Part shown: piece by piece, positions 1 through 64,000 of the stretch
How the letters are laid out: the number at the start of each line of letters is the position of its first letter
How positions within the stretch are numbered: the first letter of the stretch is position 1
NCBI RefSeq assembly: GCF_014287355.1
Contig: NZ_JACOPE010000001.1
Location: 3,100,001-3,164,000, forward strand
Reading direction: 5' to 3'
DNA: 64,000 bases
From: Ruminococcus hominis
GTDB lineage: Bacteria > Bacillota > Clostridia > Lachnospirales > Lachnospiraceae
Translations under genes and position numbers: made by a program
Notes under the pieces: model-generated
What the model was told of the DNA's origin: nothing
What the model saw: only the letters and a program-made list of their open reading frames with translations
Databases searched by the model: none

Positions 1-765
1 ACGCTCTGCAATAACATTTGCACGTATTTTCTTTCGGCTAATGTCAACAAACGGTGCCAAATGTGCCAGTGTGAATGACTGTCCGCCATACTGGTTACTT
101 GCAACCTGTGCAACAATCTGTGTTGTCACGTTACAAGCTGTAAAAAAGCTGTGTGGTTTCTCAATCATAGTTTCACTGATCACTGTACCATTCTGAAGCA
201 TATCTTCCAGGTTAATCAAATCGCAGTTGTGTTCTCTCTGCGCAAAATAATCTGTATCATGGAAATGGATAATCCCCTGCTCATGTGCCTGCACGATTTC
301 TTCCGGCAGTAATACACGTCTTGAAAGATCCTTGCTGACCTCTCCTGCCATATAATCTCTCTGTGTTGAGTTGATTACCGGATTCTTGTTAGAATTTTCC
401 TGTTTAACTTCTTCGTTGATATGATCCAACAATGCAAGAATGCCGTTATCTGTTGTGTTGGACTTTCTCTTCATCTCACGTTTATAACGATAGCGCACAT
501 ACTTCTGTGCCACTTCATATCCTCGCATCTCCATGATGCCGGTCTCAACGAGATCTTGAATATCCTCTACATTCACTGCATGTGTAGATTCTTCTACTTC
601 TTTTGCAATCTTATCTGCAATTGCTGAAATCTGGAAGATGTTAATCTGATGGAGATTATCAACTTCTTCATTCGCCTTTTCAATTGCATGTGTAATCTTG
701 GAAATGTCGAAAGATACCTCTTTTCCATTCCTTTTTATTACTTTTGTCTTTACTTCCGGGCTCAT
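1..765 (-). CDS. nrdD: Anaerobic ribonucleoside-triphosphate reductase, N-terminal part (runs off left edge)
   Basis: Translating the minus strand from the ATG at 765 gives 255 codons with no stop up to the window edge, so the 3' part is missing. Residues about 4-95 form an ATP-cone (it begins VIKRNGKEVSFDISKI), the allosteric nucleotide-binding domain of class III and class I reductases. The following part (for example QREHNCDLINLEDM and the ACNVTTQI stretch) fits the NrdD catalytic domain, which reduces ribonucleoside triphosphates in anaerobes using a glycyl radical made by NrdG. The start is supported by CAGGAGGAG seven bases upstream. Two NrdR-type boxes lie directly upstream. The glycyl radical site would be beyond the window. 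Confidence 0.93.
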   Translation of the reverse strand, partial: MSPEVKTKVIKRNGKEVSFDISKITHAIEKANEEVDNLHQINIFQISAIADKIAKEVEESTHAVNVEDIQDLVETGIMEMRGYEVAQKYVRYRYKREMKRKSNTTDNGILALLDHINEEVKQENSNKNPVINSTQRDYMAGEVSKDLSRRVLLPEEIVQAHEQGIIHFHDTDYFAQREHNCDLINLEDMLQNGTVISETMIEKPHSFFTACNVTTQIVAQVASNQYGGQSFTLAHLAPFVDISRKKIRANVIAER

Positions 766-780
766 CACAATCTCCTCCTG

Positions 781-827
781 TTACTATATATTCCGTTCTA
801 TACTTTTTCATACACTATATCTTGTGT
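781..827 (-). promoter_or_regulatory. Tandem NrdR boxes upstream of nrdD
   Basis: Positions 812-827 read ACACTATATCTTGTGT, which differs at one position from the NrdR consensus acaCwAtATaTwGtgt. Positions 781-796 match the same consensus at about 12 of 16 positions. The boxes start 31 bp apart, three helical turns, which is the spacing known for NrdR operators. NrdR represses ribonucleotide reductase genes when dATP is plentiful. The promoter itself was not resolved. Confidence 0.82.
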
Positions 828-902
828 GAAGTGTCTGAATCTATCATACATCATCTTGCACAGAAAAGGAAGTACAAATTTAAGCCTTTTCTTCTCTTGT
901 TT

Positions 903-1193
903 TCAGACAATTTCATTTTTTGGCTCAACCAGTAGGGTTTGAGCTACTTTATTTTTACCAGATATCAATTGTATTTTTTTTATACGTGATAATTGCTTGA
1001 CAGCATATTCTCGTCGCATCGCTTCTTCTTTTGTAGCAAAAGTCTCATAATATACCAGCTCTACAGGGCATCTGCTTTTTGTATACTTTGCCCCTTTTCC
1101 CGCATTATGATCCTTTATCCTTTTTTCCAGATTATTCGTCCATCCGGTATAAAAACTGCCGTCTTTACATTTCAAAATATAAGTATAGTTCAT
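903..1193 (-). CDS. GIY-YIG family nuclease (YhbQ/UPF0213-like)
   Basis: A 96-residue protein consisting almost entirely of one GIY-YIG nuclease domain. It opens with [20 protein letters not shown], carrying the YTYIL...FYTGWT motif, followed by [17 protein letters not shown] with the conserved arginine and histidine and later the E in the [10 protein letters not shown] helix. Small solo members of this family are common in Firmicutes; a role in DNA repair is suspected but not settled. AAAGGGAAAAA precedes the ATG. A hairpin with 10-bp arms (1212-1221 and 1233-1242) sits just upstream of that ribosome binding site and could influence expression. The gene lies upstream of nrdD but is separated from it by the NrdR-controlled region. 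Confidence 0.88.
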
Positions 1194-1324
1194 ATTTCTT
1201 TTTTCCCTTTAAATGCCGGGAACAGTTTCTGCTCCCGGCATTCTTTCTTTGCGCACTAAATAGTATTCTACACCATGCATTGTTTATAATGCAAGCCCAA
1301 GTCTGCGTTTTATTAAATCTGCAC

Positions 1325-1353
1325 AAAAAGACGCAGACATTACTGTCTGCGTC
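1325..1353 (-). terminator. Rho-independent terminator of the tRNA pair
   Basis: Read on the minus strand, a 10-bp perfect stem (1344-1353 with 1330-1339, loop 1340-1343) is followed by TTTTT. It lies just beyond the 3' end of tRNA-Asn and should end the tRNA transcript. Confidence 0.85.
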
Positions 1354-1362
1354 TCATCTCAA

Positions 1363-1434
1363 CTCCCCGAGTTGGGTTCGAACCAACGACCCTTCGGTTA
1401 ACAGCCGAATGCTCTGCCGCTGAGCTATCGAGGA
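1363..1434 (-). tRNA. tRNA-Asn (anticodon GTT)
   Basis: The minus strand folds as a cloverleaf of 72 nt. The acceptor TCCTCGA pairs with TCGGGGA (one G-U pair), the anticodon stem is TTCGG/CCGAA around loop CTGTTAA with anticodon GTT, and the T arm is GTTGG-TTCGAAC-CCAAC. The discriminator base is G. CCA is not encoded. It is downstream of tRNA-Ala in the same transcript. Confidence 0.95.
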
Positions 1435-1450
1435 ATACCTATATTCAATT

Positions 1451-1478
1451 TATCCCAGTATCAATTGATACTGGGATA
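1451..1478. repeat. Perfect 28-bp palindrome between the two tRNA genes
   Basis: The sequence from 1451 to 1478 equals its own reverse complement (core TATCAATTGATA). It sits in the short spacer between tRNA-Ala and tRNA-Asn and has no T-run after it on either strand, so it is not a standard terminator. In the transcript it would form a long hairpin that could guide separation of the two precursors. Confidence 0.8.
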
Positions 1479-1480
1479 AG

Positions 1481-1553
1481 TGGAGAATACGAGATTCGAA
1501 CTCGTGACCTCCTGCTTGCAAGGCAGGCGCTCTCCCAACTGAGCTAATCCCCC
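1481..1553 (-). tRNA. tRNA-Ala (anticodon TGC)
   Basis: A 73-nt cloverleaf on the minus strand. Acceptor GGGGGAT pairs with ATTCTCC (two G-U pairs), the anticodon stem CCTGC/GCAGG encloses CTTGCAA with anticodon TGC, and the T arm is ACGAG-TTCGAAT-CTCGT. The discriminator is A; CCA is not encoded. First gene of the two-tRNA unit. Confidence 0.95.
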
Positions 1554-1582
1554 ATAACATTGTTTTGTCTTACAACTTTTAT

Positions 1583-1612
1583 AGGATAACATAATCCCAT
1601 AAAAGTTGTCAA
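1583..1612 (-). promoter_or_regulatory. Promoter of the tRNA-Ala/tRNA-Asn unit
   Basis: On the minus strand TTGACA (1612-1607) is followed after 18 bp by TATCCT (1588-1583), about 30 bp upstream of the tRNA-Ala 5' end. An inverted repeat (1572-1582 with 1599-1609) overlaps the promoter. Confidence 0.6.
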
Positions 1613-1622
1613 GACAATTTTT

Positions 1623-2441
1623 TTAAAATGACAGCAATTTTGTCAACAGCGGATTCATTTGATACAATCCCGTGAGAACCGGGCTTTTCTCTATCAGTTC
1701 AAAACATTGTTTACCCACATCTGTTGAATAGATTAGTGTCAGCACAAGAAACAGAAGCCAGACAATCACCAGAGCGACACCCAGTCCCAGCACTCCGCCT
1801 CCGCAATGATTCAGAAAGCCCAGCATCGGCAGCTCGCCTATAATGTCCACCGCCACCATCAGTGCCCGCACGATCACAAATGTCAATACAAATGTAACCA
1901 AGAATGATAGTATCTTTATCACCATTCTTGAGATATACTCTGCAACATAATTTGGGAATTTAGACACGCCCAGTTCATCATAAATTTCCGAATTATTATT
2001 TTCCAGCAAAGCAGTTTTTAAGAACGATGGCAAATTTGATTTTTCAATCAGACTGATCTGCTGATCCTTCGGAATTTCTCCAATAACATTCAAAATATCA
2101 TCTGTTGTGATCCCGATTCTCTTCCAGTCCTCATTTGCAATATTTTGCAATGTATCATCATCAATATTTGCAAATGGTGTCCCTGTCAAATCCTTTCCCT
2201 CGAAAATAGAACCCGACACCTCCGGCATAAACGATTCTACACACTTCTTTTCTATCATTTCATCTATCGGAGTATATTTTGCCAATGCATCTGCCACATA
2301 TGGAGATAAATACATCATAATCACAATTGTCAGAACCGATGACAATAATGATAATCCAATTTTAAAAAATCCTCTTATATATCCCACTGCAATGCACAGT
2401 AAAAATATTACTCCTACAATAATCAACAACCAGTTATCCAT
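1623..2441 (-). CDS. CvpA family membrane protein
   Basis: A 272-residue membrane protein. Hydrophobic helices are at about residues 3-22, 28-50, 178-205 and 212-240, and the last pair carries the glycine-rich stretch (GGGVLGLGVALVIVW) typical of the CvpA/colicin V production family. A hydrophilic segment of about 120 residues separates the helix pairs and is longer than in enterobacterial CvpA (about 160 residues in total). The exact role in Firmicutes is not known; an envelope function is likely. GATAGGAG supports the ATG at 2441. It follows the DUF5711 gene by nine bases and is probably co-transcribed with it. Confidence 0.75.
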   Translation of the reverse strand: MDNWLLIIVGVIFLLCIAVGYIRGFFKIGLSLLSSVLTIVIMMYLSPYVADALAKYTPIDEMIEKKCVESFMPEVSGSIFEGKDLTGTPFANIDDDTLQNIANEDWKRIGITTDDILNVIGEIPKDQQISLIEKSNLPSFLKTALLENNNSEIYDELGVSKFPNYVAEYISRMVIKILSFLVTFVLTFVIVRALMVAVDIIGELPMLGFLNHCGGGVLGLGVALVIVWLLFLVLTLIYSTDVGKQCFELIEKSPVLTGLYQMNPLLTKLLSF

Positions 2442-2450
2442 ATTTTTCTC

Positions 2451-3644
2451 CTATCGTACCAGATAAATCACACGCAATTCATTTGTCCCCATCACCCAGT
2501 ATTTATTAATTCCATTTGCCGGAATGACTGATAAAATATTCATTCCCAAATCCTTATTAACCCTCTCTACACCTGTCTTTGTGATAACACAGTATCTACT
2601 GCCTTCATACATAATAATCTCGCTTCCGGTCATGCTGACATTACTATATTCACCTTTTATGTCTTTACACATGATCTGCTTTCCTGCCTTGTTATACAAA
2701 CACACTTCATAACCGGTTTTATCTTCTTTCAACAAAATGAAACCGATATATTTTGATGTGTGAAAGGTACCCTGGATTTCTTGCTTCAACGTAACTTCTT
2801 TCTTTTTCTTCGGAACATCCTTACCCGAATAGATTATAAAAGAATGATCGGAAACAACTACAAGATTGGATTTATCCATAAAATAAATTTCCGGCATAAT
2901 CTCTTCATCATATTCTTTCTGACTGACGATGTGATTTGTTTTATTCTTACCTTTTTCTCCGAAATTGTAACAAATCACTTTTGATTTGAGGCTTCCGTTT
3001 CCTGTATCCAGATAAGTCACTGCCAGCACTGTACCGTCTTCGGACATATCCAACGCTGTCGGATATCCGAGACTGCTTACCGAAACTTCATTTTCCACCA
3101 GAATATTGCCCGAAGAATCATAAGTCACTATATAAGGTGTATTCCCGTTCTTCAAAATTATGCTTATAACACCTTGATTTGAAATAGAAATCTTTTCAAC
3201 CGGCAATGTCGTCTCAAATTCCCCTTTTAACCCTTTACGGTCAAAAATCTGAACGGAGTTTCCTCCACAATCAGCAATTGCAAACACGTTTTTATTTACA
3301 TCAATGATTGGATTTTTAAATTGTCCTGACTGAATCCACAACTCTTTATTCTTATGATTTAGATATGTCACACCATTTCTGCTATAACGAACAATTCCAT
3401 TATGAAATGCAACATATTGATTGTTATCTGACGATGTCTTCGTGTAAGATGCGGCTTTATAAACCTTTGAATATGCGTGTTCTGTTATAAGCATATAAGT
3501 TCCGGCCACTACCATAATAAGAAAAAAGAGAATTGTTGCATTTCTCTTGGCCCGGGCAGTCCGGTATTTTCTTGTCAAATAGTTTATTTCTTCCATTGAC
3601 AATGTCCCCGACGCCTTCAGTGTAGATTTTCTCTTTCGTACCAT
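2451..3644 (-). CDS. DUF5711 family membrane-anchored protein
   Basis: A 397-residue protein when started at the ATG at 3644, which has AGAGGT nine bases upstream. A longer frame reaches 3692 but begins inside a promoter -10 box, so the shorter start is preferred. After a basic N-terminus a single membrane helix lies at about residues 35-55 (ATILFFLIMVVAGTYMLI). The rest is probably outside the cell and consists of repeated beta-rich segments (for example NPIIDVNKNVFAIADCGGNSVQIFDRKG) that look like blades of a propeller. It resembles the DUF5711 family of Lachnospiraceae, whose function is unknown. Its neighbours CvpA and the LysM protein point to the envelope. Confidence 0.65.
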   Translation of the reverse strand: MVRKRKSTLKASGTLSMEEINYLTRKYRTARAKRNATILFFLIMVVAGTYMLITEHAYSKVYKAASYTKTSSDNNQYVAFHNGIVRYSRNGVTYLNHKNKELWIQSGQFKNPIIDVNKNVFAIADCGGNSVQIFDRKGLKGEFETTLPVEKISISNQGVISIILKNGNTPYIVTYDSSGNILVENEVSVSSLGYPTALDMSEDGTVLAVTYLDTGNGSLKSKVICYNFGEKGKNKTNHIVSQKEYDEEIMPEIYFMDKSNLVVVSDHSFIIYSGKDVPKKKKEVTLKQEIQGTFHTSKYIGFILLKEDKTGYEVCLYNKAGKQIMCKDIKGEYSNVSMTGSEIIMYEGSRYCVITKTGVERVNKDLGMNILSVIPANGINKYWVMGTNELRVIYLVR

Positions 3645-3690
3645 ATTATACTTACCTCTTAATATGTTTTTCCAACGCTTACTAACGCTC

Positions 3691-3719
3691 ATTATAGCAT
3701 GAAGTTATGGCAATAGCAA
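3691..3719 (-). promoter_or_regulatory. Promoter for the DUF5711-cvpA unit, inside the 3' end of the LysM gene
   Basis: Minus strand: TTGCTA (3719-3714), 17 bp, then TATAAT (3696-3691). It overlaps the last codons of the upstream LysM gene and lies about 45 bp before the ATG at 3644. Confidence 0.6.
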
Positions 3720-4874
3720 TTTTTGTCCGATATAAATCAGGTTACCATCCTCAAGCCCATTCATTCTACAAATAGCATCTACATGTCCTACGTCCCCATA
3801 CATTTTCCGACTGATAATTGCCAGTGTATCGCCCTGCTCTACCACATAAATTCCATCTGAACCATTTACCTGTGTATCGCCTGACACCGTTTCTGTACTT
3901 TCTTCCCATGCAGTTTTTACTTCATTATTTTGATTTGGATTTTCTTTTGTTTCTTCTTTCTCTGTATCTTCAATATTTCCTGCTTGTCCCTGCTCACTAT
4001 TATTCTGTTTTGTATCTGTCTTTTTCGCTTCTTCCTTCGCAGCTTCTCCTGTTACCGCAGTTACATTTCCGCTTGTTTCTGCCACCTCTTCACCAGCAGA
4101 ATCTTCTATTCCTGCTCTTTCTCCAAGTGTAACCTGTGCTGCCTTCATTTTACCGAAGTTATTGATCATGACCGCCCCCATCACAACAACAAGAAGAATA
4201 AGACACGCACTTACTCCTTGCATGATACGATTTGTGTAAACTTTCTTTTTTCGTTCCCCCGTTTTGGTGTGCACAATATTTCGAAAATCCTTCGCTGCCT
4301 GATCTTCCACAGTTTCCGTGGGAGACATCCCATTTTTCTTTCTATTTGCAATCATATAATCCTGCATACAAGGATTTTTTTCATAATAGGTATAATGTCC
4401 TGCAATCTCCATAAGATCATTGAATTTATGCACATAATACGCTTCCTCTTTTTCTGCCGCATCTTTCATGATAAATACTGTATTCTTTTTCGGAAATGAT
4501 TTTTTATGTAAACGCAAAGTATTGTTTGATACTGTTAATTCTATATTGGCCTGCGTCACAAACCATCCCAGCAATTCTCCGTTTTCAAAAAATTCTTTAC
4601 AATCTTCATAGGCTTGTTTCCAGGTTTCTTCATCTATCACAAACCCGGATTCATCTGTTTTAAGATCATGCATCTGAATTGCCCCATATATATAGACATA
4701 TTCTTCTTCCTTTGTCTTTTGCATGTCTCCGACAAGAAATGCACCGATTGGTGTTTCTCCTGCTTTCTCGCATAGTTGGGTAAAAAAAGTATCTACATAA
4801 TCTTCCACATATATTTTAGGTGTATCACTTACATTTCCGATCTGACGTACGTTTTTTGGTATCTGTCTTTCCAT
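3705..4874 (-). CDS. Membrane protein with C-terminal LysM domain and an N-terminal degenerate MPN/JAMM-like domain
   Basis: A 389-residue protein in three parts. Residues about 25-150 look like an MPN (JAMM) fold: IGAFLVGDMQ followed by YVYIYGAIQM, then LLGWFVTQANIELTVS where a catalytic JAMM protease would have GWYHSHP; both metal-binding histidines are absent, so it would be an inactive member. One membrane helix is at about 218-238 (SACLILLVVVMGAVMI). A long acidic linker rich in E, T and N leads to a LysM domain at about 342-389 (YVVEQGDTLAIISRKMYG...IYIGQKLLLP) that should bind peptidoglycan. The MPN assignment is an inference from sequence pattern; the LysM call is firm. Confidence 0.7.
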   Translation of the reverse strand: MERQIPKNVRQIGNVSDTPKIYVEDYVDTFFTQLCEKAGETPIGAFLVGDMQKTKEEEYVYIYGAIQMHDLKTDESGFVIDEETWKQAYEDCKEFFENGELLGWFVTQANIELTVSNNTLRLHKKSFPKKNTVFIMKDAAEKEEAYYVHKFNDLMEIAGHYTYYEKNPCMQDYMIANRKKNGMSPTETVEDQAAKDFRNIVHTKTGERKKKVYTNRIMQGVSACLILLVVVMGAVMINNFGKMKAAQVTLGERAGIEDSAGEEVAETSGNVTAVTGEAAKEEAKKTDTKQNNSEQGQAGNIEDTEKEETKENPNQNNEVKTAWEESTETVSGDTQVNGSDGIYVVEQGDTLAIISRKMYGDVGHVDAICRMNGLEDGNLIYIGQKLLLP

Positions 4875-5113
4875 TTCTACTCACCTCTGCTATATTTTTT
4901 GCAGGTATACCAGCGCGCACTGTAATTTGGCATCCCGCAGATTGTCTAAAGAACAGGAATCCGTTCCACATTGAACACTCAAAAGAATAGCACCTTGGAA
5001 ATGTATGATTTTATCATTTTCTGTCAGGAGAATTCGACAAATAAATAATGGGGTTACTTTATCTTGTCAGAAGTGCTATGATAATTTCAGAATTTGGAAA
5101 TCTGGTGATTAAA

Positions 5114-5632
5114 ATGAAATTAAAGAATAAATTATTAGATCAGCTTCGCAAAGAAGCATTGTACGATCCTGTTGACTTAAAAAAGGAATGGGGTGAAGAT
5201 TTTTACGAATGTATCAGAGATATTGCAGAACATCCTGTTGTCCTTCGCATGAAATTATACCCTCATCACGGACACACTAACTGTTATGAGCATTGCCTGC
5301 ATGTAGCCTATTATAATTATGTAGTGTGCCGTTATTTTCATCTGGATGCCCGCTCTGCTGCCCGCGGCGGTATGCTCCACGATTTATTTTTGTATGACTG
5401 GCATACTCATGCCCAGAAGACCGGTGAACGTTTTCACGGAATCCACCATCCCAAACATGCCTATCGACATGCAAAAAAATTCTTCAACCTGAATCCGATT
5501 GAAGAAGATATCATTCTTGCCCACATGTGGCCGGTAACAGTTTTAAAAGTACCAAGAACAAAAGAAGGCTGGATCACCACTTTGACCGATAAATATTGCG
5601 GGGCTCTGGAGACCGGGCAGGGACGGAGTTAG
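5114..5632 (+). CDS. HD-domain phosphohydrolase, C-terminus supplied by a palindromic repeat
   Basis: 172 residues when started at the ATG at 5114; an in-frame ATG at 5048 overlaps a possible promoter (TATGAT near 5088) and lacks a ribosome binding site. The HD motif is seen in YEHCLHVAYYNYVV and ARGGMLHDLFLYDW, with a later HMWP histidine, as in small HD hydrolases of Lachnospiraceae. The substrate is unknown. The final residues (ETGQGRS) and the stop codon are encoded by the left arm of the palindromic repeat at 5612-5680, so the original 3' end has been replaced or trimmed. Confidence 0.75.
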   Translation: MKLKNKLLDQLRKEALYDPVDLKKEWGEDFYECIRDIAEHPVVLRMKLYPHHGHTNCYEHCLHVAYYNYVVCRYFHLDARSAARGGMLHDLFLYDWHTHAQKTGERFHGIHHPKHAYRHAKKFFNLNPIEEDIILAHMWPVTVLKVPRTKEGWITTLTDKYCGALETGQGRS

Positions 5633-5680
5633 GCGGCTTTTTTCATACGAAAAAGCCGCCTAACTCCGTCCCTGTTTGGT
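5612..5680. repeat. Palindromic repeat, copy 1 (bidirectional terminator-like)
   Basis: Arms 5612-5642 and 5650-5680 are complementary except for a 3-base block; the core arm is CAGGGACGGAGTTAGGCGGC and runs into a T/A tract around loop CATACG. Each strand therefore reads as GC-rich stem plus T-run. It lies between the convergent HD and GntR genes and contains the last codons of both. The same core occurs at 12241-12320. Confidence 0.85.
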
Positions 5681-6387
5681 TACTCGTAGTATATCTGCTG
5701 ATTTCCTTCTATACAATTCTTCATAGAAGACTCAACCCATTTAATTACACCTTCAGTATCTCTATTCGCTATATATGTCCACATTTTATAATTATTTTCA
5801 TAAAGTGCCTCTAATCCATATAAAGCACAATATCTCTCCCACATCGCAAAAATCGGACTTTTAAAAGACTGTATTATCAATGGAATCAATGCATTATTTG
5901 ACATTAAGGCGAATTCATGTTGAAATTCAAAAGCTGCCTGAACTGCCTCCGACATCTTCTGTGCGTCTTTCATCTCACATACTTTCTCGTATAAGATGTC
6001 TATCTGTTCATCACTAAGCGAATCTACACACAGCCTTGCCGCCAAAGTATCCAATGCAATCCTCACTTCAAATATAGAACGGATTTCTTCATTCCGAAGG
6101 CTTCCTCCATTATATTTCATGATAGCCAACAGAGTTTCAATTGTTCCTTTTCTTCTGTAATCTGCCACATAAGTTCCGCTTCTCGCTTTAACATGAACAA
6201 ATCCCATTTTTTCAAGATCGGATATTCCTCCATTCACAACCGCTCTGCTGACCTGCATCATCTCTGCAAGCTGTCTTTCGGATGGAAGTTTTTCTCCAAT
6301 CTTTAGTTTTCCTGATAAAATCATATGCTGTAGTTGTTCTACAAAAAGCTCACGTAATGACGGAGAACTAATTTTTTGAAACTCCAT
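5680..6387 (-). CDS. GntR family regulator, FadR subfamily (FCD domain)
   Basis: 235 residues. Residues about 8-75 form the GntR winged helix (LREL...MILSGKLKIGEKLPSERQLAEMMQVSRAVV then a GLVHVKARSGTYV-like wing, here MGFVHVKARSGTYV). Residues about 95-225 are an all-helical FCD ligand-binding domain (EVRIALDTLAARLCVDSL). Such proteins repress operons until a small acidic metabolite binds. It is the last gene of the hypB-oxidoreductase-hypA-DUF5692 run, 40 bp after DUF5692, so it is likely the local autoregulator. Palindromes at 11280-11302 and 11426-11440 are its best operator candidates. Confidence 0.88.
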   Translation of the reverse strand: MEFQKISSPSLRELFVEQLQHMILSGKLKIGEKLPSERQLAEMMQVSRAVVNGGISDLEKMGFVHVKARSGTYVADYRRKGTIETLLAIMKYNGGSLRNEEIRSIFEVRIALDTLAARLCVDSLSDEQIDILYEKVCEMKDAQKMSEAVQAAFEFQHEFALMSNNALIPLIIQSFKSPIFAMWERYCALYGLEALYENNYKMWTYIANRDTEGVIKWVESSMKNCIEGNQQIYYE

Positions 6388-6427
6388 TGACTCTCTCCTC
6401 TTCTTTTATATTATAAAAGTTTTATTT

Positions 6428-7465
6428 CTACTCAGCTCTTGACATTGCAATCTGGAAATCCTTCTGGTCTGTAAATATTTCATTCTTATATGGATTTTTC
6501 TTCTGTTCCTTTGCTCGTTTTATGATAAATGCAAGACAAAGTACATTTGCTGCCAACGCTATAATTGCTATAACACCCTGCATAGTCGGGTTTACTGCTG
6601 TTGGGCGAATCGCACTGTCCATAAATCCATCTGCATATAAAACCGGAATCACTGAAAATCTGCTTGCATCCTGGAATAATGGGAATACCTGTGCAAACAT
6701 ACACCATAATGCCAATGTATTCGCACGGTTCTGAATCCAGCCACCTTTGTTCCACAATGCATTTGCAAATGTCGGTGCTAAGAGCAATGCAAGTCCACAA
6801 TACCATGTATGTGTCGGCAGGTTATTGTATGTATATTCAAAATTCCAAAGATCATATGCTATGATAAAGCACCATGTCATATCAGGCCAAAGCATATCTT
6901 TTTTGTCTTTTGAAGAATAAATCCCCCACCAGCCTGTCATACAAAGAATATTTAAAATTCCTGCAATACCATTTACCCAGTTCCACCAGCCTCCATACAG
7001 CCATACATTTTCTGAAGACAGCCACCAGCGGTCTCCATATTCTGCCAGTGCCATAGCACCACGAATTCCAGATTCGAAATCACTTACAACAGCAATCAAA
7101 ATATTAACTGCAACAATCACAAACGGAAATACTTTAAACCATTCTGTTTTTCCGATTCCCCATTTGTATTTTAACATCATAAACCCAATACATCCAGCCG
7201 TAGCTGCATATAATTTCGCATAATGGAACCAGCTTGTCATATGCACATAAGTATCATTGTTCAATGCCCAGTCCATTCCCAAAGCCGCACAAACATAAAT
7301 TGCAATAAAATATACTGTCAACAATACCGGAATCACTCCAAAGCAGATAATACCGCCCATTTTACTTCTTCTTGCAAATTCATTTGCAAGCACAAGACAG
7401 GTAAATACAAGCAGCCATCCTAATAATTGCCAGCCGGCTCCCTCTCCATAAATTTGAAATAACAT
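6428..7465 (-). CDS. DUF5692 family multi-pass membrane protein
   Basis: 345 residues, started at the ATG at 7465 that follows GAGGAGG; a longer frame to 7489 includes the ribosome binding site itself and is unlikely. It has about nine hydrophobic helices and many tryptophans (DMTWCFIIAYDLWNFEYTYNN, GGWWNWVNG). The pattern fits DUF5692, a clostridial membrane family of unknown function. It is third from the end of a five-gene run with HypA, HypB and an Fe-S flavoprotein, so a link to nickel, redox chemistry or transport of the enzyme's substrate is inferred. Confidence 0.7.
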   Translation of the reverse strand: MLFQIYGEGAGWQLLGWLLVFTCLVLANEFARRSKMGGIICFGVIPVLLTVYFIAIYVCAALGMDWALNNDTYVHMTSWFHYAKLYAATAGCIGFMMLKYKWGIGKTEWFKVFPFVIVAVNILIAVVSDFESGIRGAMALAEYGDRWWLSSENVWLYGGWWNWVNGIAGILNILCMTGWWGIYSSKDKKDMLWPDMTWCFIIAYDLWNFEYTYNNLPTHTWYCGLALLLAPTFANALWNKGGWIQNRANTLALWCMFAQVFPLFQDASRFSVIPVLYADGFMDSAIRPTAVNPTMQGVIAIIALAANVLCLAFIIKRAKEQKKNPYKNEIFTDQKDFQIAMSRAE

Positions 7466-7504
7466 GTTACATTCCTCCTCTTTTTGCATGCCATTTTTTC
7501 ATCA

Positions 7505-7849
7505 TCAACATGCTTCAATTTCTTTAATATTAAATTCATTCCCTGTTAATAAATATGTTTTTTCTCCGGAACAATACGGACACGTCCGTCCATACTCAAC
7601 TGTTCCGTAAGATTTTTGGCAATCCTCACAAAAACTGACTGCCGGAATTTCTTCCGTGATCAATTCTGCACCTTTTATAAATTCATGCTTATTTACTGCC
7701 CATTTCCAGCAGTCCTTCAAATAAGAATCAACAACTCCGGATACTTCCCCGATTTCTAGGGTCACACTTGCAACTTCGCTGAGCTTATTTTCTACTGCTA
7801 TCTTTTCAAGGCTGTCTATAATATGAAACACGATACCTAGTTCATGCAT
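7505..7849 (-). CDS. hypA: HypA nickel metallochaperone
   Basis: 114 residues from the ATG at 7849, which gives the invariant N-terminus MHELGI whose Met-His-Glu binds nickel. AGTAGGA precedes it. The zinc-binding knuckle pairs are CEDC and CPYC (residues about 74-77 and 93-96). HypA hands Ni2+ to [NiFe]-hydrogenase precursors together with HypB, and in some bacteria serves other nickel enzymes such as urease. It follows the large flavoprotein gene by four bases. No hydrogenase or other Hyp protein is in the window. Confidence 0.92.
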   Translation of the reverse strand: MHELGIVFHIIDSLEKIAVENKLSEVASVTLEIGEVSGVVDSYLKDCWKWAVNKHEFIKGAELITEEIPAVSFCEDCQKSYGTVEYGRTCPYCSGEKTYLLTGNEFNIKEIEAC

Positions 7850-7853
7850 AATC

Positions 7854-10559
7854 CTACTTCTCTTTCTTACCAAACTTAATCTTAATTCCGCGCTTCAAGG
7901 CATATGGCAGGATTGCTTTCATCTTATCTTCTGACTTCACCATTTTACTGCAATCTGGGTTTTCTCTAAATAAATGAATCGCATCAAACTCACATTTTGT
8001 TGTGCAGACACCACATCCAATACATTTGTTCTCATCTACAATAGATGCTCCGCATCCCAGGCATCTTGCTGTCTCTGCTTTAACCTGCTCTTCTGTAAAT
8101 GTTAAATGTGCATCCCGGAAAGATTTCTTGGCATCAATCTGCTTATCCATGCCCGGAATTTGTCTTGAGCCATTATCATATTCACTAACCTTCAAATTTT
8201 CTTTATCAAGTTCAATAAATTCTCTTCGGTTTCTTCCTATTGTAAGACTGCTATTCGGCTGCACAAAGCGATGGATTGATACTGCGCCTTCTTTTCCTGC
8301 TGCAATTGCATCGATCGCAAACTTTGGACCTGTATAAACATCTCCGCCGACAAACACATCAGGCTCTGCCGTCTGATATGTAAGTGAATCTGCAACAGCT
8401 CCATTACCGCGTCCTAATTCAACCTTACTGTTTTCCAAAAGATTTCCCCATTCAATACTCTGACCGACACTGAAATATACATGTTCACACGCTACTGTGA
8501 TTACGTCATCCTCATCATATTTCGGAGCAAATCTGCCTTCTTCATCAAATACAGATACACATTTTTTCAAAACAATTCCTGTCACTTTTCCGTCTTTTAC
8601 AAGAACTTCTTTCGGTCCCCAACCACAGTTAATCTGGATTTCCTCTTCTTCTGCTTCTTGAATTTCTTCTAAAGAAGCCGGCATTGTTTCTCTGCTTTCC
8701 AGACAATACATTTGAACAGAGCCTGCACCACATCGCTGACTTGTTCTCGCCACATCAATTGCTACATTACCACCTCCGATAACTACCACATTGCCAGTTA
8801 TCGGATATTTTTCATCTTCTCCAACTGTTCGAAGTAACTCGACCGCAGTCATAACTCCATCTGCATCTTCTCCCGGAATTCCAGGCAATCTTCCACCCTG
8901 GCATCCAATTGCAATGTAAAATGCTTTATAGCCTTGATTTCGTAATTCATCTAACGTGATATCTTTTCCAATCTCAACACCACAACGAATTTCTACACCC
9001 ATCTCACGAATCACTTCGATTTCTGCATCAATTACATCTTTCTCTAATTTAAAGGATGGGATTCCATATCGAAGCATTCCGCCCGGTTTTTCATTTTTTT
9101 CAAATACCACCGGACAATATCCTTTTTCTGCAAGATAAAATGCACAGCTTAATCCTGCCGGACCAGCTCCAATGATTGCTACTTTCTCATCGAAAAGACG
9201 TCCTGTTGTAGGCGGAATAATTGGTGGAATATATCTTGTTTCCGCATGCAAATCCTGTTCAGCAATAAATTTCTTCACTTCGTCTATCGCTACTGCCTGG
9301 TCGATAGTTCCCCTCGTGCATGCATCTTCACATCGCCTGTTGCATACTCTTCCACACACCGCCGGGAATGGATTTTCTTTTTTTATTAATGCAAGTGCAT
9401 CCTGATATTTACCCTGAGCTGCCTTTTTCAAATATCCCTGAACTGCAATGTGGGCAGGACAGGCCGTTTTACATGGAGCAGTTCCTGTATCATAACAATT
9501 GATACGATTCTTGTCTCTATAATCTTCTGTCCACTTTTCCGGTCCCCATTTTGCTGCATCCGGGAGTTCCTGCTTCGGGTATTCAATCATACCCTCATTC
9601 GTACAAAGCTTCTGCCCAAGCTTTACTGCTCCAGCCGGACAAAATTCTACGCAGCGTCCACATGCCACACAGTCTTCGGTTGACACTCTCGCCACGTATG
9701 CAGAACGAGACATGTTCGGAGTATTAAATAACTGTGATGTACGTAACGCATAACAAACATTAACATTACAGTTACAGATTGCAAAAATCTTATTTTCGCC
9801 GTCTATATTTGTAATCTGATGAACAAATCCATTATCTTCTGCACGTTTTAAAATATCTATCACTTCATCATAAGTAATATATCTGCCACCTTTATTTGTC
9901 TCAACAACATAGTCTGCCATATCACCTACCGCAATACACCAGTCTGCCGGATCATCTGCACAGCCTTCCCCATATGTTTTTCTGGACAATCGACAAGAAC
10001 ATGGACTGGCTGCGTATTTTCCATCATATTTTTTTAGCCAATGCGAAATATGTTCAATATCTACTGACTGATTCTCCATCTCGATTGCTTTTTCCACCGG
10101 TATTACATGCATTCCGATTCCAGCTCCTCCAGGCGGTACCATTGGAGTTACCTTCTCAAGCGGAAGCCTTGACATACGTTCAAAAAAATGAGCCAGTTCC
10201 GGATGTTCTTTTAATCGTTCTTCATTCATGTTGAAGAACTCTGCGCTTCCCGGAACAAACATTGGAAGTACATATTGTTTTTCTTTTTTCGGATTCTCCC
10301 AGTTGTATTCCAGAAGCCCAATCTCACTCATGTCATCCAACAATTTCTGCAGTTCTTTTTCTTCTTTTCCTGTGGCTTTTAAAAGCTGTGAAAATGTCAT
10401 CGGTTTTCGGACTTTCATCTTCAATGCTACCTCAGCCATCTCATCTGTTACAACTCCGGCCAGTCCCCAATATTCCGGATCATCTACTGTAACTTTGTGA
10501 CCAATCCTATCTGTGACTTTCTGTCCCAGTTTCAAAATCAGTTCTCTCTCTTCAGCCAT
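7854..10559 (-). CDS. GltD-like FAD/NAD(P) oxidoreductase with multiple [4Fe-4S] sites and a winged-helix N-terminus
   Basis: 901 residues in several modules. Residues about 45-95 resemble a small winged helix (TFSQLLKATGKEEKELQKLL). Next come unusual cysteine clusters CSCRLSRKTYGEGC and CNCNVNVC, then a ferredoxin motif CVACGRCVEFCP (about residue 300). A Fer4_20-type domain follows (CKTACPAHIAVQGYLK...CGRVCNRRCEDAC), then the GltD core with FAD site GAGPAGLSCA and NAD(P) site VIGGGNVAID, and a C-terminal CLGCG/CIGCGVCTTKC cluster. This is the electron-input architecture of glutamate synthase small subunit and dihydropyrimidine dehydrogenase relatives. The partner enzyme and substrate are unknown. 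Confidence 0.85.
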   Translation of the reverse strand: MAEERELILKLGQKVTDRIGHKVTVDDPEYWGLAGVVTDEMAEVALKMKVRKPMTFSQLLKATGKEEKELQKLLDDMSEIGLLEYNWENPKKEKQYVLPMFVPGSAEFFNMNEERLKEHPELAHFFERMSRLPLEKVTPMVPPGGAGIGMHVIPVEKAIEMENQSVDIEHISHWLKKYDGKYAASPCSCRLSRKTYGEGCADDPADWCIAVGDMADYVVETNKGGRYITYDEVIDILKRAEDNGFVHQITNIDGENKIFAICNCNVNVCYALRTSQLFNTPNMSRSAYVARVSTEDCVACGRCVEFCPAGAVKLGQKLCTNEGMIEYPKQELPDAAKWGPEKWTEDYRDKNRINCYDTGTAPCKTACPAHIAVQGYLKKAAQGKYQDALALIKKENPFPAVCGRVCNRRCEDACTRGTIDQAVAIDEVKKFIAEQDLHAETRYIPPIIPPTTGRLFDEKVAIIGAGPAGLSCAFYLAEKGYCPVVFEKNEKPGGMLRYGIPSFKLEKDVIDAEIEVIREMGVEIRCGVEIGKDITLDELRNQGYKAFYIAIGCQGGRLPGIPGEDADGVMTAVELLRTVGEDEKYPITGNVVVIGGGNVAIDVARTSQRCGAGSVQMYCLESRETMPASLEEIQEAEEEEIQINCGWGPKEVLVKDGKVTGIVLKKCVSVFDEEGRFAPKYDEDDVITVACEHVYFSVGQSIEWGNLLENSKVELGRGNGAVADSLTYQTAEPDVFVGGDVYTGPKFAIDAIAAGKEGAVSIHRFVQPNSSLTIGRNRREFIELDKENLKVSEYDNGSRQIPGMDKQIDAKKSFRDAHLTFTEEQVKAETARCLGCGASIVDENKCIGCGVCTTKCEFDAIHLFRENPDCSKMVKSEDKMKAILPYALKRGIKIKFGKKEK

Positions 10560-10587
10560 AATTTTGCCCCTCCTTTCATTTTAATTT

Positions 10588-11256
10588 TTATTCTTGCCAA
10601 ATCTTTACTTCATTCAGAAGCCAGTCTGCCCACTTATCTATCCCTTCTCCTGTTTTCGCACAAATCGGAATAATCTTTGCATTCGGATTACGCATTAAAA
10701 TATTTTTTTTGCAAGCTTCCATATCGAAATCAAAATACGGCATAACATCTATCTTATTAATCAATACAACATCGCAAATTGAAAACATCAATGGATATTT
10801 TAATGGTTTGTCATCCCCTTCCGGTACACTTAAGATCATTGCATTTTTTACTGCTCCTGTATCAAATTCAGCAGGACAGACAAGATTCCCCACATTTTCC
10901 AGAATTGCCAGATCTATATCCCCCGTCTCCAATCCTTCTAATCCTTGTGCTGTCATATCTGCATCCAGATGACACATTCCACCTGTATGTAACTGGATCG
11001 CTTTCACACCTAATTCTGAAATAGTCTTAGCATCCACATCAGAATCAATATCCGCTTCCATCACTCCGATTCGAATCTGATTCTTTAATGCTTCTATCGT
11101 TCTTGTTAATGTCGTTGTCTTCCCAGAACCAGGTGATGACATTAAATTTAAAAGATAGACCTTTTTTTCTTTCAATTCTTTTCTCACTTCATCCGCTCGT
11201 TTATCATTATCCGCAAAGACACTCTGCTTAATTTCCAGCGTTCTGAATTTCCCCAT
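10588..11256 (-). CDS. hypB: HypB nickel-incorporation GTPase
   Basis: 222 residues with the SIMIBI GTPase signature: P-loop NLMSSPGSGKTT (about 37-48), the metal-site GGMCHLDADM stretch with conserved Cys-His, and NKID for guanine recognition. The N-terminal poly-histidine nickel store of some HypB proteins is absent. AAGGAGG precedes the ATG at 11256. It is the first gene of the operon, 28 bp before the oxidoreductase, and directly downstream of a consensus promoter and a palindromic operator candidate. Confidence 0.93.
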   Translation of the reverse strand: MGKFRTLEIKQSVFADNDKRADEVRKELKEKKVYLLNLMSSPGSGKTTTLTRTIEALKNQIRIGVMEADIDSDVDAKTISELGVKAIQLHTGGMCHLDADMTAQGLEGLETGDIDLAILENVGNLVCPAEFDTGAVKNAMILSVPEGDDKPLKYPLMFSICDVVLINKIDVMPYFDFDMEACKKNILMRNPNAKIIPICAKTGEGIDKWADWLLNEVKIWQE

Positions 11257-11279
11257 TACATTTCCTCCTTCTGTTTATT

Positions 11280-11302
11280 AATAATTGGCTATACCAATTA
11301 TT
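11280..11302. promoter_or_regulatory. Palindromic operator candidate 1 (hypB side)
   Basis: Nine-base perfect arms AATAATTGG and CCAATTATT flank CTATA. It starts about 15 bp downstream of the -10 box of the hypB promoter, inside the early transcript, a position suited to repression. The TGG...CCA half sites resemble GntR/FadR-type operators. Confidence 0.6.
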
Positions 11303-11316
11303 GTCATTTTTCTATC

Positions 11317-11345
11317 ATTATATTATTTTGCACGATTTTTGTCAA
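11317..11345 (-). promoter_or_regulatory. Consensus promoter of the hypB operon
   Basis: Minus strand: TTGACA (11345-11340), 17 bp, TATAAT (11322-11317). Both hexamers and the spacing are perfect sigma-A consensus, implying a strong promoter that must be held down by a repressor. Confidence 0.85.
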
Positions 11346-11425
11346 TTTATCTTGATTTTTTCGTGTATTTCACACTAATATTTTCTCATTTTCTTTTATT
11401 TAATTCGTTTTTTCTCGTTTTGGTA

Positions 11426-11440
11426 TCTGGTATAACCAGA
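11426..11440. promoter_or_regulatory. Palindromic operator candidate 2 (divergent gene side)
   Basis: TCTGGTATAACCAGA is a perfect 15-bp palindrome around its central base. It shares TGG...CCA half sites with the palindrome at 11280-11302 and lies between the hypB promoter and the possible -35 (TTGACA, 11466-11471) of the divergent small membrane protein genes. Confidence 0.55.
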
Positions 11441-11553
11441 ACATTCTTTTTTATTCCAGCCTTACTTGACACTCACTATTTAATATGATACTTTGTAACT
11501 ATTCGAAAGGTAATTTTCAATATTACACTATTTTATTTAAAGGGGGTTTTTAC

Positions 11554-11952
11554 ATGGCATGCTTTTTAGCACCGGCTACCGAAGCAATCGTTGTATCTGC
11601 AGCCGCACATCACAATCGCAAGGTAAGCAAGGACAATTCTTCTGAATCTAAACAGCAGGAATCTGTCACATTTTCATCTTACCTTGTTCAGAAACTGCAA
11701 TGGTTAAGCACACTCTTATGGGGAGGAAGTTTTCTGCTTCTTATCGAACACATCTGGCACGGCGAGATTGTTCCCTGGTTTCCTTTCCTTACTGCGCTAA
11801 ACAATCCAAATGACATTAGTCCTATGTTGACCGAAATTGCAACCGTAGGTACTGCTATGGCTCTTACAGTTACATTTACATGGTTTATTGCAGTTGCTGT
11901 TTGTTATATGGCACTAAAAAAACAGTCCGACAAATCTATAATTACTGATTAG
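11554..11952 (+). CDS. Small membrane protein, divergent from the hyp operon
   Basis: 132 residues. The ATG at 11554 follows AAAGGGGG by seven bases; a longer frame to 11485 has no such site. The N-terminus MACFLAPATEAIVVSAAAH is not a typical signal peptide, and a charged stretch follows (residues about 25-42). Two or three hydrophobic helices lie at about 50-65 and 93-120. I do not recognise the family. It pairs with the next gene, with which it is almost certainly co-transcribed, and shares a regulatory region with hypB, so a role in the same system is inferred. Confidence 0.65.
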   Translation: MACFLAPATEAIVVSAAAHHNRKVSKDNSSESKQQESVTFSSYLVQKLQWLSTLLWGGSFLLLIEHIWHGEIVPWFPFLTALNNPNDISPMLTEIATVGTAMALTVTFTWFIAVAVCYMALKKQSDKSIITD

Positions 11953-11967
11953 TAGGAGGAATTGTTT

Positions 11968-12243
11968 ATGTGTTTGATATTAACTTTTCTTGCAGCGGTC
12001 TTCACAAGCATAATTTGTTTCTCACACCCACAGTTTATCCAACAATTCCAGTTGCATAAACTTGCATTAATGTATTGGGGTGCAACACTGATGTGGTCAA
12101 TTGATGGTGTTTTTCAATTACGGGAGGGAGAAGCATTTTTCGATTTGAGCCTTAATGATACTTTTCTTGGAATTGTAGTTATCATTTGTGGAGTTGTATT
12201 ATGGGGATTAACCACTTTTGCTCATAGAAGAAAAACAGTATAA
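11968..12243 (+). CDS. Small membrane protein, partner of the preceding gene
   Basis: 91 residues from the ATG at 11968, which follows AGGAGGA by seven bases. Three hydrophobic helices are visible: about 2-18, 33-47 and 63-82. The protein ends in a basic tail. It is 15 bp after the preceding gene. Family not recognised. Its TAA stop codon is the first three bases of the palindromic repeat at 12241-12320. Confidence 0.65.
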   Translation: MCLILTFLAAVFTSIICFSHPQFIQQFQLHKLALMYWGATLMWSIDGVFQLREGEAFFDLSLNDTFLGIVVIICGVVLWGLTTFAHRRKTV

Positions 12244-12320
12244 GAACCGAATAGGGATGAAATTAGGCGGCTTTTTTCATACGAAAAAGCCGCCTAACTC
12301 CGTCCCTATTCGGTTCTTAT
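12241..12320. repeat. Palindromic repeat, copy 2 (bidirectional terminator-like)
   Basis: An 80-bp palindrome with arms of about 36 bases around the same CATACG loop as copy 1. The right arm contains AGGGACGGAGTTAGGCGGC (as reverse complement) identical to copy 1; the left arm has three transitions that stay pairable in RNA as G-U on one strand. The outer bases (TAAGAACCGAAT) differ from copy 1, so the core is shared and the flanks are not. It separates the small membrane protein gene from the convergent transketolase. Confidence 0.85.
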
Positions 12321-12321
12321 C

Positions 12322-13260
12322 TTAGCAGAAAGCTTTCACTTTCTCATAAATTCCATCTGTATCCAAACCATATTTCTTAAGCAGTTCTAATGCCGGTCCG
12401 GATTCTCCAAACACATCATTCACACCAATCTTCAGAACTTTTGTTGGAGCTTTCTCTGAAAGCACATCACATACTGCACTTCCAAGTCCGCCGATCACAG
12501 AATGTTCTTCAACTGTAACTACTTTACCTGTCTCTTTTGCTGCTGCAACGATTAGATCTTCGTCCAGAGGTTTGATTGTATGGATATTGATCACTTTCGC
12601 TTCAATTCCTTCTGCAGATAATCTTTCTGCCACTTCCAGACAATTTGCAACCGGAAGTCCGCTGGCTACGATTGTAAGGTCTTTTCCTTCACGAAGAACA
12701 ACACCTTTACCCATCTCAAATTTGTAATCTTCTCTATCATTGATAACCGGCACTGCCAGACGGCCAAATCTCAAATAAACCGGTCCTTCATACTCATAAG
12801 CAGCTTTTACAGCAGCTCTTGCTTCTACATCATCGGATGGATTGAGAACAACCATTCCCGGAATTGAACGCATCAGTGCGATATCTTCGTTACACTGGTG
12901 AGTTGCTCCGTCCTCTCCTACAGAAATACCTGCATGAGTTGCTCCGATCTTTACATTTAAATGTGGATATGCAACAGAGTTACGAATCTGCTCAAATGCA
13001 CGTCCGGCTGCAAACATTGCAAAAGAACTTGCAAATGGAACCTTTCCTGCTGCTGCCAGTCCTGCTGCTACACCTACCATATTACCTTCTGCGATACCAC
13101 AGTCAATATGTCTCTCCGGAAATTCTTTTTTGAACACACCCGTCTTTGTTGCTGCTGCCAGGTCGGCATCCAGAACAACTAAATTGTCATGTTCTTTACC
13201 AAGCTCAACTAAAGCATTACCATAACTATCTCTCGTTGCGATCTTCTTTACTTCTGACAT
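12322..13260 (-). CDS. Transketolase C-terminal subunit
   Basis: 312 residues comprising the pyrimidine-binding and C-terminal domains. The catalytic glutamate lies in CGIAEGNMVGVAAGLA (about residue 60). The C-terminal part carries TVEEHSVIGGLGSAV. In many Firmicutes transketolase is split into two adjacent genes; together the halves transfer two-carbon units in the non-oxidative pentose phosphate pathway using thiamine diphosphate. The start overlaps the end of the N-terminal subunit gene by 13 bases, indicating translational coupling. Confidence 0.93.
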   Translation of the reverse strand: MSEVKKIATRDSYGNALVELGKEHDNLVVLDADLAAATKTGVFKKEFPERHIDCGIAEGNMVGVAAGLAAAGKVPFASSFAMFAAGRAFEQIRNSVAYPHLNVKIGATHAGISVGEDGATHQCNEDIALMRSIPGMVVLNPSDDVEARAAVKAAYEYEGPVYLRFGRLAVPVINDREDYKFEMGKGVVLREGKDLTIVASGLPVANCLEVAERLSAEGIEAKVINIHTIKPLDEDLIVAAAKETGKVVTVEEHSVIGGLGSAVCDVLSEKAPTKVLKIGVNDVFGESGPALELLKKYGLDTDGIYEKVKAFC

Positions 13261-14084
13261 AATGCTTCACCTGCTTTCTCTAAATCTTCCATTGCGATCT
13301 TATATTCTTCATCGTTTGGAGCTTTTCCATGCCAGCCTACTGCATTCTCCATGAAGGAAACACCTTTTCCTTTTGTTGTCTTTGCAATAATTGCTGTCGG
13401 CATTCCCTTTGTCTCTCTTGCTTCTTTCAAAGCTGCTGCAATCTCATCCATATCATTACCATTAATTGTAATTACATGGAAATTGAATGCTTCGAATTTC
13501 TTATCAATTGGATATGGAGAGTTTACCTCTTCAATTGTTCCGTCAATCTGTAAATTATTATTATCTACAATCACAACCAGGTTGTCCAGTTTACGGGAAC
13601 CTGCGAGCATAGATGCCTCCCATACCTGTCCTTCCTGAATTTCACCATCTCCAAGAAGTGTATATACACGATAATCTTCATTAGACAATTTTGCAGCAAG
13701 TGCCATACCTACTGCGGCTGAAATTCCCTGTCCAAGTGAACCAGATGACATATCTACACCCGGGATATGTTTCATATCCGGATGTCCCTGCAGATAAGAA
13801 CCTGTATGACGAAGTGTTTTCAAATCTTCTACAGGGAAATATCCTCTGTGTGCCAATGCAGAATACAATCCCGGTGCTGTGTGTCCTTTTGAAAGAACAA
13901 AACGGTCACGGTCTGCTTTCTTAGGTTCTTTTGGGTCAATGTTCATTTCTTCAAAATACAGATATGTAAAGATATCTGCTGCAGATAAAGATCCGCCCGG
14001 ATGTCCGGCTTTTGCGCTATGTACAGCAGTCACGATTCCTTTACGGACTTCGTTGGCTGTTTTCATTAATTCTAATTTGTCCAT
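13248..14084 (-). CDS. Transketolase N-terminal subunit
   Basis: 278 residues from the ATG at 14084, which follows CAGGAGGAG; the longer frame to 14138 runs through the upstream untranslated region. The thiamine diphosphate motif GDGEIQEGQVWEA...IVDNNNLQIDG is at about 145-185. Conserved GHPGGSLSAADI and SKGHTAPGLYSAL stretches are present. It works as a heterodimer with the next gene. Second of three genes with transaldolase first. Confidence 0.94.
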   Translation of the reverse strand: MDKLELMKTANEVRKGIVTAVHSAKAGHPGGSLSAADIFTYLYFEEMNIDPKEPKKADRDRFVLSKGHTAPGLYSALAHRGYFPVEDLKTLRHTGSYLQGHPDMKHIPGVDMSSGSLGQGISAAVGMALAAKLSNEDYRVYTLLGDGEIQEGQVWEASMLAGSRKLDNLVVIVDNNNLQIDGTIEEVNSPYPIDKKFEAFNFHVITINGNDMDEIAAALKEARETKGMPTAIIAKTTKGKGVSFMENAVGWHGKAPNDEEYKIAMEDLEKAGEALCQK

Positions 14085-14175
14085 GAGACTCCTCCTGTTT
14101 TTTATGTTCATACGTAACTGTATTATAATACAGCACAACTACAAACCGCAAGCCTCTTTATGAGACTTGTTCGAC

Positions 14176-14829
14176 CTACTCACCAAATACTGCAATATAG
14201 TCTTTTTTGAATTTTTCAATTCCTGCATCTGTCAATGGATGATGTGTCATCTGCTCAATTACTGCATATGGTACTGTTGCAATATCAGCTCCTGCAAGAG
14301 CACAATCTGTTACATGGATTGGATTTCTTACACTTGCTGCAATGATCTCTGTCTCAATTCCTGCAACTGCAAACATCTCTGCGATCTCTGCAATCAAATC
14401 TGTTCCTCTTGTAGAAATATCATCCAGTCTTCCAAGGAATGGTGATACATATGTAGCACCAGCTCTTGCTGCAAGAAGTGCCTGGTTTGCAGAGAAGATC
14501 AATGTCACATTTGTCTTGATTCCCTCAGCTGTAAGAACTTTAACTGCTTTGAGTCCTTCTACTGTCATTGGAATCTTAACAACCATGTTTGGATGAATCT
14601 TTGCAATCTCACGTCCTTCTGCAATCATGCCCTCTGCATCTGTTGTAGTAGCCTTTACCTCTCCACTGATCGGTCCGTCTACGATAGAAGCAATCTCAGC
14701 GATAACTTCTTCAAATACACGGCCTTCTTTAGCAATCAAAGATGGATTTGTTGTAACTCCACAGATTACTCCCATATCATTTGCTTTTTTAATATCCTCT
14801 ACTTTTGCTGTGTCAATAAAAAATTTCAT
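14176..14829 (-). CDS. tal: Transaldolase / fructose-6-phosphate aldolase family (short TalC type)
   Basis: 217 residues from the ATG at 14829 (AAGGAGGA nine bases upstream); the longer frame to 14862 includes the ribosome binding site. The Schiff-base lysine is in [15 protein letters not shown] (about residue 83). Other family motifs are [19 protein letters not shown] and [11 protein letters not shown]. Short members include true transaldolases and fructose-6-phosphate aldolases, which sequence inspection cannot separate; the transketolase neighbours favour transaldolase, moving three-carbon units in the pentose phosphate pathway. Confidence 0.9.
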
Positions 14830-14905
14830 GTCTTGTTCCTCCTTAAAATACGACCTGTTCACGAGATAATTTTTGCAAATTTTTTATTTGCTCTCTTTAC
14901 TTTCG

Positions 14906-14934
14906 ATTATAGTCACGAAAAACAAAACGGTCAA
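14906..14934 (-). promoter_or_regulatory. Promoter of the transaldolase-transketolase operon
   Basis: Minus strand: TTGACC (14934-14929), 17 bp, TATAAT (14911-14906), about 70 bp upstream of the transaldolase ATG. The remaining intergenic DNA up to 15102 is AT-rich and shows nothing else recognisable. Confidence 0.75.
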
Positions 14935-15102
14935 TAGGCCGGAAAATTATTAATAATTTCCTTCTGTTTATAAATTGATTTTATTAACAAAACTCAATTT
15001 ATTTCATTGTTTATCTGCTCGTCATTTTTCAACTTAGCAGTTTTATCCCCATAATTAAACTATATAGGAATTTTATTTTTATATCAATACGTTCTATTTG
15101 TA

Positions 15103-16260
15103 TTAATATTTATTAATATTTTTCTTTTTTGCATTAATTTTTGTTTTTTTACCCGGTGGATATGATGTCGTCCCCCTCGCCACAAGCTGAGGCTCATATT
15201 CCACATGATAAATACTGATTGGCTGGATTTCTCCGTATTTCTGATCAGCACTTTTTATCTTCTTCATTATAATATCACAGGCATCTCTGCCTTTATAAAT
15301 GACAAAATGCTCTATCGTAGTTAAAGATAGTTTTCTCATTTTAGAAAATAAGGTATTGTCACACCCCATAACCGACATGTCATTTGGCACCTTGTACTTT
15401 TCGTCATAAAGTGCATCCAAAATTCCAAATGCAATCATATCATTCAGCCCTACGATTGCAGTCACATCTCCATGCTCCTCCAGTACTTCTTTTGTTAAAT
15501 CATATCCAATCCGATATTCCGAATCAATACCCGGTACATCCTGATCAATGGATTCATTTGCAGACTTGATAACAACGCCATTTGCCAAACCGGCTTCACT
15601 GAACTCTTTTAAAAATCCTTCCACCCGCTTTGAACGTTGTTTTTGCCGCACTGTGAGCGGCGGTGCGATGTATGCCACTTTCTTATGTCCCAAATCTAAC
15701 AAATGTCTCGCCATGATCCTGCCCAGTTTTGAATTATCAAGCTCCACTGCATCAACTTCTAGTTTTTCATTCTGATTATTAATAATTGCAAATGGAATGG
15801 TTTTTGATAATTCTTCTATCATTTCCAGATAACACCGGCTCGGATTACAAGTATAAATCACACCTCGTGGATTCAGAGACGATAACATTTTCAAATACTG
15901 TTCCTCCAGCACAAGACTTCTCTGTGTATTACAGACAAACAATCCATATCCTTGTTCCGTTGCGCGTGATTCAATTCCCTGCAACAACATCACATAATAT
16001 GGATTGGTCAGATTTGGGCAAAATACTACCAGCAGTTTTTCTCTTCTGCTCTCCCTTTTTTGCTTTCGTTTTGGAAGCTCATACCCAAGTTCTTCTGCTG
16101 AGTGCTCTACTCTCTCTATTACTTCTCGAGAAAATGAGACATTATATTTCTTATTTAATACCATAGATACCGTTGCCTGCGATACTCCTGCATGTTTTGC
16201 CACATCTGAAGATGTTACTTTTTTTCCCAATTGCTCTACCTCACAGCTCTGTTCTGCCAT
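15103..16260 (-). CDS. LacI family transcriptional regulator
   Basis: 385 residues. The LacI helix-turn-helix is at about residues 14-38 (VTSSDVAKHAGVSQATVSMVLN). A periplasmic-binding-like sugar sensor domain follows (VFCPNLTNPYYVMLLQGIE, ILDALYDEKYKVPNDMSVMGCDNT). The C-terminus is lysine-rich. The start lies inside the last 20 bases of recR and is preceded only by GAGAG, so an internal start is possible, although the protein would then lose part of the pre-helix leader. The target operon is not evident; the flanking transaldolase/transketolase genes have their own promoter. Confidence 0.88.
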   Translation of the reverse strand: MAEQSCEVEQLGKKVTSSDVAKHAGVSQATVSMVLNKKYNVSFSREVIERVEHSAEELGYELPKRKQKRESRREKLLVVFCPNLTNPYYVMLLQGIESRATEQGYGLFVCNTQRSLVLEEQYLKMLSSLNPRGVIYTCNPSRCYLEMIEELSKTIPFAIINNQNEKLEVDAVELDNSKLGRIMARHLLDLGHKKVAYIAPPLTVRQKQRSKRVEGFLKEFSEAGLANGVVIKSANESIDQDVPGIDSEYRIGYDLTKEVLEEHGDVTAIVGLNDMIAFGILDALYDEKYKVPNDMSVMGCDNTLFSKMRKLSLTTIEHFVIYKGRDACDIIMKKIKSADQKYGEIQPISIYHVEYEPQLVARGTTSYPPGKKTKINAKKKNINKY

Positions 16261-16837
16261 CCAGTGCTCTCAAAAGTGTCACTTCATCGATATATTCCAG
16301 ATCACCGCCGACCGGAACACCGCTGGCAATCCGGCTGACTTTGATTCCAACCGGCTTAATCAATTTACTAATGTACATTGCTGTTGTTTCACCTTCTAAA
16401 CTTGAGTTTGTCGCAATGATCACCTCATCAACATCCCCTTGAAGGCGAGCCATCAATTCTTTTAATTTAATATCGCCAGGTCCGATTCCGAGCATCGGTG
16501 AAATAGCTCCATGAAGCACGTGATACACACCATTATATTTTCCGGTTTTCTCATATGCTGCCAAATCTCTCGGACTTTCAACTACCATGATTGTCTTATG
16601 GTCTCGGTCTGGATTACTGCAAATTGGACATATCTCCCGATCCGTAAGAGTACAGCACTGTGCACAGTAGCGCACGTTGTTACGTGCATCTACCATGGTT
16701 TTCGCAAGATTCTCTACCTGCTCTTTCGGCATATTAATAATATGAAATGCCAATCTCTGTGCTGACTTTGCACCGATTCCCGGAAGTCTTGAAAACTCTT
16801 CTATCAACCGGCTGATCTGATTACTATAATATTCCAT
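16241..16837 (-). CDS. recR: Recombination mediator RecR
   Basis: 198 residues, the usual RecR length. An N-terminal helix-hairpin-helix (RLPGIGAKSAQRLAFHI), a zinc finger (CAQCCTLTDREICPIC, about 57-72) and a Toprim domain (IMVVESPRDLAAYE...GDVDEVIIATNSSLEGE) are all intact. RecR acts with RecFO in loading RecA at gaps. The ATG directly abuts the end of the ybaB gene, in the conserved dnaX-ybaB-recR order. Confidence 0.97.
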   Translation of the reverse strand: MEYYSNQISRLIEEFSRLPGIGAKSAQRLAFHIINMPKEQVENLAKTMVDARNNVRYCAQCCTLTDREICPICSNPDRDHKTIMVVESPRDLAAYEKTGKYNGVYHVLHGAISPMLGIGPGDIKLKELMARLQGDVDEVIIATNSSLEGETTAMYISKLIKPVGIKVSRIASGVPVGGDLEYIDEVTLLRALDGRTEL

Positions 16838-17190
16838 TAAAATAACCCCGGCATTCCGCCGCCAAGTCCACCTGTCAGTTTAGACATTGCAGCACCTGAT
16901 TCTTCATCAACTTTACGAAGTGCTTCATTCGTTGCTGCAACGATCAAATCTTCTAACATCTCAATGTCATCCGGATCCACTACTTCTTCAGACAGTTTCA
17001 CTCTGACTACTTCTCTCTTACCAGACATTGTCACTTCTACAGCTGAGCCTCCAGCTGTTGCTGTAAATTCTTTTGTCTCCATTTCCTTTGCCTGCTCTTC
17101 CATCTGACGCTGCATCTTCTGAGCCTGCTTCATTAAATTTGCCATATTCCCCGGCATTCCGCCACCTGGGAAACCACCACGTTTTGCCAT
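16837..17190 (-). CDS. YbaB/EbfC family nucleoid-associated protein
   Basis: 117 residues from the ATG at 17190 with GGAGG eight bases before it (a TTG at 17196 is the alternative). The family core is [20 protein letters not shown] followed by [23 protein letters not shown]. Glycine-rich ends ([10 protein letters not shown] and [11 protein letters not shown]) are typical of clostridial members. It binds DNA as a dimer. It lies two bases after the dnaX stop and abuts recR. Confidence 0.95.
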
Positions 17191-17192
17191 GA

Positions 17193-18797
17193 TCAATCCT
17201 CCACTGTTATTTCCATGTTAATTACTTTTTCCATGTGTTTTTCTAAATCTACAAATGTATCTTCAAATCTTCGCCCGTCATCTAGCTGACGCACCTCAAC
17301 TTCAACCTTCTTGCCGATTCTCTGCTCAATCACCGACTCGATTTCTTGCTTATGATCTTCCCTCTTCACACTTTCCGCTGCAATACTATCAGACAGAACA
17401 ATCAATAACCGATTATCTCCTCCCAGACTTAATCTTGCCTGTTTCAGATAAATACTAGTCGGTGCAGATACCTCATCTGCGATAGAGCGGAAATTTTGCA
17501 CCACCTTCTGTATTTCCTCCGGTACTGCATCCGGCAGCTCTGGTTTCGGCTGGCTTTTTCTTGAAGAAGAATTCGTATTCCCTGCTATACTATTGACCTC
17601 AGACGCATTGACGTACACTACCTTCTCCTGTACCGCTTCCAGTTCACGATCTAATCGGTCTTCCACCGCACGGATCCGATCCAGCAAACTATCCGTATTC
17701 ACTTCCATCGCCGGTGTACATAACTTGATCAACGCCACTTCCAAGAGCACTCTCTTCTGTGTCGCATATTTCATCTGGCCGGATAATTCCGAAAAAATAC
17801 GGATATAGCGAAGCAGTGTATCCACTTCTATCATCTGTGCTTCTTCTTTTAACTGCTGAAGATTTTCTGAAGACACATCCAGAACATCTTCCATATTATC
17901 AGAAGTCTTAACGAGAAGCAAGTTACGAAGATACCAAGTGAAATCCGCCGTCAATTGCGAAAGCTCTCGCCCCTGCATTACCAGTTCTTCCACCGTATCC
18001 AAAACCTTAGGAACATCTCTCGCTATAATGTTACGAAGCAAACGGCTGAAGACATCGGTATCCACTGCACCAAGCACTTCCAAAACATTATCATACGTCA
18101 GCTTCTGCCCCAGATAAAATGCAATACACTGATCCAGAAGACTCAACGCATCACGCATCGAGCCGTCTGCAGCCTTTGCAATATATCGTATTGCTCTCTG
18201 CTCAACATCCACCTGTTCAATTTCCATCAGATCATTCATTCGGCCTGCAATCGTATCAATCGTAATTCGATGAAAATCATAATGCTGACATCGAGATAAA
18301 ATTGTGATTGGAATCTTATGAACCTCCGTTGTTGCCAAAATAAATATCACATACTCCGGCGGTTCCTCCAATGTCTTTAAAAGTGCATTAAATGCTCCGA
18401 TAGACAACATATGCACCTCATCAATAATGTAAACCTTAAAGCGTCCTTCCGTCGGACGATACGCCACTTCCTCCCGGATCTCTCGAATATTATCCACACC
18501 ATTGTTAGATGCCGCATCAATCTCAATCACATTCATCGACGTGCCGGCTGCAATCGCTTTGCACATCGCACACTCTCCACATGGACTTCCATCCACCGGA
18601 TGTTCACAATTCACTGCCTTGGCAAATATTTTTGCCACAGTCGTCTTTCCTGTTCCACGAGTTCCGCAAAATAGATACGCATGTCCGATACGGTCTGCCT
18701 TAATCTGATTCTGTAATGTCTTTATAATATGATCCTGACCCTTTACATCCTCAAATGTAGTCGGACGGAACTTTCTGTATAATGCCGTATATGACAT
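17193..18797 (-). CDS. dnaX: DNA polymerase III subunit gamma/tau
   Basis: 534 residues. Walker [13 protein letters not shown] (about 45-56), zinc-binding cysteines [16 protein letters not shown], Walker B IIDEVHML and the sensor SRCQHYDF are all present, followed by domain III and a C-terminal tau-like region. It is the motor of the clamp loader. No slippery poly-A frameshift site was noticed. First gene of dnaX-ybaB-recR; only about 60 bp separate it from pfkA, with no room for a 4.5S RNA gene there. Confidence 0.97.
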
Positions 18798-18857
18798 GAA
18801 TCACACCTCTTTGTTTCTAGTTATTTTTTTGAAAATATCCTGTCACGGACTATCTCA

Positions 18858-19934
18858 TTATTCATCTCCGAAGCTAATTCCTATCATTTTCGCTTCCTGA
18901 ATAAAACTGCATTTTGGATCGACATATTTCAGCTTTCCGGCAACCTCTTCCAGCGGAACCTTTGTAATCTCTCCGTCACGCATTGCTACCATGTATCCAT
19001 ATTCCTGATTTAAAATCAACTCTGCTGCCTTAGCTCCGACTCTTGTTGCAAATACACGATCATATGCACATGGAGAACCGCCGCGCTGTGTATGTCCCGG
19101 AACTGTAATTCGAACCTCCTTATCTGTTGTCTTCTCAATCTGTTCAGCCAACTCGTATGCAATAGAAGGATATTTTCTCTTTGCAAGCTTTTCTTTATAC
19201 TCTTTCTTCTTCAGCTTCGCATCTTCTTTTGAAATCGCACCTTCCGCTACCGCAAGAATCGTAAATTTCTTACCCGCCTTTGTGCGTTTCTGAATCACAT
19301 CAGAAATCGCCTTAATATCATATGGAATTTCCGGAAGAAGAATGATATCAGCTCCGCCTGCAATTCCTGCATGCAATGTAACGTGACCTACTTTATGTCC
19401 CATTATCTCAATAATAAATACTCTGCTGTGTGATGTTGCAGTTGTGTGAATGCGGTCAATTGTATCTGTCGCAATATCTACTGCACTCTGGAATCCAAAC
19501 GTCATATCTGTTCCCCAGAGATCGTTATCAATTGTTTTTGGTAAAGTTACTACATTCAGCCCTTCCTCGCGAAGCAGGTTTGCTGTCTTATGTGTTCCAT
19601 TACCACCAAGAATCACAAGACAATTCAAATTCAGCTTATAATATGTGTGCTTCATAGCTTCAACCTTATCAAGACCATCGGCATCCGGCACACGCATCAA
19701 TTTAAACGGCTGTCTTGATGTTCCAAGAATCGTACCTCCACGTGTCAGAATTCCCGAAAAATCTTTCGGAGTCAACATGCTAAAGTTACCATATATTAAT
19801 CCTTTATATCCATCTTGAAAACCATAAATCTCTACATCATCACGCTTTGTGCAGATTCCTTTCACAACTCCTCGCATTGCTGCGTTCAGCGCCTGACAAT
19901 CTCCACCACTTGTCAACATTCCAATTCTAAGCAT
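18858..19934 (-). CDS. pfkA: 6-phosphofructokinase, mixed phosphoryl-donor signature
   Basis: 358 residues from the ATG at 19934 (AAGGAGG upstream); the longer frame to 20018 is untranslated leader. Core motifs: GMLTSGGDCQALNAAMRG, the donor site ILGGNGTHKTA, LPKTIDNDLWGTDMTFGF, and EIMGHKVGHVTLHAGIAGG. At the donor site it has Gly where ATP enzymes have Gly104 but Lys where E. coli PfkA has Gly124, and Asn in place of Asp103. It phosphorylates fructose 6-phosphate in glycolysis; whether it uses ATP or pyrophosphate cannot be decided from these residues. Confidence 0.93.
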   Translation of the reverse strand: MLRIGMLTSGGDCQALNAAMRGVVKGICTKRDDVEIYGFQDGYKGLIYGNFSMLTPKDFSGILTRGGTILGTSRQPFKLMRVPDADGLDKVEAMKHTYYKLNLNCLVILGGNGTHKTANLLREEGLNVVTLPKTIDNDLWGTDMTFGFQSAVDIATDTIDRIHTTATSHSRVFIIEIMGHKVGHVTLHAGIAGGADIILLPEIPYDIKAISDVIQKRTKAGKKFTILAVAEGAISKEDAKLKKKEYKEKLAKRKYPSIAYELAEQIEKTTDKEVRITVPGHTQRGGSPCAYDRVFATRVGAKAAELILNQEYGYMVAMRDGEITKVPLEEVAGKLKYVDPKCSFIQEAKMIGISFGDE

Positions 19935-19992
19935 AGTATTTATCCTCCTTGCTGAAAAACTTTTGCATACTGTATTTATTTTAGCATAAATA

Positions 19993-20044
19993 AATGAGAC
20001 TATAAAGAAAAATCTCATCGATCACATTTCCCCATAGTCTCATT
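19993..20044 (-). terminator. Hairpin between phosphoglucomutase and pfkA
   Basis: Arms AATGAGACTAT (19993-20003) and ATAGTCTCATT (20034-20044) pair perfectly around a 30-base loop. On the minus strand it follows the phosphoglucomutase stop and is trailed by a T-rich stretch, so it is probably a weak terminator or attenuator before pfkA. Confidence 0.55.
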
Positions 20045-20071
20045 ATTTTATTCTATCACTTTTTTAACTTT

Positions 20072-21754
20072 TTATTTCATGATTGGTTTTAAAGCCTCAG
20101 ACAACTTATCTTTCTCTGCCTGTGCTTCCTCAAGATTTTTACCGAGTGTTGTGTAGTAAATCTTAATCTTAGGTTCTGTTCCTGAAGGACGAACAATAAC
20201 TGTCTCATTATTTTCCAATTTGTAAATAAGAACATTTGCAGCCGGAAGCCCTGTCTCTTCTGGTTTCTTGTAGTCTGTAACATTCACAACCTTATATCCT
20301 GCAATCTCCTCAAGCGGTTTTTCTCTTAAGCCCTGCATGATTCCAGCCATCTGATCCATACCACTAAGTCCCGGGAACTCAAAACTATCAATCTGGTTCA
20401 GGTAACGGCCATATTCAGAATAAATTTCTTCCATTCTCTGTTTCAGAGAACTTCCAATACTTCTGTAATATGCTGCCATCTCACAAATCAGCATAGATCC
20501 GATGATTGCATCCTTATCACGAACATATGGACCAGCCAGATATCCATAACTCTCCTCAAATCCGAAGATAAAGCGTTCAACTTCTCCTGCTGCTTCAAGT
20601 CCTGCAATCTGATCTCCAATCCACTTAAATCCTGTCAAAACACTTCTAAGCTCAACACCATAATGCTCTGCAACAGCATCAGCAAGAGGTGTAGATACGA
20701 TAGATTTTACCGCTACCGGATTCTTAGGCATTGTACCTTTTTCAATACGGCCTGCACAAATATAATCAAGAAGAAGAACTCCAACTTCATTACCAGTAAC
20801 CAATTCATACGAACCATCCGGACACTTCATAGCAATACCGACACGGTCTGCATCCGGATCAGTTGCAAGCATCAAATCTGCACCTGTCTCTTTCGCAAGA
20901 CTCAGACCCTTCTCAAGAGCTTCGAAAATCTCTGGGTTCGGATAGCTACATGTTGTAAAATATCCATTTGGATATTCCTGCTCAGGAACGATTGTAACAT
21001 CTGTAATTCCGATATCTTTTAAAATCTGTGTAACCGGAACTAATCCAGAACCATTAAGTGGACTATATACTAACTTCAATCCTGCTGTCTTGCAAAGGTC
21101 CGGACGAACCTGTCTCTCTTCGATTGCATCATACAGTGCTCTCTTGCAATCATCACCAACAAAACGAATCAGACCTTCTTCAACACCCTGTGCAAATGGC
21201 ATATACTTCGCACCTATTAATACATCTGTCTTCTGAATCTCATCGTATACGATAGCTGCAGCATCATCTGTCATCTGGCAACCATCCGGACCGTACGCTT
21301 TATATCCGTTATATTTTGCCGGGTTATGAGAAGCTGTCACCATGACACCTGCATTACAGTTATAATAACGAATTGCAAAAGAAAGTGCCGGAACAGGCAT
21401 TAACGCATCATAAATGCGAACCTTGATTCCGTTTGCCGCCAATACACTTGCTGCATTCTTCGCAAACACATCACTTTTGATACGGCTGTCATAACTAATT
21501 GCAACAGTCTGAGTTCCACCCTGAGTTTTTACCCAATTAGCAAGTCCCTGTGTTGCCTGACGTACAACATAGATATTCATTCTGTTTGTACCTGCTCCAA
21601 GAACCCCGCGAAGTCCTGCAGTTCCAAACTTAAGAGCAACTGCAAAACGCTCCTTAATCTCGTCATCATTTCCTTCAATTTTTGTCAGCTCAGGCTTCAG
21701 ATCTGCGTCCTCCAGATCAGCCTCCATCCAACGTTTGTATTCATCCTGATACAT
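20072..21754 (-). CDS. pgcA: Phosphoglucomutase / phospho-sugar mutase
   Basis: 560 residues with all four alpha-D-phosphohexomutase signatures: catalytic serine in MVTASHNPAKYNGYK (about 145-155), metal-binding DPDADRVG (about 305), sugar-binding GFEESYGYLAG (about 405) and phosphate-binding RPSGTEPKIKIYY (about 525). It interconverts glucose 6-phosphate and glucose 1-phosphate, feeding UDP-glucose and envelope glycans. Length and motif spacing match the Bacillus PgcA type. A monocistronic-looking gene. Confidence 0.93.
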   Translation of the reverse strand: MYQDEYKRWMEADLEDADLKPELTKIEGNDDEIKERFAVALKFGTAGLRGVLGAGTNRMNIYVVRQATQGLANWVKTQGGTQTVAISYDSRIKSDVFAKNAASVLAANGIKVRIYDALMPVPALSFAIRYYNCNAGVMVTASHNPAKYNGYKAYGPDGCQMTDDAAAIVYDEIQKTDVLIGAKYMPFAQGVEEGLIRFVGDDCKRALYDAIEERQVRPDLCKTAGLKLVYSPLNGSGLVPVTQILKDIGITDVTIVPEQEYPNGYFTTCSYPNPEIFEALEKGLSLAKETGADLMLATDPDADRVGIAMKCPDGSYELVTGNEVGVLLLDYICAGRIEKGTMPKNPVAVKSIVSTPLADAVAEHYGVELRSVLTGFKWIGDQIAGLEAAGEVERFIFGFEESYGYLAGPYVRDKDAIIGSMLICEMAAYYRSIGSSLKQRMEEIYSEYGRYLNQIDSFEFPGLSGMDQMAGIMQGLREKPLEEIAGYKVVNVTDYKKPEETGLPAANVLIYKLENNETVIVRPSGTEPKIKIYYTTLGKNLEEAQAEKDKLSEALKPIMK

Positions 21755-21942
21755 TTTCTATCACTCCTGACTCTTCTTCATTTTTTATTTTTCCCTTATG
21801 TAAAAAACTAATTTAAATATACCATATCTGAGGTAATACAGCAATTGCGAAAGGAAAGTTTTTCAAAAAATATACAATATTATCACAATTTTCAAACTAT
21901 ATTATATTTTTTTGAAAATTTTGATTCTTATGGTTTCTATCG

Positions 21943-22989
21943 TTACTTTAGACCTTTTGTCCTTTCAAGTTCTTCTTGCAGTTCCTTTATCTTCTGCTGC
22001 ATTTCTTGTAATTCACTATCTTTTTGCTGTATCACTTCTTTATTCTGTTGCAATGCTTCATCTTTTTCCTGTATTGTCTCTTTCTGCTGCTTTATCTCAT
22101 CCTGCATCTCATCAATCATCAGCTCCACAGTATTCCTGTCCATCTCCAACAGCTCTTTCGAAAACATTCCCATGACCTCCTCGATGTTTCGACAGATATC
22201 ATAGACCTGCTGGTACATCTCCTTGAAATCCGGATATCGCTCGATGATATCAATAATGATTTCCGGGTCATCCGAGCCTAAAAATGCAAGCCATGCATCC
22301 AGTCGATTCTGTATTTTGATATCTTTATATTGCAAAGAATCCAAGAAGATGTCAAGCGGAACAAACAAATATTTCTGTAATAAATTCAGTTTTAATCCTG
22401 TATTGGAACATTGATGGAATTGATGTAGATAATCGTCTGGAAATTCATGAAAAGCTCCAGGACTTTGTTCAAACAGAACAATCGTATAAACGTCTTTTAT
22501 ATCATTATAATTAAACTTTTTCTTGCGTTTACTGCGTACTTTTTTATATTGGCGCATTAATAAATCTGCTGAATAGCAGGCACTTCTTGCTCCTGGAAAT
22601 TTGTATCCGATTTTTTGTACTTCCAGGTTCACGATACTTTTATCCTGCAATTCCACCACGATATCCATGATGACAAGTGCTGATTCATCCGCGATTCTCG
22701 TTCCATCGTTTGGAAGCACGTCTTTTACATGTACTTCTTGACCAAGTAGAAGTGATAATAGCTCGTCCACACGTTCCGGTACAACCTCCGGATTTAAGAT
22801 TTCCTTGCTGATAAAATCGTACATCATCTTAACGCCTTTGGCTCCTGTACAAAAATCAATAAATTCCTTTCGTGCCTCCGGTTTCCAACTGTAAAACTCT
22901 CTGCTCAGAACAGAACTCTTTTTAATCTCGGACGTCAGTTCTTCCTTCGTCCGAATCATTGGGAAATACTGTTGTAACATGTTCTTCAT
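21943..22989 (-). CDS. Rpn family nuclease (PD-(D/E)XK, YhgA-like transposase-derived)
   Basis: 348 residues from the ATG at 22989, nine bases after GGAGG (the ATG at 22995 is only three bases from it). The nuclease core shows ADESALVIMDIVVELQDKSIVNLEVQK, with the D...ExQ catalytic pattern of the PDDEXK_2 family. The middle matches Rpn proteins (SACYSADLLMRQYKKV, IKDVYTIVLFEQSPGAFHEFP). The C-terminal 90 residues are a glutamine- and glutamate-rich coiled coil (EKDEALQQNKEVIQQKD). Rpn proteins stimulate recombination through DNA nicking and are spread among gut bacteria. No terminal inverted repeats were seen. Confidence 0.85.
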   Translation of the reverse strand: MKNMLQQYFPMIRTKEELTSEIKKSSVLSREFYSWKPEARKEFIDFCTGAKGVKMMYDFISKEILNPEVVPERVDELLSLLLGQEVHVKDVLPNDGTRIADESALVIMDIVVELQDKSIVNLEVQKIGYKFPGARSACYSADLLMRQYKKVRSKRKKKFNYNDIKDVYTIVLFEQSPGAFHEFPDDYLHQFHQCSNTGLKLNLLQKYLFVPLDIFLDSLQYKDIKIQNRLDAWLAFLGSDDPEIIIDIIERYPDFKEMYQQVYDICRNIEEVMGMFSKELLEMDRNTVELMIDEMQDEIKQQKETIQEKDEALQQNKEVIQQKDSELQEMQQKIKELQEELERTKGLK

Positions 22990-23188
22990 AGGCATAGCCC
23001 TCCTTAGTGTGAAATATTTCGTTTTTTCATATCGGATATTGTTTCAGAATGTGAAACCCGAGATGAGTGCCTTGTGGCTTTAGATAAATGTGGAGAAAAG
23101 AATTTCTCCTTAGATGTTTATTTAACATAGCATAGTTTAAAAATGCTGTAAAGAAGTAATTATGCACAAAAAAACGAATTGCAAACAA

Positions 23189-23240
23189 AAGATAGAGAAA
23201 TGCATCTATCCCTTTAAGATAAAACACACTTCTCTATCTT
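23189..23240 (-). terminator. Terminator of the VanW-ChW unit
   Basis: AAGATAGAGAA (23189-23199) pairs with TTCTCTATCTT (23230-23240). Read on the minus strand it lies just beyond the last ORF and is followed by TTTTG. The DNA between here and 22990 contains no gene I can support. Confidence 0.7.
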
Positions 23241-23264
23241 CGATTACTTTCTCAATCTATAAAT

Positions 23265-23543
23265 CTATAACTTCATTACCGTATAACTTACATTATTAGA
23301 CAATCCTGTAATTGGACTAATTCGATTTCCACCATTCGGTGCAGAATGCCAGAATAAATCTTGGTTCGATGTATCACCCCAGAAAAATCCTATATGATGA
23401 GTATCACTAGTCCCATATTTCCCACCTTCATTTTCATTCCAAATCCAAATTATATCTCCCTTTTCTAAGACTCCAGGTCTTAACATTTCCGATTTCGTTT
23501 TGAAATCGTACATTGGAACCCAGCCAGCCCTTTTTCTCTGCAT
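23265..23543 (-). CDS. Fragment resembling the C-terminal half of a cysteine-peptidase (NlpC/P60- or CHAP-like) domain
   Basis: 92 residues whose ATG overlaps the stop of the VanW gene (TAATG), so translation may be coupled. The sequence LEKGDIIWIWNENEG...THHIGFFWGDTSNQDLFWHSAPNGG has the pattern GDI-x-W...HxGFxxG...WHS that forms the second half of NlpC/P60 or CHAP cell-wall peptidases, including the likely catalytic histidine. The first half with the catalytic cysteine is missing, and no signal peptide is present. It is probably a remnant left by domain replacement at the 3' end of a ChW protein gene. Confidence 0.5.
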   Translation of the reverse strand: MQRKRAGWVPMYDFKTKSEMLRPGVLEKGDIIWIWNENEGGKYGTSDTHHIGFFWGDTSNQDLFWHSAPNGGNRISPITGLSNNVSYTVMKL

Positions 23544-26317
23544 TAATTATAATAATAAGAACTTGGCAAATTCTCTGTGCGGATCACTGAACCATTTTTA
23601 TAGTATTTTCTCTGTGCCCATGCTGAATGTCCTGATGACCAAGATACCGGCTCAATAAAATCAAACCATCCTGGATCCTGACCATAAAATTCTACATATA
23701 ATGTATTTCCTACTGTATATGTTTTAATTGTTACCGGAAATCCTAAATCATTGCGGAATTTCAAGTCTGAATCTCCATACGAAACCATCGCGTCTAATCC
23801 TCTTTGCACATATGTCGAAGCAATCGTATGATTATTTCGTTCAATAATTGTCATTCCTGCTCGGATTGCACCTCCATACAATGTTGTTGAAGCCTGGCAG
23901 ATACCTCCACCATATCCAATACCACCGACAACGCCACCTGGACGATAACCTTGTGCCTGTCCGCAAGGTCCTGCAACGCCAAAGAATGATAATGTCTGTC
24001 CTGGATTAACTACTACACCGTTAAATGAGCTTAATGCTCTTGACATATTATAAAATCCGTTTGCATCATTTGTACTTACTGTTGAAAATCTTGCTAACAT
24101 TCTTATATATTTGGTATCTTTATAATAATTTGAATTACTTCCCGGAGCAGCGGTACCCTTAGGTACGATTTTTATCTGAATTGCTTGTAATTTATAACTA
24201 CATTTCGTTGTACCTGCTGCCTGACCATTTTTCGCCCAACCTAACCAGCCATAATTAGAAACATGTGTGCGATAATAAATATCCGCATATTTTTCAAGTT
24301 CTCCCGTTAAACGAATCTGAACAGCTTCTGCCTGATTTATTCCATCGCCGGACACTTCTCCATTTGTCTTCCAGCCTTGCCAGCCTACATTGCTTAAATG
24401 TAAACGATATTCGACATTTCCTGTATATCCTCCTGCCATTGAAGGTGCTATATTCATCGAAAGTTGTCTGATGGCTTTATTTACTCCTGTCGTTCCTGTT
24501 ATCTCTCCATTTCCTTTTGCATCTTGCCAATCTAAACCTTCCACTTTTGTTTGAAATGTCAATTTCCCAATTTGATCTGCTGACAAATAGCTTCTTCCAC
24601 TGCATGCTGGAGCACTTACATCTCCTTTTCCATACAGTTTGATTTCGATTGCTTCTACACCTGCATTATATCCAACAGTTCCTGCAACCTCTCCATTTTT
24701 AGTCCAATCCAGCCAACCAAATCTTGCACTATGCACTCGATAATAAATGTCATATTGAGCTTCTAATTGTTCTGACAAACGGATTTTAATCGCTTCAATT
24801 TTTTTATTTTTTCCGGTGGTTCCAGCTGTCTGTCCATCTGCAACTTCTCCCTGCCAGCCGATATCTTGTACATGGGCCTCGTAAAGAATAGAACCTGTAA
24901 GATTACTTTGTTTTCCTAATTCTGTAACCTTTATTTGGATTGCTTCAATACTATAATTTTTTCCGGTGGTTCCAGCTGTTTGTCCATCATAAAAATTATT
25001 GCTTTGCCAACCAATATTTTGTACGTGCGTTTTATAAAGAACTGACCCTAAATTTTCTGTTGATACACAACTTTTTTCTGTCTGAGCAGGTGCTTCCGTA
25101 GAACCTTTTTCATATAACTTCACTTCTATTGCCTGTGCACCTAAATTAAGCCCTTTTGTTCCGGCCTCTTCTCCATTTTTTGCCCAGCCAAGCCAGCCAT
25201 AATTTGCTGAATGAACTCGATAATAGACATCATATGTTGCTGCCAACTGTTCAGTTAAGTTGATTTTAACAGCCTCAATTTTTTTGTTTTTTCCGGTTGT
25301 TCCTGCAGTATTCCAATCTGCAACTGGCGATTGCCAACCAATATCCTGTACATGTGCCTCACATGTAATAGAACCTGTCAAACCTGCTCTTCCTGCTTCT
25401 GTAACTTTTAATTTTAATGCTTCAAGATTTAAATTTCTTCCTACTGTTCCTGCAGTTGTTCCATCGTAAACTTTGTTTTGCCAGCCAATGTTCTGTACAT
25501 GGGTCTGGTACATAATTTTTCCAAGTGTTTCTTCCGATACAAAACCTTTTCCTTCAGTAATTGGTGCATCTGTGCTATTCTTTTTACAAACTTTAATTTC
25601 TACCGCCTGAACAGAATATGCATACCCCACTGTTCCGGCTTTTTCATCATTTTTCACCCAACTAAGCCAGCCTACATTCGTTGCATGAACTCGATAATAA
25701 ATATCGTACTGTTCTGCCAACTCACCTGTAAGTTTCATTCGGATTGCTTCGATTTGTAATCCAGTTTTCGTTGTTCCTGCTAGTTCATTTTCTTCCACAT
25801 AATTCTGCCAACCAATATTCGATACATGGGCACAGTATTGAACTGTTCCTGCTATACCTGTATTATTTTCCAGCTGAACTTTGAGCGCTTTCATAGCATG
25901 GTCCTGTCCGACAGTTCCAGCTGTCTCCCCATTACTTTTTTCTTCCTGCCAATTTGTTCCTTGAAGATATGCACTATATTTAATATTTAATACATCTGCC
26001 GCTTCCTCAGTCAGCATAACAGACTCATCTGTGTTTTCTGTTTCATTCTCAATGCTACTATTCAAATCAGATTCTGTTGTTTCCGCCTCGGACCTCTGCA
26101 TTACATCCTGTTCTCCCTCATTCTGAGCAGTTCCACTCTCACCCTGATTGTTATTACTCTCGTCCTGATTAATATCTTCTTGAGTGGTTTCTTGTACTTG
26201 TTGTACATCATCAGTCTGTACAATATCTTCTGCAAATACCGATATTGGCGTCGTTGTTATCATAGCCAAACATAAAACAATCACGCCCAATAACTTCATA
26301 AACTTTTTCTCTCTCAT
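23543..26317 (-). CDS. Secreted ChW-repeat protein with C-terminal VanW domain
   Basis: 924 residues. A signal peptide (KLLGVIVLCLAMITTTPISVFA, cut about residue 29) is followed by an acidic E/Q/S/N linker. Twelve clostridial hydrophobic-W (ChW) repeats span residues about 110-730, arranged as four sets of three: two of the type IGWQ..V.DG..AGT and one of the type YGWLGWAKNGE.AGT. The last 180 residues are a VanW domain (NGVVVNPGQTLSFFGVAGP, GGGICQASTTLYGGAI, DLGFPVTIKTYT). VanW domains are envelope-associated with unknown activity and are not in themselves a sign of vancomycin resistance. AAAGGGG supports the start. Confidence 0.9.
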   Translation of the reverse strand: MREKKFMKLLGVIVLCLAMITTTPISVFAEDIVQTDDVQQVQETTQEDINQDESNNNQGESGTAQNEGEQDVMQRSEAETTESDLNSSIENETENTDESVMLTEEAADVLNIKYSAYLQGTNWQEEKSNGETAGTVGQDHAMKALKVQLENNTGIAGTVQYCAHVSNIGWQNYVEENELAGTTKTGLQIEAIRMKLTGELAEQYDIYYRVHATNVGWLSWVKNDEKAGTVGYAYSVQAVEIKVCKKNSTDAPITEGKGFVSEETLGKIMYQTHVQNIGWQNKVYDGTTAGTVGRNLNLEALKLKVTEAGRAGLTGSITCEAHVQDIGWQSPVADWNTAGTTGKNKKIEAVKINLTEQLAATYDVYYRVHSANYGWLGWAKNGEEAGTKGLNLGAQAIEVKLYEKGSTEAPAQTEKSCVSTENLGSVLYKTHVQNIGWQSNNFYDGQTAGTTGKNYSIEAIQIKVTELGKQSNLTGSILYEAHVQDIGWQGEVADGQTAGTTGKNKKIEAIKIRLSEQLEAQYDIYYRVHSARFGWLDWTKNGEVAGTVGYNAGVEAIEIKLYGKGDVSAPACSGRSYLSADQIGKLTFQTKVEGLDWQDAKGNGEITGTTGVNKAIRQLSMNIAPSMAGGYTGNVEYRLHLSNVGWQGWKTNGEVSGDGINQAEAVQIRLTGELEKYADIYYRTHVSNYGWLGWAKNGQAAGTTKCSYKLQAIQIKIVPKGTAAPGSNSNYYKDTKYIRMLARFSTVSTNDANGFYNMSRALSSFNGVVVNPGQTLSFFGVAGPCGQAQGYRPGGVVGGIGYGGGICQASTTLYGGAIRAGMTIIERNNHTIASTYVQRGLDAMVSYGDSDLKFRNDLGFPVTIKTYTVGNTLYVEFYGQDPGWFDFIEPVSWSSGHSAWAQRKYYKNGSVIRTENLPSSYYYN

Positions 26318-26401
26318 ATATGCCCCTTTCGTTTATTAAGTATTTTCTTTCTTTTATTTTATTTGATTTAGATTTAAAACACAAGATTTTCCTATATTTA
26401 A

Positions 26402-26457
26402 AAAAAGAGTTATTGCTGATATCAAGAAATCACCTCAACTCAACAATAACTCTTTTT
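26402..26457 (-). terminator. Terminator after the GH25-ChW gene
   Basis: AAAAAGAGTTATTG (26402-26415) pairs perfectly with 26444-26457, directly after the stop of the GH25 gene on the minus strand, and ends in a T-run. Confidence 0.8.
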
Positions 26458-28281
26458 CTAATTATTCTTTAAAAATGCTTTTTCCGTACTTCCCGGTGCT
26501 GAATCACCTTTTTTTACCAGACAAATTTCAATTGCTTCTGCTTTCTTTGCATAACCTTGTGTTCCGGCATCTTCCCCGTTCTTTGCCCAACCAAGCCATC
26601 CAAAATCACTTGAATGTACTCGATAGTAGATATCATATTGTTCTTCCGCTTTTCCTGTAAGTCGGATAGATACCGCTTCTATTGGTTTCGCCTGCCCCGT
26701 TGTTCCTGCCTGCTGCCCATTTGATACATAATCCTGCCAGCCTATATCTCGTACATGGGCGCGATATTCTATTCGGCCATTTCTAGCATTAGATAATTGC
26801 AACTTTAATGCTTCTATCCCTTTATTCTGGCCTGTTGTTCCTGCCAATGCCCCATTTGTTACGATATTCTGCCAGCCTATATCTGACACGTGCGCCTGAT
26901 ACTGAACTTCTGTCTCTTTCATCTTAAAAGCATTCGAAGTCTCTCCTGGTGCTTCTCCACCTTTTTCAACCAATTGAACCTGTATTGCCTCTACTTTCTT
27001 TGCATAGCCTTGTGTTCCTGCATCTTCCCCATTCTTTGCCCAACCAAGCCATCCAAAATCACTTGAATGTACTCGATAGTAGATATCATATTGTTCTTCC
27101 GCTTTTCCTGTAAGTCGGATAGATACCGCCTCTATTGGTTTTGCCTGACCTGTTGTTCCTGCCTGCTGCCCATTTGATACATAATCCTGCCAACCAATAT
27201 CTCGTACATGCGCTCTATATTCTATTCCACCATCCACATCGTTTAACTGCATTTTCAAGGCTTCTATTCCTTTATTTTGGCCTGTTGTTCCTGCTATTTC
27301 TCCGTTCTGGACAAAAGTTTGCCACCCAATATCTGATACGTGAGCTTCATACGAAACCCCACTTTGCAGTTCTTTAACTCCATGATCCGCTGGTGTTCCA
27401 ATAAGATAGTTCATATCAACGAGTCCATCTATTCCATCAACTAATTCTTTTGACGAATATTGCCACATTGCATATGTACCTGGGTAATCACACTGTATAT
27501 TATACTGAGCGACCCAACGATGCCATTGTTCAAATTTTATATCTGTCAAATATTTATTCCACCAATTTAAATTTGCATATACACCAACTGCATATCCTGC
27601 GTTTTGAACTGTACTACAAAATGTCTGTGCAATTGCAGCAAAGTCACTTCCTAATGTACTATTATCCTCCATATCAAAATAAACCGGGTAACTCAACTTG
27701 TGCCCGCTTATTAATCTTAATACATGCTGTGCTTCACTTGTAGCCATATCTGTATTTTGAGCATATGAATAAATATAAACCCCATACGGAATTCCTAAAC
27801 GTTCACATTCACTTACATTTCTCAGCCACTGTTTGTCATCTTGATTATAATAATCATCCCCATAGCCACATCGAATAATAGCATAATCTATTCCTTCAGC
27901 TTTAACCTTTTCCCAATCAATATTACGATTATGCTCACTTACATCAATACCTTTTTTTGTTGCATTTGGAGCATATACATCACTAATTACAGAAACTTCA
28001 TCTTCAGCACTCCTAATCAATTCTCCGTCTTGATAACGCCAACTGTTTTCTTTCAAATCTCCCTGTTCCTGAGATTCTTCTGCTACAGACTCTGTATCTA
28101 TATCCACCTCTTCATTCAATGTCTGTTCCCCATTCTCTTGTTGAAGATCTGATTCTGCACTATTCTCTTCACTCTGAAAAATATCTTGATTTTCTTCCTG
28201 TGCATATACACTGTATGTCGGATAATTTATTCCTGTGATCATAATTGACAATGCAACAATAACACCTATTTTTTTCTTCAT
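26458..28281 (-). CDS. Secreted GH25 lysozyme with six ChW repeats
   Basis: 607 residues. The signal peptide is at residues 1-27 (IGVIVALSIMITGINYPTYSVYA) and an acidic linker follows. A GH25 muramidase domain spans about 110-300: KKGIDVSEHNRNIDWEKVKAEG, YAIIRCGYG, YPVYFDMEDN (catalytic Asp-Glu pair) and YAMWQYSS. Six ChW repeats (two sets of three) follow to the C-terminus. The protein should cleave peptidoglycan glycan strands at the surface, with the ChW array as the probable anchor. The two ChW triplets are nearly identical in DNA, showing a recent internal duplication. Confidence 0.93.
   Translation of the reverse strand: MKKKIGVIVALSIMITGINYPTYSVYAQEENQDIFQSEENSAESDLQQENGEQTLNEEVDIDTESVAEESQEQGDLKENSWRYQDGELIRSAEDEVSVISDVYAPNATKKGIDVSEHNRNIDWEKVKAEGIDYAIIRCGYGDDYYNQDDKQWLRNVSECERLGIPYGVYIYSYAQNTDMATSEAQHVLRLISGHKLSYPVYFDMEDNSTLGSDFAAIAQTFCSTVQNAGYAVGVYANLNWWNKYLTDIKFEQWHRWVAQYNIQCDYPGTYAMWQYSSKELVDGIDGLVDMNYLIGTPADHGVKELQSGVSYEAHVSDIGWQTFVQNGEIAGTTGQNKGIEALKMQLNDVDGGIEYRAHVRDIGWQDYVSNGQQAGTTGQAKPIEAVSIRLTGKAEEQYDIYYRVHSSDFGWLGWAKNGEDAGTQGYAKKVEAIQVQLVEKGGEAPGETSNAFKMKETEVQYQAHVSDIGWQNIVTNGALAGTTGQNKGIEALKLQLSNARNGRIEYRAHVRDIGWQDYVSNGQQAGTTGQAKPIEAVSIRLTGKAEEQYDIYYRVHSSDFGWLGWAKNGEDAGTQGYAKKAEAIEICLVKKGDSAPGSTEKAFLKNN
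26527..27240 (-). repeat. Internal tandem duplication of a ChW triplet (period 453 bp)
   Basis: Long blocks recur with an offset of 453 bp (151 codons): for example the stretch starting at 26601 matches that starting at 27054, with only scattered third-position changes over about 200 bp. This is a recombination-prone repeat that can add or remove one three-repeat unit without breaking the frame. Confidence 0.8.
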
Positions 28282-28517
28282 TTATTTTCCTTTCTTTTAT
28301 ATTTTCATAAACAATTAAGTTTCCTTATTTCTTGAACTTTATCAGTATACTTCCTCTTTTTTTTCATGTCAAATTTTTCTCTGTTTTTGTTCGTCATTTC
28401 TAACTTTGCTTTTTTCTATCATATATGTTAAACTGTAGAAATATAAATAGTAGATATTTAACTATATACATATGACAACATGAATATTTTAAATTTTTCA
28501 GAAAAGAGGATTGTAAA

Positions 28518-29381
28518 ATGGAAAGAAATGACCCTTGCTGGTGTGGAAGTGGGAAAAAATATAAAAAATGCCACATGCCAATCGAAGAAAAGATGCAGCT
28601 TCATGCTGATCGCGGAGAGATTGTCCCAAGCCGCAAATTACTAAAAACCCCATTTCAAATTGAAAAAATCAAAGCAAGTGCTGAACTCAATACAAAAGTT
28701 CTTGATGCTGTTGCTGAACAGATTCATGCCGGAATGAGTACAGAAGATATTGACAAAATCGTATATGATGTAACAACAAAAAATGGTGGGATTCCAGCCC
28801 CATTAAATTATGAAGGATTTCCAAAGAGTGTATGTACTTCTATTAACAACGAAATTTGCCATGGTATCCCTGATAAAAACATCATTTTGCAGGAAGGTGA
28901 CATCATCAATGTTGACGTATCCACCATTCTCAATGGATATTTTTCTGATGCGTCTCGAATGTTCAAAATCGGACAGGTATCCGAACGTGCTGAACGTCTC
29001 GTAAAAGTCACAGAAGAATGCCTTGAACTTGGTCTTGCTGCTGCAAAACCATGGGGACATCTTGGAGATATTGCTGATGCAATCAATACGCATGCTCAGG
29101 AAAATGGATATTCTGTTGTAGAAGAAATCGGCGGACATGGAATCGGACTCGAATTCCACGAAGATCCATTTGTCAGCTTTGTTACTCCAAAAGGATCTGA
29201 GATGCTATTGGTTCCGGGTATGATGTTCACGATTGAACCTATGATTAATGAAGGTAGCCCTGACTTCTTCGTTGATGAAGATAACGGCTGGACTGTTTAT
29301 ACCATTGATGACGGACTTTCTGCCCAGATTGAATATATGGTGCTTGTAACTGAAAATGGTGTTGAGGTATTAACAAAATAA
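28518..29381 (+). CDS. map: Methionine aminopeptidase type I with N-terminal SEC-C motif
   Basis: 287 residues. The first 22 residues are a SEC-C zinc motif (ERNDPCWCGSGKKYKKCH) that can bind ribosomes or SecA-like partners. The peptidase follows with metal ligands in INVDVSTILNGYFSDASRMF, HGIGLEFHEDP, MMFTIEPM and the final EYMVLVTENG. It removes initiator methionine. AGAGGATTG supports the ATG. It is read in the opposite direction from the ChW genes and appears monocistronic; an additional map copy near ribosomal genes is common in this group but would be outside the window. Confidence 0.95.
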   Translation: MERNDPCWCGSGKKYKKCHMPIEEKMQLHADRGEIVPSRKLLKTPFQIEKIKASAELNTKVLDAVAEQIHAGMSTEDIDKIVYDVTTKNGGIPAPLNYEGFPKSVCTSINNEICHGIPDKNIILQEGDIINVDVSTILNGYFSDASRMFKIGQVSERAERLVKVTEECLELGLAAAKPWGHLGDIADAINTHAQENGYSVVEEIGGHGIGLEFHEDPFVSFVTPKGSEMLLVPGMMFTIEPMINEGSPDFFVDEDNGWTVYTIDDGLSAQIEYMVLVTENGVEVLTK

Positions 29382-29821
29382 ACTATTTAAATTATAGGAG
29401 TGTCGCTTTAACGTTGAACTACGAATATCACGTTGAACGCGGCTTCCTTTTTATAACTCCTTTTTGTCGTTCTACATCTAACGTTTCATTAATCAAACTA
29501 TTTTCATTACATATTCACATCTGATTTGTTATTTACAGTAAAATTTACATTTTAAACTATTTGCTCTCGTAACTAACTATAAAGAAAGCATCTCTGTCTC
29601 TTTTAGCTAACTTGATTTCTACAAAGATAACTGAAGAAAAAATGACATATCAGACACTTACTGCTGCGACAAGACTCTATCGTGTATTTATTCTCTTCCG
29701 CCTTTTCCACTGCTGGAAGCATTATACGAAACTCTTGGATTTGAGCCGAATGAAATTTTTGTAGATAACACGAATAATAATCTTACCTCACTGGCATCAT
29801 TTGTAAGTTGGTAATACGGAT

Positions 29822-29914
29822 GATTACCTACTTACGATTCAAATCTAGCACAAGCCTAAGAGATGGACTTCGCAAATTTGCTGAATGGTATAAAGACTTT
29901 TATCTAAACTAATT
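29822..29914 (+). pseudogene. 3' remnant of a UDP-glucuronate epimerase-like gene, in a 580-bp gap
   Basis: The frame ending at the TAA at 29912-29914 reads FKSSTSLRDGLRKFAEWYKD, which is the characteristic C-terminal tail of NAD-dependent UDP-glucuronate 4-epimerases (a SLxxGLxxFxxWYxxxY pattern). Nothing upstream encodes the Rossmann domain. A second broken segment at about 29690-29810 reads LLEALYETLGFEPNEIFVDN in another frame before a stop; I do not recognise it. The rest of 29382-29821 shows only a long hairpin after map (GGAGT near 29398 with ACTCC near 29456) and two direct copies of ACGTTGAAC. Confidence 0.6.
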
Positions 29915-29963
29915 CGCTGGTTATAATTACCTGAAACTCTTATATAATTATGGAGGATTTATT

Positions 29964-31004
29964 ATGTCACAAGTTGCAAAACGAGATTTACGCATTGATT
30001 TGCTACGCATATTTTCTATGCTTTTTATTATCATGCACCATTGTATTATCAATGATTTCGGATTACAAACCATGCTAAAAGAAAATACTTTAACCCGTTT
30101 TGGTAACCTTTTAATTATTATGAATTCTATTGTTATTGTCGGAGTCAACTTATTCTTTTTGATGTCCGGCTATTGTAAAATTCATTTAAAGCCTCAAACA
30201 GTATTATTGCTCATAATAAAAGTGTACCTGATTTCCACCTTGATACAGCTAACTGGTCTTCTGTCAGGCCATATTCCTTTTGATTCTGATTGGATAAAAA
30301 ACACTCTTAATCCATTCGATTATTACTGGTTTCTTGGAGCATACATTTTATTAATGTTTACTTCTCCACTTTTAAACTTGATAATTAATAATATCTCATT
30401 ATCTATGTTTAAATCTTATGTTAGTGGTTTTTTCTTAATTATCTGTATTTATGGATTTACAATTGATGGAAGCCTCCATCTTTCCTACGGCTACTCTTAC
30501 CTTATGGCAGTTGCCCTATATATTTTAGGTAACGGTATTAGAAAATTTCAAAATGAGTGGCGATTGCTTTTATACAACAGAAAATTTTACATTCTTACTT
30601 GGTTTACTGTTATACTCTTAAACAGCCTGCTTATAAAGCTACTTTACAAATCCGGCAATGGTTTAAGAGCATGGACTTTTTATGCATATAATAATCCATG
30701 CGTAGCAATAGCCTCTATTACTTTATTACTATTTGCTATACGTTCCAATAATAATATAAAAACAAACTGGTTTTTACGCAATCTTCCTCAGAGTACAATT
30801 ATTACATATTTAATTCACTCTACTTGTTGGTTAACAATTTTCAGGCAATCTTTCATCATGTGGCAAATAAACCATTATGGAATACTTTTTACTCTTTGTA
30901 TGCTTCCGCTCTTTGCTTTCTGTATTTATTTACTTGCTACTTTTATAAATATTATATATGAAAAAATACTCGGGAATTTTTTTAGAAGAATATTAAGAAA
31001 TTAA
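29964..31004 (+). CDS. Acyltransferase 3 family membrane protein (first of pair)
   Basis: 346 residues with about ten hydrophobic helices. The N-terminus RIDLLRIFSMLFIIMHHCI carries the acyltransferase-3 signature R-x-D-x-L-R...H, with the catalytic histidine at about 31. Members transfer acetyl, succinyl or other acyl groups onto surface sugars. GGAGG lies eight bases before the ATG. It is followed after 14 bp by a second member and directly precedes the glycopolymer locus. The local DNA is very AT-rich compared with the housekeeping genes, which suggests acquisition by transfer. Confidence 0.85.
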   Translation: MSQVAKRDLRIDLLRIFSMLFIIMHHCIINDFGLQTMLKENTLTRFGNLLIIMNSIVIVGVNLFFLMSGYCKIHLKPQTVLLLIIKVYLISTLIQLTGLLSGHIPFDSDWIKNTLNPFDYYWFLGAYILLMFTSPLLNLIINNISLSMFKSYVSGFFLIICIYGFTIDGSLHLSYGYSYLMAVALYILGNGIRKFQNEWRLLLYNRKFYILTWFTVILLNSLLIKLLYKSGNGLRAWTFYAYNNPCVAIASITLLLFAIRSNNNIKTNWFLRNLPQSTIITYLIHSTCWLTIFRQSFIMWQINHYGILFTLCMLPLFAFCIYLLATFINIIYEKILGNFFRRILRN

Positions 31005-31018
31005 ATGGAGACAAAATT

Positions 31019-32038
31019 ATGAGCAAACAATATGACAGCATTGATTTAATGAAATTTATTTTTTGCCTTTGTATTATCGGAATACATACCAATATTTCCA
31101 ACATCTTTCCAAAAGCGTTACAATTACTAATCGGAAGAGGTTTTTTCCGATTAGCTGTACCATTTTTCTTTGTATGTTCCGGATTTTGGATTGGAAAAAA
31201 ATATTTGAAGCAACCAGCCGAGCTAGATATCATTATCCAAAAATATATCTTTCGTTTGCTCATTCCTCTTATTATATTCGAAAATATAAATAATTTATTG
31301 GAAATCATCAAACAACTTTTAAGACAAACCCCCAAACTTACTATTTGTCATGATATACTTAAACATATATTATTTTATCCTTATGGAGCGCTCTGGTATG
31401 TACAAGCAAGCATTATTGCAATTATTATTATCTATCCATTTCTTAAAAAAGGACGAATTCAAATTATACTGATAATTAGTATTTTCTTATATGCCTTCGC
31501 CCTATTATGTAATAATTATTACTTTTTAATCGAAAATTCCTACTTGCAGATAATTGTTGACTCTTACATGCAATTATTCATTTCTGCACGAAATGGAATT
31601 TTTGTTGGAACCTGTTTCTTAATACTTGGAATTTATGTCGGAGTTCATATCGAATCCCCGAAACTTTATCAATATACAAAACCTTTGCTTTTTATTTCAA
31701 CCATACTTTATTTTTTCGAATTACTACTAGTAAATCAACATGTTCCGCTAGATGATGGTGCATTATTTATATCGCATTTATTTATCGCCCCACTCCTCTT
31801 AATAATACTTACAAAGAGTTCATTACATTTAAAGCACGCAAAATACTTAAGAAATTTAAGTACCGGAATGTATTTTTTACATCGGATTTTAATTGCTGTA
31901 ATTGATATATTATCTTTTGTAACCAGAAAGATATTACCTGTTACTGCTTTATTTTTTATAGTAATTCTTATGTCGATTTTAATCTGTACTTACTCTTACA
32001 CTTTGAAAAATCGATTTTTTAATCAACTTCTTCGTTAA
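31019..32038 (+). CDS. Acyltransferase 3 family membrane protein (second of pair)
   Basis: 339 residues with about ten helices. The N-terminus YDSIDLMKFIFCLCIIGIHT has the S-x-D-x-x-K-F...H pattern of the family, followed by RLAVPFFFVCSGFWIGKKY. It is only distantly similar to its neighbour, so they probably modify different positions or sugars. GGAGA precedes the ATG. The gene converges on the glycosyltransferase operon, with only 44 bp between stops and no clear terminator. Confidence 0.85.
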   Translation: MSKQYDSIDLMKFIFCLCIIGIHTNISNIFPKALQLLIGRGFFRLAVPFFFVCSGFWIGKKYLKQPAELDIIIQKYIFRLLIPLIIFENINNLLEIIKQLLRQTPKLTICHDILKHILFYPYGALWYVQASIIAIIIIYPFLKKGRIQIILIISIFLYAFALLCNNYYFLIENSYLQIIVDSYMQLFISARNGIFVGTCFLILGIYVGVHIESPKLYQYTKPLLFISTILYFFELLLVNQHVPLDDGALFISHLFIAPLLLIILTKSSLHLKHAKYLRNLSTGMYFLHRILIAVIDILSFVTRKILPVTALFFIVILMSILICTYSYTLKNRFFNQLLR

Positions 32039-32082
32039 TACATAAGTTTTACCTTCTAATTGACGAATTTAAACTCAACAAG

Positions 32083-33801
32083 TTAACTACTGTAACCATA
32101 TTGATTTTCATAAACATTTTTCCATCGCTGCATCATAATTGTTATATTCTTTGCTTCGATACGTTCTTTATCATAGGAAGCATTATACCGCATCACAACT
32201 GTCGGAACGTACAAAACTCGATACTGTTTTTCTTTCACTCGCAGGCAAAAATCTATAGCAGCAAATTCGTCTCCCAATTTATCATCGAATCCATCAATTT
32301 GTTCTAACAAACTTTTCCTTAACATCATACATTCCATACTAACGGCACTCAGTTCCTGTTGCAGTGCCTCTCTATGCATATAGCCCTTACACATATTTGG
32401 CAATCCTTCAAATAATCTGTATGAGAATTTTTCTCCTCCAATTCCAATACCTGCATGTCGAATTGTATGATTTCTATAATAACTTCTTGCACCAACGACA
32501 CCAATTTTTTCACGTTGGCAATTTGCAAGTAACTGTTCCAAGTCCTTTTTTCCTTGAAACTCAATATATTGCGAAAGCAAAAGAATATATTCTCCTTTTA
32601 TTTGCTTCTTGATAATATTAATAGTCGCAGGAAATGAATCTTTTTGACCTTTAACAACCTGTATTCCTTGTCCTTCCAAGAATTGATAATATTTTTCTAC
32701 CTTACTGCTCTGATTTCCCATATCCACCACTATTATCTGCAAATTTTCATAATCCATTTCTTTTAACGAATTAATACATTTCTTTAGATAATTGATTTCC
32801 CCATCACTTTTAATCACGGTGGTAACCAAATCCTTATTATCCTTAGATTCATAAATAATTTTATAAAAGCCCAAATCGTCTAATTTTTCTATACGACCGA
32901 CTTCCCCACATCTTTTTAGATGTGCCTGTAATGCCCGTTCACCCGCATCATACGCATATAATTTACTAGCCGGATTATCTGCTGTTGATTGTCTATGCAT
33001 ACGCCAGTGGTACAAAATCTTTGATATATGAGCAATATTCTCTGCCTGTTCCGTACATCTTAGTATTAAATCATAATCTTGTGCCCCATTATATTCCTCT
33101 CGAAATGGTTCTGATTCTTTTATCAAACTTCTCTTAAATACAAAAAGGTGACATATATAATTATTAGCTCTTAATAAATCTAAATTGAACTCTGGTTTAA
33201 AATTAGGCTGAAAATGTTCATTTGAGTTTTCTGATATTTTGTCCTCATCTGTATAAATCACTTCCGATTTATTCTTCTCATTTATGGTCCGAACAACTTC
33301 ATATAAGGCGTTCGTTGCTAACATATCATCATGGTCCAACAGGGCAATATATTGTCCTGTTGAAATTTCATAAGCCTTGTTTGTATTTTGAGCAATACCT
33401 AAATTTTCCGGAACATCTACCACCTTAATTCTTGAATCTTTCTTTTTATATTCATCTAAAATGATTTGAACTTCTAAATTTTCCGGATTCGCATTCGCAA
33501 TACAAAGTTCCCATTTATCATATGTCTGTTCACATACCGATTCTATCATCTGCTGTAAATATTTCTGTGGAGTATTATATACTGGAACCAAAATACTAAT
33601 AACAGGTTCATATACAAATCGTTGCTGTTTTTGTATCTTTATTTCCTCTTGTGTAACCTTATTCTGTTCGAACCAAGTTGAATACCATTGTTCATTCACT
33701 TGATATTTATCAAAATTACGATGAATCATATTTTTAATTCCATAAAATTTTGTATAGACCATCGTCTTTTTAACTTTTTTATATAATTCTCTATGTTTCA
33801 T
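32083..33801 (-). CDS. Family 2 glycosyltransferase with second GT2-like region
   Basis: About 572 residues when started at 33801 (AAAGGGG five bases upstream); the ATG at 33825 is an alternative. A GT2 domain starts at about residue 60: ISILVPVYNTPQKYLQQMIESV, then ALLDHDDMLATNAL (the DxD-type metal site) and VIYTDEDKI. A second, partial GT2-like region occupies about 330-560 (VTTVIKSDGEINYLKKCINSL, GVVGARSYYRNHTIRHAGIGI). This layout is common in enzymes adding rhamnose or related sugars to cell-wall polysaccharides. Last gene of the locus transcribed from the ABC exporter side. Confidence 0.82.
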   Translation of the reverse strand: MKHRELYKKVKKTMVYTKFYGIKNMIHRNFDKYQVNEQWYSTWFEQNKVTQEEIKIQKQQRFVYEPVISILVPVYNTPQKYLQQMIESVCEQTYDKWELCIANANPENLEVQIILDEYKKKDSRIKVVDVPENLGIAQNTNKAYEISTGQYIALLDHDDMLATNALYEVVRTINEKNKSEVIYTDEDKISENSNEHFQPNFKPEFNLDLLRANNYICHLFVFKRSLIKESEPFREEYNGAQDYDLILRCTEQAENIAHISKILYHWRMHRQSTADNPASKLYAYDAGERALQAHLKRCGEVGRIEKLDDLGFYKIIYESKDNKDLVTTVIKSDGEINYLKKCINSLKEMDYENLQIIVVDMGNQSSKVEKYYQFLEGQGIQVVKGQKDSFPATINIIKKQIKGEYILLLSQYIEFQGKKDLEQLLANCQREKIGVVGARSYYRNHTIRHAGIGIGGEKFSYRLFEGLPNMCKGYMHREALQQELSAVSMECMMLRKSLLEQIDGFDDKLGDEFAAIDFCLRVKEKQYRVLYVPTVVMRYNASYDKERIEAKNITIMMQRWKNVYENQYGYSS

Positions 33802-33835
33802 AATACCCCTTTGTATACATTCCATTTTGACCTTC

Positions 33836-35083
33836 CTAATTGAGTTTTACACATTTCATAATTAGTTTCTTCAAAATTTTAGATTTTATATCTTGTTGAC
33901 CACATAGTTTTTTTGCTCGTCTAATTAGTGAATTTTCTTGTTCTTTATGCAAGTATATTATCTGTCCTTCCAATTCAGTACAGCGTTTATTCAACCCATT
34001 AATCATATTATCTCGAATTATCTTATCATAATAGTATTCACTTACAATTCCTTCCAACACTTCTTGTATCTTAGTCTCCCCAAACTTCCGTATATCAAAT
34101 GATACCTCGAATTTTTGATTTTTTTGAAATTTTCCTTCAAAATAAAGAACCATATCATCATAATCAAAAACTGTATAACCTGAATGTGAAATCCCAGGAA
34201 ATGCTGATATCCTTTTTACTGGAATGGATGTTTTCAATGAAGTAATTACTTTACCAAAATGTTGCCCAATATTGATTGATATCTTCGAGTAGTCTCTAGG
34301 AAATACAAATTTAATCTTGCAGATATTTCCATCCAACTCCATTTTCTTCTCTACATATACATCTGTATACACGTCTTGATAATTTCCGAAAAATATCCTT
34401 GCAGTTTTCTTCTCTGTCTTCTGTTTATGTGCATACCAGAAAAACCACGGATTATCAAATACGTTTAAATCAATCCAACAAATCTTTAATCCTGTTTTCC
34501 ATATACTGTACGGAAATGATAACTGGTCTCTTTTCACATATTTACAAAGTAAATCATACCAAAGATGCATCGTATCTTTTACATCTTGTTGATTTTCTCT
34601 TCGTATCAAAACCGTACATTCCGCTAATCCATAATCCTCCGGAAACTGCTCTTTTTTTATAAAGTCCAAATATTGAATAATCTCTTCCCTATTTGCTTTT
34701 CTATGAATAACGCATGCCGTTGCTTCTTGATAAACACAATTACGTAATCTATGACGAAAACATGCCATTGAGTAATTTTCCAAATCACAAAATGTCGTAA
34801 GTAGTTTACGTATATCTTTCTTTACCTGGAGAGCTCCATCTACCCATATACTTATATCGTATTTTTCCAAAAGCGGATGGCCCAATATTTTAATTTTTCT
34901 TGATAATAACATATCACCTATATTCTCTTCATCTTGAATATAGACAAACTGCCAGCAATCTGACTTTAACGTATGGTTATTTGTAAAACATATATAATCA
35001 ATATCTTCATCTTTTTCCACATCATGAAGATTGTCATAATCTCCAGTTATACAAGTGTATATACATATTTTTTCGGTTTTCAT
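33836..35083 (-). CDS. DUF616-type glycosyltransferase-like protein
   Basis: 415 residues. The first 220 residues match the DUF616 (TOD1/MUCI70-like) glycosyltransferase pattern: KICIYTCITGDYDNLHD, DYICFTNN, KILGHPLLEKYDISIWVDGALQV (the W-x-D motif) and ACFRHRLRNCVYQEA. The C-terminal 150 residues contain a beta-rich part and a basic coiled tail. It probably adds a sugar to the polymer made here. It lies between the DUF2142 and GT2 genes with short gaps, so it is co-transcribed. Confidence 0.72.
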   Translation of the reverse strand: MKTEKICIYTCITGDYDNLHDVEKDEDIDYICFTNNHTLKSDCWQFVYIQDEENIGDMLLSRKIKILGHPLLEKYDISIWVDGALQVKKDIRKLLTTFCDLENYSMACFRHRLRNCVYQEATACVIHRKANREEIIQYLDFIKKEQFPEDYGLAECTVLIRRENQQDVKDTMHLWYDLLCKYVKRDQLSFPYSIWKTGLKICWIDLNVFDNPWFFWYAHKQKTEKKTARIFFGNYQDVYTDVYVEKKMELDGNICKIKFVFPRDYSKISINIGQHFGKVITSLKTSIPVKRISAFPGISHSGYTVFDYDDMVLYFEGKFQKNQKFEVSFDIRKFGETKIQEVLEGIVSEYYYDKIIRDNMINGLNKRCTELEGQIIYLHKEQENSLIRRAKKLCGQQDIKSKILKKLIMKCVKLN

Positions 35084-35101
35084 CTCTTTCCTCTCACTTT
35101 T

Positions 35102-36520
35102 CTAACACCAGAATCGCAATAATATAGCAACGACAGATGCGCAAAGGATTATACTGCTTGGCAATATAAAATTATCTACTATGGTTTTCATAATTTTGTT
35201 TAATTTTTCTACTTTTTGCAATTTTGTATTCGCAAATATTAAAAATATTAATGGTATTACTGGTATGAAATATCGTCCTTGCACTCCCGTAATAGCCCCT
35301 GCTCCCACTCCATAATTATCCAATATGGATGTCCAGTATATATACATTGCCAGAAAACATCCAAAAATTGCGGCTGAGACACTTATAAACACTATAATCC
35401 TATCTATAACCTTTACTTTTATATTATCTAAACTTGTTTCTGCAATTCCAATAATTGGCATGATAAATAAATATGCCCCCAAAAATACACAATACAAATT
35501 TGTATCAATTAATCCAAAGGTACCAATTGTTGTTGAAACAAAAAATAGTTTCATACTTGATAATGTATTAAAATATATTTGCAGATACTTTACTGGATTA
35601 TGAATTACAAACTGCATCTGCTGTGATGCCAATTTGGCATCTTCTGTAATAACACTTGTGTCTCCACTTGGCATAATCAGCTTTGTAATAAAATACAAAG
35701 CTATCACAATAATTCCCATACTTATCAATTTCTTAGCATAGATCTTTTTATTTTTGAGTTCAAATTTTGGCAAAAATAACATCAACAAAAATATTGGTAC
35801 ATATACAATTTTTATAACAACAAACACATACGCTATCACACTTAAAATAACTATGTATGCAGTAGTCAGCTCTTTTTGATTTTCGCCAAAAGAAATTCTG
35901 AATATCATTGCACATGCTAGAAACGCAAGTGAAATTAATATTGGATCATACGATACTGTAGCTGCCAAAAATAACGACATCGGCATAATTCCAATCATTG
36001 CCATCGTTCTTTTTAATATTGGTGTAATAGAGATACTAATTGCCACTATTGTTACGTAAAATAACAAATTGAAAAATCTTGCAAAATATAAAAAATATAA
36101 TACTGAAGGATTATCAATATCTAATATTTTCGCCACTACATTGCCAAAAACAATTCCTGTTGCTTGTACAATATGCCCTACCGGATTTGTTTTTGCTGTC
36201 GAGAATCCATCAAACTTTTGTTCTCCATATTCTCCTGGTAATCGTTCTGTCAAATACATGTCTTTATAGTTAAATTTTTCATCGAGATTACCACCTTTAT
36301 TATTTTGCATAGTGATATAATCTAACATTCCCTTTGGCAGCATATATCCCACTTTCCCATCCTGCACATCTGGAAATAAATTTCCTTTTGATAATACATA
36401 GGCCTTCTTAAAGTGGCTATCTTCGTCTGGCGCCTGAAAAGGCGGTGTTAAAACCATAAATAATATACCAAATATGAGTGAAAGATAAACAAATTTTTTT
36501 GCAATACTATTAGTATTCAT
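35102..36520 (-). CDS. DUF2142 family multi-pass membrane protein
   Basis: About 472 residues from the ATG at 36520 (AAGGAG seven bases upstream), overlapping the end of the preceding GT gene. It opens with a helix followed by PPFQAPDEDSHFKKAYVLSKG, the conserved motif of the DUF2142 family, then about eleven helices. DUF2142 proteins look like GT-C glycosyltransferases that take sugars from polyprenyl-phosphate carriers outside the membrane; the D-E pair would be the catalytic site. That role is inferred. The GT2/DUF2304 pair at 43.2-44.2 kb could supply the lipid-linked sugar. Confidence 0.75.
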   Translation of the reverse strand: MNTNSIAKKFVYLSLIFGILFMVLTPPFQAPDEDSHFKKAYVLSKGNLFPDVQDGKVGYMLPKGMLDYITMQNNKGGNLDEKFNYKDMYLTERLPGEYGEQKFDGFSTAKTNPVGHIVQATGIVFGNVVAKILDIDNPSVLYFLYFARFFNLLFYVTIVAISISITPILKRTMAMIGIMPMSLFLAATVSYDPILISLAFLACAMIFRISFGENQKELTTAYIVILSVIAYVFVVIKIVYVPIFLLMLFLPKFELKNKKIYAKKLISMGIIVIALYFITKLIMPSGDTSVITEDAKLASQQMQFVIHNPVKYLQIYFNTLSSMKLFFVSTTIGTFGLIDTNLYCVFLGAYLFIMPIIGIAETSLDNIKVKVIDRIIVFISVSAAIFGCFLAMYIYWTSILDNYGVGAGAITGVQGRYFIPVIPLIFLIFANTKLQKVEKLNKIMKTIVDNFILPSSIILCASVVAILLRFWC

Positions 36521-38696
36521 CGGCATTCTCCTTCAAGTCTCGATACATTGTAACTATTTGCTCTTCAATCTTACTCCATTCACGTTTTTTGGCAGTCTCT
36601 AATCCTCCTGCAATCAATCTTTCTCTTAATAAAGCATCCTCAGCAAGTCTGTCAATTTGTTCAACTGCCTTATCTATGTCACCAAGTTTATACATTAGAC
36701 AATTTTCTTCGTCACGTAAATACTCAATATTTCCTCCATTTGGTGCTACAACAGCCAGCCCACCAGTTGCCATCATTTCTAATGGTGGATACGAAAAGCT
36801 TTCCAAAATACTTGTTTTTAACAAAATATCGCACGACTGATAAATTTTTCCAACTTCGTCATGTGGAACTCTTTGTAAGAATTTGTCTACACGATACCAT
36901 GATTTTGCTCCTCCTTGATATGACAAATAATAAATCTCATATTTATCTTTATCTAATTTTTCAGCAATTTTAAAACTTTCATCTACATTTTTATAGTGAT
37001 CATCACTATTTCCTTCAATAAGAATTTTAATTTTTCCTTCGAAATTTCTTTCCTTATAAGAAAAAACTCCCAAATCAATTCCATTCGGTACATAAATGCT
37101 GTCTTTTCCAAATTTTTCTTTTAACCAATCCTGACACCATTTTGATATTGTAAGATAATGAATTGGAATAAGAGAATTATATGTTGCATTTGCCATTGTT
37201 TTCTCAAAATATCCGTCCGGACTAAAATTGGTTTCAAAATTCTGAACCAAATATGCTCTATGCAAAACATTCGGATATACTTTCACAAATGTAAGTGTAC
37301 TCCATAAACTTGCAACTAAAGTATCCACATATGCCTCAAAACGTGTGTCATAACTTTGTACAACCGGAATACGTCCATCTTTATTTATAATATCATCGGA
37401 TTTTCTGTCTTCGTTTACTATAAACACATCATACCCATGGTCTCTAAGCATATTACAATGCTTTATAATTACATTTACTCCACCACTAATATTAGTAGTT
37501 GGCAAAACAAATCCGAAATTTTTTGGCATCTTTGAAATCACATACTCGGCTATACCTCGACCTGTATAAGTTGTAATTTTCTTTCTTGTAATTGCATATG
37601 CATTACTTCCAATTTCTTCTCTGTACGTTTTATCATCTATAAGAAGCTGTAATTTTTCTTGCCACTCATGTATATTCGCACATAAAATACCATCTTGTCC
37701 ATCCTGAATCATTTCTTCAAAGGCTCCGACCTTACTTGCAATTGTCGGCACATGAACAAGTCCTGCCTCGAGCCATTTATTTTCTGATTTCGCAGCATTG
37801 AAAATAGACTCTTCTAATGGTGCCAGATTAATATCTACAGAAGCTATTAACTCCGGTAGTTTTTTCCACTCTACAAATGGTTCCGCAATCACTCGCTCTC
37901 GAACACTGTCCAACTCTTTTGGTAAGTCTAATTCACCAACTATCTTAAGATAAACCTGCTCATTCTTTTCCATAATTTCCTTGATTACAGGCATAATCAA
38001 TTCAAAATCCGCATTATGAGTAATACTTCCACTAAAATATCCCATAATAATTTTATTTTCGTCTTTTACAACATTACTATATGCTCTTTTAGAATATTTC
38101 AGCATTTTTTCTGATGCAACATTTCTATTTATATAAACATCATCAACATAATTACGCAATTCATTAGCCAAGACACTTGTTGTTGTGATTGCACAATCGC
38201 ATTTCAGTAATGTCTGTTTTGTTCTTTCAACACCATCATCATAAACTTTTTTGTCATTTTCAGACATTGTTTTCAAATACGGAATCATATCTGTATACTT
38301 TTTGTCAATCACTAAATCATCAATATCAAATATAACCGGTTTATTATAATATTTGGCTCTATCAATAAATTCCTCTATTTCTGTCGTAATCGGACATCTA
38401 AAAAATACGAATGCACGATAATATTTCAATATCTCCAAATTGACACGTTCATAAAACATGCTATCTACTGTCAAACCAAAAGCTTGTAACTGCTCTACCT
38501 GATGATCCACTCGATATCTTGACGGATGCGGCAAATAACATCCATTTATAAACAATACATCTTTATAACAATGACGAATAGGGTCTCCTGATACACGCAA
38601 TTTTATATAATTTTTTCCCTTTCTATATGCAGTCTTAACCCCCTCTTCTCTGACTATTCTAACTAATTTTTGTTGTAAATTTTCCGTTTTACTCAT
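36510..38696 (-). CDS. Two-domain GT-B (GT4-type) glycosyltransferase, paralogue A
   Basis: 728 residues containing two GT-B units. The first (about 40-385) has VLFINGCYLPHPSRYRVDHQ, FDIDDLVIDKKYTDMIPYL, GYFSGSITHNADFELIM and the acceptor/donor motif AKSENKWLEAGLVHVPTIAS. The second (about 390-715) has GFVLPTTNISGGVNVIIKH, TISKWCQDWL, VPNGIDLGVF and SILESFSYPPLEMMATGGLAVVAPNGG with the E-x7-E signature. Such double transferases build repeating units of cell-wall polysaccharides. It is about half identical by eye to the next gene upstream, implying tandem duplication. Confidence 0.85.
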   Translation of the reverse strand: MSKTENLQQKLVRIVREEGVKTAYRKGKNYIKLRVSGDPIRHCYKDVLFINGCYLPHPSRYRVDHQVEQLQAFGLTVDSMFYERVNLEILKYYRAFVFFRCPITTEIEEFIDRAKYYNKPVIFDIDDLVIDKKYTDMIPYLKTMSENDKKVYDDGVERTKQTLLKCDCAITTTSVLANELRNYVDDVYINRNVASEKMLKYSKRAYSNVVKDENKIIMGYFSGSITHNADFELIMPVIKEIMEKNEQVYLKIVGELDLPKELDSVRERVIAEPFVEWKKLPELIASVDINLAPLEESIFNAAKSENKWLEAGLVHVPTIASKVGAFEEMIQDGQDGILCANIHEWQEKLQLLIDDKTYREEIGSNAYAITRKKITTYTGRGIAEYVISKMPKNFGFVLPTTNISGGVNVIIKHCNMLRDHGYDVFIVNEDRKSDDIINKDGRIPVVQSYDTRFEAYVDTLVASLWSTLTFVKVYPNVLHRAYLVQNFETNFSPDGYFEKTMANATYNSLIPIHYLTISKWCQDWLKEKFGKDSIYVPNGIDLGVFSYKERNFEGKIKILIEGNSDDHYKNVDESFKIAEKLDKDKYEIYYLSYQGGAKSWYRVDKFLQRVPHDEVGKIYQSCDILLKTSILESFSYPPLEMMATGGLAVVAPNGGNIEYLRDEENCLMYKLGDIDKAVEQIDRLAEDALLRERLIAGGLETAKKREWSKIEEQIVTMYRDLKENADEY

Positions 38697-38697
38697 C

Positions 38698-40875
38698 TTA
38701 TGATTCCTCCATATACAGACTTTCTATCGCAGACTCTATGTTGTTCCAATCTCGTTCTTTTGCAGTCTTTAATCCTTCTATATATAATTTGTGTCTTAAT
38801 TCTTTCTCTGTGCATAATTGATTGATTTTAGAAACAGCCTGCTCTATATCACCCTGTTCATATAATAAACAGTTTTTTCCGTCTTCTAAATATTCCACAT
38901 TGCCACCATTTGGCACAGCCAACACAAGACCTCCTGTCGCCATCATCTCTAATGGTGGATACGAAAAACTTTCCAAAACACTCGTCTTAATTAAAATATC
39001 GCACTCTCTATATATTTGTGCTACTTTCGCATACGGAACTTTATGAAAAAATTTGTCTACCCGATACCATTCTTTCGGTTGTGCATTATAAGACATGTAC
39101 CATATCTCAAACTTTTCTTTTTCTAACTTGTTTACAATTTCAAAACTTTCATCAACATTTTTATAGTAAGATGCACAATCGCCTTCTATTAGTATTCGAA
39201 TTTTTCCAGATAATGTTCTCTCTTCCGCAGTATCATGAAATCTGTCAAACTCAATTCCGTTCGGTGCGTATTTACATGTTTTACCAAATTCCGTCTTTAA
39301 CCACGATTCACACCATTTAGATATTGTAAGATATTTTATATTTTCATTTTCAGAATACGTTCTATTTGCTTGAATTCTCAATGGGTCACCCGACTGATAA
39401 AAATTGGTCTCATAATTTTGTACTAAATAATATTTATTCTTTATTTTCGAATTTCTATTTAGTATTTGTACTGTCGTCCACATTGTAGCTACCGCAGCAT
39501 CTATACTTCCTTCTAGCACACCTTCATTTGCATGTAACACCGGTATTTTCTGTGCTTTTACAGTACACCAATTTTCTTTTGCATTCAAATATGCCACTGA
39601 CACATCGTATCCACGTTTTTGCATTATAGCAGCATGATTCAATGTAACCATTACCCCGCCACTAATCTCAAGTGATGGTAACACAAAAATAATATTCTTA
39701 TGGAATTTTTTCTTTAGGAACTCTGCTAACTTATATCCTGTCTTATAGGCAAGCCAGCGTTCTCTACACACATACCAAGCGTTCCTTGCAATACGATTTC
39801 GCTTATCTGGATTTTCTATCAAATCAACAAGTGCTTCTTTCCAGTCTTCTACTGAAGAACATAAAATTCCAGTTTCACCAGATTCTATACATTCTTCAAA
39901 TGCTCCAAGATTACTAGCAATTGTCGGAACCTGAACCAATGCAGCTTCCATCCATTTGTTTTCTGATTTTGCAGCATTAAATAATGTGTCTGTTAATGGT
40001 GCTAGATTTATATCCACCTGTGCTATTAATTCAGGTAATTTTCTCCAATCAACAAACGGATGCTGTATTATCTGTTCTTTGTATTCATTTAGTTCTCCCG
40101 GCAGCTCTAATTCTCCGACTATATGCAGCTTCAAATGATGATATGTCTTCATAAGTTCTATTATCACTGGCATAATCATATTAAAATCATCATTATGCGT
40201 AATACTGCCGCTAAAATAACCGATGTGAATATGATCTAACTCTTTTTTGCTTTGTAAAGCCTTATCAGAAAGCTTTTCCATCTCTTCCGATGCAGTATTA
40301 CGATTTATCAAAACCTCCGGAACGTAATGTAGCATTTCTTGTTGTAAATGTGTCGTCGTTGTAATTCCAGCATCACACAATCTGAGTAAATGTCCCATCT
40401 CCATTACATTCTGATTATAAGCTTTCCTATCTTCTGATTTCATTGTATCCAAATATGGAATCATATCCGTATACTTTGTATCAATTACTAAATCATCAAT
40501 ATCATATAAAACAACTTTGTTCAATTTCTTTGCAAGTTTTATAAATTCTCCTATTTGTTCATTATACGGACACCGAAAAAAAATGAAGCCTCTATATAAC
40601 CTTACCATATCCATTGATAAATGTTGATAGAAGACTTCATTACTCGAAATATTATAATAAGTCAACTGTTCTCTCTGATGTGATACCCTATAACGAGCAG
40701 GGTGTGGCACTTCTGGTCCACACCCATTTATAAACAACACATCCTGGAATACTTGACTTGTTTTCAATTTCTTTTCAATATTTTTTGTTTTTATATAAGA
40801 ACGTGCCTTTTTTCCAACTGATGCAATTCCCTCATCTTTTAGTGTCTTTGTAACTTTCCTTAATATTTCCTGCAT
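38698..40875 (-). CDS. Two-domain GT-B (GT4-type) glycosyltransferase, paralogue B
   Basis: 725 residues with the same layout as its downstream neighbour: VLFINGCGPEVPHPARYRVSHQ, YDIDDLVIDTKYTDMIPYL, IGYFSGSITHNDDFNMIMPV and AKSENKWMEAALVQVPTIAS in the first unit; FVLPSLEISGGVMVTLNHA, APNGIEFDRF and SVLESFSYPPLEMMATGGL in the second. Core motifs are shared word for word while linkers diverge, so the two enzymes probably add similar sugars in different linkages. The stop is only one base before the ATG region of paralogue A. The start has GAGGGA upstream. Confidence 0.85.
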   Translation of the reverse strand: MQEILRKVTKTLKDEGIASVGKKARSYIKTKNIEKKLKTSQVFQDVLFINGCGPEVPHPARYRVSHQREQLTYYNISSNEVFYQHLSMDMVRLYRGFIFFRCPYNEQIGEFIKLAKKLNKVVLYDIDDLVIDTKYTDMIPYLDTMKSEDRKAYNQNVMEMGHLLRLCDAGITTTTHLQQEMLHYVPEVLINRNTASEEMEKLSDKALQSKKELDHIHIGYFSGSITHNDDFNMIMPVIIELMKTYHHLKLHIVGELELPGELNEYKEQIIQHPFVDWRKLPELIAQVDINLAPLTDTLFNAAKSENKWMEAALVQVPTIASNLGAFEECIESGETGILCSSVEDWKEALVDLIENPDKRNRIARNAWYVCRERWLAYKTGYKLAEFLKKKFHKNIIFVLPSLEISGGVMVTLNHAAIMQKRGYDVSVAYLNAKENWCTVKAQKIPVLHANEGVLEGSIDAAVATMWTTVQILNRNSKIKNKYYLVQNYETNFYQSGDPLRIQANRTYSENENIKYLTISKWCESWLKTEFGKTCKYAPNGIEFDRFHDTAEERTLSGKIRILIEGDCASYYKNVDESFEIVNKLEKEKFEIWYMSYNAQPKEWYRVDKFFHKVPYAKVAQIYRECDILIKTSVLESFSYPPLEMMATGGLVLAVPNGGNVEYLEDGKNCLLYEQGDIEQAVSKINQLCTEKELRHKLYIEGLKTAKERDWNNIESAIESLYMEES

Positions 40876-40890
40876 ATTAGATATCCCTCA

Positions 40891-41493
40891 TTATTTAAAT
40901 AATCTATACAATAATTTCATGAATGCAACGATATAAATCACAAATATCATTACTACAAAGAAAGTTTCCAAATCGAATCTATCCGTCAGCGTTTTTAAAA
41001 TCATCGTTCCGTCTATTTTTTCCCCATCAACATAAAAAGCTGTATTAGATTCTTCTTGTTTCTCAAACGAGAACTGCACTGCGCTTTCATTATCTTCTGC
41101 ATTCTGTGTCAAGGATAAGCGATATTGCTTTCCATTACAATTCTCAATCGTATCAAAAGGTAATTCATAAAATCGACTTTTTAACGCCTTTTTAGCATTT
41201 ATCTCACCTTCAGCCACAACTTCATTTGTATCTACTTCTTCTAATGTATAATTAAGAGACACTTTACTAATATCTCCACTTTCTGCACCCTTTACACGGA
41301 TTCCATCTAAAGTATCCTCATTTACTTCAAATTCCTGTTCTAATATAGCATTCTTACTTTCCGTAACTGTTCCATATGCACTTGGGTCTATTGTTTTATC
41401 ATAAATCGCATGAGGCTTTGCTATGTGCGCATATAAAAACACCAGTGCAATCACTACTATACTTTCTAATACTCTTATAACTTTTTTCTTCAT
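40891..41493 (-). CDS. Bitopic membrane protein of the glycopolymer locus, family not recognised
   Basis: 200 residues with one membrane helix near each end (about 8-25 and 175-195) and a predicted external beta-rich domain between them. The external part is acidic (for example VTESKNAILEQEFEVNEDTLDGI). It sits between the ABC exporter ATPase and the double GT genes with gaps of 15 bp, so it belongs to the same transcript. Proteins of this shape occur in similar polysaccharide export loci; an accessory role in export or assembly is a guess from context. Confidence 0.55.
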   Translation of the reverse strand: MKKKVIRVLESIVVIALVFLYAHIAKPHAIYDKTIDPSAYGTVTESKNAILEQEFEVNEDTLDGIRVKGAESGDISKVSLNYTLEEVDTNEVVAEGEINAKKALKSRFYELPFDTIENCNGKQYRLSLTQNAEDNESAVQFSFEKQEESNTAFYVDGEKIDGTMILKTLTDRFDLETFFVVMIFVIYIVAFMKLLYRLFK

Positions 41494-41507
41494 CTTTTTA
41501 CCTCTGA

Positions 41508-42242
41508 TTAAGAATTTCTATATTCCTCTGCAATTTCTTTGGCATCACCAAATGCTTTGACAACCCCTTTTTCTAACCACACAATTTTATTACATAACTT
41601 TTCTACCTGATTAATATTATGCGAAACAAAAAGAATTGTCGTTTCTCCATTCATCATCTTCTGTATACGTTGTTCGCATTTCTCTTGGAATCGAAAGTCC
41701 CCAACAGAAAGCACTTCGTCTACAATAAGAATATCCGGCGTTCCGATTGTTGCAATCGCAAATGCCAATCTTGAAACCATACCAGAAGAGAAATTCTTTA
41801 CTGGTACATCCATAAAATCTTTTAACTCCGAAAATTCTACTATATCATCATAATATTCCTGCATCTGTTTACGTGAATATCCTAAAAGTGCTCCATTAAG
41901 AAATACATTTTCACGTGCTGTCAAATCCATATCGAATCCAGCTCCCAATTCAATCAACGGAGCAATTGAGCCATTTACAGTGACACTTCCTTTCGTCGGT
42001 TTTAACACTCCGGCAATCGTTTTCAACATTGTACTTTTTCCACTACCGTTTAAACCGATTAATCCCAATGCATCCCCTTTTCTTAACTCAAACGATACAT
42101 CTTTTAATGCCCAGAATTCATCATATGACACCTGTTTTTTAATACTTTTTATCACGTACTCTTTAAAACTATCAAACTTCTCAGATGACAAACTGAATTT
42201 CATATACACATGATCTGCTTGAATCATTATTGGTTTTTCCAT
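41508..42242 (-). CDS. ABC transporter ATPase for polysaccharide export (TagH/Wzt type)
   Basis: 244 residues. Walker A is LIGLNGSGKSTMLK (about 62-75), the signature is VKNFSSGMVSRLAFA, and Walker B is PDILIVDEVLSVGD, the last with the DEVLAVGD-like ending typical of exporters of O-antigen, teichoic acid and capsule. It lacks the C-terminal carbohydrate-binding extension found in some Wzt proteins, so export probably does not depend on a terminal cap recognised by the ATPase. It pairs with the permease directly upstream. Confidence 0.92.
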   Translation of the reverse strand: MEKPIMIQADHVYMKFSLSSEKFDSFKEYVIKSIKKQVSYDEFWALKDVSFELRKGDALGLIGLNGSGKSTMLKTIAGVLKPTKGSVTVNGSIAPLIELGAGFDMDLTARENVFLNGALLGYSRKQMQEYYDDIVEFSELKDFMDVPVKNFSSGMVSRLAFAIATIGTPDILIVDEVLSVGDFRFQEKCEQRIQKMMNGETTILFVSHNINQVEKLCNKIVWLEKGVVKAFGDAKEIAEEYRNS

Positions 42243-42257
42243 ATTTTTCTCCTAATA

Positions 42258-43034
42258 TTATATATTTAAAATAAATTGATCCTGATTTTTATAGAATACA
42301 TATAATCCAATTCCCAATGCCAGCACAGTTTCAATCAGAGCTATAATAATCCCAGAAATACTTGGCAAATTTCCGTTTAGCATAACATCACGGAACATAA
42401 TCAATATATTTGTAACTGGATTAGCTCTAACAATCGGCGATAACCATTTTGGAAGGATTGACATTGGATAAATAACTGGTGTCAAATACATCAACGCTGT
42501 TGTAAATACAGAATACAAATGCATGATATCTCTAAATCTTACAGTTATTGCTGCTAATATCAAGCCTATTCCTAATGAAAATGCAACTAAAAACAGCAAT
42601 GGAATTGGTGATAAAATAACTGTCCAATGCATCTCAACACGCATAGCCAGCATTACGAGCATTAATGCAGTAAATGAAGCCATCAAATTAATAAAACTTG
42701 AAAAGACTCTTGACAAAACAAAAAGATATTTTGGTACATATATCTTCTTTATCAGTGAAGAGTTACTTATAATTGCTCCCATTGATGTTGTTGTCGTATC
42801 ATTAAAAAAATTAAAAATCACCTGTCCACTTAGCAAGTACAACGGAAAATTTTCAATATCAAACTTAAAAAGATTTGAAAAAACTACCGATAATACAATC
42901 ATCATAAACAATGGGTTTAATAGTGTCCACAGAACTCCTAATGCAGAACGTCTGTATTTAATCTTAATATCTCGTGCAACCAACTCTCGTAATAGTGGCT
43001 GGAATTTTACAAAATTTTGTATATATTGAGTCAC
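42258..43034 (-). CDS. ABC-2 type polysaccharide export permease (TagG/Wzm type)
   Basis: 258 residues if started at the GTG at 43034, which has GGAGGT six bases upstream; an ATG at 43040 touches the ribosome binding site and ATGs at 43055 and 43070 lack one. Six hydrophobic helices are visible with the family motifs LVARDIKIKYRRSALGVLWTL near the N-terminus and YLTPVIYPMSILP late in the sequence. It moves the lipid-linked glycopolymer across the membrane with the next gene's ATPase. First gene of the export and glycosyltransferase operon. Confidence 0.9.
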   Translation of the reverse strand: MTQYIQNFVKFQPLLRELVARDIKIKYRRSALGVLWTLLNPLFMMIVLSVVFSNLFKFDIENFPLYLLSGQVIFNFFNDTTTTSMGAIISNSSLIKKIYVPKYLFVLSRVFSSFINLMASFTALMLVMLAMRVEMHWTVILSPIPLLFLVAFSLGIGLILAAITVRFRDIMHLYSVFTTALMYLTPVIYPMSILPKWLSPIVRANPVTNILIMFRDVMLNGNLPSISGIIIALIETVLALGIGLYVFYKNQDQFILNI

Positions 43035-43080
43035 GCTCATACCTCCATCATCCATTATTTTTCTATACATTTTTATACAA

Positions 43081-43135
43081 GAAAAAGGCGTTATATCACA
43101 TACATAACAACCATTTGTAGTATAACACCTTTTTC
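43081..43135 (-). terminator. Terminator between the DUF2304 gene and the exporter operon
   Basis: GAAAAAGGCGTTATA (43081-43095) pairs with 43121-43135 with a single mismatch that becomes a G-U pair in the minus-strand RNA, followed by TTTTTC. It separates two transcription units of the locus. Confidence 0.75.
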
Positions 43136-43155
43136 TATATTTGACAAGTTACCCA

Positions 43156-43509
43156 TCATTGTCTTTCATTGTCTTTCATTCTCTTCTCATACAACGCCAT
43201 CTCCTGAGTTAAATTTTTAATTCGGATTGACATTCTTGAAACTGCTATTGTCAATACGAAAATAATGATCAACGCAAAGCAAAATCCTAAGAAGAACAAC
43301 ATATTACTCGGAACTTCTATTCCCATAAATTTGGCAAGTCCCATCATTACATCTGGGAACAAATCTAAGATCAACGTACCAAATCCTACCAAAAGCCATG
43401 CAAGTGCATATCTTAACTCAAGTGCTTTTTTTCTGATCATATTTATAATCACACACAATGCCAGCACAATCACGATTGCTACAATTACCTGAATTCGAAT
43501 ATTCATCAT
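43156..43509 (-). CDS. DUF2304 family small membrane protein
   Basis: 117 residues with three hydrophobic helices (about 5-22, 32-50, 65-90) and a charged helical C-terminus (IRIKNLTQEMALYEKRMKD). The RKALELRYALAWLLVGF stretch is typical of DUF2304 proteins, which are usually encoded beside DPM1-like GT2 enzymes as here. A role as membrane partner of the polyprenyl-phosphate sugar synthase is inferred from this constant pairing. It follows that gene by eight bases. Confidence 0.8.
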   Translation of the reverse strand: MMNIRIQVIVAIVIVLALCVIINMIRKKALELRYALAWLLVGFGTLILDLFPDVMMGLAKFMGIEVPSNMLFFLGFCFALIIIFVLTIAVSRMSIRIKNLTQEMALYEKRMKDNERQ

Positions 43510-43517
43510 CTCACCTC

Positions 43518-44207
43518 TTACTTTCTAATTCGCTCAATTAAAATTGCTAAGGTTACCTTTATCATATAATAAACTGACTTTTTCGGCGATATGGAAGAAA
43601 CTCCACCTTCACGAGCTTTCATAATAACAGGAATTTCTTCAACATTCTTTTTCTGTCTCAAAATTGCAACCACACTTTCAGGTTCCGGATAATCTTTCGG
43701 GTAATCATATGCAAATATTTTCATAACGTCACGATTAACCATTCTCAATCCTGATGTTGGATCTGTAATTTTCTTTCCGGTCAGCAACTGAATAAGCACT
43801 GTAAAATATTTGATACCCATTCTTCTTGCTCCGGATGACTGAAAGCCTTCTTTATTAATAAAACGAGAACCAATTACCATATCCAGTCCATGTTCTTCAA
43901 GATAATCTGCCATTGTTGCCAAAAACTTTGGATCATGCTGACCATCTCCGTCCACCTGCACAGCCATATCATAGCCTTCTTCATAACCATATCGATAGCC
44001 TGTTTGCACGGCCCCGCCAATTCCCAGATTAATTGGTAAGTCTATATAATTATAACCATTCTTTTCACAAATTTTTTTCGTATCATCCGTAGAACAATCA
44101 TTTATAATTACATAATCAAATTCCGGAGCATTTTCCTGAATCATTTTAATTGTTTTTTCAATATTTGCACTTTCATTATATGCCGGTATAATAATTAGCT
44201 TTTTCAT
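43518..44207 (-). CDS. Family 2 glycosyltransferase, polyprenyl-phosphate sugar synthase-like
   Basis: 229 residues. The fold signature is LIIIPAYNESANIEKTIKMIQ, VINDCSTDDTKKIC, VQVDGDGQHDPKFL (the D-x-D site) and GSRFINKEGF. No membrane helices are attached. It resembles dolichol/undecaprenyl-phosphate mannose or glucose synthases, which load one sugar onto the lipid carrier for use outside the membrane; DUF2304 downstream fits this. The sugar cannot be named. Confidence 0.87.
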   Translation of the reverse strand: MKKLIIIPAYNESANIEKTIKMIQENAPEFDYVIINDCSTDDTKKICEKNGYNYIDLPINLGIGGAVQTGYRYGYEEGYDMAVQVDGDGQHDPKFLATMADYLEEHGLDMVIGSRFINKEGFQSSGARRMGIKYFTVLIQLLTGKKITDPTSGLRMVNRDVMKIFAYDYPKDYPEPESVVAILRQKKNVEEIPVIMKAREGGVSSISPKKSVYYMIKVTLAILIERIRK

Positions 44208-44216
44208 ACATACTCC

Positions 44217-45017
44217 TTAGTCTATATTATTTGATTGCTGGCTTTTTGAATATAATTTTATCAATATCTTTGCAATCCATTTTGGCCAAAATCTACAATA
44301 CATCTCATAATCTTCCGTGCTTCTTGCATTATCTCCTATGATAATTGATGTTTCTGACTCTTCATGAATACGATGCCCCATTTGAATTGTTGCGTCATAA
44401 GCAAACGTACCTTTTAATCTTGAGAGTCTTTCCCAGGCTTCCCAATCTTCGCAAGAACGGAAATGTACTGTGAAAACAGGATTAGGAAGATTCTCCACTG
44501 CAAATGTAACAGATGGACAACAAATTCCACATCCAAATGCCAAACTACGTCTTCTGATAAAGCGGCTAGTTTGAAATTTCTTTACTTTTAAAGGTGACAA
44601 TAACATCCTCTTTACTTTTAACAATTGATTATTTTCAACCTTTTCCCCATTTCTAATTTCACAGTAATCCGAAAAATAAATCAATGGTTTTTTTGCAGAT
44701 TCTAACATATTCACAGCATGCTCTGCATACTCTGGAAAATACACATCATCTTGATGAGCGATTGTTATATATGGTGTTCTACATTGTGCATATCCAAAAT
44801 TCCAGTCTTGAACGATTCCTCCCTCTCCTTCATTCACATTCAATGGTATCTCATATTTTTCTGCGAGTTCTCGAATATAATTATTCGGTGTAGATGTTAT
44901 CATAATAATATTTGATTTTACAGTTTGTTGCTTTAATGAAAGAATGCATTCTTCCAAATAAGCACTTTCTTTATATGCACATATTACAAATGTATGCTTC
45001 GCACTCATATCTCCCAT
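44217..45017 (-). CDS. Family 2 glycosyltransferase
   Basis: 266 residues. THTFVICAYKESAYLEECI-like N-terminus (here KHTFVICAYKESAYLEECIL), then ITIAHQDDVYFPEYAEHAV with the metal-binding DD in the HQDDVY motif, and a DWEAWERLSRLKG segment common in rhamnan- and capsule-type GT2 enzymes. AGAGGAATC precedes the ATG. First gene of a three-gene unit behind the strong promoter at 45055-45083. Confidence 0.82.
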   Translation of the reverse strand: MGDMSAKHTFVICAYKESAYLEECILSLKQQTVKSNIIMITSTPNNYIRELAEKYEIPLNVNEGEGGIVQDWNFGYAQCRTPYITIAHQDDVYFPEYAEHAVNMLESAKKPLIYFSDYCEIRNGEKVENNQLLKVKRMLLSPLKVKKFQTSRFIRRRSLAFGCGICCPSVTFAVENLPNPVFTVHFRSCEDWEAWERLSRLKGTFAYDATIQMGHRIHEESETSIIIGDNARSTEDYEMYCRFWPKWIAKILIKLYSKSQQSNNID

Positions 45018-45054
45018 TTTTCGATTCCTCTTCTAATTATTCTTTATCTATAGT

Positions 45055-45083
45055 AGTATACTTCGTCTTACTTTTTCTGTCAA
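45055..45083 (-). promoter_or_regulatory. Promoter of the GT2-GT2-DUF2304 unit
   Basis: Minus strand: TTGACA (45083-45078), 17 bp, TATACT (45060-45055), 38 bp upstream of the GT2 start. Near-perfect sigma-A consensus. Confidence 0.82.
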
Positions 45084-45126
45084 TTATAGCCATTTTTCTA
45101 TTAATACTATTTTCTTTCAGAATGTT

Positions 45127-45161
45127 AAAGCGGCATGGCAAAATCTATACCACACCGCTTT
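45127..45161 (-). terminator. Hairpin at the end of the dlt-like operon
   Basis: Twelve-base arms 45127-45138 and 45150-45161; the two mismatches on the plus strand become G-U pairs in minus-strand RNA, which tells that the minus strand is the functional one. It follows the carrier protein gene. The T-run is weak. Confidence 0.6.
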
Positions 45162-45177
45162 TGTAAAACTTATGTCC

Positions 45178-45402
45178 TTATTTCTGAAGTTTATTAATCA
45201 ATGCCATAATTGCCTCTGGCGAATCAAAATTTTCAGGAACAACCTCGCCTACTGGGATTGTCACATCAAATTCATCTGAGATATCCGAAATCAGATTTAA
45301 AATTTTAAGTGAATCCAAATCTCCACTCTCCACCAAATCTGTTCTTCCTTCAAACTGTACTCCCGGTACTAAATCGCTTAAAATTTCCAATAATGTTTCC
45401 AT
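45178..45402 (-). CDS. Acyl/D-alanyl carrier protein (DltC-like)
   Basis: 74 residues, the size of a stand-alone carrier protein. The phosphopantetheine attachment serine lies in ESGDLDSLKILNLI (about residue 34), matching the D-S-L motif. In the classic dlt system the carrier is charged with D-alanine by DltA and unloaded by the DltB/DltD membrane pair. Here the adenylating enzyme, MBOAT and SGNH-like protein are in the same operon. Because the substrate is not proven, the name dltC is left open. Confidence 0.85.
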   Translation of the reverse strand: METLLEILSDLVPGVQFEGRTDLVESGDLDSLKILNLISDISDEFDVTIPVGEVVPENFDSPEAIMALINKLQK

Positions 45403-45452
45403 AAAATATTTCTTCTCCTCTTTTTTAATCTTTTTATTTTACAGGTTTCTCT

Positions 45453-46433
45453 CTAATTTAATGCTTCGTCACCAAATACAATATCACCAAACACTTTTGA
45501 AAATGCTTTGGCGCTATCACCATTCATATGCCCATCATAATCTACATAATTTGCCAGCTCATGATTATAACTTTTATAATATTCTCTGTTGAAGTTATAA
45601 TATTCTACACCCTTTTCACGAAAATACTCTGAAAAATAATCCCATGCATCACGATAACTTTCCTCTTCTTGAACTAACATTGTTGCTGCTAAAGGCATTG
45701 TCGTCGCAATAAACTCAATATCATTCTCTTTACATAATCGAATCAACTTATCCAAATATTCCATATTAGTTGCTTTCACTTCATCCTTTGAAAACAAGGT
45801 TGGTGAATATGATGGGAAATTCTCTATCGCCACCGGATATTTCTCAATAAATCCATTTTCATGATATTCCTGTGCTTGTCCTTTCAAATATGATACATCA
45901 TAATTATTTGTCATTTTCTGATAAACTGTATCCTTTATTTTAGAAAGCTCATATTGCAATGAATACTCATGAAATGCAAATAAAGGTGAACGGAAATCAC
46001 AATCTAACATTGTATTTGCATAATATTCTGCTTTTGTAATAGACATTGGAAATTCATGATAAAATAATAAATAATTATTTCCTTTTTCTTTTTCCGTTGT
46101 AAAATATCCCGGAGACAATTCAAATATAATTGTTTTAGGGTGTTGTTTTTCAATAACAAGCTTTGTCAAATAATATGCATCAACTGGATATTCTCCTCCA
46201 ACACACAAATTATGTCCTGTCCTTTTTGTTCCTTCCAGCATACTATCCGGATCTAAATCTGACATTCCATTCGATGTTCCTAGTATAACAACATCTTTCT
46301 GCTCATTTGTAACTGTATGAATATCATTTCTTACAAATGTACATGGATACAATAAAATATCCATTGCTTTGATCACTAATGCACAAATCAACAGACATAT
46401 AACTAGTTTAATTCCTTTTTTAAAACTGTGCAT
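45453..46433 (-). CDS. SGNH-type surface protein, DltD-like
   Basis: 326 residues. One N-terminal membrane helix (about 7-27) anchors an external domain. The block DVVILGTSNGMSDLDPDSM resembles the catalytic serine block of SGNH/DltD/AlgJ-type proteins, and YVDYDGHMNGDSAKAFSKVFG supplies the D-x-H pair near the end. DltD and AlgJ-like partners work with MBOAT proteins to place acyl groups on surface polymers. Its ATG overlaps the end of the MBOAT gene by 14 bases, a sign of tight coupling. Confidence 0.72.
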   Translation of the reverse strand: MHSFKKGIKLVICLLICALVIKAMDILLYPCTFVRNDIHTVTNEQKDVVILGTSNGMSDLDPDSMLEGTKRTGHNLCVGGEYPVDAYYLTKLVIEKQHPKTIIFELSPGYFTTEKEKGNNYLLFYHEFPMSITKAEYYANTMLDCDFRSPLFAFHEYSLQYELSKIKDTVYQKMTNNYDVSYLKGQAQEYHENGFIEKYPVAIENFPSYSPTLFSKDEVKATNMEYLDKLIRLCKENDIEFIATTMPLAATMLVQEEESYRDAWDYFSEYFREKGVEYYNFNREYYKSYNHELANYVDYDGHMNGDSAKAFSKVFGDIVFGDEALN

Positions 46434-47946
46434 AGATGAACCCCCTAGCTACTGACATTGGACTAAACAGCGGAATACTGATAAGCAAAAGAATACATAT
46501 TAGAAATTCCAAAGCTATTGGCGTTTTCGCTGCTGCTTCTTCCATATTTATGCCTTTTTCTTTTAATACACTCACAATAAACCAAATAACACATCCTATA
46601 AATAATGTTAATAATGCATACGGTGTATATTCTACTCCGAGTTTTCCGGATGATATCATTAAAAATTGTGATGGTTGAAAACTCGTAACAGAATATTTCA
46701 TCATTTTCAACGCTTCTCCAACTGAGCTAACACAATCGAAATATTGTCCAAGATTAAACAGTATAAACGTCCTGAGTATCATAAACAGATGATATCCTTT
46801 GCTTTGATCTTTAATGTGTAGTTTCGTTTTCCATACTTTATATGTGTCTGCCATGAATCCACTTGTTGCAATAATTACTCCGTTATAAAAACCCCATCCT
46901 ATATTATTCCAGCTAGGACCATGCCATAAACCAACAAGTACAAATACTATCAAATCTGAAACAGCAATCGTCACGAATCTTCCTTTTTTTCGTCCCCATT
47001 TGACTTTCGCCTTTTTTTGAAGTTTGCACATTGCTTTTGACAAAGTTAGTGGATAAAACACATAATCTTTCATCCATGTTCCAAGTGATATATGCCATCT
47101 TCTCCAAAAGTCACTAATCGAAACAGAAAACAATGGCTGACGAAAGTTTTCATCTAGTCGAATTCCAAACATTGCAGCTACGCCTAATACAATATCTATA
47201 CCTCCTGCGAAATCACCATACAGCTCTATTGTGTATAGCAACACACCAAATACCGCAATTCCTGAATATTGCTCTGGATTAGAAAAAATTGCAATTCGAT
47301 ATACCGAAGCCCATTCTGCTACAATCATCTTTTTGAACAATCCCCATACAATTCTTTCAACACCATACTTTATCTGATGTAACTCAAATTTATGTGAGCT
47401 TGTCAATTGGTCCGCAAGCCTTCCATATCTTCCTATTGGTCCTTGTACAAGTTGTGGGAAGAATGAAACAAATAATGCATATTTACCCAAATTTGTTTCT
47501 GCTTCTGCTCTCCCCCAATATACATCTAACAAATATCCCAGCGTTTGGAATGTGTAATAAGAAATTCCAAGTGGTAAAATCATATGAAACAGATTGATAT
47601 GACTATTTGTTATTGCATTAATATTTAGAATCAAAAAATTGGAATATTTCAAAAATGCTAACATTCCTAAGTCCAATACTATTCCAAATATAACAATTCT
47701 TTTTTTCTTTTTTACATCTACTTTTTCTTCTACTTGAATATTATCAATATGTTTTATCCATAAAGCACAACCATATGTCACAAGAGTTGAAAATAGTAGA
47801 AAAAATACTGCCGGTATGCTAATTATCATATAATAACAATAACTGCATATTAATAAAACAACCCATTGTAAACGCTTTGGGACTATATAATAAATACATA
47901 GTCCCATTGCGGTAAACAGGAAAAACAAATTCGATGTTAACGACAT
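46420..47946 (-). CDS. MBOAT family O-acyltransferase (DltB-like)
   Basis: 508 residues with about eleven helices. MBOAT features are LPLGISYYTFQTLGYLLDVYWG, FPQLVQGPIGRYGRLADQL, SISDFWRRWHISLGTWMKDYVFYPL and the catalytic histidine in VLVGLWHGPSWNNIGWGFYNG. DltB transfers D-alanine from its carrier protein across the membrane; the relatives AlgI and PatA use acetate. The carrier protein and adenylating enzyme in the same operon favour an amino-acid donor. It is 19 bp downstream of the lipoprotein gene. Confidence 0.88.
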   Translation of the reverse strand: MSLTSNLFFLFTAMGLCIYYIVPKRLQWVVLLICSYCYYMIISIPAVFFLLFSTLVTYGCALWIKHIDNIQVEEKVDVKKKKRIVIFGIVLDLGMLAFLKYSNFLILNINAITNSHINLFHMILPLGISYYTFQTLGYLLDVYWGRAEAETNLGKYALFVSFFPQLVQGPIGRYGRLADQLTSSHKFELHQIKYGVERIVWGLFKKMIVAEWASVYRIAIFSNPEQYSGIAVFGVLLYTIELYGDFAGGIDIVLGVAAMFGIRLDENFRQPLFSVSISDFWRRWHISLGTWMKDYVFYPLTLSKAMCKLQKKAKVKWGRKKGRFVTIAVSDLIVFVLVGLWHGPSWNNIGWGFYNGVIIATSGFMADTYKVWKTKLHIKDQSKGYHLFMILRTFILFNLGQYFDCVSSVGEALKMMKYSVTSFQPSQFLMISSGKLGVEYTPYALLTLFIGCVIWFIVSVLKEKGINMEEAAAKTPIALEFLICILLLISIPLFSPMSVARGFIYAQF

Positions 47947-47965
47947 TTTTCCATTCCCCTCTTAT

Positions 47966-48772
47966 TTAATATGTCAATCCATCTCCAATGCAGCCGTCAT
48001 CAGAAGATGATGTGTCTGCTGATGGTGTTGGTGCTGGTGCTGGTGTCGGTTCTGTATATGTTTGTGAACCCCAATCTGATGATTCTGTATATGTTGATTG
48101 ATTCGTTTGCTCCTGAGCTGCAGCAGCCTCTGCCTGTGCTGCGGCTTCTGCTTGAGCCTGTGCTGCGGCCTCTGCCTGTGCCTGTGCTGCGGCTTCTGCT
48201 TCCGCTTTTGCTTTTTCATCTTGCTCTTTTTGAGCTTTTGTAGCCAATTCGGCATCTAATGTACTAACCTCTGCTCCATCTTTCTCATATGTCAGATAAG
48301 CCACACCATCCTGAATTTTAATTTCTCCTTTTTCCATATCATCAAATGGAAATGCATGCAATTCAACAATTGTCTTATCTGCCAATGTTAATTGTATAGT
48401 ATATTCTACCGGCAATACTTTTCCACTTTCTGTCGCGGTTTCCTTAGCAGCATCTTCTGATGGCTTATAATACAAAACTCTTGTCTCATCTTTCTTGTAA
48501 GTATCTGCCTCTTTCAAAAAACTATCTGGATAATTTTCCTCTGAAGAAGATTTTACACTAACAGAAACAATATCCTGACCTGTTTCATTTTTAAGAGTTA
48601 CTTTATAAGCATCTTTATCCTCTTCTCCTATTGTTTTGTATTCTTCTTTTTCTGTTTTTGTTGTAGCAGTTGTCTCTTTTTTTGTATCTGTTGTATTTTT
48701 ATTTCCACATCCTGTAACTGCTGTAATTGCTAACATTCCTACTAAAAATATTGTTAATACTTTACGTTTCAT
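47966..48772 (-). CDS. Lipoprotein with Ala/Gln-rich helical segment, inside the dlt-like operon
   Basis: 268 residues. A lipoprotein signal peptide ends in the lipobox ITAVTGC (cysteine 22). A beta-rich domain of about 120 residues follows (YKVTLKNETGQDIVSVSVKSS resembles an immunoglobulin-like strand pattern). Then comes an A/Q/E repeat of about 45 residues (units of AQAQAEAA) likely to form a rigid helix, and a Ser/Thr/Pro tail (TPAPAPTPSAD) that suggests wall passage. The ending CIGDGLTY is short and conserved-looking. Family not recognised. Gaps of 19 and 31 bp to its neighbours indicate co-transcription with the acylation genes. Confidence 0.65.
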   Translation of the reverse strand: MKRKVLTIFLVGMLAITAVTGCGNKNTTDTKKETTATTKTEKEEYKTIGEEDKDAYKVTLKNETGQDIVSVSVKSSSEENYPDSFLKEADTYKKDETRVLYYKPSEDAAKETATESGKVLPVEYTIQLTLADKTIVELHAFPFDDMEKGEIKIQDGVAYLTYEKDGAEVSTLDAELATKAQKEQDEKAKAEAEAAAQAQAEAAAQAQAEAAAQAEAAAAQEQTNQSTYTESSDWGSQTYTEPTPAPAPTPSADTSSSDDGCIGDGLTY

Positions 48773-48803
48773 TTGTATCTTTTCCTCTGTTTTCTTCTAT
48801 TTT

Positions 48804-51428
48804 TTAACTTTCATAGTGATAATTTGTGTATACCCATGTACCGGAAGTCCTGTATCTGAACTGATATCCATTACGCCCCGTCTCATATTGAAAATCTGTA
48901 TCATATACATAGGTTACTCCATTGATATCAATTTCTACCCATGCATGATCAACCATTCCACCTCCAGCTCTTGGAACATAACCATATACATATCTTGCAT
49001 TATAGCCCAGTCCCTTTGCTAACTGATAAAAAGTTGCTGCATAAGTACGACAATCTCCTATTTGCTGCTCTAATCCGTACAGTGCAAACCACTGTGGATT
49101 TGTATAACCAGTTCCTGGATTATTTCCAAGCGTACGGTATTTGATATTATTAACGCACCACATAAAACAACTATACAAATTCCGTCCTACCTGATTATAT
49201 ACATTTTGGATTCCATTATTAATACGCATCTGTTGTGGTGTCATCGTTATATAATAATTACTATTACTTCCTGGTACCATTGCTCCCTTCGGAACAATTT
49301 TCACTTGAATAGCCTGCAATTTGTTTCCAAGTTTTGTAGTTCCGGCTTCCTGACCATTCTTTGCCCAGCCAAGCCATCCATAATTTGACACATGAGTGCG
49401 GTAATAGATATCTGCATATTGTGCCAACTCACCCGTCAAACGAATTTGAACCGCTTCTGCCTGATTTTTTCCGTCTCCAGCTATTTCTCCATTATTTTTC
49501 CAGTCCATCCAGCCAACATTACTTACATGCAAACGATATTCAATTGTTCCATTAAATACATTTTTTCCCGTAGAATCAGATGTACTCATAGTCAGCTGCT
49601 GAATTGCTTTATTTTCTCCTGTTGTTCCTGCAGTCTGCCCATTTGTTTTTGTAGTCTGCCAACCAGATTTTTCAACATTTGCCGCAAAATTAATTTCACC
49701 TATATTTTCTGTTGCCAGATAGCTCCTTGCTGTTGTATCTGGTACGTTTGTATCATTTTTTTCATAAAGTTTGATTTCAATAGCCTCTACTCCCGCATTG
49801 TAGCCGACAGTTCCAGCTGTCTCTCCATTTTTCGTCCAGCCAAGCCAGCCAAATCTTGCACTATGAACGCGATAATAGATATCATATTTTTCTTCCAGTT
49901 CACCTGACAAACGAACTTTTATGGCCTCGACTTTTTTGTTTTTCCCTGTTGTTCCGGATGTCTCTCCATCCGCAACTTCATCCTGCCAGCCAATATCCTG
50001 TACATGGGTCTGATAAATAACAGACCCATTCAGCCCATTTTGTCTTCCCCAGTCAGTAACTTTAATGTTTAGAGCTTCTACACTCAAATTTCTTCCTGTC
50101 GTTCCGGCTGTTTTTCCATCATACACATTTGATTGCCAACCAATATTTTGTACATGGGCTTTATAAATAATTGCGCCTAAATTATCTTGCGAAATATAAC
50201 TTCTGCTGCTTTGTTCTGGTTTATCTGTTGCATCTTTTGCATATAATTTTACTTCAATTGCCTGTGCTCCCAAGTTAAGTCCTATAGTACCTGCCTGTTC
50301 ACCATTTTTTGCCCAGCCTAACCAACCATACTCTGCTGAATGAACACGATAATAGATATCATATGCTTGTGCCAACTCTCCTGTCAGGCTTATTTTTAAC
50401 GCTTCTATTTTCTTATTTCTTCCTGTTGTTCCGGCTGTACCCCAATCAGAAACTGCATTCTGCCAACCAATATCCTGTACATGGGCTTCGTAACTAATAG
50501 AGCCTGACATATTTTTTCTTCCGGCATTTGTCACTTTTAACTGAAGTGCTTCCAAATTCAGGTTTCTCCCAGTTGTCCCGGCTGTTGCTCCATCATAAAC
50601 TTTATCTTGCCAACCAATGTTTTGTACATGAGTCTTATACATTAACAAACCACGTGTCTCTTCTGACAAAAAGCTGCATTCTGTCTGCGCCGGCTTGTCC
50701 TCTGCAGTTTTATTATATAATTTAATTTCAATTGCCTGTACAGCATATGCATATCCAGCAGTTCCGGCGTCTTCACCATTCTTCGCCCAGCCAAGCCAAC
50801 CAACATTTGTAGCATGAACACGATAATATATGTCATACTGTTCTTTTAAATCTCCTGTAAGATTCATTCTAATTGCTTCTATCGGAAGATTCTTTTCTTC
50901 AATACCCGCTGTTTCTCCATCTTTTACAGCGTCCTGCCAGCCAATATTTTGCACATGTGCACTGTACTCAACCCCACCTGTCACATTTGTTTGATTATCT
51001 ATTTTTATCTGCAGTGCTCTCATTGCACGATTCTGCCCTGTCGTTCCGGCCATTTCTCCATTTTGTTTTTCTTCCTGCCAGAATCCACCATGTAAATATG
51101 CACGATATTTTAATTGAATCTGCTCGCCATTTTCTGCAACAGCCTCTGGTTCTTTCTGTATATCCTGAACAGTTGTTGGTGCTACGTTTTCTTGTACATC
51201 CTCCTGCTCTAATATTTCCTGTTGTTTTTCCTCTTTAATTGTACTGTCTTCACTACTATTTTCAGAAGCTTGTGACTCACTTTCTCCATTATTTTCAGTC
51301 TGATCAATAGAACCATTTTCTTGTGTTTGTACAATTTCGTTTTCCTCTGCAAGCACTGTTAATGGGCTTGACATCAACATAATAGAACTGAGTAGAAGTA
51401 CTCCCACACTTTTTATATTTTTCTTCAT
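48804..51428 (-). CDS. Secreted ChW-repeat protein with C-terminal transglutaminase-like domain
   Basis: 874 residues. Signal peptide at 1-27 (VGVLLLSSIMLMSSPLTVLA), then an acidic E/Q linker. Twelve ChW repeats in four triplets span about 105-725, closely matching those of the VanW protein at 23.5-26.3 kb. The C-terminal 140 residues carry a transglutaminase-like core with cysteine in QIGDCRTYAATFYQLAKGLG, histidine in VDHAWVEI and aspartate in YDTDFQYETG. Such domains act as cysteine proteases or crosslinking enzymes at the cell surface; which one is unknown. It sits between the adenylating enzyme (39 bp) and the lipoprotein (31 bp). Confidence 0.9.
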   Translation of the reverse strand: MKKNIKSVGVLLLSSIMLMSSPLTVLAEENEIVQTQENGSIDQTENNGESESQASENSSEDSTIKEEKQQEILEQEDVQENVAPTTVQDIQKEPEAVAENGEQIQLKYRAYLHGGFWQEEKQNGEMAGTTGQNRAMRALQIKIDNQTNVTGGVEYSAHVQNIGWQDAVKDGETAGIEEKNLPIEAIRMNLTGDLKEQYDIYYRVHATNVGWLGWAKNGEDAGTAGYAYAVQAIEIKLYNKTAEDKPAQTECSFLSEETRGLLMYKTHVQNIGWQDKVYDGATAGTTGRNLNLEALQLKVTNAGRKNMSGSISYEAHVQDIGWQNAVSDWGTAGTTGRNKKIEALKISLTGELAQAYDIYYRVHSAEYGWLGWAKNGEQAGTIGLNLGAQAIEVKLYAKDATDKPEQSSRSYISQDNLGAIIYKAHVQNIGWQSNVYDGKTAGTTGRNLSVEALNIKVTDWGRQNGLNGSVIYQTHVQDIGWQDEVADGETSGTTGKNKKVEAIKVRLSGELEEKYDIYYRVHSARFGWLGWTKNGETAGTVGYNAGVEAIEIKLYEKNDTNVPDTTARSYLATENIGEINFAANVEKSGWQTTKTNGQTAGTTGENKAIQQLTMSTSDSTGKNVFNGTIEYRLHVSNVGWMDWKNNGEIAGDGKNQAEAVQIRLTGELAQYADIYYRTHVSNYGWLGWAKNGQEAGTTKLGNKLQAIQVKIVPKGAMVPGSNSNYYITMTPQQMRINNGIQNVYNQVGRNLYSCFMWCVNNIKYRTLGNNPGTGYTNPQWFALYGLEQQIGDCRTYAATFYQLAKGLGYNARYVYGYVPRAGGGMVDHAWVEIDINGVTYVYDTDFQYETGRNGYQFRYRTSGTWVYTNYHYES

Positions 51429-51467
51429 GTATTTTCCTCTTTCCTCTTAGACACCATTCGCTTTATG

Positions 51468-53003
51468 CTATACTAATTCTTTCAGTTTTGCCCTGTCTAT
51501 TTTTCCATTCGCATTATGTGGCATTACTTTCATATATACAACTTTTCCAGGAATCATATAATGAGGAACTCTGGTTGCCAATGTGTCTGTAATTTTTTTT
51601 GTTTCCATTTCTATCCCATCATAAAAGAATACTATTTTTTTTCTTTTCGTATTATACATACATGCACAATCACGAATTCCTTCTATTGCATTCCCGGCAG
51701 ATTCAATCTCACCTAACTCAATGCGGTATCCCATATGTTTAATTTGAAAGTCTTTTCTGGAAATATAAATCAGGTTACCAGTTTCATCATATCGGACTAA
51801 ATCTCCAGTATGATATATGCGTTCTGGATAACGTTGATGTAACGGATTCTGCACAAATGCCAACTTTGTTCTTTCTGGATTATTATAGTATCCTAATGCC
51901 AGACAAGAGCCTCTCATGCATAATTCTCCAACTTCACCATACTCAACTTCTTTACCTTCTTCGCTCAAAAGAAGTGCCTGCGAATTAGCTATTGGAACAC
52001 CTATTGGTAATGGCTGTCCCTCTGGCTCATTCCCTTTTCTTATATATGCCGTACACACAAACGTTTCTGTTGGTCCATACAGGTTTGCATACACAGCGTC
52101 TGGTAAATATTTGACCCAGTAATCTAATTGTTTTCTTTGTAATACCTCTCCTGCAAACATAATTTGTTTTAAATATTGAGGAACTACTACATCAAATGTC
52201 TGAAGATTTGCAACAATCGCCATTGCGGATGGAACCCATAAAAATGTAGATATCCTTTTTTCATTCATATATTCAATTAATCGGACGGGAAATCCAAAAA
52301 AACTTTGTGGTATAATAACCATTTTAGCGCCAAAATAAATTGCTCCATAAATATCATGTATTGATACATCAAAATAAAATGGTGCTTGATTTCCAAAAAC
52401 TGATGTACTATCAATTTCAAAGTTCTGCTCTAACCATTGCATATAATTTATTACAACTCTATGATTAAGTAAAACCCCCTTTGGCACACCTGTCGAACCA
52501 CTTGTAAATAACACATATAACGGATCTAGTTCTGTCATATCCATCCTTATATTTCCAAGCATATCTTTATCGATTTCCTGTTCTGATATATCTTCCCAAA
52601 GAACAATCTGACTATTTTTAGCAAAGCTTTCTGCAAGTTCTTTATGTTCTTTATCCGTAACAATAATTTTCGGCAAAAGTACATCCATGATAATTTGTAT
52701 GCGTTCAATTGGCATTTTCACATCCAACGGACAGTAAAAATTACCACTATATAAAACACCAAAAAAAGACACGATAGCTTTTACTGACTTATCCATAAAT
52801 ACAGCAATAGGCTCTCTATGTCTTCCAAGTTTCATTGCCAGCGACGTACCAATTCTTTGTGCTGTTTCTTCTACCTGCTTAAATGTCATACTGACATTTT
52901 TATCTTCATACACTTCCTTATCTGGAAAATATATTGCAGAATTTTCTAAATACTCTAATACGTTACTTGCATTTTTCTTATTTTCAAATCCAACTACTTC
53001 CAC
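51468..53003 (-). CDS. Amino-acid adenylating enzyme (DltA-like), first gene of the dlt-like operon
   Basis: 511 residues from the GTG at 53003, which follows GGGAGG; a longer frame to 53057 would start before the likely transcription start site and is rejected. Adenylation core motifs are LYVLFTSGSTGVPKGVLLNH (A3), ANLYGPTETFVCT (A5), YHTGDLVRYDETGNLIYISRKDFQIK (A7-A8; shown in part) and NANGKIDRAKL (A10). Its length fits stand-alone DltA rather than a peptide synthetase module. It would activate D-alanine or another small acid and load the carrier protein at 45.2 kb. Confidence 0.87.
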   Translation of the reverse strand: MEVVGFENKKNASNVLEYLENSAIYFPDKEVYEDKNVSMTFKQVEETAQRIGTSLAMKLGRHREPIAVFMDKSVKAIVSFFGVLYSGNFYCPLDVKMPIERIQIIMDVLLPKIIVTDKEHKELAESFAKNSQIVLWEDISEQEIDKDMLGNIRMDMTELDPLYVLFTSGSTGVPKGVLLNHRVVINYMQWLEQNFEIDSTSVFGNQAPFYFDVSIHDIYGAIYFGAKMVIIPQSFFGFPVRLIEYMNEKRISTFLWVPSAMAIVANLQTFDVVVPQYLKQIMFAGEVLQRKQLDYWVKYLPDAVYANLYGPTETFVCTAYIRKGNEPEGQPLPIGVPIANSQALLLSEEGKEVEYGEVGELCMRGSCLALGYYNNPERTKLAFVQNPLHQRYPERIYHTGDLVRYDETGNLIYISRKDFQIKHMGYRIELGEIESAGNAIEGIRDCACMYNTKRKKIVFFYDGIEMETKKITDTLATRVPHYMIPGKVVYMKVMPHNANGKIDRAKLKELV

Positions 53004-53060
53004 TGAAGTTTTTCCTCCCTCTTGTAATTTCTTGTATATAAATACAAATATACACATATC

Positions 53061-53091
53061 ATTATACCCCCCCCCGGCATTTTTTTGTCAA
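53061..53091 (-). promoter_or_regulatory. Promoter of the dlt-like operon with a G9 tract in its spacer
   Basis: Minus strand: TTGACA (53091-53086), then 19 bases, then TATAAT (53066-53061). The spacer is AAAAAATGCC followed by nine G residues (53075-53067). Both hexamers are perfect, but the spacer is two longer than the optimum of 17, so losing two G residues would give an ideal promoter. This is the arrangement of known slipped-strand phase-variable promoters. Confidence 0.8.
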
Positions 53092-53216
53092 TCCCTTCTA
53101 CATTAGAATTTACACCAGAAAATTTTCCTTCTGAAAACAAAATTTAGAATTTTATTGTAAGTTCATTAAAATCTAAGTAGGTTTACTAAATAAATTATTA
53201 TGTACCTGCTATTTCA

Positions 53217-53225
53217 TGTTATAAT
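53217..53225 (+). promoter_or_regulatory. Extended -10 promoter of the flippase-like gene
   Basis: TGTTATAAT: a TGn extension plus perfect TATAAT, 37 bp before the ATG at 53262. No convincing -35. The 120 bp between this and the divergent dlt-like promoter is AT-rich without other recognised sites. Confidence 0.6.
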
Positions 53226-53261
53226 AAGATTCACTTATTTAATAAAGAACAGGGGTAAATT

Positions 53262-54521
53262 ATGTTTAAGAAATTTTGGTTGATAAAAGAAGATGACATT
53301 GGAAAACAAAGTGTATTTTGGAACATGATGTCCAGCGGTTTGAACTCTATTGTATCAATGCTATTGCTCTGGGTCGTAACTTTGCTGAATGGTGTATCCG
53401 ATGCCGGGATATTTTCTTTGGGATTTTCTACTTCACAGATGATGTTGACAATTGGTAATTATGGAATGCGAAACTATCAGGCAACTGATGTGACAAATAA
53501 ATATTCCATAAAAGTTTATGAAGCTTCCCGAATCGTAACAAATATCATTATGATGGTATCTGTATTAGGCTTTGTATGGTTTGAGGGTTATTACTTCGAA
53601 AAGGCACTAATTACTATTCTGCTGTGTTTACTCAAAGTTACAGATGCATTTGATGATGTTTATGGTGGATATTATCAGGTGAAAGGCCGACTGGATATTG
53701 CCGGAAAAATCATGAGCATTCGCATTGGCGCATATGTTCTTGGTTTTATACTTACACTTATTTTTACACACAACCTGATTCTAAGTTGTTTGATTTCCAT
53801 TATAATTTCAAGTATCATATTAATTGTACTTATTCATTCAACGAAAATTATTATTCCTTTAGAAAATCCTTCTTTTCAATGGAATAAAATTTGGAATCTG
53901 TTAACAGAATGTTTCCCATTGTGTATTAGTGCTTTTTTACTTATCTACATGGGTAATGCACCAAAATATGCAATTGATGCTTACCTTACTGCAAAAGATC
54001 AGGCTTACTACACTTATCTATTCATGCCTTGCTTTGTGACCAATTTATTTGTAGGTTTTGCTTTGCAGCCTTTATTAGTTCGTTTATCTAAATCCTGGGT
54101 CCATAAAGAATATCGCAAATTCATAAAATTATGCGGTTTAATTTTTGCCGGAGCACTGTTCATCTCTGCATTGATTATCATCGCCGGAGCAATCCTTGGA
54201 TGTCCAATATTATCCATTGTATTTGGTGTCTCCTTATCATCCTATACGCAAGTATTGGTGGTATTATTGATTGGCGGTGCTTTCTTTGCTTTTGCAGTTA
54301 TTGAACAAGTTATATTGACTGTAATGCGCAGACAAGTATATTTATTAGTCGGATTCGGAATTGCCAGTGCTATCGCAATGCTTATCTCCGGAATCCTCGT
54401 TAAGAAGTTCGCTTTATTAGGTGCTGCTTATGCATATACTATTTCTGCCGGAACATTATTTCTTGTATTAGCATTTATGATTTTTATATTTTTATATCTA
54501 AAAAAAAAGAAAAACAAATAA
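53262..54521 (+). CDS. MOP-superfamily (Wzx/MurJ-like) membrane protein
   Basis: 419 residues with about twelve hydrophobic helices and a lysine-rich C-terminus. The beginning (VFWNMMSSGLNSIVSMLLLWVVT) and the regularly spaced helices resemble polysaccharide flippases and related MOP transporters. The call is by hydropathy pattern and locus context, not by a diagnostic motif. It is transcribed away from the dlt-like operon and ends at a strong bidirectional terminator, so it is probably a single gene. It could flip a lipid-linked unit for the polymer system. Confidence 0.68.
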   Translation: MFKKFWLIKEDDIGKQSVFWNMMSSGLNSIVSMLLLWVVTLLNGVSDAGIFSLGFSTSQMMLTIGNYGMRNYQATDVTNKYSIKVYEASRIVTNIIMMVSVLGFVWFEGYYFEKALITILLCLLKVTDAFDDVYGGYYQVKGRLDIAGKIMSIRIGAYVLGFILTLIFTHNLILSCLISIIISSIILIVLIHSTKIIIPLENPSFQWNKIWNLLTECFPLCISAFLLIYMGNAPKYAIDAYLTAKDQAYYTYLFMPCFVTNLFVGFALQPLLVRLSKSWVHKEYRKFIKLCGLIFAGALFISALIIIAGAILGCPILSIVFGVSLSSYTQVLVVLLIGGAFFAFAVIEQVILTVMRRQVYLLVGFGIASAIAMLISGILVKKFALLGAAYAYTISAGTLFLVLAFMIFIFLYLKKKKNK

Positions 54522-54522
54522 A

Positions 54523-54563
54523 AAATATAGCATATGTTCGATAAAGGAACATATGCTATATTT
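54523..54563. terminator. Bidirectional terminator between the flippase-like and glucosaminidase genes
   Basis: A 17-bp perfect stem (54523-54539 with 54547-54563; core ATAGCATATGTTC) with A-run before and T-run after serves both convergent genes. Confidence 0.88.
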
Positions 54564-54565
54564 TT

Positions 54566-57500
54566 TTATTTTTTATAAAATGCTTTTCCGATATCTTCTG
54601 GCGCTTTTCCACCTTTTTCTACTAATTGAATACGAATTGCCTCTACCTGACGTGCATATCCTTCACTTCCTGCTTTTTCTCCATTCTTTGCCCAACCAAG
54701 CCAGCCAAATTCACTGGAATGTACTTGATAATATACATCGTATTTTTCAGCCATTTCACCTGTAAGCTCAATACATATTGCTTCCATTTCTTTGTTTCTG
54801 CCTACAGTTCCACTTATAGCACCATTTGACACGTAATTTTGCCAGCCGATATCTTGAATATGACTTTTATACTTAATTTCGCCTGAATATTCTGGATATT
54901 GCAAATTTATCCTGATTGCTTCTACCTGCTTATTTTGCCCTGTTGTTCCTGCCAATTCTCCATTTTGTACTGCATCTTGCCATCCAATATCTTGCACATG
55001 CGTGCTATATTCTATATTTGTACTTTTCTTTTTAAACGAACTCTGTTCATTTTCTATTGTTGGCGTTCCTTTTGGCACAATTAACATCTGAATTGCTTCC
55101 ACTTTAAGAGCATAGTTCATTGTTCCGGCTGTCTCTCCATTTTTTGCCCAACCGAGCCACCCCAAATCTTGTACATGCACCCGATAATATATATCATAAT
55201 TATCTTTCTGATTTCCTGTAAGCTCTATTTCAATTGCTTCCATTCGACGGTTCTGCCCTGTTGTTCCCGCAATTTCACCGTCCTTATGATAATTTTGCCA
55301 GCCAGTATCCTGCAAATATGAACGATATTTCACTCCTAACAAATTAGATTTTACATTCAAAATCATTGCTTCTATTTTTTTATTCTGACCAGTTGTTCCT
55401 GCTATCTTGCTTCCCAGCACTTCGTTTTGCCATCCAACATCCTGTACATGTGCAGAATATCCAATTTTGACTGTATTAATCTGATATGGTGTCTCTGTTC
55501 CACCTGGTGCTGCTGATCCTTTTGGCAATAATGCAATCTGAACCGCCTGTAATGCGTAATTATATCCTTGCGTTCCGGCTAATTCTCCATTTTTTGCCCA
55601 ATCCATCCAGCCAATATTCGTCACATGCACCCTATAGTAAAGATCATAATTTGATGCAGCATCGCCTGTCAGTTTTAATTTAATTGCCTCTAGATTTTTT
55701 GCTTGTCCAACAGTTCCTCCTACCTCTCCATTAGACACGCTATCCATCCAACCAATATCCTGTGCATGCACCTGGTATTCAACCCCTAAATTTGCAACAC
55801 CCGAAATATTTATTTTCATTGCCTCCATTGGAAGATTTTTCCCTGTGGTTCCCATCATCTGTCCATTTTTAGCGCAATCCATCCAACCAATCTCACGTAC
55901 ATGTGCACTGTATTCTATTGCTCCTGCCAGTTCCGTTGGTACCGCTATTGCTCCACTACCTAATGAATTATCTGGTTTATTTTCATTTCCACCTGATTCT
56001 CCTGAGCCACCTGAATTTCCGGAACCTGTTAAGACATTCTTCACGTACCCCGAACTAACATATGCATACATACTAGAAAAATCATAATTTCCTGCATCCG
56101 AAACAGTGGTACGATTTGTTGTTAACGCAGCATCACTTTGTACTTTATAAAAATTGCCTTGGCTTGAATCTAAAATAATAAATGCCTGATTTGAATAATT
56201 TTTTGTTGTGTGAATTACAGTAGATGAGCCATTCGCCTCTGTCCGAACATTTAAATCTGTATGTTCATTTCCTATCACGTCTTTTATCCCTATGGTATAA
56301 CGATTACTGTCTTTATTCCCATATATTTTATCAATCATCCAGGCAACATTGGCATTCTTTTCTCCCCAGTATGGATCTGACGCATATCTTACATTCATCC
56401 CGCTTCCTTTATTACCGAGATATCCCCCTGAATATACCCAGTTTTTAGGGTTTAGATATCTTTTTGACATATATGTCTCTGTAAATGTTTTAATACATGC
56501 ATCAATACTTTCATATGCGTTTGCACTCTGTCCCGGAGCTGCATCCACAGCATTTAAGCCAAACAGATTGTTTTTCTCCTGTGCAATGCTACTTTTTCCC
56601 CACGCACTTTCATTTGCTGCAATTCCAACTGCAATTAATGCATTTACTCCGTATGTGTTTTGATAATTTTTAAACATATCCCCTGTATTACTCATTTTAT
56701 ATCCAGCTGCTTTACTATTTATAATTTCATTTAATTGAGCTGCTGAATATACTGTTTTGCTTCGTAAAGGAAGATATTGATAATAATTATAATATGGTGA
56801 AGAACTGTTAATCGAATTTGTTCTTACTCCTGCCTTATAATCATCCAGCATATTTGAAAATCTGTCTCTTGTATAGAAATAATGTCCGTCATAACTATAA
56901 TATTGTACACCTTCTGACAAATACGATGGTGCCGGTCCGTTATCCAATGATGTGATATAATTTCCTTGTGTAATATTTGTCGTAATATTATGTATTAACC
57001 GACCTGCACTGACAGCATAATAACTGACAGATGATGCACTGTTCACACTTACAACCTGTACATCATTTGCATCAACTAGCCCTGTAACTCCTGATAACAA
57101 AAATTTCACTTTTCCATTTTCTGTCCCAAGATATGCTGCATCAGCACCATATGCCCCACAAGTATACCCGGCGTTACCGGTTCCAACTTCGGTGTATGTT
57201 GTTACCACTGCTCCTTTTGTATTAAAGTTAACTATCTTTCCATCATTACTCAATAAATCAATCTCAAGCAGTCCCGACTCATCCGGTGCTTCCGAAACAT
57301 TACCTTCTTCATCCATACTCGTTATCGTTTCGTCTTCTCGTACTTCAAACTCTGCTGTGTTGGGTTCTCCTGAATTTGTAAATTCACCAGTAATATCTTC
57401 TGTTTCTTTTGTTGCCTCGTTTTCCGTCTTTTCCAAGCTACTATCCTCAGTTGCTTGGATTGATTCTTGATCAAAGTCAACCGCACCAACATCTATTCCA

Positions 57501-57568
57501 CTGGCCATAACAGTTAGTATCAACATACATATGCTCAACATCCAACTTATTCTTCTTTTGTGTTTCAT
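54566..57568 (-). CDS. Secreted glucosaminidase (GH73-like) with nine ChW repeats
   Basis: 1000 residues from the ATG at 57568 (GGAGGAGGAAG upstream). A signal peptide (about 1-30) and acidic linker come first. A glucosaminidase domain lies at about 280-420: YGVNALIAVGIAANESAWGKSS with the catalytic glutamate, NNLFGLNAVDAAP and a later PYWGEKNANVAWMIDKIYG. A probable SH3-like segment (LNVRTEANGSSTVIHTT) and a Gly/Ser linker follow. Nine ChW repeats in three triplets fill the C-terminal 430 residues. It should cut N-acetylglucosaminyl bonds in peptidoglycan. Head-first, ChW-last layout is the same as in the GH25 protein. Confidence 0.9.
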   Translation of the reverse strand: MKHKRRISWMLSICMLILTVMASGIDVGAVDFDQESIQATEDSSLEKTENEATKETEDITGEFTNSGEPNTAEFEVREDETITSMDEEGNVSEAPDESGLLEIDLLSNDGKIVNFNTKGAVVTTYTEVGTGNAGYTCGAYGADAAYLGTENGKVKFLLSGVTGLVDANDVQVVSVNSASSVSYYAVSAGRLIHNITTNITQGNYITSLDNGPAPSYLSEGVQYYSYDGHYFYTRDRFSNMLDDYKAGVRTNSINSSSPYYNYYQYLPLRSKTVYSAAQLNEIINSKAAGYKMSNTGDMFKNYQNTYGVNALIAVGIAANESAWGKSSIAQEKNNLFGLNAVDAAPGQSANAYESIDACIKTFTETYMSKRYLNPKNWVYSGGYLGNKGSGMNVRYASDPYWGEKNANVAWMIDKIYGNKDSNRYTIGIKDVIGNEHTDLNVRTEANGSSTVIHTTKNYSNQAFIILDSSQGNFYKVQSDAALTTNRTTVSDAGNYDFSSMYAYVSSGYVKNVLTGSGNSGGSGESGGNENKPDNSLGSGAIAVPTELAGAIEYSAHVREIGWMDCAKNGQMMGTTGKNLPMEAMKINISGVANLGVEYQVHAQDIGWMDSVSNGEVGGTVGQAKNLEAIKLKLTGDAASNYDLYYRVHVTNIGWMDWAKNGELAGTQGYNYALQAVQIALLPKGSAAPGGTETPYQINTVKIGYSAHVQDVGWQNEVLGSKIAGTTGQNKKIEAMILNVKSNLLGVKYRSYLQDTGWQNYHKDGEIAGTTGQNRRMEAIEIELTGNQKDNYDIYYRVHVQDLGWLGWAKNGETAGTMNYALKVEAIQMLIVPKGTPTIENEQSSFKKKSTNIEYSTHVQDIGWQDAVQNGELAGTTGQNKQVEAIRINLQYPEYSGEIKYKSHIQDIGWQNYVSNGAISGTVGRNKEMEAICIELTGEMAEKYDVYYQVHSSEFGWLGWAKNGEKAGSEGYARQVEAIRIQLVEKGGKAPEDIGKAFYKK

Positions 57569-57655
57569 CAACTTCCTCCTCCCACTTTCCTACAATATTT
57601 ATTCTAATTCCCATCTTAACATAATTCAACTTTTTCGTCATCTGTAAAGATAGCA

Positions 57656-57689
57656 AAAAGAACAGTTTCATCATCGAAACTGTTCTTTT
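57656..57689 (-). terminator. Terminator after the LTA-synthase-like gene
   Basis: AAAAGAACAGTTTC (57656-57669) pairs perfectly with 57676-57689 around ATCATC, five bases beyond the stop of the upstream gene, followed by TTTTTGC on the minus strand. Confidence 0.85.
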
Positions 57690-57694
57690 AAATG

Positions 57695-59539
57695 CTAATT
57701 AATAGTTTTTGTCTGCCCAGTAACTATGGTTGGGGTTCCCAACTCATCTATTACATATATATGAACATTATAATCTCCTGGATTTTCTCCATAATCTGCC
57801 ACATACAAATCCGTATAATAACTTCCATCATCTAGTTGATATAATTCTACCCACTGTAAGTCACTCTGATCTGCTTCTTTCCATACTGCTGCCATAACAG
57901 ACTGAATATTCCCTGGTACATTACTTATATTTGTTACTGATATCGGTAAACTACTATAATTGTAATCATAATCCCCTATCGACAACTCTGCTGACGGAAT
58001 ATTTTCTTCCTGTACTGTCTGCGTTCCTATATCAGTCTCTACTTCTCGTATATCCCCCAGCTTCTCCATCATTTTTGATTTTTTCTTTAACTCTGACTCC
58101 ATCTTATCGATTCCAAAACGTTCTGTTAATGTCTGAGTTGATGAAAATAAATTTGTACCCAGGCCGAGACGATTTCCATCAATTTTAACTCCCAATGCAG
58201 CCAACGTTGTCGGGAAATTATCAAATGTTGTATAACTTCTCTTCTCTGTTGTTTCAAGTTCCGCTGCCGGATTAATATATGTAGTATAAACTTTTCTTGT
58301 ATAATCGTCATCTACATCTTCACAAAAATCCTTATCCATTGTTGGATGATCTCCAGCAATAACAATCGTTGTGTTTTCATAAAAATCTTGTTGTTGAATC
58401 CAGTCAACCAATTCTTTCACCTGTCTGCTCGAACATGCCATAACATTTGCATACTGATTGTCTCCAAATTCATCTGTACACAATTCACATGGGTATCCAT
58501 CTTCAAAATGTGTATCTACCGTCAACATTGTAAAATTAAATGGGGTGCTTTGCTGTGATAGTTCTGTTAATTTATCTTTTGCGAAGCTAAATAACTTCTC
58601 ATCTTCATATCCCCACCATACACGATAATCCGGTGGAATCAGACCATTTTCACTTGCATAGTTATAATCATAAATATTATAATTTCCATGCTCTGTAAAA
58701 TATAATCTTCTTCCTCCAAAGGTTGCATCTGAACCAATCATAAGATTCTGGCAATACCCTGCGCTCTCCAGAATATCACCTAAAGTAACTGCTCCTGCAA
58801 AAAAATGTTCCTGTGTATTCATATCATTTCCATCAATGGAAATACTCAATGGTATACCTGACGTATGTGCAAACATAGCACCCATTGTCCAGGTTGCGCC
58901 TGTCATTGCATAACCACCATTCAGTTCTTTATCTTCCCCGGAAAAATCTTCGTTTTCCTGTGCTAACTCTGTAAGTTCCGGAATTACGTTCTTATCAAAT
59001 GCACCACCATTTTCTTTGTCTGCATATGTCATTTCCATTGATTCTAAGAAGATATAAATTAAATTTCTCTTTTGCTCTGGAAATGTCAATGCTACATCGG
59101 CCGGGTCAACATAATTATCATCAATAAACGATGAATATGTGCTTTGTCCATCCACAAAACTTCCAACATCTAATTCATTCCATGCTCCATGCACTGAAAC
59201 TCCACTTACAATTATCGGAACAATGATAGATGCCCCCATAACAACATACCAACGTTTTTTTGTTCTCCATGCAATAAATAAAATTACGACTAATAACAAC
59301 ATCAAAATAGCCGGTACTGCACATACATCCAGATATTCCTGAATCATTCCATCATTTGTTCCCTCTAATGGGGCTGTCATATGGTATACTAATTCATCCA
59401 TTGTTAGATTTGTCCATGTTTTAAACATCCATTTAATACTAAAATATAACAATGTTCCTATAGTCGATAGTAATGCCCCTAAAACAGCTCCGATTATTAA
59501 TAATATTTTCTTTACCTTTTCTCGAATCTCCACTTTCAT
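57695..59539 (-). CDS. LTA synthase family protein (alkaline phosphatase/sulfatase fold)
   Basis: 614 residues. Three or four membrane helices lie in the first 130 residues, then an external sulfatase-fold domain: LIYIFLESMEMTYAD (first metal motif), GYAMTGATWTMGAMFAHTSGIPL with the nucleophile threonine, MLTVDTHFEDGYPCE and TTIVIAGDHPTMD with the metal-binding D-H. The C-terminal 90 residues form an extra beta domain. Such enzymes polymerise glycerol phosphate from phosphatidylglycerol or transfer phospho-alcohol groups onto glycans. Context with dlt-like and ChW genes fits a lipoteichoic-acid-like polymer, but a phosphotransferase role is equally possible. Confidence 0.87.
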   Translation of the reverse strand: MKVEIREKVKKILLIIGAVLGALLSTIGTLLYFSIKWMFKTWTNLTMDELVYHMTAPLEGTNDGMIQEYLDVCAVPAILMLLLVVILFIAWRTKKRWYVVMGASIIVPIIVSGVSVHGAWNELDVGSFVDGQSTYSSFIDDNYVDPADVALTFPEQKRNLIYIFLESMEMTYADKENGGAFDKNVIPELTELAQENEDFSGEDKELNGGYAMTGATWTMGAMFAHTSGIPLSISIDGNDMNTQEHFFAGAVTLGDILESAGYCQNLMIGSDATFGGRRLYFTEHGNYNIYDYNYASENGLIPPDYRVWWGYEDEKLFSFAKDKLTELSQQSTPFNFTMLTVDTHFEDGYPCELCTDEFGDNQYANVMACSSRQVKELVDWIQQQDFYENTTIVIAGDHPTMDKDFCEDVDDDYTRKVYTTYINPAAELETTEKRSYTTFDNFPTTLAALGVKIDGNRLGLGTNLFSSTQTLTERFGIDKMESELKKKSKMMEKLGDIREVETDIGTQTVQEENIPSAELSIGDYDYNYSSLPISVTNISNVPGNIQSVMAAVWKEADQSDLQWVELYQLDDGSYYTDLYVADYGENPGDYNVHIYVIDELGTPTIVTGQTKTIN

Positions 59540-59569
59540 CTTCTGAATTCTTCCCTATCTTTTCCTTTC

Positions 59570-59830
59570 TCACCCAATCTTTATACTAGGGATATTATCC
59601 CCCTCCGGAAACATAGACAACTGCGGACTCACCTTCGCAAATGTAGTCTCTCTGCTTTCCAATGCAGCCTCCTCTGTTCCGAACAGCTCATGATCTTTAA
59701 ATCTTAACGCCCCACAGGCACCTATCCGCTGAACAATACATTCATCCCCATGACGGCCCATCACTTTGACTTTTGTTGCATATTTATTATCTTCTAATAT
59801 GTAGCAAATATCTCCTGATACGTACTTCAT
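59570..59830 (-). CDS. Small cytosolic protein, family not recognised
   Basis: 86 residues without signal peptide or membrane helix. The first half reads like a small beta-barrel (YVSGDICYILEDNKYATKVKVMG...GDECIVQRIG), the second half is charged and ends in FPEGDNIPSIKIG. AGAGGATG precedes the ATG. It is 31 bp upstream of the LTA-synthase-like gene and may share its transcript. No function is proposed. Confidence 0.55.
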   Translation of the reverse strand: MKYVSGDICYILEDNKYATKVKVMGRHGDECIVQRIGACGALRFKDHELFGTEEAALESRETTFAKVSPQLSMFPEGDNIPSIKIG

Positions 59831-59960
59831 TATTTCATCCTCTTTCTTGTACTCACATCAAAATTCAGTTGTATGATACAAATTTACCTATTGTAAATTT
59901 ATTCTTCAACCAAATAACTTTACACATTCTTAAATACAATATCACATTTTCTTTAAAAAA

Positions 59961-59998
59961 GCAAAAACAGATGTGCTTTTTCACACATCTGTTTTTGC
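59961..59998. terminator. Bidirectional terminator after niaR
   Basis: A 15-bp perfect stem (59961-59975 with 59984-59998; GCAAAAACAGATGTG) with A-run on one side and T-run on the other, immediately beyond the niaR stop. The interval 59831-59960 is AT-rich and otherwise empty. Confidence 0.88.
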
Positions 59999-60001
59999 TT
60001 T

Positions 60002-60514
60002 TTAATTAGCAGTAACTAAAAAACCTTTTTCCTGTAATGCTTCTTCAATCATATCTAATGTTTCTTCACTGTCTGCCACAACTTTATGATAATGATAATT
60101 CGAGGTAATATTTTTCAATGGACTTGACTTACCGCTTTTTATATCATCAATAAAGTCTTTTGCCTTTTTTCTGGAATTAATATTCAGTTCAGCTTCCATT
60201 TGTCCATATATTTTATGATTCACCATCACATTTGCCACAGTCCCACCAAGATCTACAATGGAATACAATTCTTCTTCTGTCTGTTCATCTGTATGCTGCA
60301 CCTTAAATACTCTGTTTACACTGATCGGCTCATTTAAAAGATATCCTCTATGGGTTGATATAATATCGTATCCCGCTGCCCGAATAAGTGCGATATCCTG
60401 TACAATGACCTGTCTGCTTACTTCAAATTCTTTTGCAAGCATAGTTCCCGATACCGGTACAGCATTCTTCCTGATCCGTTCAACAATTTGATTTCTACGC
60501 TCTGTTCCGGTCAT
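60002..60514 (-). CDS. niaR: NiaR, niacin-responsive repressor
   Basis: 170 residues from the ATG at 60514 (GGAGG seven bases upstream). An N-terminal HTH_11 winged helix (RNQIVERIRKNAVPVSGTMLAKEFEVSRQVI) is joined to a 3H domain whose histidines bind metal and niacin: VNHKIYGQMEAELN, NYHYHKVVAD. NiaR represses NAD synthesis and niacin uptake genes when niacin is available. It is the last gene of nadB-nadC-niaR, so it is autoregulated through the palindrome at 62817-62836. Confidence 0.93.
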   Translation of the reverse strand: MTGTERRNQIVERIRKNAVPVSGTMLAKEFEVSRQVIVQDIALIRAAGYDIISTHRGYLLNEPISVNRVFKVQHTDEQTEEELYSIVDLGGTVANVMVNHKIYGQMEAELNINSRKKAKDFIDDIKSGKSSPLKNITSNYHYHKVVADSEETLDMIEEALQEKGFLVTAN

Positions 60515-60534
60515 AACACCCTCCAAGACACTTT

Positions 60535-61392
60535 CTACTTATTTACAGCATGGAGGTTCTTCAGCGAAATATCCATAATTGGTGCTGAGTGTGTCAGTGC
60601 ACCGCTGGAAATATAATCTACTCCAAGTGCTGTCAAACGACCAATGTTTTCTTTTGTCACGTTTCCAGAACACTCTGTCTCCGCTCTTCCGTCAATGATC
60701 TTGATTGCTTCCTGCATTTCTTCTGTTGACATGTTGTCTAACATAATGATATCTGCACCGGCTTCGACAGCCTCTTTTACCATATCAAGATTCTCTACTT
60801 CTATTTCAATCTTACGTACAAATGGTGCGTATTCTTTAGCCATCTCTACTGCTTTTGTAACACTTCCGGCCGCCCCGATATGATTATCTTTTAAAAGTAC
60901 GCCGTCAGACAAATTGTAACGGTGATTGTATCCGCCACCTACACGAACTGCATATTTTTCAAAAATACGCATATTCGGTGTTGTTTTTCTTGTATCCAGC
61001 AATTTTGTTTTGCTTCCTTTGAGCAAGTCTGCTACAGAATGGGTATACGTTGCAATTCCGCTCATTCTCTGCAGATAATTCAATGCAACACGTTCACCTG
61101 ACAGAAGCACACGAATATCTCCATATACTTTTCCCATCAGCTGTTTGTTTTTCACTTCGTCTCCATCTTTGCAATAGAATTCAACTCTCACTTTATCATC
61201 GAGAAGCTCAAATACTCGTTTAAAAACATCTAATCCTGCAATCACGCCGTCCTGCTTGCAGATTAAATCCACTTCTCCGTCTACAGCCTCTCTCATAACA
61301 GCATTTGTTGTCACATCCTCGCTTGATATATCCTCACGTAATGCCTCCAGAATTAACTGATCTACCTGTAATGTTGTTGTAATCTTATTCAT
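60535..61392 (-). CDS. nadC: Nicotinate-nucleotide pyrophosphorylase (carboxylating)
   Basis: 285 residues from the ATG at 61392, the usual NadC length; the longer frame to 61527 runs back into nadB. Motifs include LREDISSEDVTTNAV, GERVALNYLQRMSGIATYT, LLDTRKTTPNMRIFEKYAVRVGG (shown in part), HRYNLSDGVLLKDNH and ADIIMLDNMSTEEM. It converts quinolinate and PRPP to nicotinate mononucleotide. It lies 62 bp after nadB. Confidence 0.96.
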   Translation of the reverse strand: MNKITTTLQVDQLILEALREDISSEDVTTNAVMREAVDGEVDLICKQDGVIAGLDVFKRVFELLDDKVRVEFYCKDGDEVKNKQLMGKVYGDIRVLLSGERVALNYLQRMSGIATYTHSVADLLKGSKTKLLDTRKTTPNMRIFEKYAVRVGGGYNHRYNLSDGVLLKDNHIGAAGSVTKAVEMAKEYAPFVRKIEIEVENLDMVKEAVEAGADIIMLDNMSTEEMQEAIKIIDGRAETECSGNVTKENIGRLTALGVDYISSGALTHSAPIMDISLKNLHAVNK

Positions 61393-61454
61393 GTCGTTTC
61401 TCCATTCTATACATAATTTTTCTTTGATTTTACAATCTAAAACTTCATCAACTT

Positions 61455-62675
61455 TTATGCTCTGATTTTTTCGTCCTCGGATTCTTCTGCTTCCACGTAT
61501 GGTGTAAATGGATTTTCTCCACCGCAAATCTTCGTTGCTGCTCTCTGCGCAAATACAAGGCTTTCTAACAAAGAATTGCTTGCGAGACGATTCGCCCCAT
61601 GAACTCCATTACAGCTTGTCTCTCCAACTGCATACAAATGCGGCATGGATGTTCTGCTGTCTGAATCAACCCATACACCGCCCATAAAGTAATGCTGTGC
61701 CGGAACAACAGGGATACATTCTTTTGTAACATCGTATCCTTCTTCCAGACAATGCTGATAAATATTTGGAAAATGATTCAGAATTGTCTCTTTATCGATG
61801 TGCTCCATTGATAACCAGACATAATCTGTTCCATCTTTCTGCATTTGTTCATGAATTGCCTTTGTCACTACATCTCGAGGAAGCAATTCATTTACAAACC
61901 GCTCCATATTCTTATTATATAATACAGCACCTTCACCTCGTACAGATTCGGAAATCAAAAATCTTCTTCCTGGCTTTTTGGAATATAATGTAGTCGGATG
62001 AATCTGTACATAATCCAAATGATCCAGACGGATTCCATGCTTTTTGGATATTTCCAGTGCATCTCCTGTAAGATGTGGGAAATTTGTAGAATGTTTATAT
62101 AATCCGCCAATTCCGCCACTGGCCCAGATTGTATCCGGTGCATAGATTTCAATTAAATCTCCGGCTTTTTCTGCTATGATTCCTTTGCACTCACCATCTT
62201 CTACCAATATGTCTGTCATCGTCGTATATTCATATATTGTTACATTATCCAGCTTTTTCACCTGTGCAAGTAATTTACTCGTAATCTCTTTTCCTGTCAC
62301 ATCCTCATGAAACAGAATACGCGGCTTGGAATGTGCTCCTTCTCTTGTGTATGCAAACTCTCCACCTTCCAGACGTTCAAAGTCTACACCATATTGTACC
62401 AGTTCTTCAATGATTTGGCGAGAGCTTCGAATCATAATATCAACAGACTCTTTACGATTCTCATAATGTCCTGCCTTCATTGTATCTTCAAAGTAACTGT
62501 CATAGTCATCCTTATCATGAAGTACACAAATTCCTCCCTGTGCTAAAAAAGAATCACTACTCTCCAGATCTGCCTTTGTGATCATAACTATTTTTTTATC
62601 TCTTGGCAGATTCAACGCACTGAACAATCCTGCAACTCCTGTTCCTACGATTACAACATCTGCATCTATTCTCAT
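61455..62675 (-). CDS. nadB: L-aspartate oxidase
   Basis: 406 residues from the ATG at 62675 (AGAGG upstream); the longer frame to 62747 runs through the leader. FAD-binding VVIVGTGVAGLFSALNLP, then DLESSDSFLAQGGICVL, HSKPRILFHEDVTGKEI, and the C-terminal GGVWVDSDSRTSMPHLYAVGETSCNGVHGANRLASNS region (shown in part). At 406 residues it is shorter than E. coli NadB (540), as usual for clostridia, which lack most of the C-terminal helical bundle. It makes iminoaspartate for quinolinate synthesis. The partner nadA is not adjacent. Confidence 0.94.
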   Translation of the reverse strand: MRIDADVVIVGTGVAGLFSALNLPRDKKIVMITKADLESSDSFLAQGGICVLHDKDDYDSYFEDTMKAGHYENRKESVDIMIRSSRQIIEELVQYGVDFERLEGGEFAYTREGAHSKPRILFHEDVTGKEITSKLLAQVKKLDNVTIYEYTTMTDILVEDGECKGIIAEKAGDLIEIYAPDTIWASGGIGGLYKHSTNFPHLTGDALEISKKHGIRLDHLDYVQIHPTTLYSKKPGRRFLISESVRGEGAVLYNKNMERFVNELLPRDVVTKAIHEQMQKDGTDYVWLSMEHIDKETILNHFPNIYQHCLEEGYDVTKECIPVVPAQHYFMGGVWVDSDSRTSMPHLYAVGETSCNGVHGANRLASNSLLESLVFAQRAATKICGGENPFTPYVEAEESEDEKIRA

Positions 62676-62798
62676 TACGAAACCTCTTTCTAATATGCTG
62701 AATTTATTGTACAAATTTCCATCTTGGTTTGATTCATTTCTCTGCACATTTATTGCTGCTTACCTTATCTCTGCTAAGCAGTCACGCATATTGTTGTC

Positions 62799-62836
62799 AT
62801 TATAGCATCCACCTTTACATCTGACAAGACAGATGT
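62799..62836 (-). promoter_or_regulatory. nadB promoter overlapped by a NiaR-type palindrome
   Basis: Minus strand: TTGTCA (62827-62822), 17 bp, TATAAT (62804-62799). The 20-bp element 62817-62836 has perfect arms ACATCTG/CAGATGT around TCTTGT and contains the -35. A repressor bound there would block RNA polymerase. Placement before nadB-nadC-niaR points to NiaR. The remaining DNA to 62944 shows no gene. Confidence 0.78.
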
Positions 62837-62944
62837 TGTACAAATCTTTACAGGTATTTTACACATTCATATTTCATTTTATACAAAATAATCTTTCTAT
62901 TTTTTAAACTGCGAAACATATACCAAACTCTTATAAATTGAAAA

Positions 62945-62972
62945 ATGAGAATACAGTTTCCTGCATTCTCAT
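62945..62972 (-). terminator. Terminator of the HipA-like unit
   Basis: ATGAGAATACAG (62945-62956) pairs with 62961-62972; the one mismatch is a G-U pair in the minus-strand RNA, which is followed by TTTTT. It ends the unit containing the two right-edge genes. Confidence 0.82.
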
Positions 62973-62993
62973 TTTATATCTTATTTTTTTATT

Positions 62994-63284
62994 CTACTTT
63001 ATTTCTCTTGCCGTCGTATTTATTGTCTTTCGATAGTTTTCAGCTATTTGCAATCCTTCTACAAATCTGCATGCCTGTTCATAATAGTAATTAATTGCCG
63101 TACGAAATACATTTTGTCGCTTACCCTCCAGAAGATCTTTCCCAAATACAATCTCCCGCTGATATGGAACTTTTCTGGAATCATACTTCACATAATTTTG
63201 CTGATTATCCAAATTCACAATTAACTGTATATCTTTTCCTATTGTAAGGATATTTCCATCTCTTGTAACCTGTGCCTCCTGCAT
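62994..63284 (-). CDS. Small protein downstream of the HipA-like kinase, family not recognised
   Basis: 96 residues, acidic N-terminal half with short strands (LTIGKDIQLIVNLDNQQNYVKYD) and a helical second half (NVFRTAINYYYEQACRFVEGLQIAE). No signal peptide or membrane helix. It starts nine bases after the HipA-like stop and ends at the shared terminator, so the two are co-expressed. Partner function is unknown; it lacks the HTH expected of a HipB-type antitoxin. Confidence 0.6.
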   Translation of the reverse strand: MQEAQVTRDGNILTIGKDIQLIVNLDNQQNYVKYDSRKVPYQREIVFGKDLLEGKRQNVFRTAINYYYEQACRFVEGLQIAENYRKTINTTAREIK

Positions 63285-63293
63285 ATAATCACC

Positions 63294-64000
63294 CTACCAG
63301 TATTTTTCCTTTTTCCAGATTTTCTTTCCCTGCTGAAACAATTTCAGATATTCTATTTTCTGCACAACTGTTTGTTTGATCTCTGCTGCTCTTTTTTCCG
63401 GCATATCCGTATATGTCAGTAACAAACTCTGTACTTTATCTGGAAAACCATCTAATTTATCTAAATTCAGGCATTTATTATTTTTCACATATCGAAGCAT
63501 ATCTGCTTCCCTCTTGCAAAACGAATTCACACGAATATCTAACAAATTTTCTTTTTGAGGAATGATATCTGTAGCATAAAATAATGAATTTCCTGTATCA
63601 AAAATCGGAGCCATTGCAACCAGCTTACCAACTTCTGAATCATATAAAAATCCAAAATTATTAAAATGTCGGTCTACATTTGTCAAAATGAAGTCTGTCA
63701 TAATTGTATATTCCAATTGATTCCGCACTTCATTTTCGTTCATTCCTAATTTTACTGCCTGTTCAATAATCGCCTCATACGAAGACAGTTCATTCGGTAT
63801 TTTATAGTTTTTTATCAATTGATATGCTGATACAAACTCATATCTGGTTGAAGTAAACAACGGATTTAACGAACAAGGGATTTCTTTACCTTCTATTTTT
63901 GTTGTCTCAACTTCATACGTAACATAATTCTTCCACCCTGACTGTTTATGTAGAGTAGTCGCAATTACTTCGTTTACCGCCTGTTGTGCATAATCATTTG
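63294..64000 (-). CDS. HipA-like kinase, C-terminal part (5' end beyond right edge)
   Basis: 234 residues are visible; the frame stays open from 63294 to the window edge, so the N-terminal part with the nucleotide loop is missing. The kinase catalytic loop is TDFILTNVDRHFNNFGFLYD and the metal-binding motif is APIFDTGNSL, both as in HipA/CtkA-type serine/threonine kinases. Family members act as toxins by phosphorylating translation factors or as effectors; the class here is uncertain. A small ORF follows, and any upstream antitoxin would lie outside the window. Confidence 0.8.
   Translation of the reverse strand, partial: NDYAQQAVNEVIATTLHKQSGWKNYVTYEVETTKIEGKEIPCSLNPLFTSTRYEFVSAYQLIKNYKIPNELSSYEAIIEQAVKLGMNENEVRNQLEYTIMTDFILTNVDRHFNNFGFLYDSEVGKLVAMAPIFDTGNSLFYATDIIPQKENLLDIRVNSFCKREADMLRYVKNNKCLNLDKLDGFPDKVQSLLLTYTDMPEKRAAEIKQTVVQKIEYLKLFQQGKKIWKKEKYW

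Follow-up and report, generated by a model that had tools for sequence, protein, structure and literature searches.

The locus discussed here is part of the window, by which we mean the whole 64,000-nucleotide stretch of DNA that was analyzed, which has a G+C content of 36%. Six genes lie in a row on its minus strand. The first one (51468-53003, GTG start) encodes a DltA-like adenylating enzyme (AMP-binding match, 1.3e-64), and it is followed by genes for a protein in which a domain search found 12 ChW stretches and a transglutaminase domain (48804-51428), a putative lipoprotein that matches no Pfam family and has a lipobox-like VTGC when read by eye (47966-48772), a DltB-like MBOAT acyltransferase (46420-47946), a DltD-like protein (45453-46433) and a DltC-like carrier protein with a PP-binding match (45178-45402). 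In gene order, the genes are separated by 39, 31 and 19 nt, a 14-nt overlap and 50 nt, and the carrier gene is followed by a gap of 160 nt; the gene order and the gaps of at most 50 bp described in the original prediction thus hold up to the carrier gene. A divergent gene (53262-54521), whose multi-membrane product is flippase-like by eye and has no Pfam or NCBIfam match, begins about 170 bp from the promoter described below, and the promoter region is flanked by genes for two large ChW-repeat proteins (54566-57571 and 48804-51428, with glucosaminidase and transglutaminase domains, respectively). The window's aspartate oxidase shares 86% identity with the enzyme of Dorea acetigenes, a value that no named match among the 120 listed exceeds, and 80% with one from an uncultured Mediterraneibacter, in agreement with a member of the Lachnospiraceae. 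The bacterium presumably lives in the gut.

An adenylating enzyme, an MBOAT protein, a DltD-like protein (the latter by a sub-cut-off DUF1574 match of 24 bits versus 29.1, with no NCBIfam match) and a carrier protein present together in one gene row are what the unit shares with the dlt operon, in which DltA-D are responsible for the D-alanylation of teichoic acid. Yet the genes are dlt-like by layout, not dlt, for two reasons. Firstly, the curated NCBIfam cut-offs are missed by the adenylating enzyme (DltA, 303.8 bits versus 559.85), the MBOAT protein (DltB, 163.3 versus 375) and the carrier protein (dltC, 26.3 versus 52.35). Secondly, Cys-269 of Bacillus cereus DltA selects D-alanine (PMC4176424), whereas the alignment places an alanine (IMFAGEVL) at that position in the adenylating enzyme; the amino-group-binding aspartate is conserved. 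The cysteine is present in both DltA-like comparators, L138 and L139, which come from records labelled as phage clones and are probably bacterial. These two, together with L141-L144, are INPHARED "UNVERIFIED" phage records encoding DltA-like enzymes, and they look like fragments of bacterial chromosomes. The unit also differs from the dlt operon by the two extra genes in between. An amino acid is a plausible substrate for the adenylating enzyme, whereas D-alanine as the substrate, and hence a change of charge, is not established by these features. The earlier proposal that the locus toggles the charge of a surface polymer presumes D-alanylation and is therefore weakened.

The unit probably consists of these six genes and ends at a 14-bp hairpin behind the carrier gene (45127-45161, minus strand; -22.2 kcal/mol, z -4.1, with 1 of 200 shuffles as stable). 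No T-run follows the hairpin, and it is not among the sites listed by the terminator scan, so that some read-through is possible. A separate promoter-like site on the same strand, TTGACA-17-TATACT (45055-45083), stands before the downstream glycan and export genes, which encode glycosyltransferases together with an ABC exporter similar to those for teichoic acid and galactan, with scores under the curated cut-offs of these families. The hairpin and this 17-nt site (45055-45161) mark a boundary between the genes for decoration and those for polymer export. The promoter at the head of the six genes would thus govern mainly the decoration unit, and the polymer genes would be served by a separate, fixed promoter.

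The promoter at the head of the unit was read directly on the minus strand. A -35 box of exact consensus, TTGACA (53086-53091, read from 53091 to 53086), is followed by a spacer of 19 nt (53067-53085) made up of AAAAAATGCC and nine consecutive Gs (G9, 53067-53075), and then by a -10 box of exact consensus, TATAAT (53061-53066, read from 53066 to 53061). All of this agrees with the original prediction. The tract is anchored by TTGACAAAAAAATGC and TATAATGATAT on its two sides, and the arrangement, a G/C homopolymer between recognizable -35 and -10 boxes, is that of promoters of the porA and tp0126 type. The distance from the -10 box to GTG 53003 is 57 nt, and a ribosome-binding site, GGGAGG (53014-53019), lies 10 nt before this GTG. 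An invertible promoter was considered and set aside, because the search for flanking inverted repeats within 52700-53600 gave only imperfect pairs (71-92%), the best of which were short and distant or did not flank the promoter.

How far this arrangement departs from chance depends on what is counted. The 64 kb contain 17 G or C runs of length 5, none of length 6-8, and one of length 9, which makes the putative slippage site the sole G/C run longer than 5 in the window. In 400 windows simulated with an order-3 Markov model, runs of at least nine G or C averaged 0.0525 per window and occurred in 21 of the 400, and G7 or longer between exact boxes occurred in none. A weaker measure does not single out the run by itself: three G7 words, overlaps counted, were found, whereas dinucleotide shuffles contain 1.96 on average, and 33 of 100 of them have three or more. 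Thus, the unusual thing is the place of the run.

The window also provides a norm with which the spacer can be compared. The count covered pairs of boxes that match the consensus at 11 or 12 of the 12 positions and lie 13-23 nt apart; there are 26 such pairs, seven of them intergenic. One of the seven, at 1612, has a spacer of 23 nt and no same-strand gene after it inside the window; the other six stand 38-63 nt before a same-strand gene. Among these six strong promoters, the spacer is 17 nt at 11345, 14934, 28372, 45083 and 62827, and 19 nt at 53091 alone. Since the other five all have 17 nt, the loss of two Gs would match the local norm exactly, and the 17-nt spacing that the original prediction took as optimal is the norm within the window itself. 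A 17-nt spacer has been described as optimal elsewhere (PMC9440211). In Escherichia coli promoters with consensus boxes, 17 nt is best and 18 nt close to it, 15-19 nt still give high expression, and longer spacers give clearly lower expression (PMC8695583). As expression is still high at 19 nt in that system, nine Gs may be an intermediate state and not the OFF state. Thus, the part of the original prediction according to which two lost Gs would lead to the 17-nt spacing stands, and the picture of 19 nt as an OFF state is weakened.

The closest relative of the adenylating enzyme, P0001, makes it possible to look at the same promoter in another strain. This protein, obtained from the ena source and representing a cluster of 206 sequences, is 98% identical to the enzyme, and it was called 25 residues longer than the 529-residue ORF that starts at ATG 53057. 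It begins MRISENCFLPVFGLTKKCGGGGYNDICIFVFIYKK, and its N-terminus, GLTKKC-GGGG-YND, indicates that it was annotated through its own promoter. GLTKKC is compatible with TTGACAAAAAAATGC and is what GGATTGACAAAAAAATGC of the window encodes, YND is encoded by the window's TATAATGAT, so that its Tyr-Asn is compatible with the -10 box, and the leader residues that follow YND are those of the window except for one Met that is replaced by Ile. This replaced residue corresponds to ATG 53057, the first ATG and the start preferred by the ORF finder. Since it is Ile in the nearest relative, and since GGGAGG lies 10 nt upstream of GTG 53003, ATG 53057 is probably not the real start of the adenylating enzyme and GTG 53003 is the likelier one, which would place the G run in a promoter spacer and not in the gene.

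Between these anchors P0001 has four Gly codons (GGN, 12 nt), where the window has a C and nine Gs (10 nt). Provided that both boxes are unchanged, with which the residues are compatible, the spacer of P0001 would therefore be 21 nt. Read from the protein of this one relative, the spacer length thus appears to differ between strains, 19 versus 21 nt, and the tract does not appear to be a constant run of nine Gs in all of them. The protein does not reveal the third base of any GGN codon. As the second C of TGCC has been lost, the strains differ by more than a simple gain of two Gs. It should be noted that the DNA above the -35 box of P0001 clearly differs from that of the window, that P0001 is the only one of the 120 homologues listed with a read-through of this kind, and that a search with its first 60 residues matched no sequence other than P0001 itself. 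The cluster of P0001 (206 sequences) is smaller than that of the aspartate oxidase, P0121 (468 sequences); by this crude comparison, the operon may be present in only part of the strains.

The relative bears on two other explanations of the 19-nt spacer. Homopolymers are error-prone, and the length of the tract could be an artefact of assembly or sequencing; P0001, a different sequence, has four Gly codons in the corresponding position, and for this reason an artefact is unlikely. Another explanation is a promoter of the MerR type, or one that depends on another activator, in which the spacer is fixed at 19 nt and untwisted by a protein. MerR promoters have spacers of 19-20 nt, and a 19-nt spacer between perfect boxes fits this pattern. 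On the other hand, the 31-bp core holds no perfect inverted repeat (arms of at least 4, gaps of 0-12), neither neighboring gene matches a regulator family, and the spacer of P0001 would be 21 nt. The missing dyad and the length difference in P0001 make this explanation improbable.

The start codons raise a further question, namely whether the tract acts on translation. ATG 53080, inside AAAAAAATGCC, lies directly before the tract and has GAAGGG upstream of it; if it were the start, the Gs would fall in codons 2-5. The distance from it to GTG 53003 is 77 nt at nine Gs, which is 2 modulo 3, so the enzyme would be in frame only at seven or ten Gs. Such a translational switch requires a promoter above 53091, where the minus-strand sites listed reach 9 of 12 matches (spacers of 16-18 nt scanned). 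Furthermore, the better ribosome-binding site is at GTG 53003, and the two exact boxes around the tract would be a coincidence. We therefore regard a switch of this kind as very improbable. As a separate observation, a 17-nt spacer, i.e., seven Gs, would coincide with an open frame from ATG 53080 into the adenylating enzyme.

A different kind of alternative accepts the promoter as real and regards the tract as drifting: the tract would be mutation-prone and differ between strains, spacers of 19-21 nt would be tolerated, and there would be no selected, reversible switch. Several observations are in line with drift. The difference between the strains consists of 2 nt plus a base change, and spacers of 15-19 nt are active with consensus boxes in E. 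coli (PMC8695583). In addition, matches to the enzyme occurred in 56 phage records and 2194 plasmid records, and of the five distant relatives fetched from these (37-44% identity), none has a G or C run of at least 6 in its locus, so that the tract is a feature of a lineage and not a conserved rule of such operons. However, drift would have to account for a presumably hypermutable run with a perfect box on either side. Poly-G and poly-C are less stable than poly-A and poly-T (PMC3899988), and they are generally under-represented in coding genes (PMC2831843). No other G/C run in the window exceeds 5, and G9 therefore looks maintained. We consider drift unlikely. A scan of genome contigs for the enzyme locus gave one distant locus only (L001, 27% identity).

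Similar promoters were sought in viruses and plasmids. A DNA search of phages and plasmids with the window sequence gave no match, and nothing was found when viral contigs were searched for the enzyme or for the 36-mer beginning with the -10 box. In IMG/VR, G8 before TATAAT (GGGGGGGGTATAAT) showed no enrichment over a scrambled box (GGGGGGGGTAATAT), with 63 stretches each among the matches listed. A -35-like hexamer (at most one mismatch, 14-24 nt upstream) accompanied 7 of the 62 scored sites versus 3 of 63 for the scrambled box. The full pattern, TTGACA..G7..TATAAT, occurred in nine stretches versus two with a scrambled -35 box and four with a scrambled -10 box, and all of these four are shadows of true TATAATAT sites. 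The excess thus concerns complete promoters and not the G runs in them, and it may reflect no more than the presence of promoters. In viral contig L006 (5051-5083), one of the nine full-pattern stretches reads TTGACA-N10-G11-TATAAT with a spacer of 21 nt, the same layout as that of the G-tract promoter in the window. It directly precedes a lone gene of 284 amino acids without a PHROG family, between the terminase and portal genes. When relatives of this gene were sought for variation of the tract, only the gene itself was found. Viral contig L004 (54% GC) contains TTGACA-N3-G11-TATAAT (2319-2344), with a spacer of 14 nt, before an ORF of 308 amino acids; slippage there would have to lengthen the run.

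Taken together, the observation of a nine-G tract between perfect promoter boxes is confirmed, and its first interpretation is supported in part. A slippage switch at the G9 promoter is likely, with the slippage and its effect on expression predicted from the sequence. In the form that we favor, to which we assign a probability of about 60%, the number of Gs between the perfect boxes would set the strength of a sigma-A-type promoter that drives the six-gene dlt-like unit, in the style of porA and tp0126. Replication slippage would change the length of the run by single bases. A strong state would correspond to seven or eight Gs (17 or 18 nt), an intermediate one to the nine Gs of the window's assembly (19 nt), and a weak one to the 21-nt spacer predicted for P0001. 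The unit probably serves to add an aminoacyl or similar group to a surface polymer, and its genes also include those for the ChW-transglutaminase protein and the lipoprotein. As the glycosyltransferase and export genes downstream are preceded by their own 17-nt promoter, which contains no run, the decoration would be switched and the backbone would not.

A broader reading would be that promoters with poly-G spacers are a slippage switch of the Clostridia and their prophages, and that the decoration module alone is switched here on a constant backbone, so that a clone keeps sub-populations with different surfaces. We regard this reading as possible, if doubtful. Promoter switches driven by slippage are known mainly from host-adapted pathogens. 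A clear case in the Lachnospiraceae would show the mechanism at work in a family of Firmicutes that is common in the gut, and the state of the switch could be read from existing metagenomes by counting Gs. If the decoration alone were switched, it would offer a simple handle on how the surface of a commensal varies towards antimicrobial peptides, phages or antibodies.

The comparison with known systems shows what may be new. In line with the original prediction, the open-licence literature, which includes few subscription papers or preprints, yielded no description of a slippage promoter in the Lachnospiraceae or before a dlt or dlt-like operon; for the pneumococcal dlt operon, frequent mutations have been reported, not a slippage promoter (PMC5361624). 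In Gardnerella, which like the Lachnospiraceae lies outside the Proteobacteria, G/C runs of at least 8 stand upstream of genes in about 70% of cases and some are variable; it belongs to another phylum, and in the text available the tracts are not resolved to promoter spacers (PMC11287997). Of the two precedents originally cited, the fimbrial genes of Bordetella (fim2, fim3 and fimX) share a C/G homopolymer in the promoter, and fimX transcript is 3.8-fold lower in C8 than in C7 strains; the model there turns on how far an activator site lies from the -10 box, not on a perfect -35 box, and they are therefore a looser precedent (PMC1891110). The other, the classic case of Neisseria porA, holds as a system of the same kind, with a G run between the boxes in which one base alters transcription (PMC7864442, PMC3899988, PMC2791445); it differs in being a porin gene of a Gram-negative pathogen for which strain and expression data exist. 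The closest working precedent is tp0126 of Treponema pallidum, which encodes an OmpW homologue. Its poly-G also lies between the -35 and -10 boxes, activity is best at a total spacing of 17 nt, and the original annotation of the gene was too long, a fault that P0001 seems to share; the limits of the tp0126 gene were set anew using the poly-G and the start site (PMC7864442). There, a single outer-membrane protein gene of a spirochaete pathogen is involved and expression was measured, whereas here the evidence is genomic and the promoter probably serves a six-gene unit in a member of the Lachnospiraceae. Thus, the comparison of the mechanism with porA or tp0126 is likely right in kind, and what would be new is the host and the cargo.
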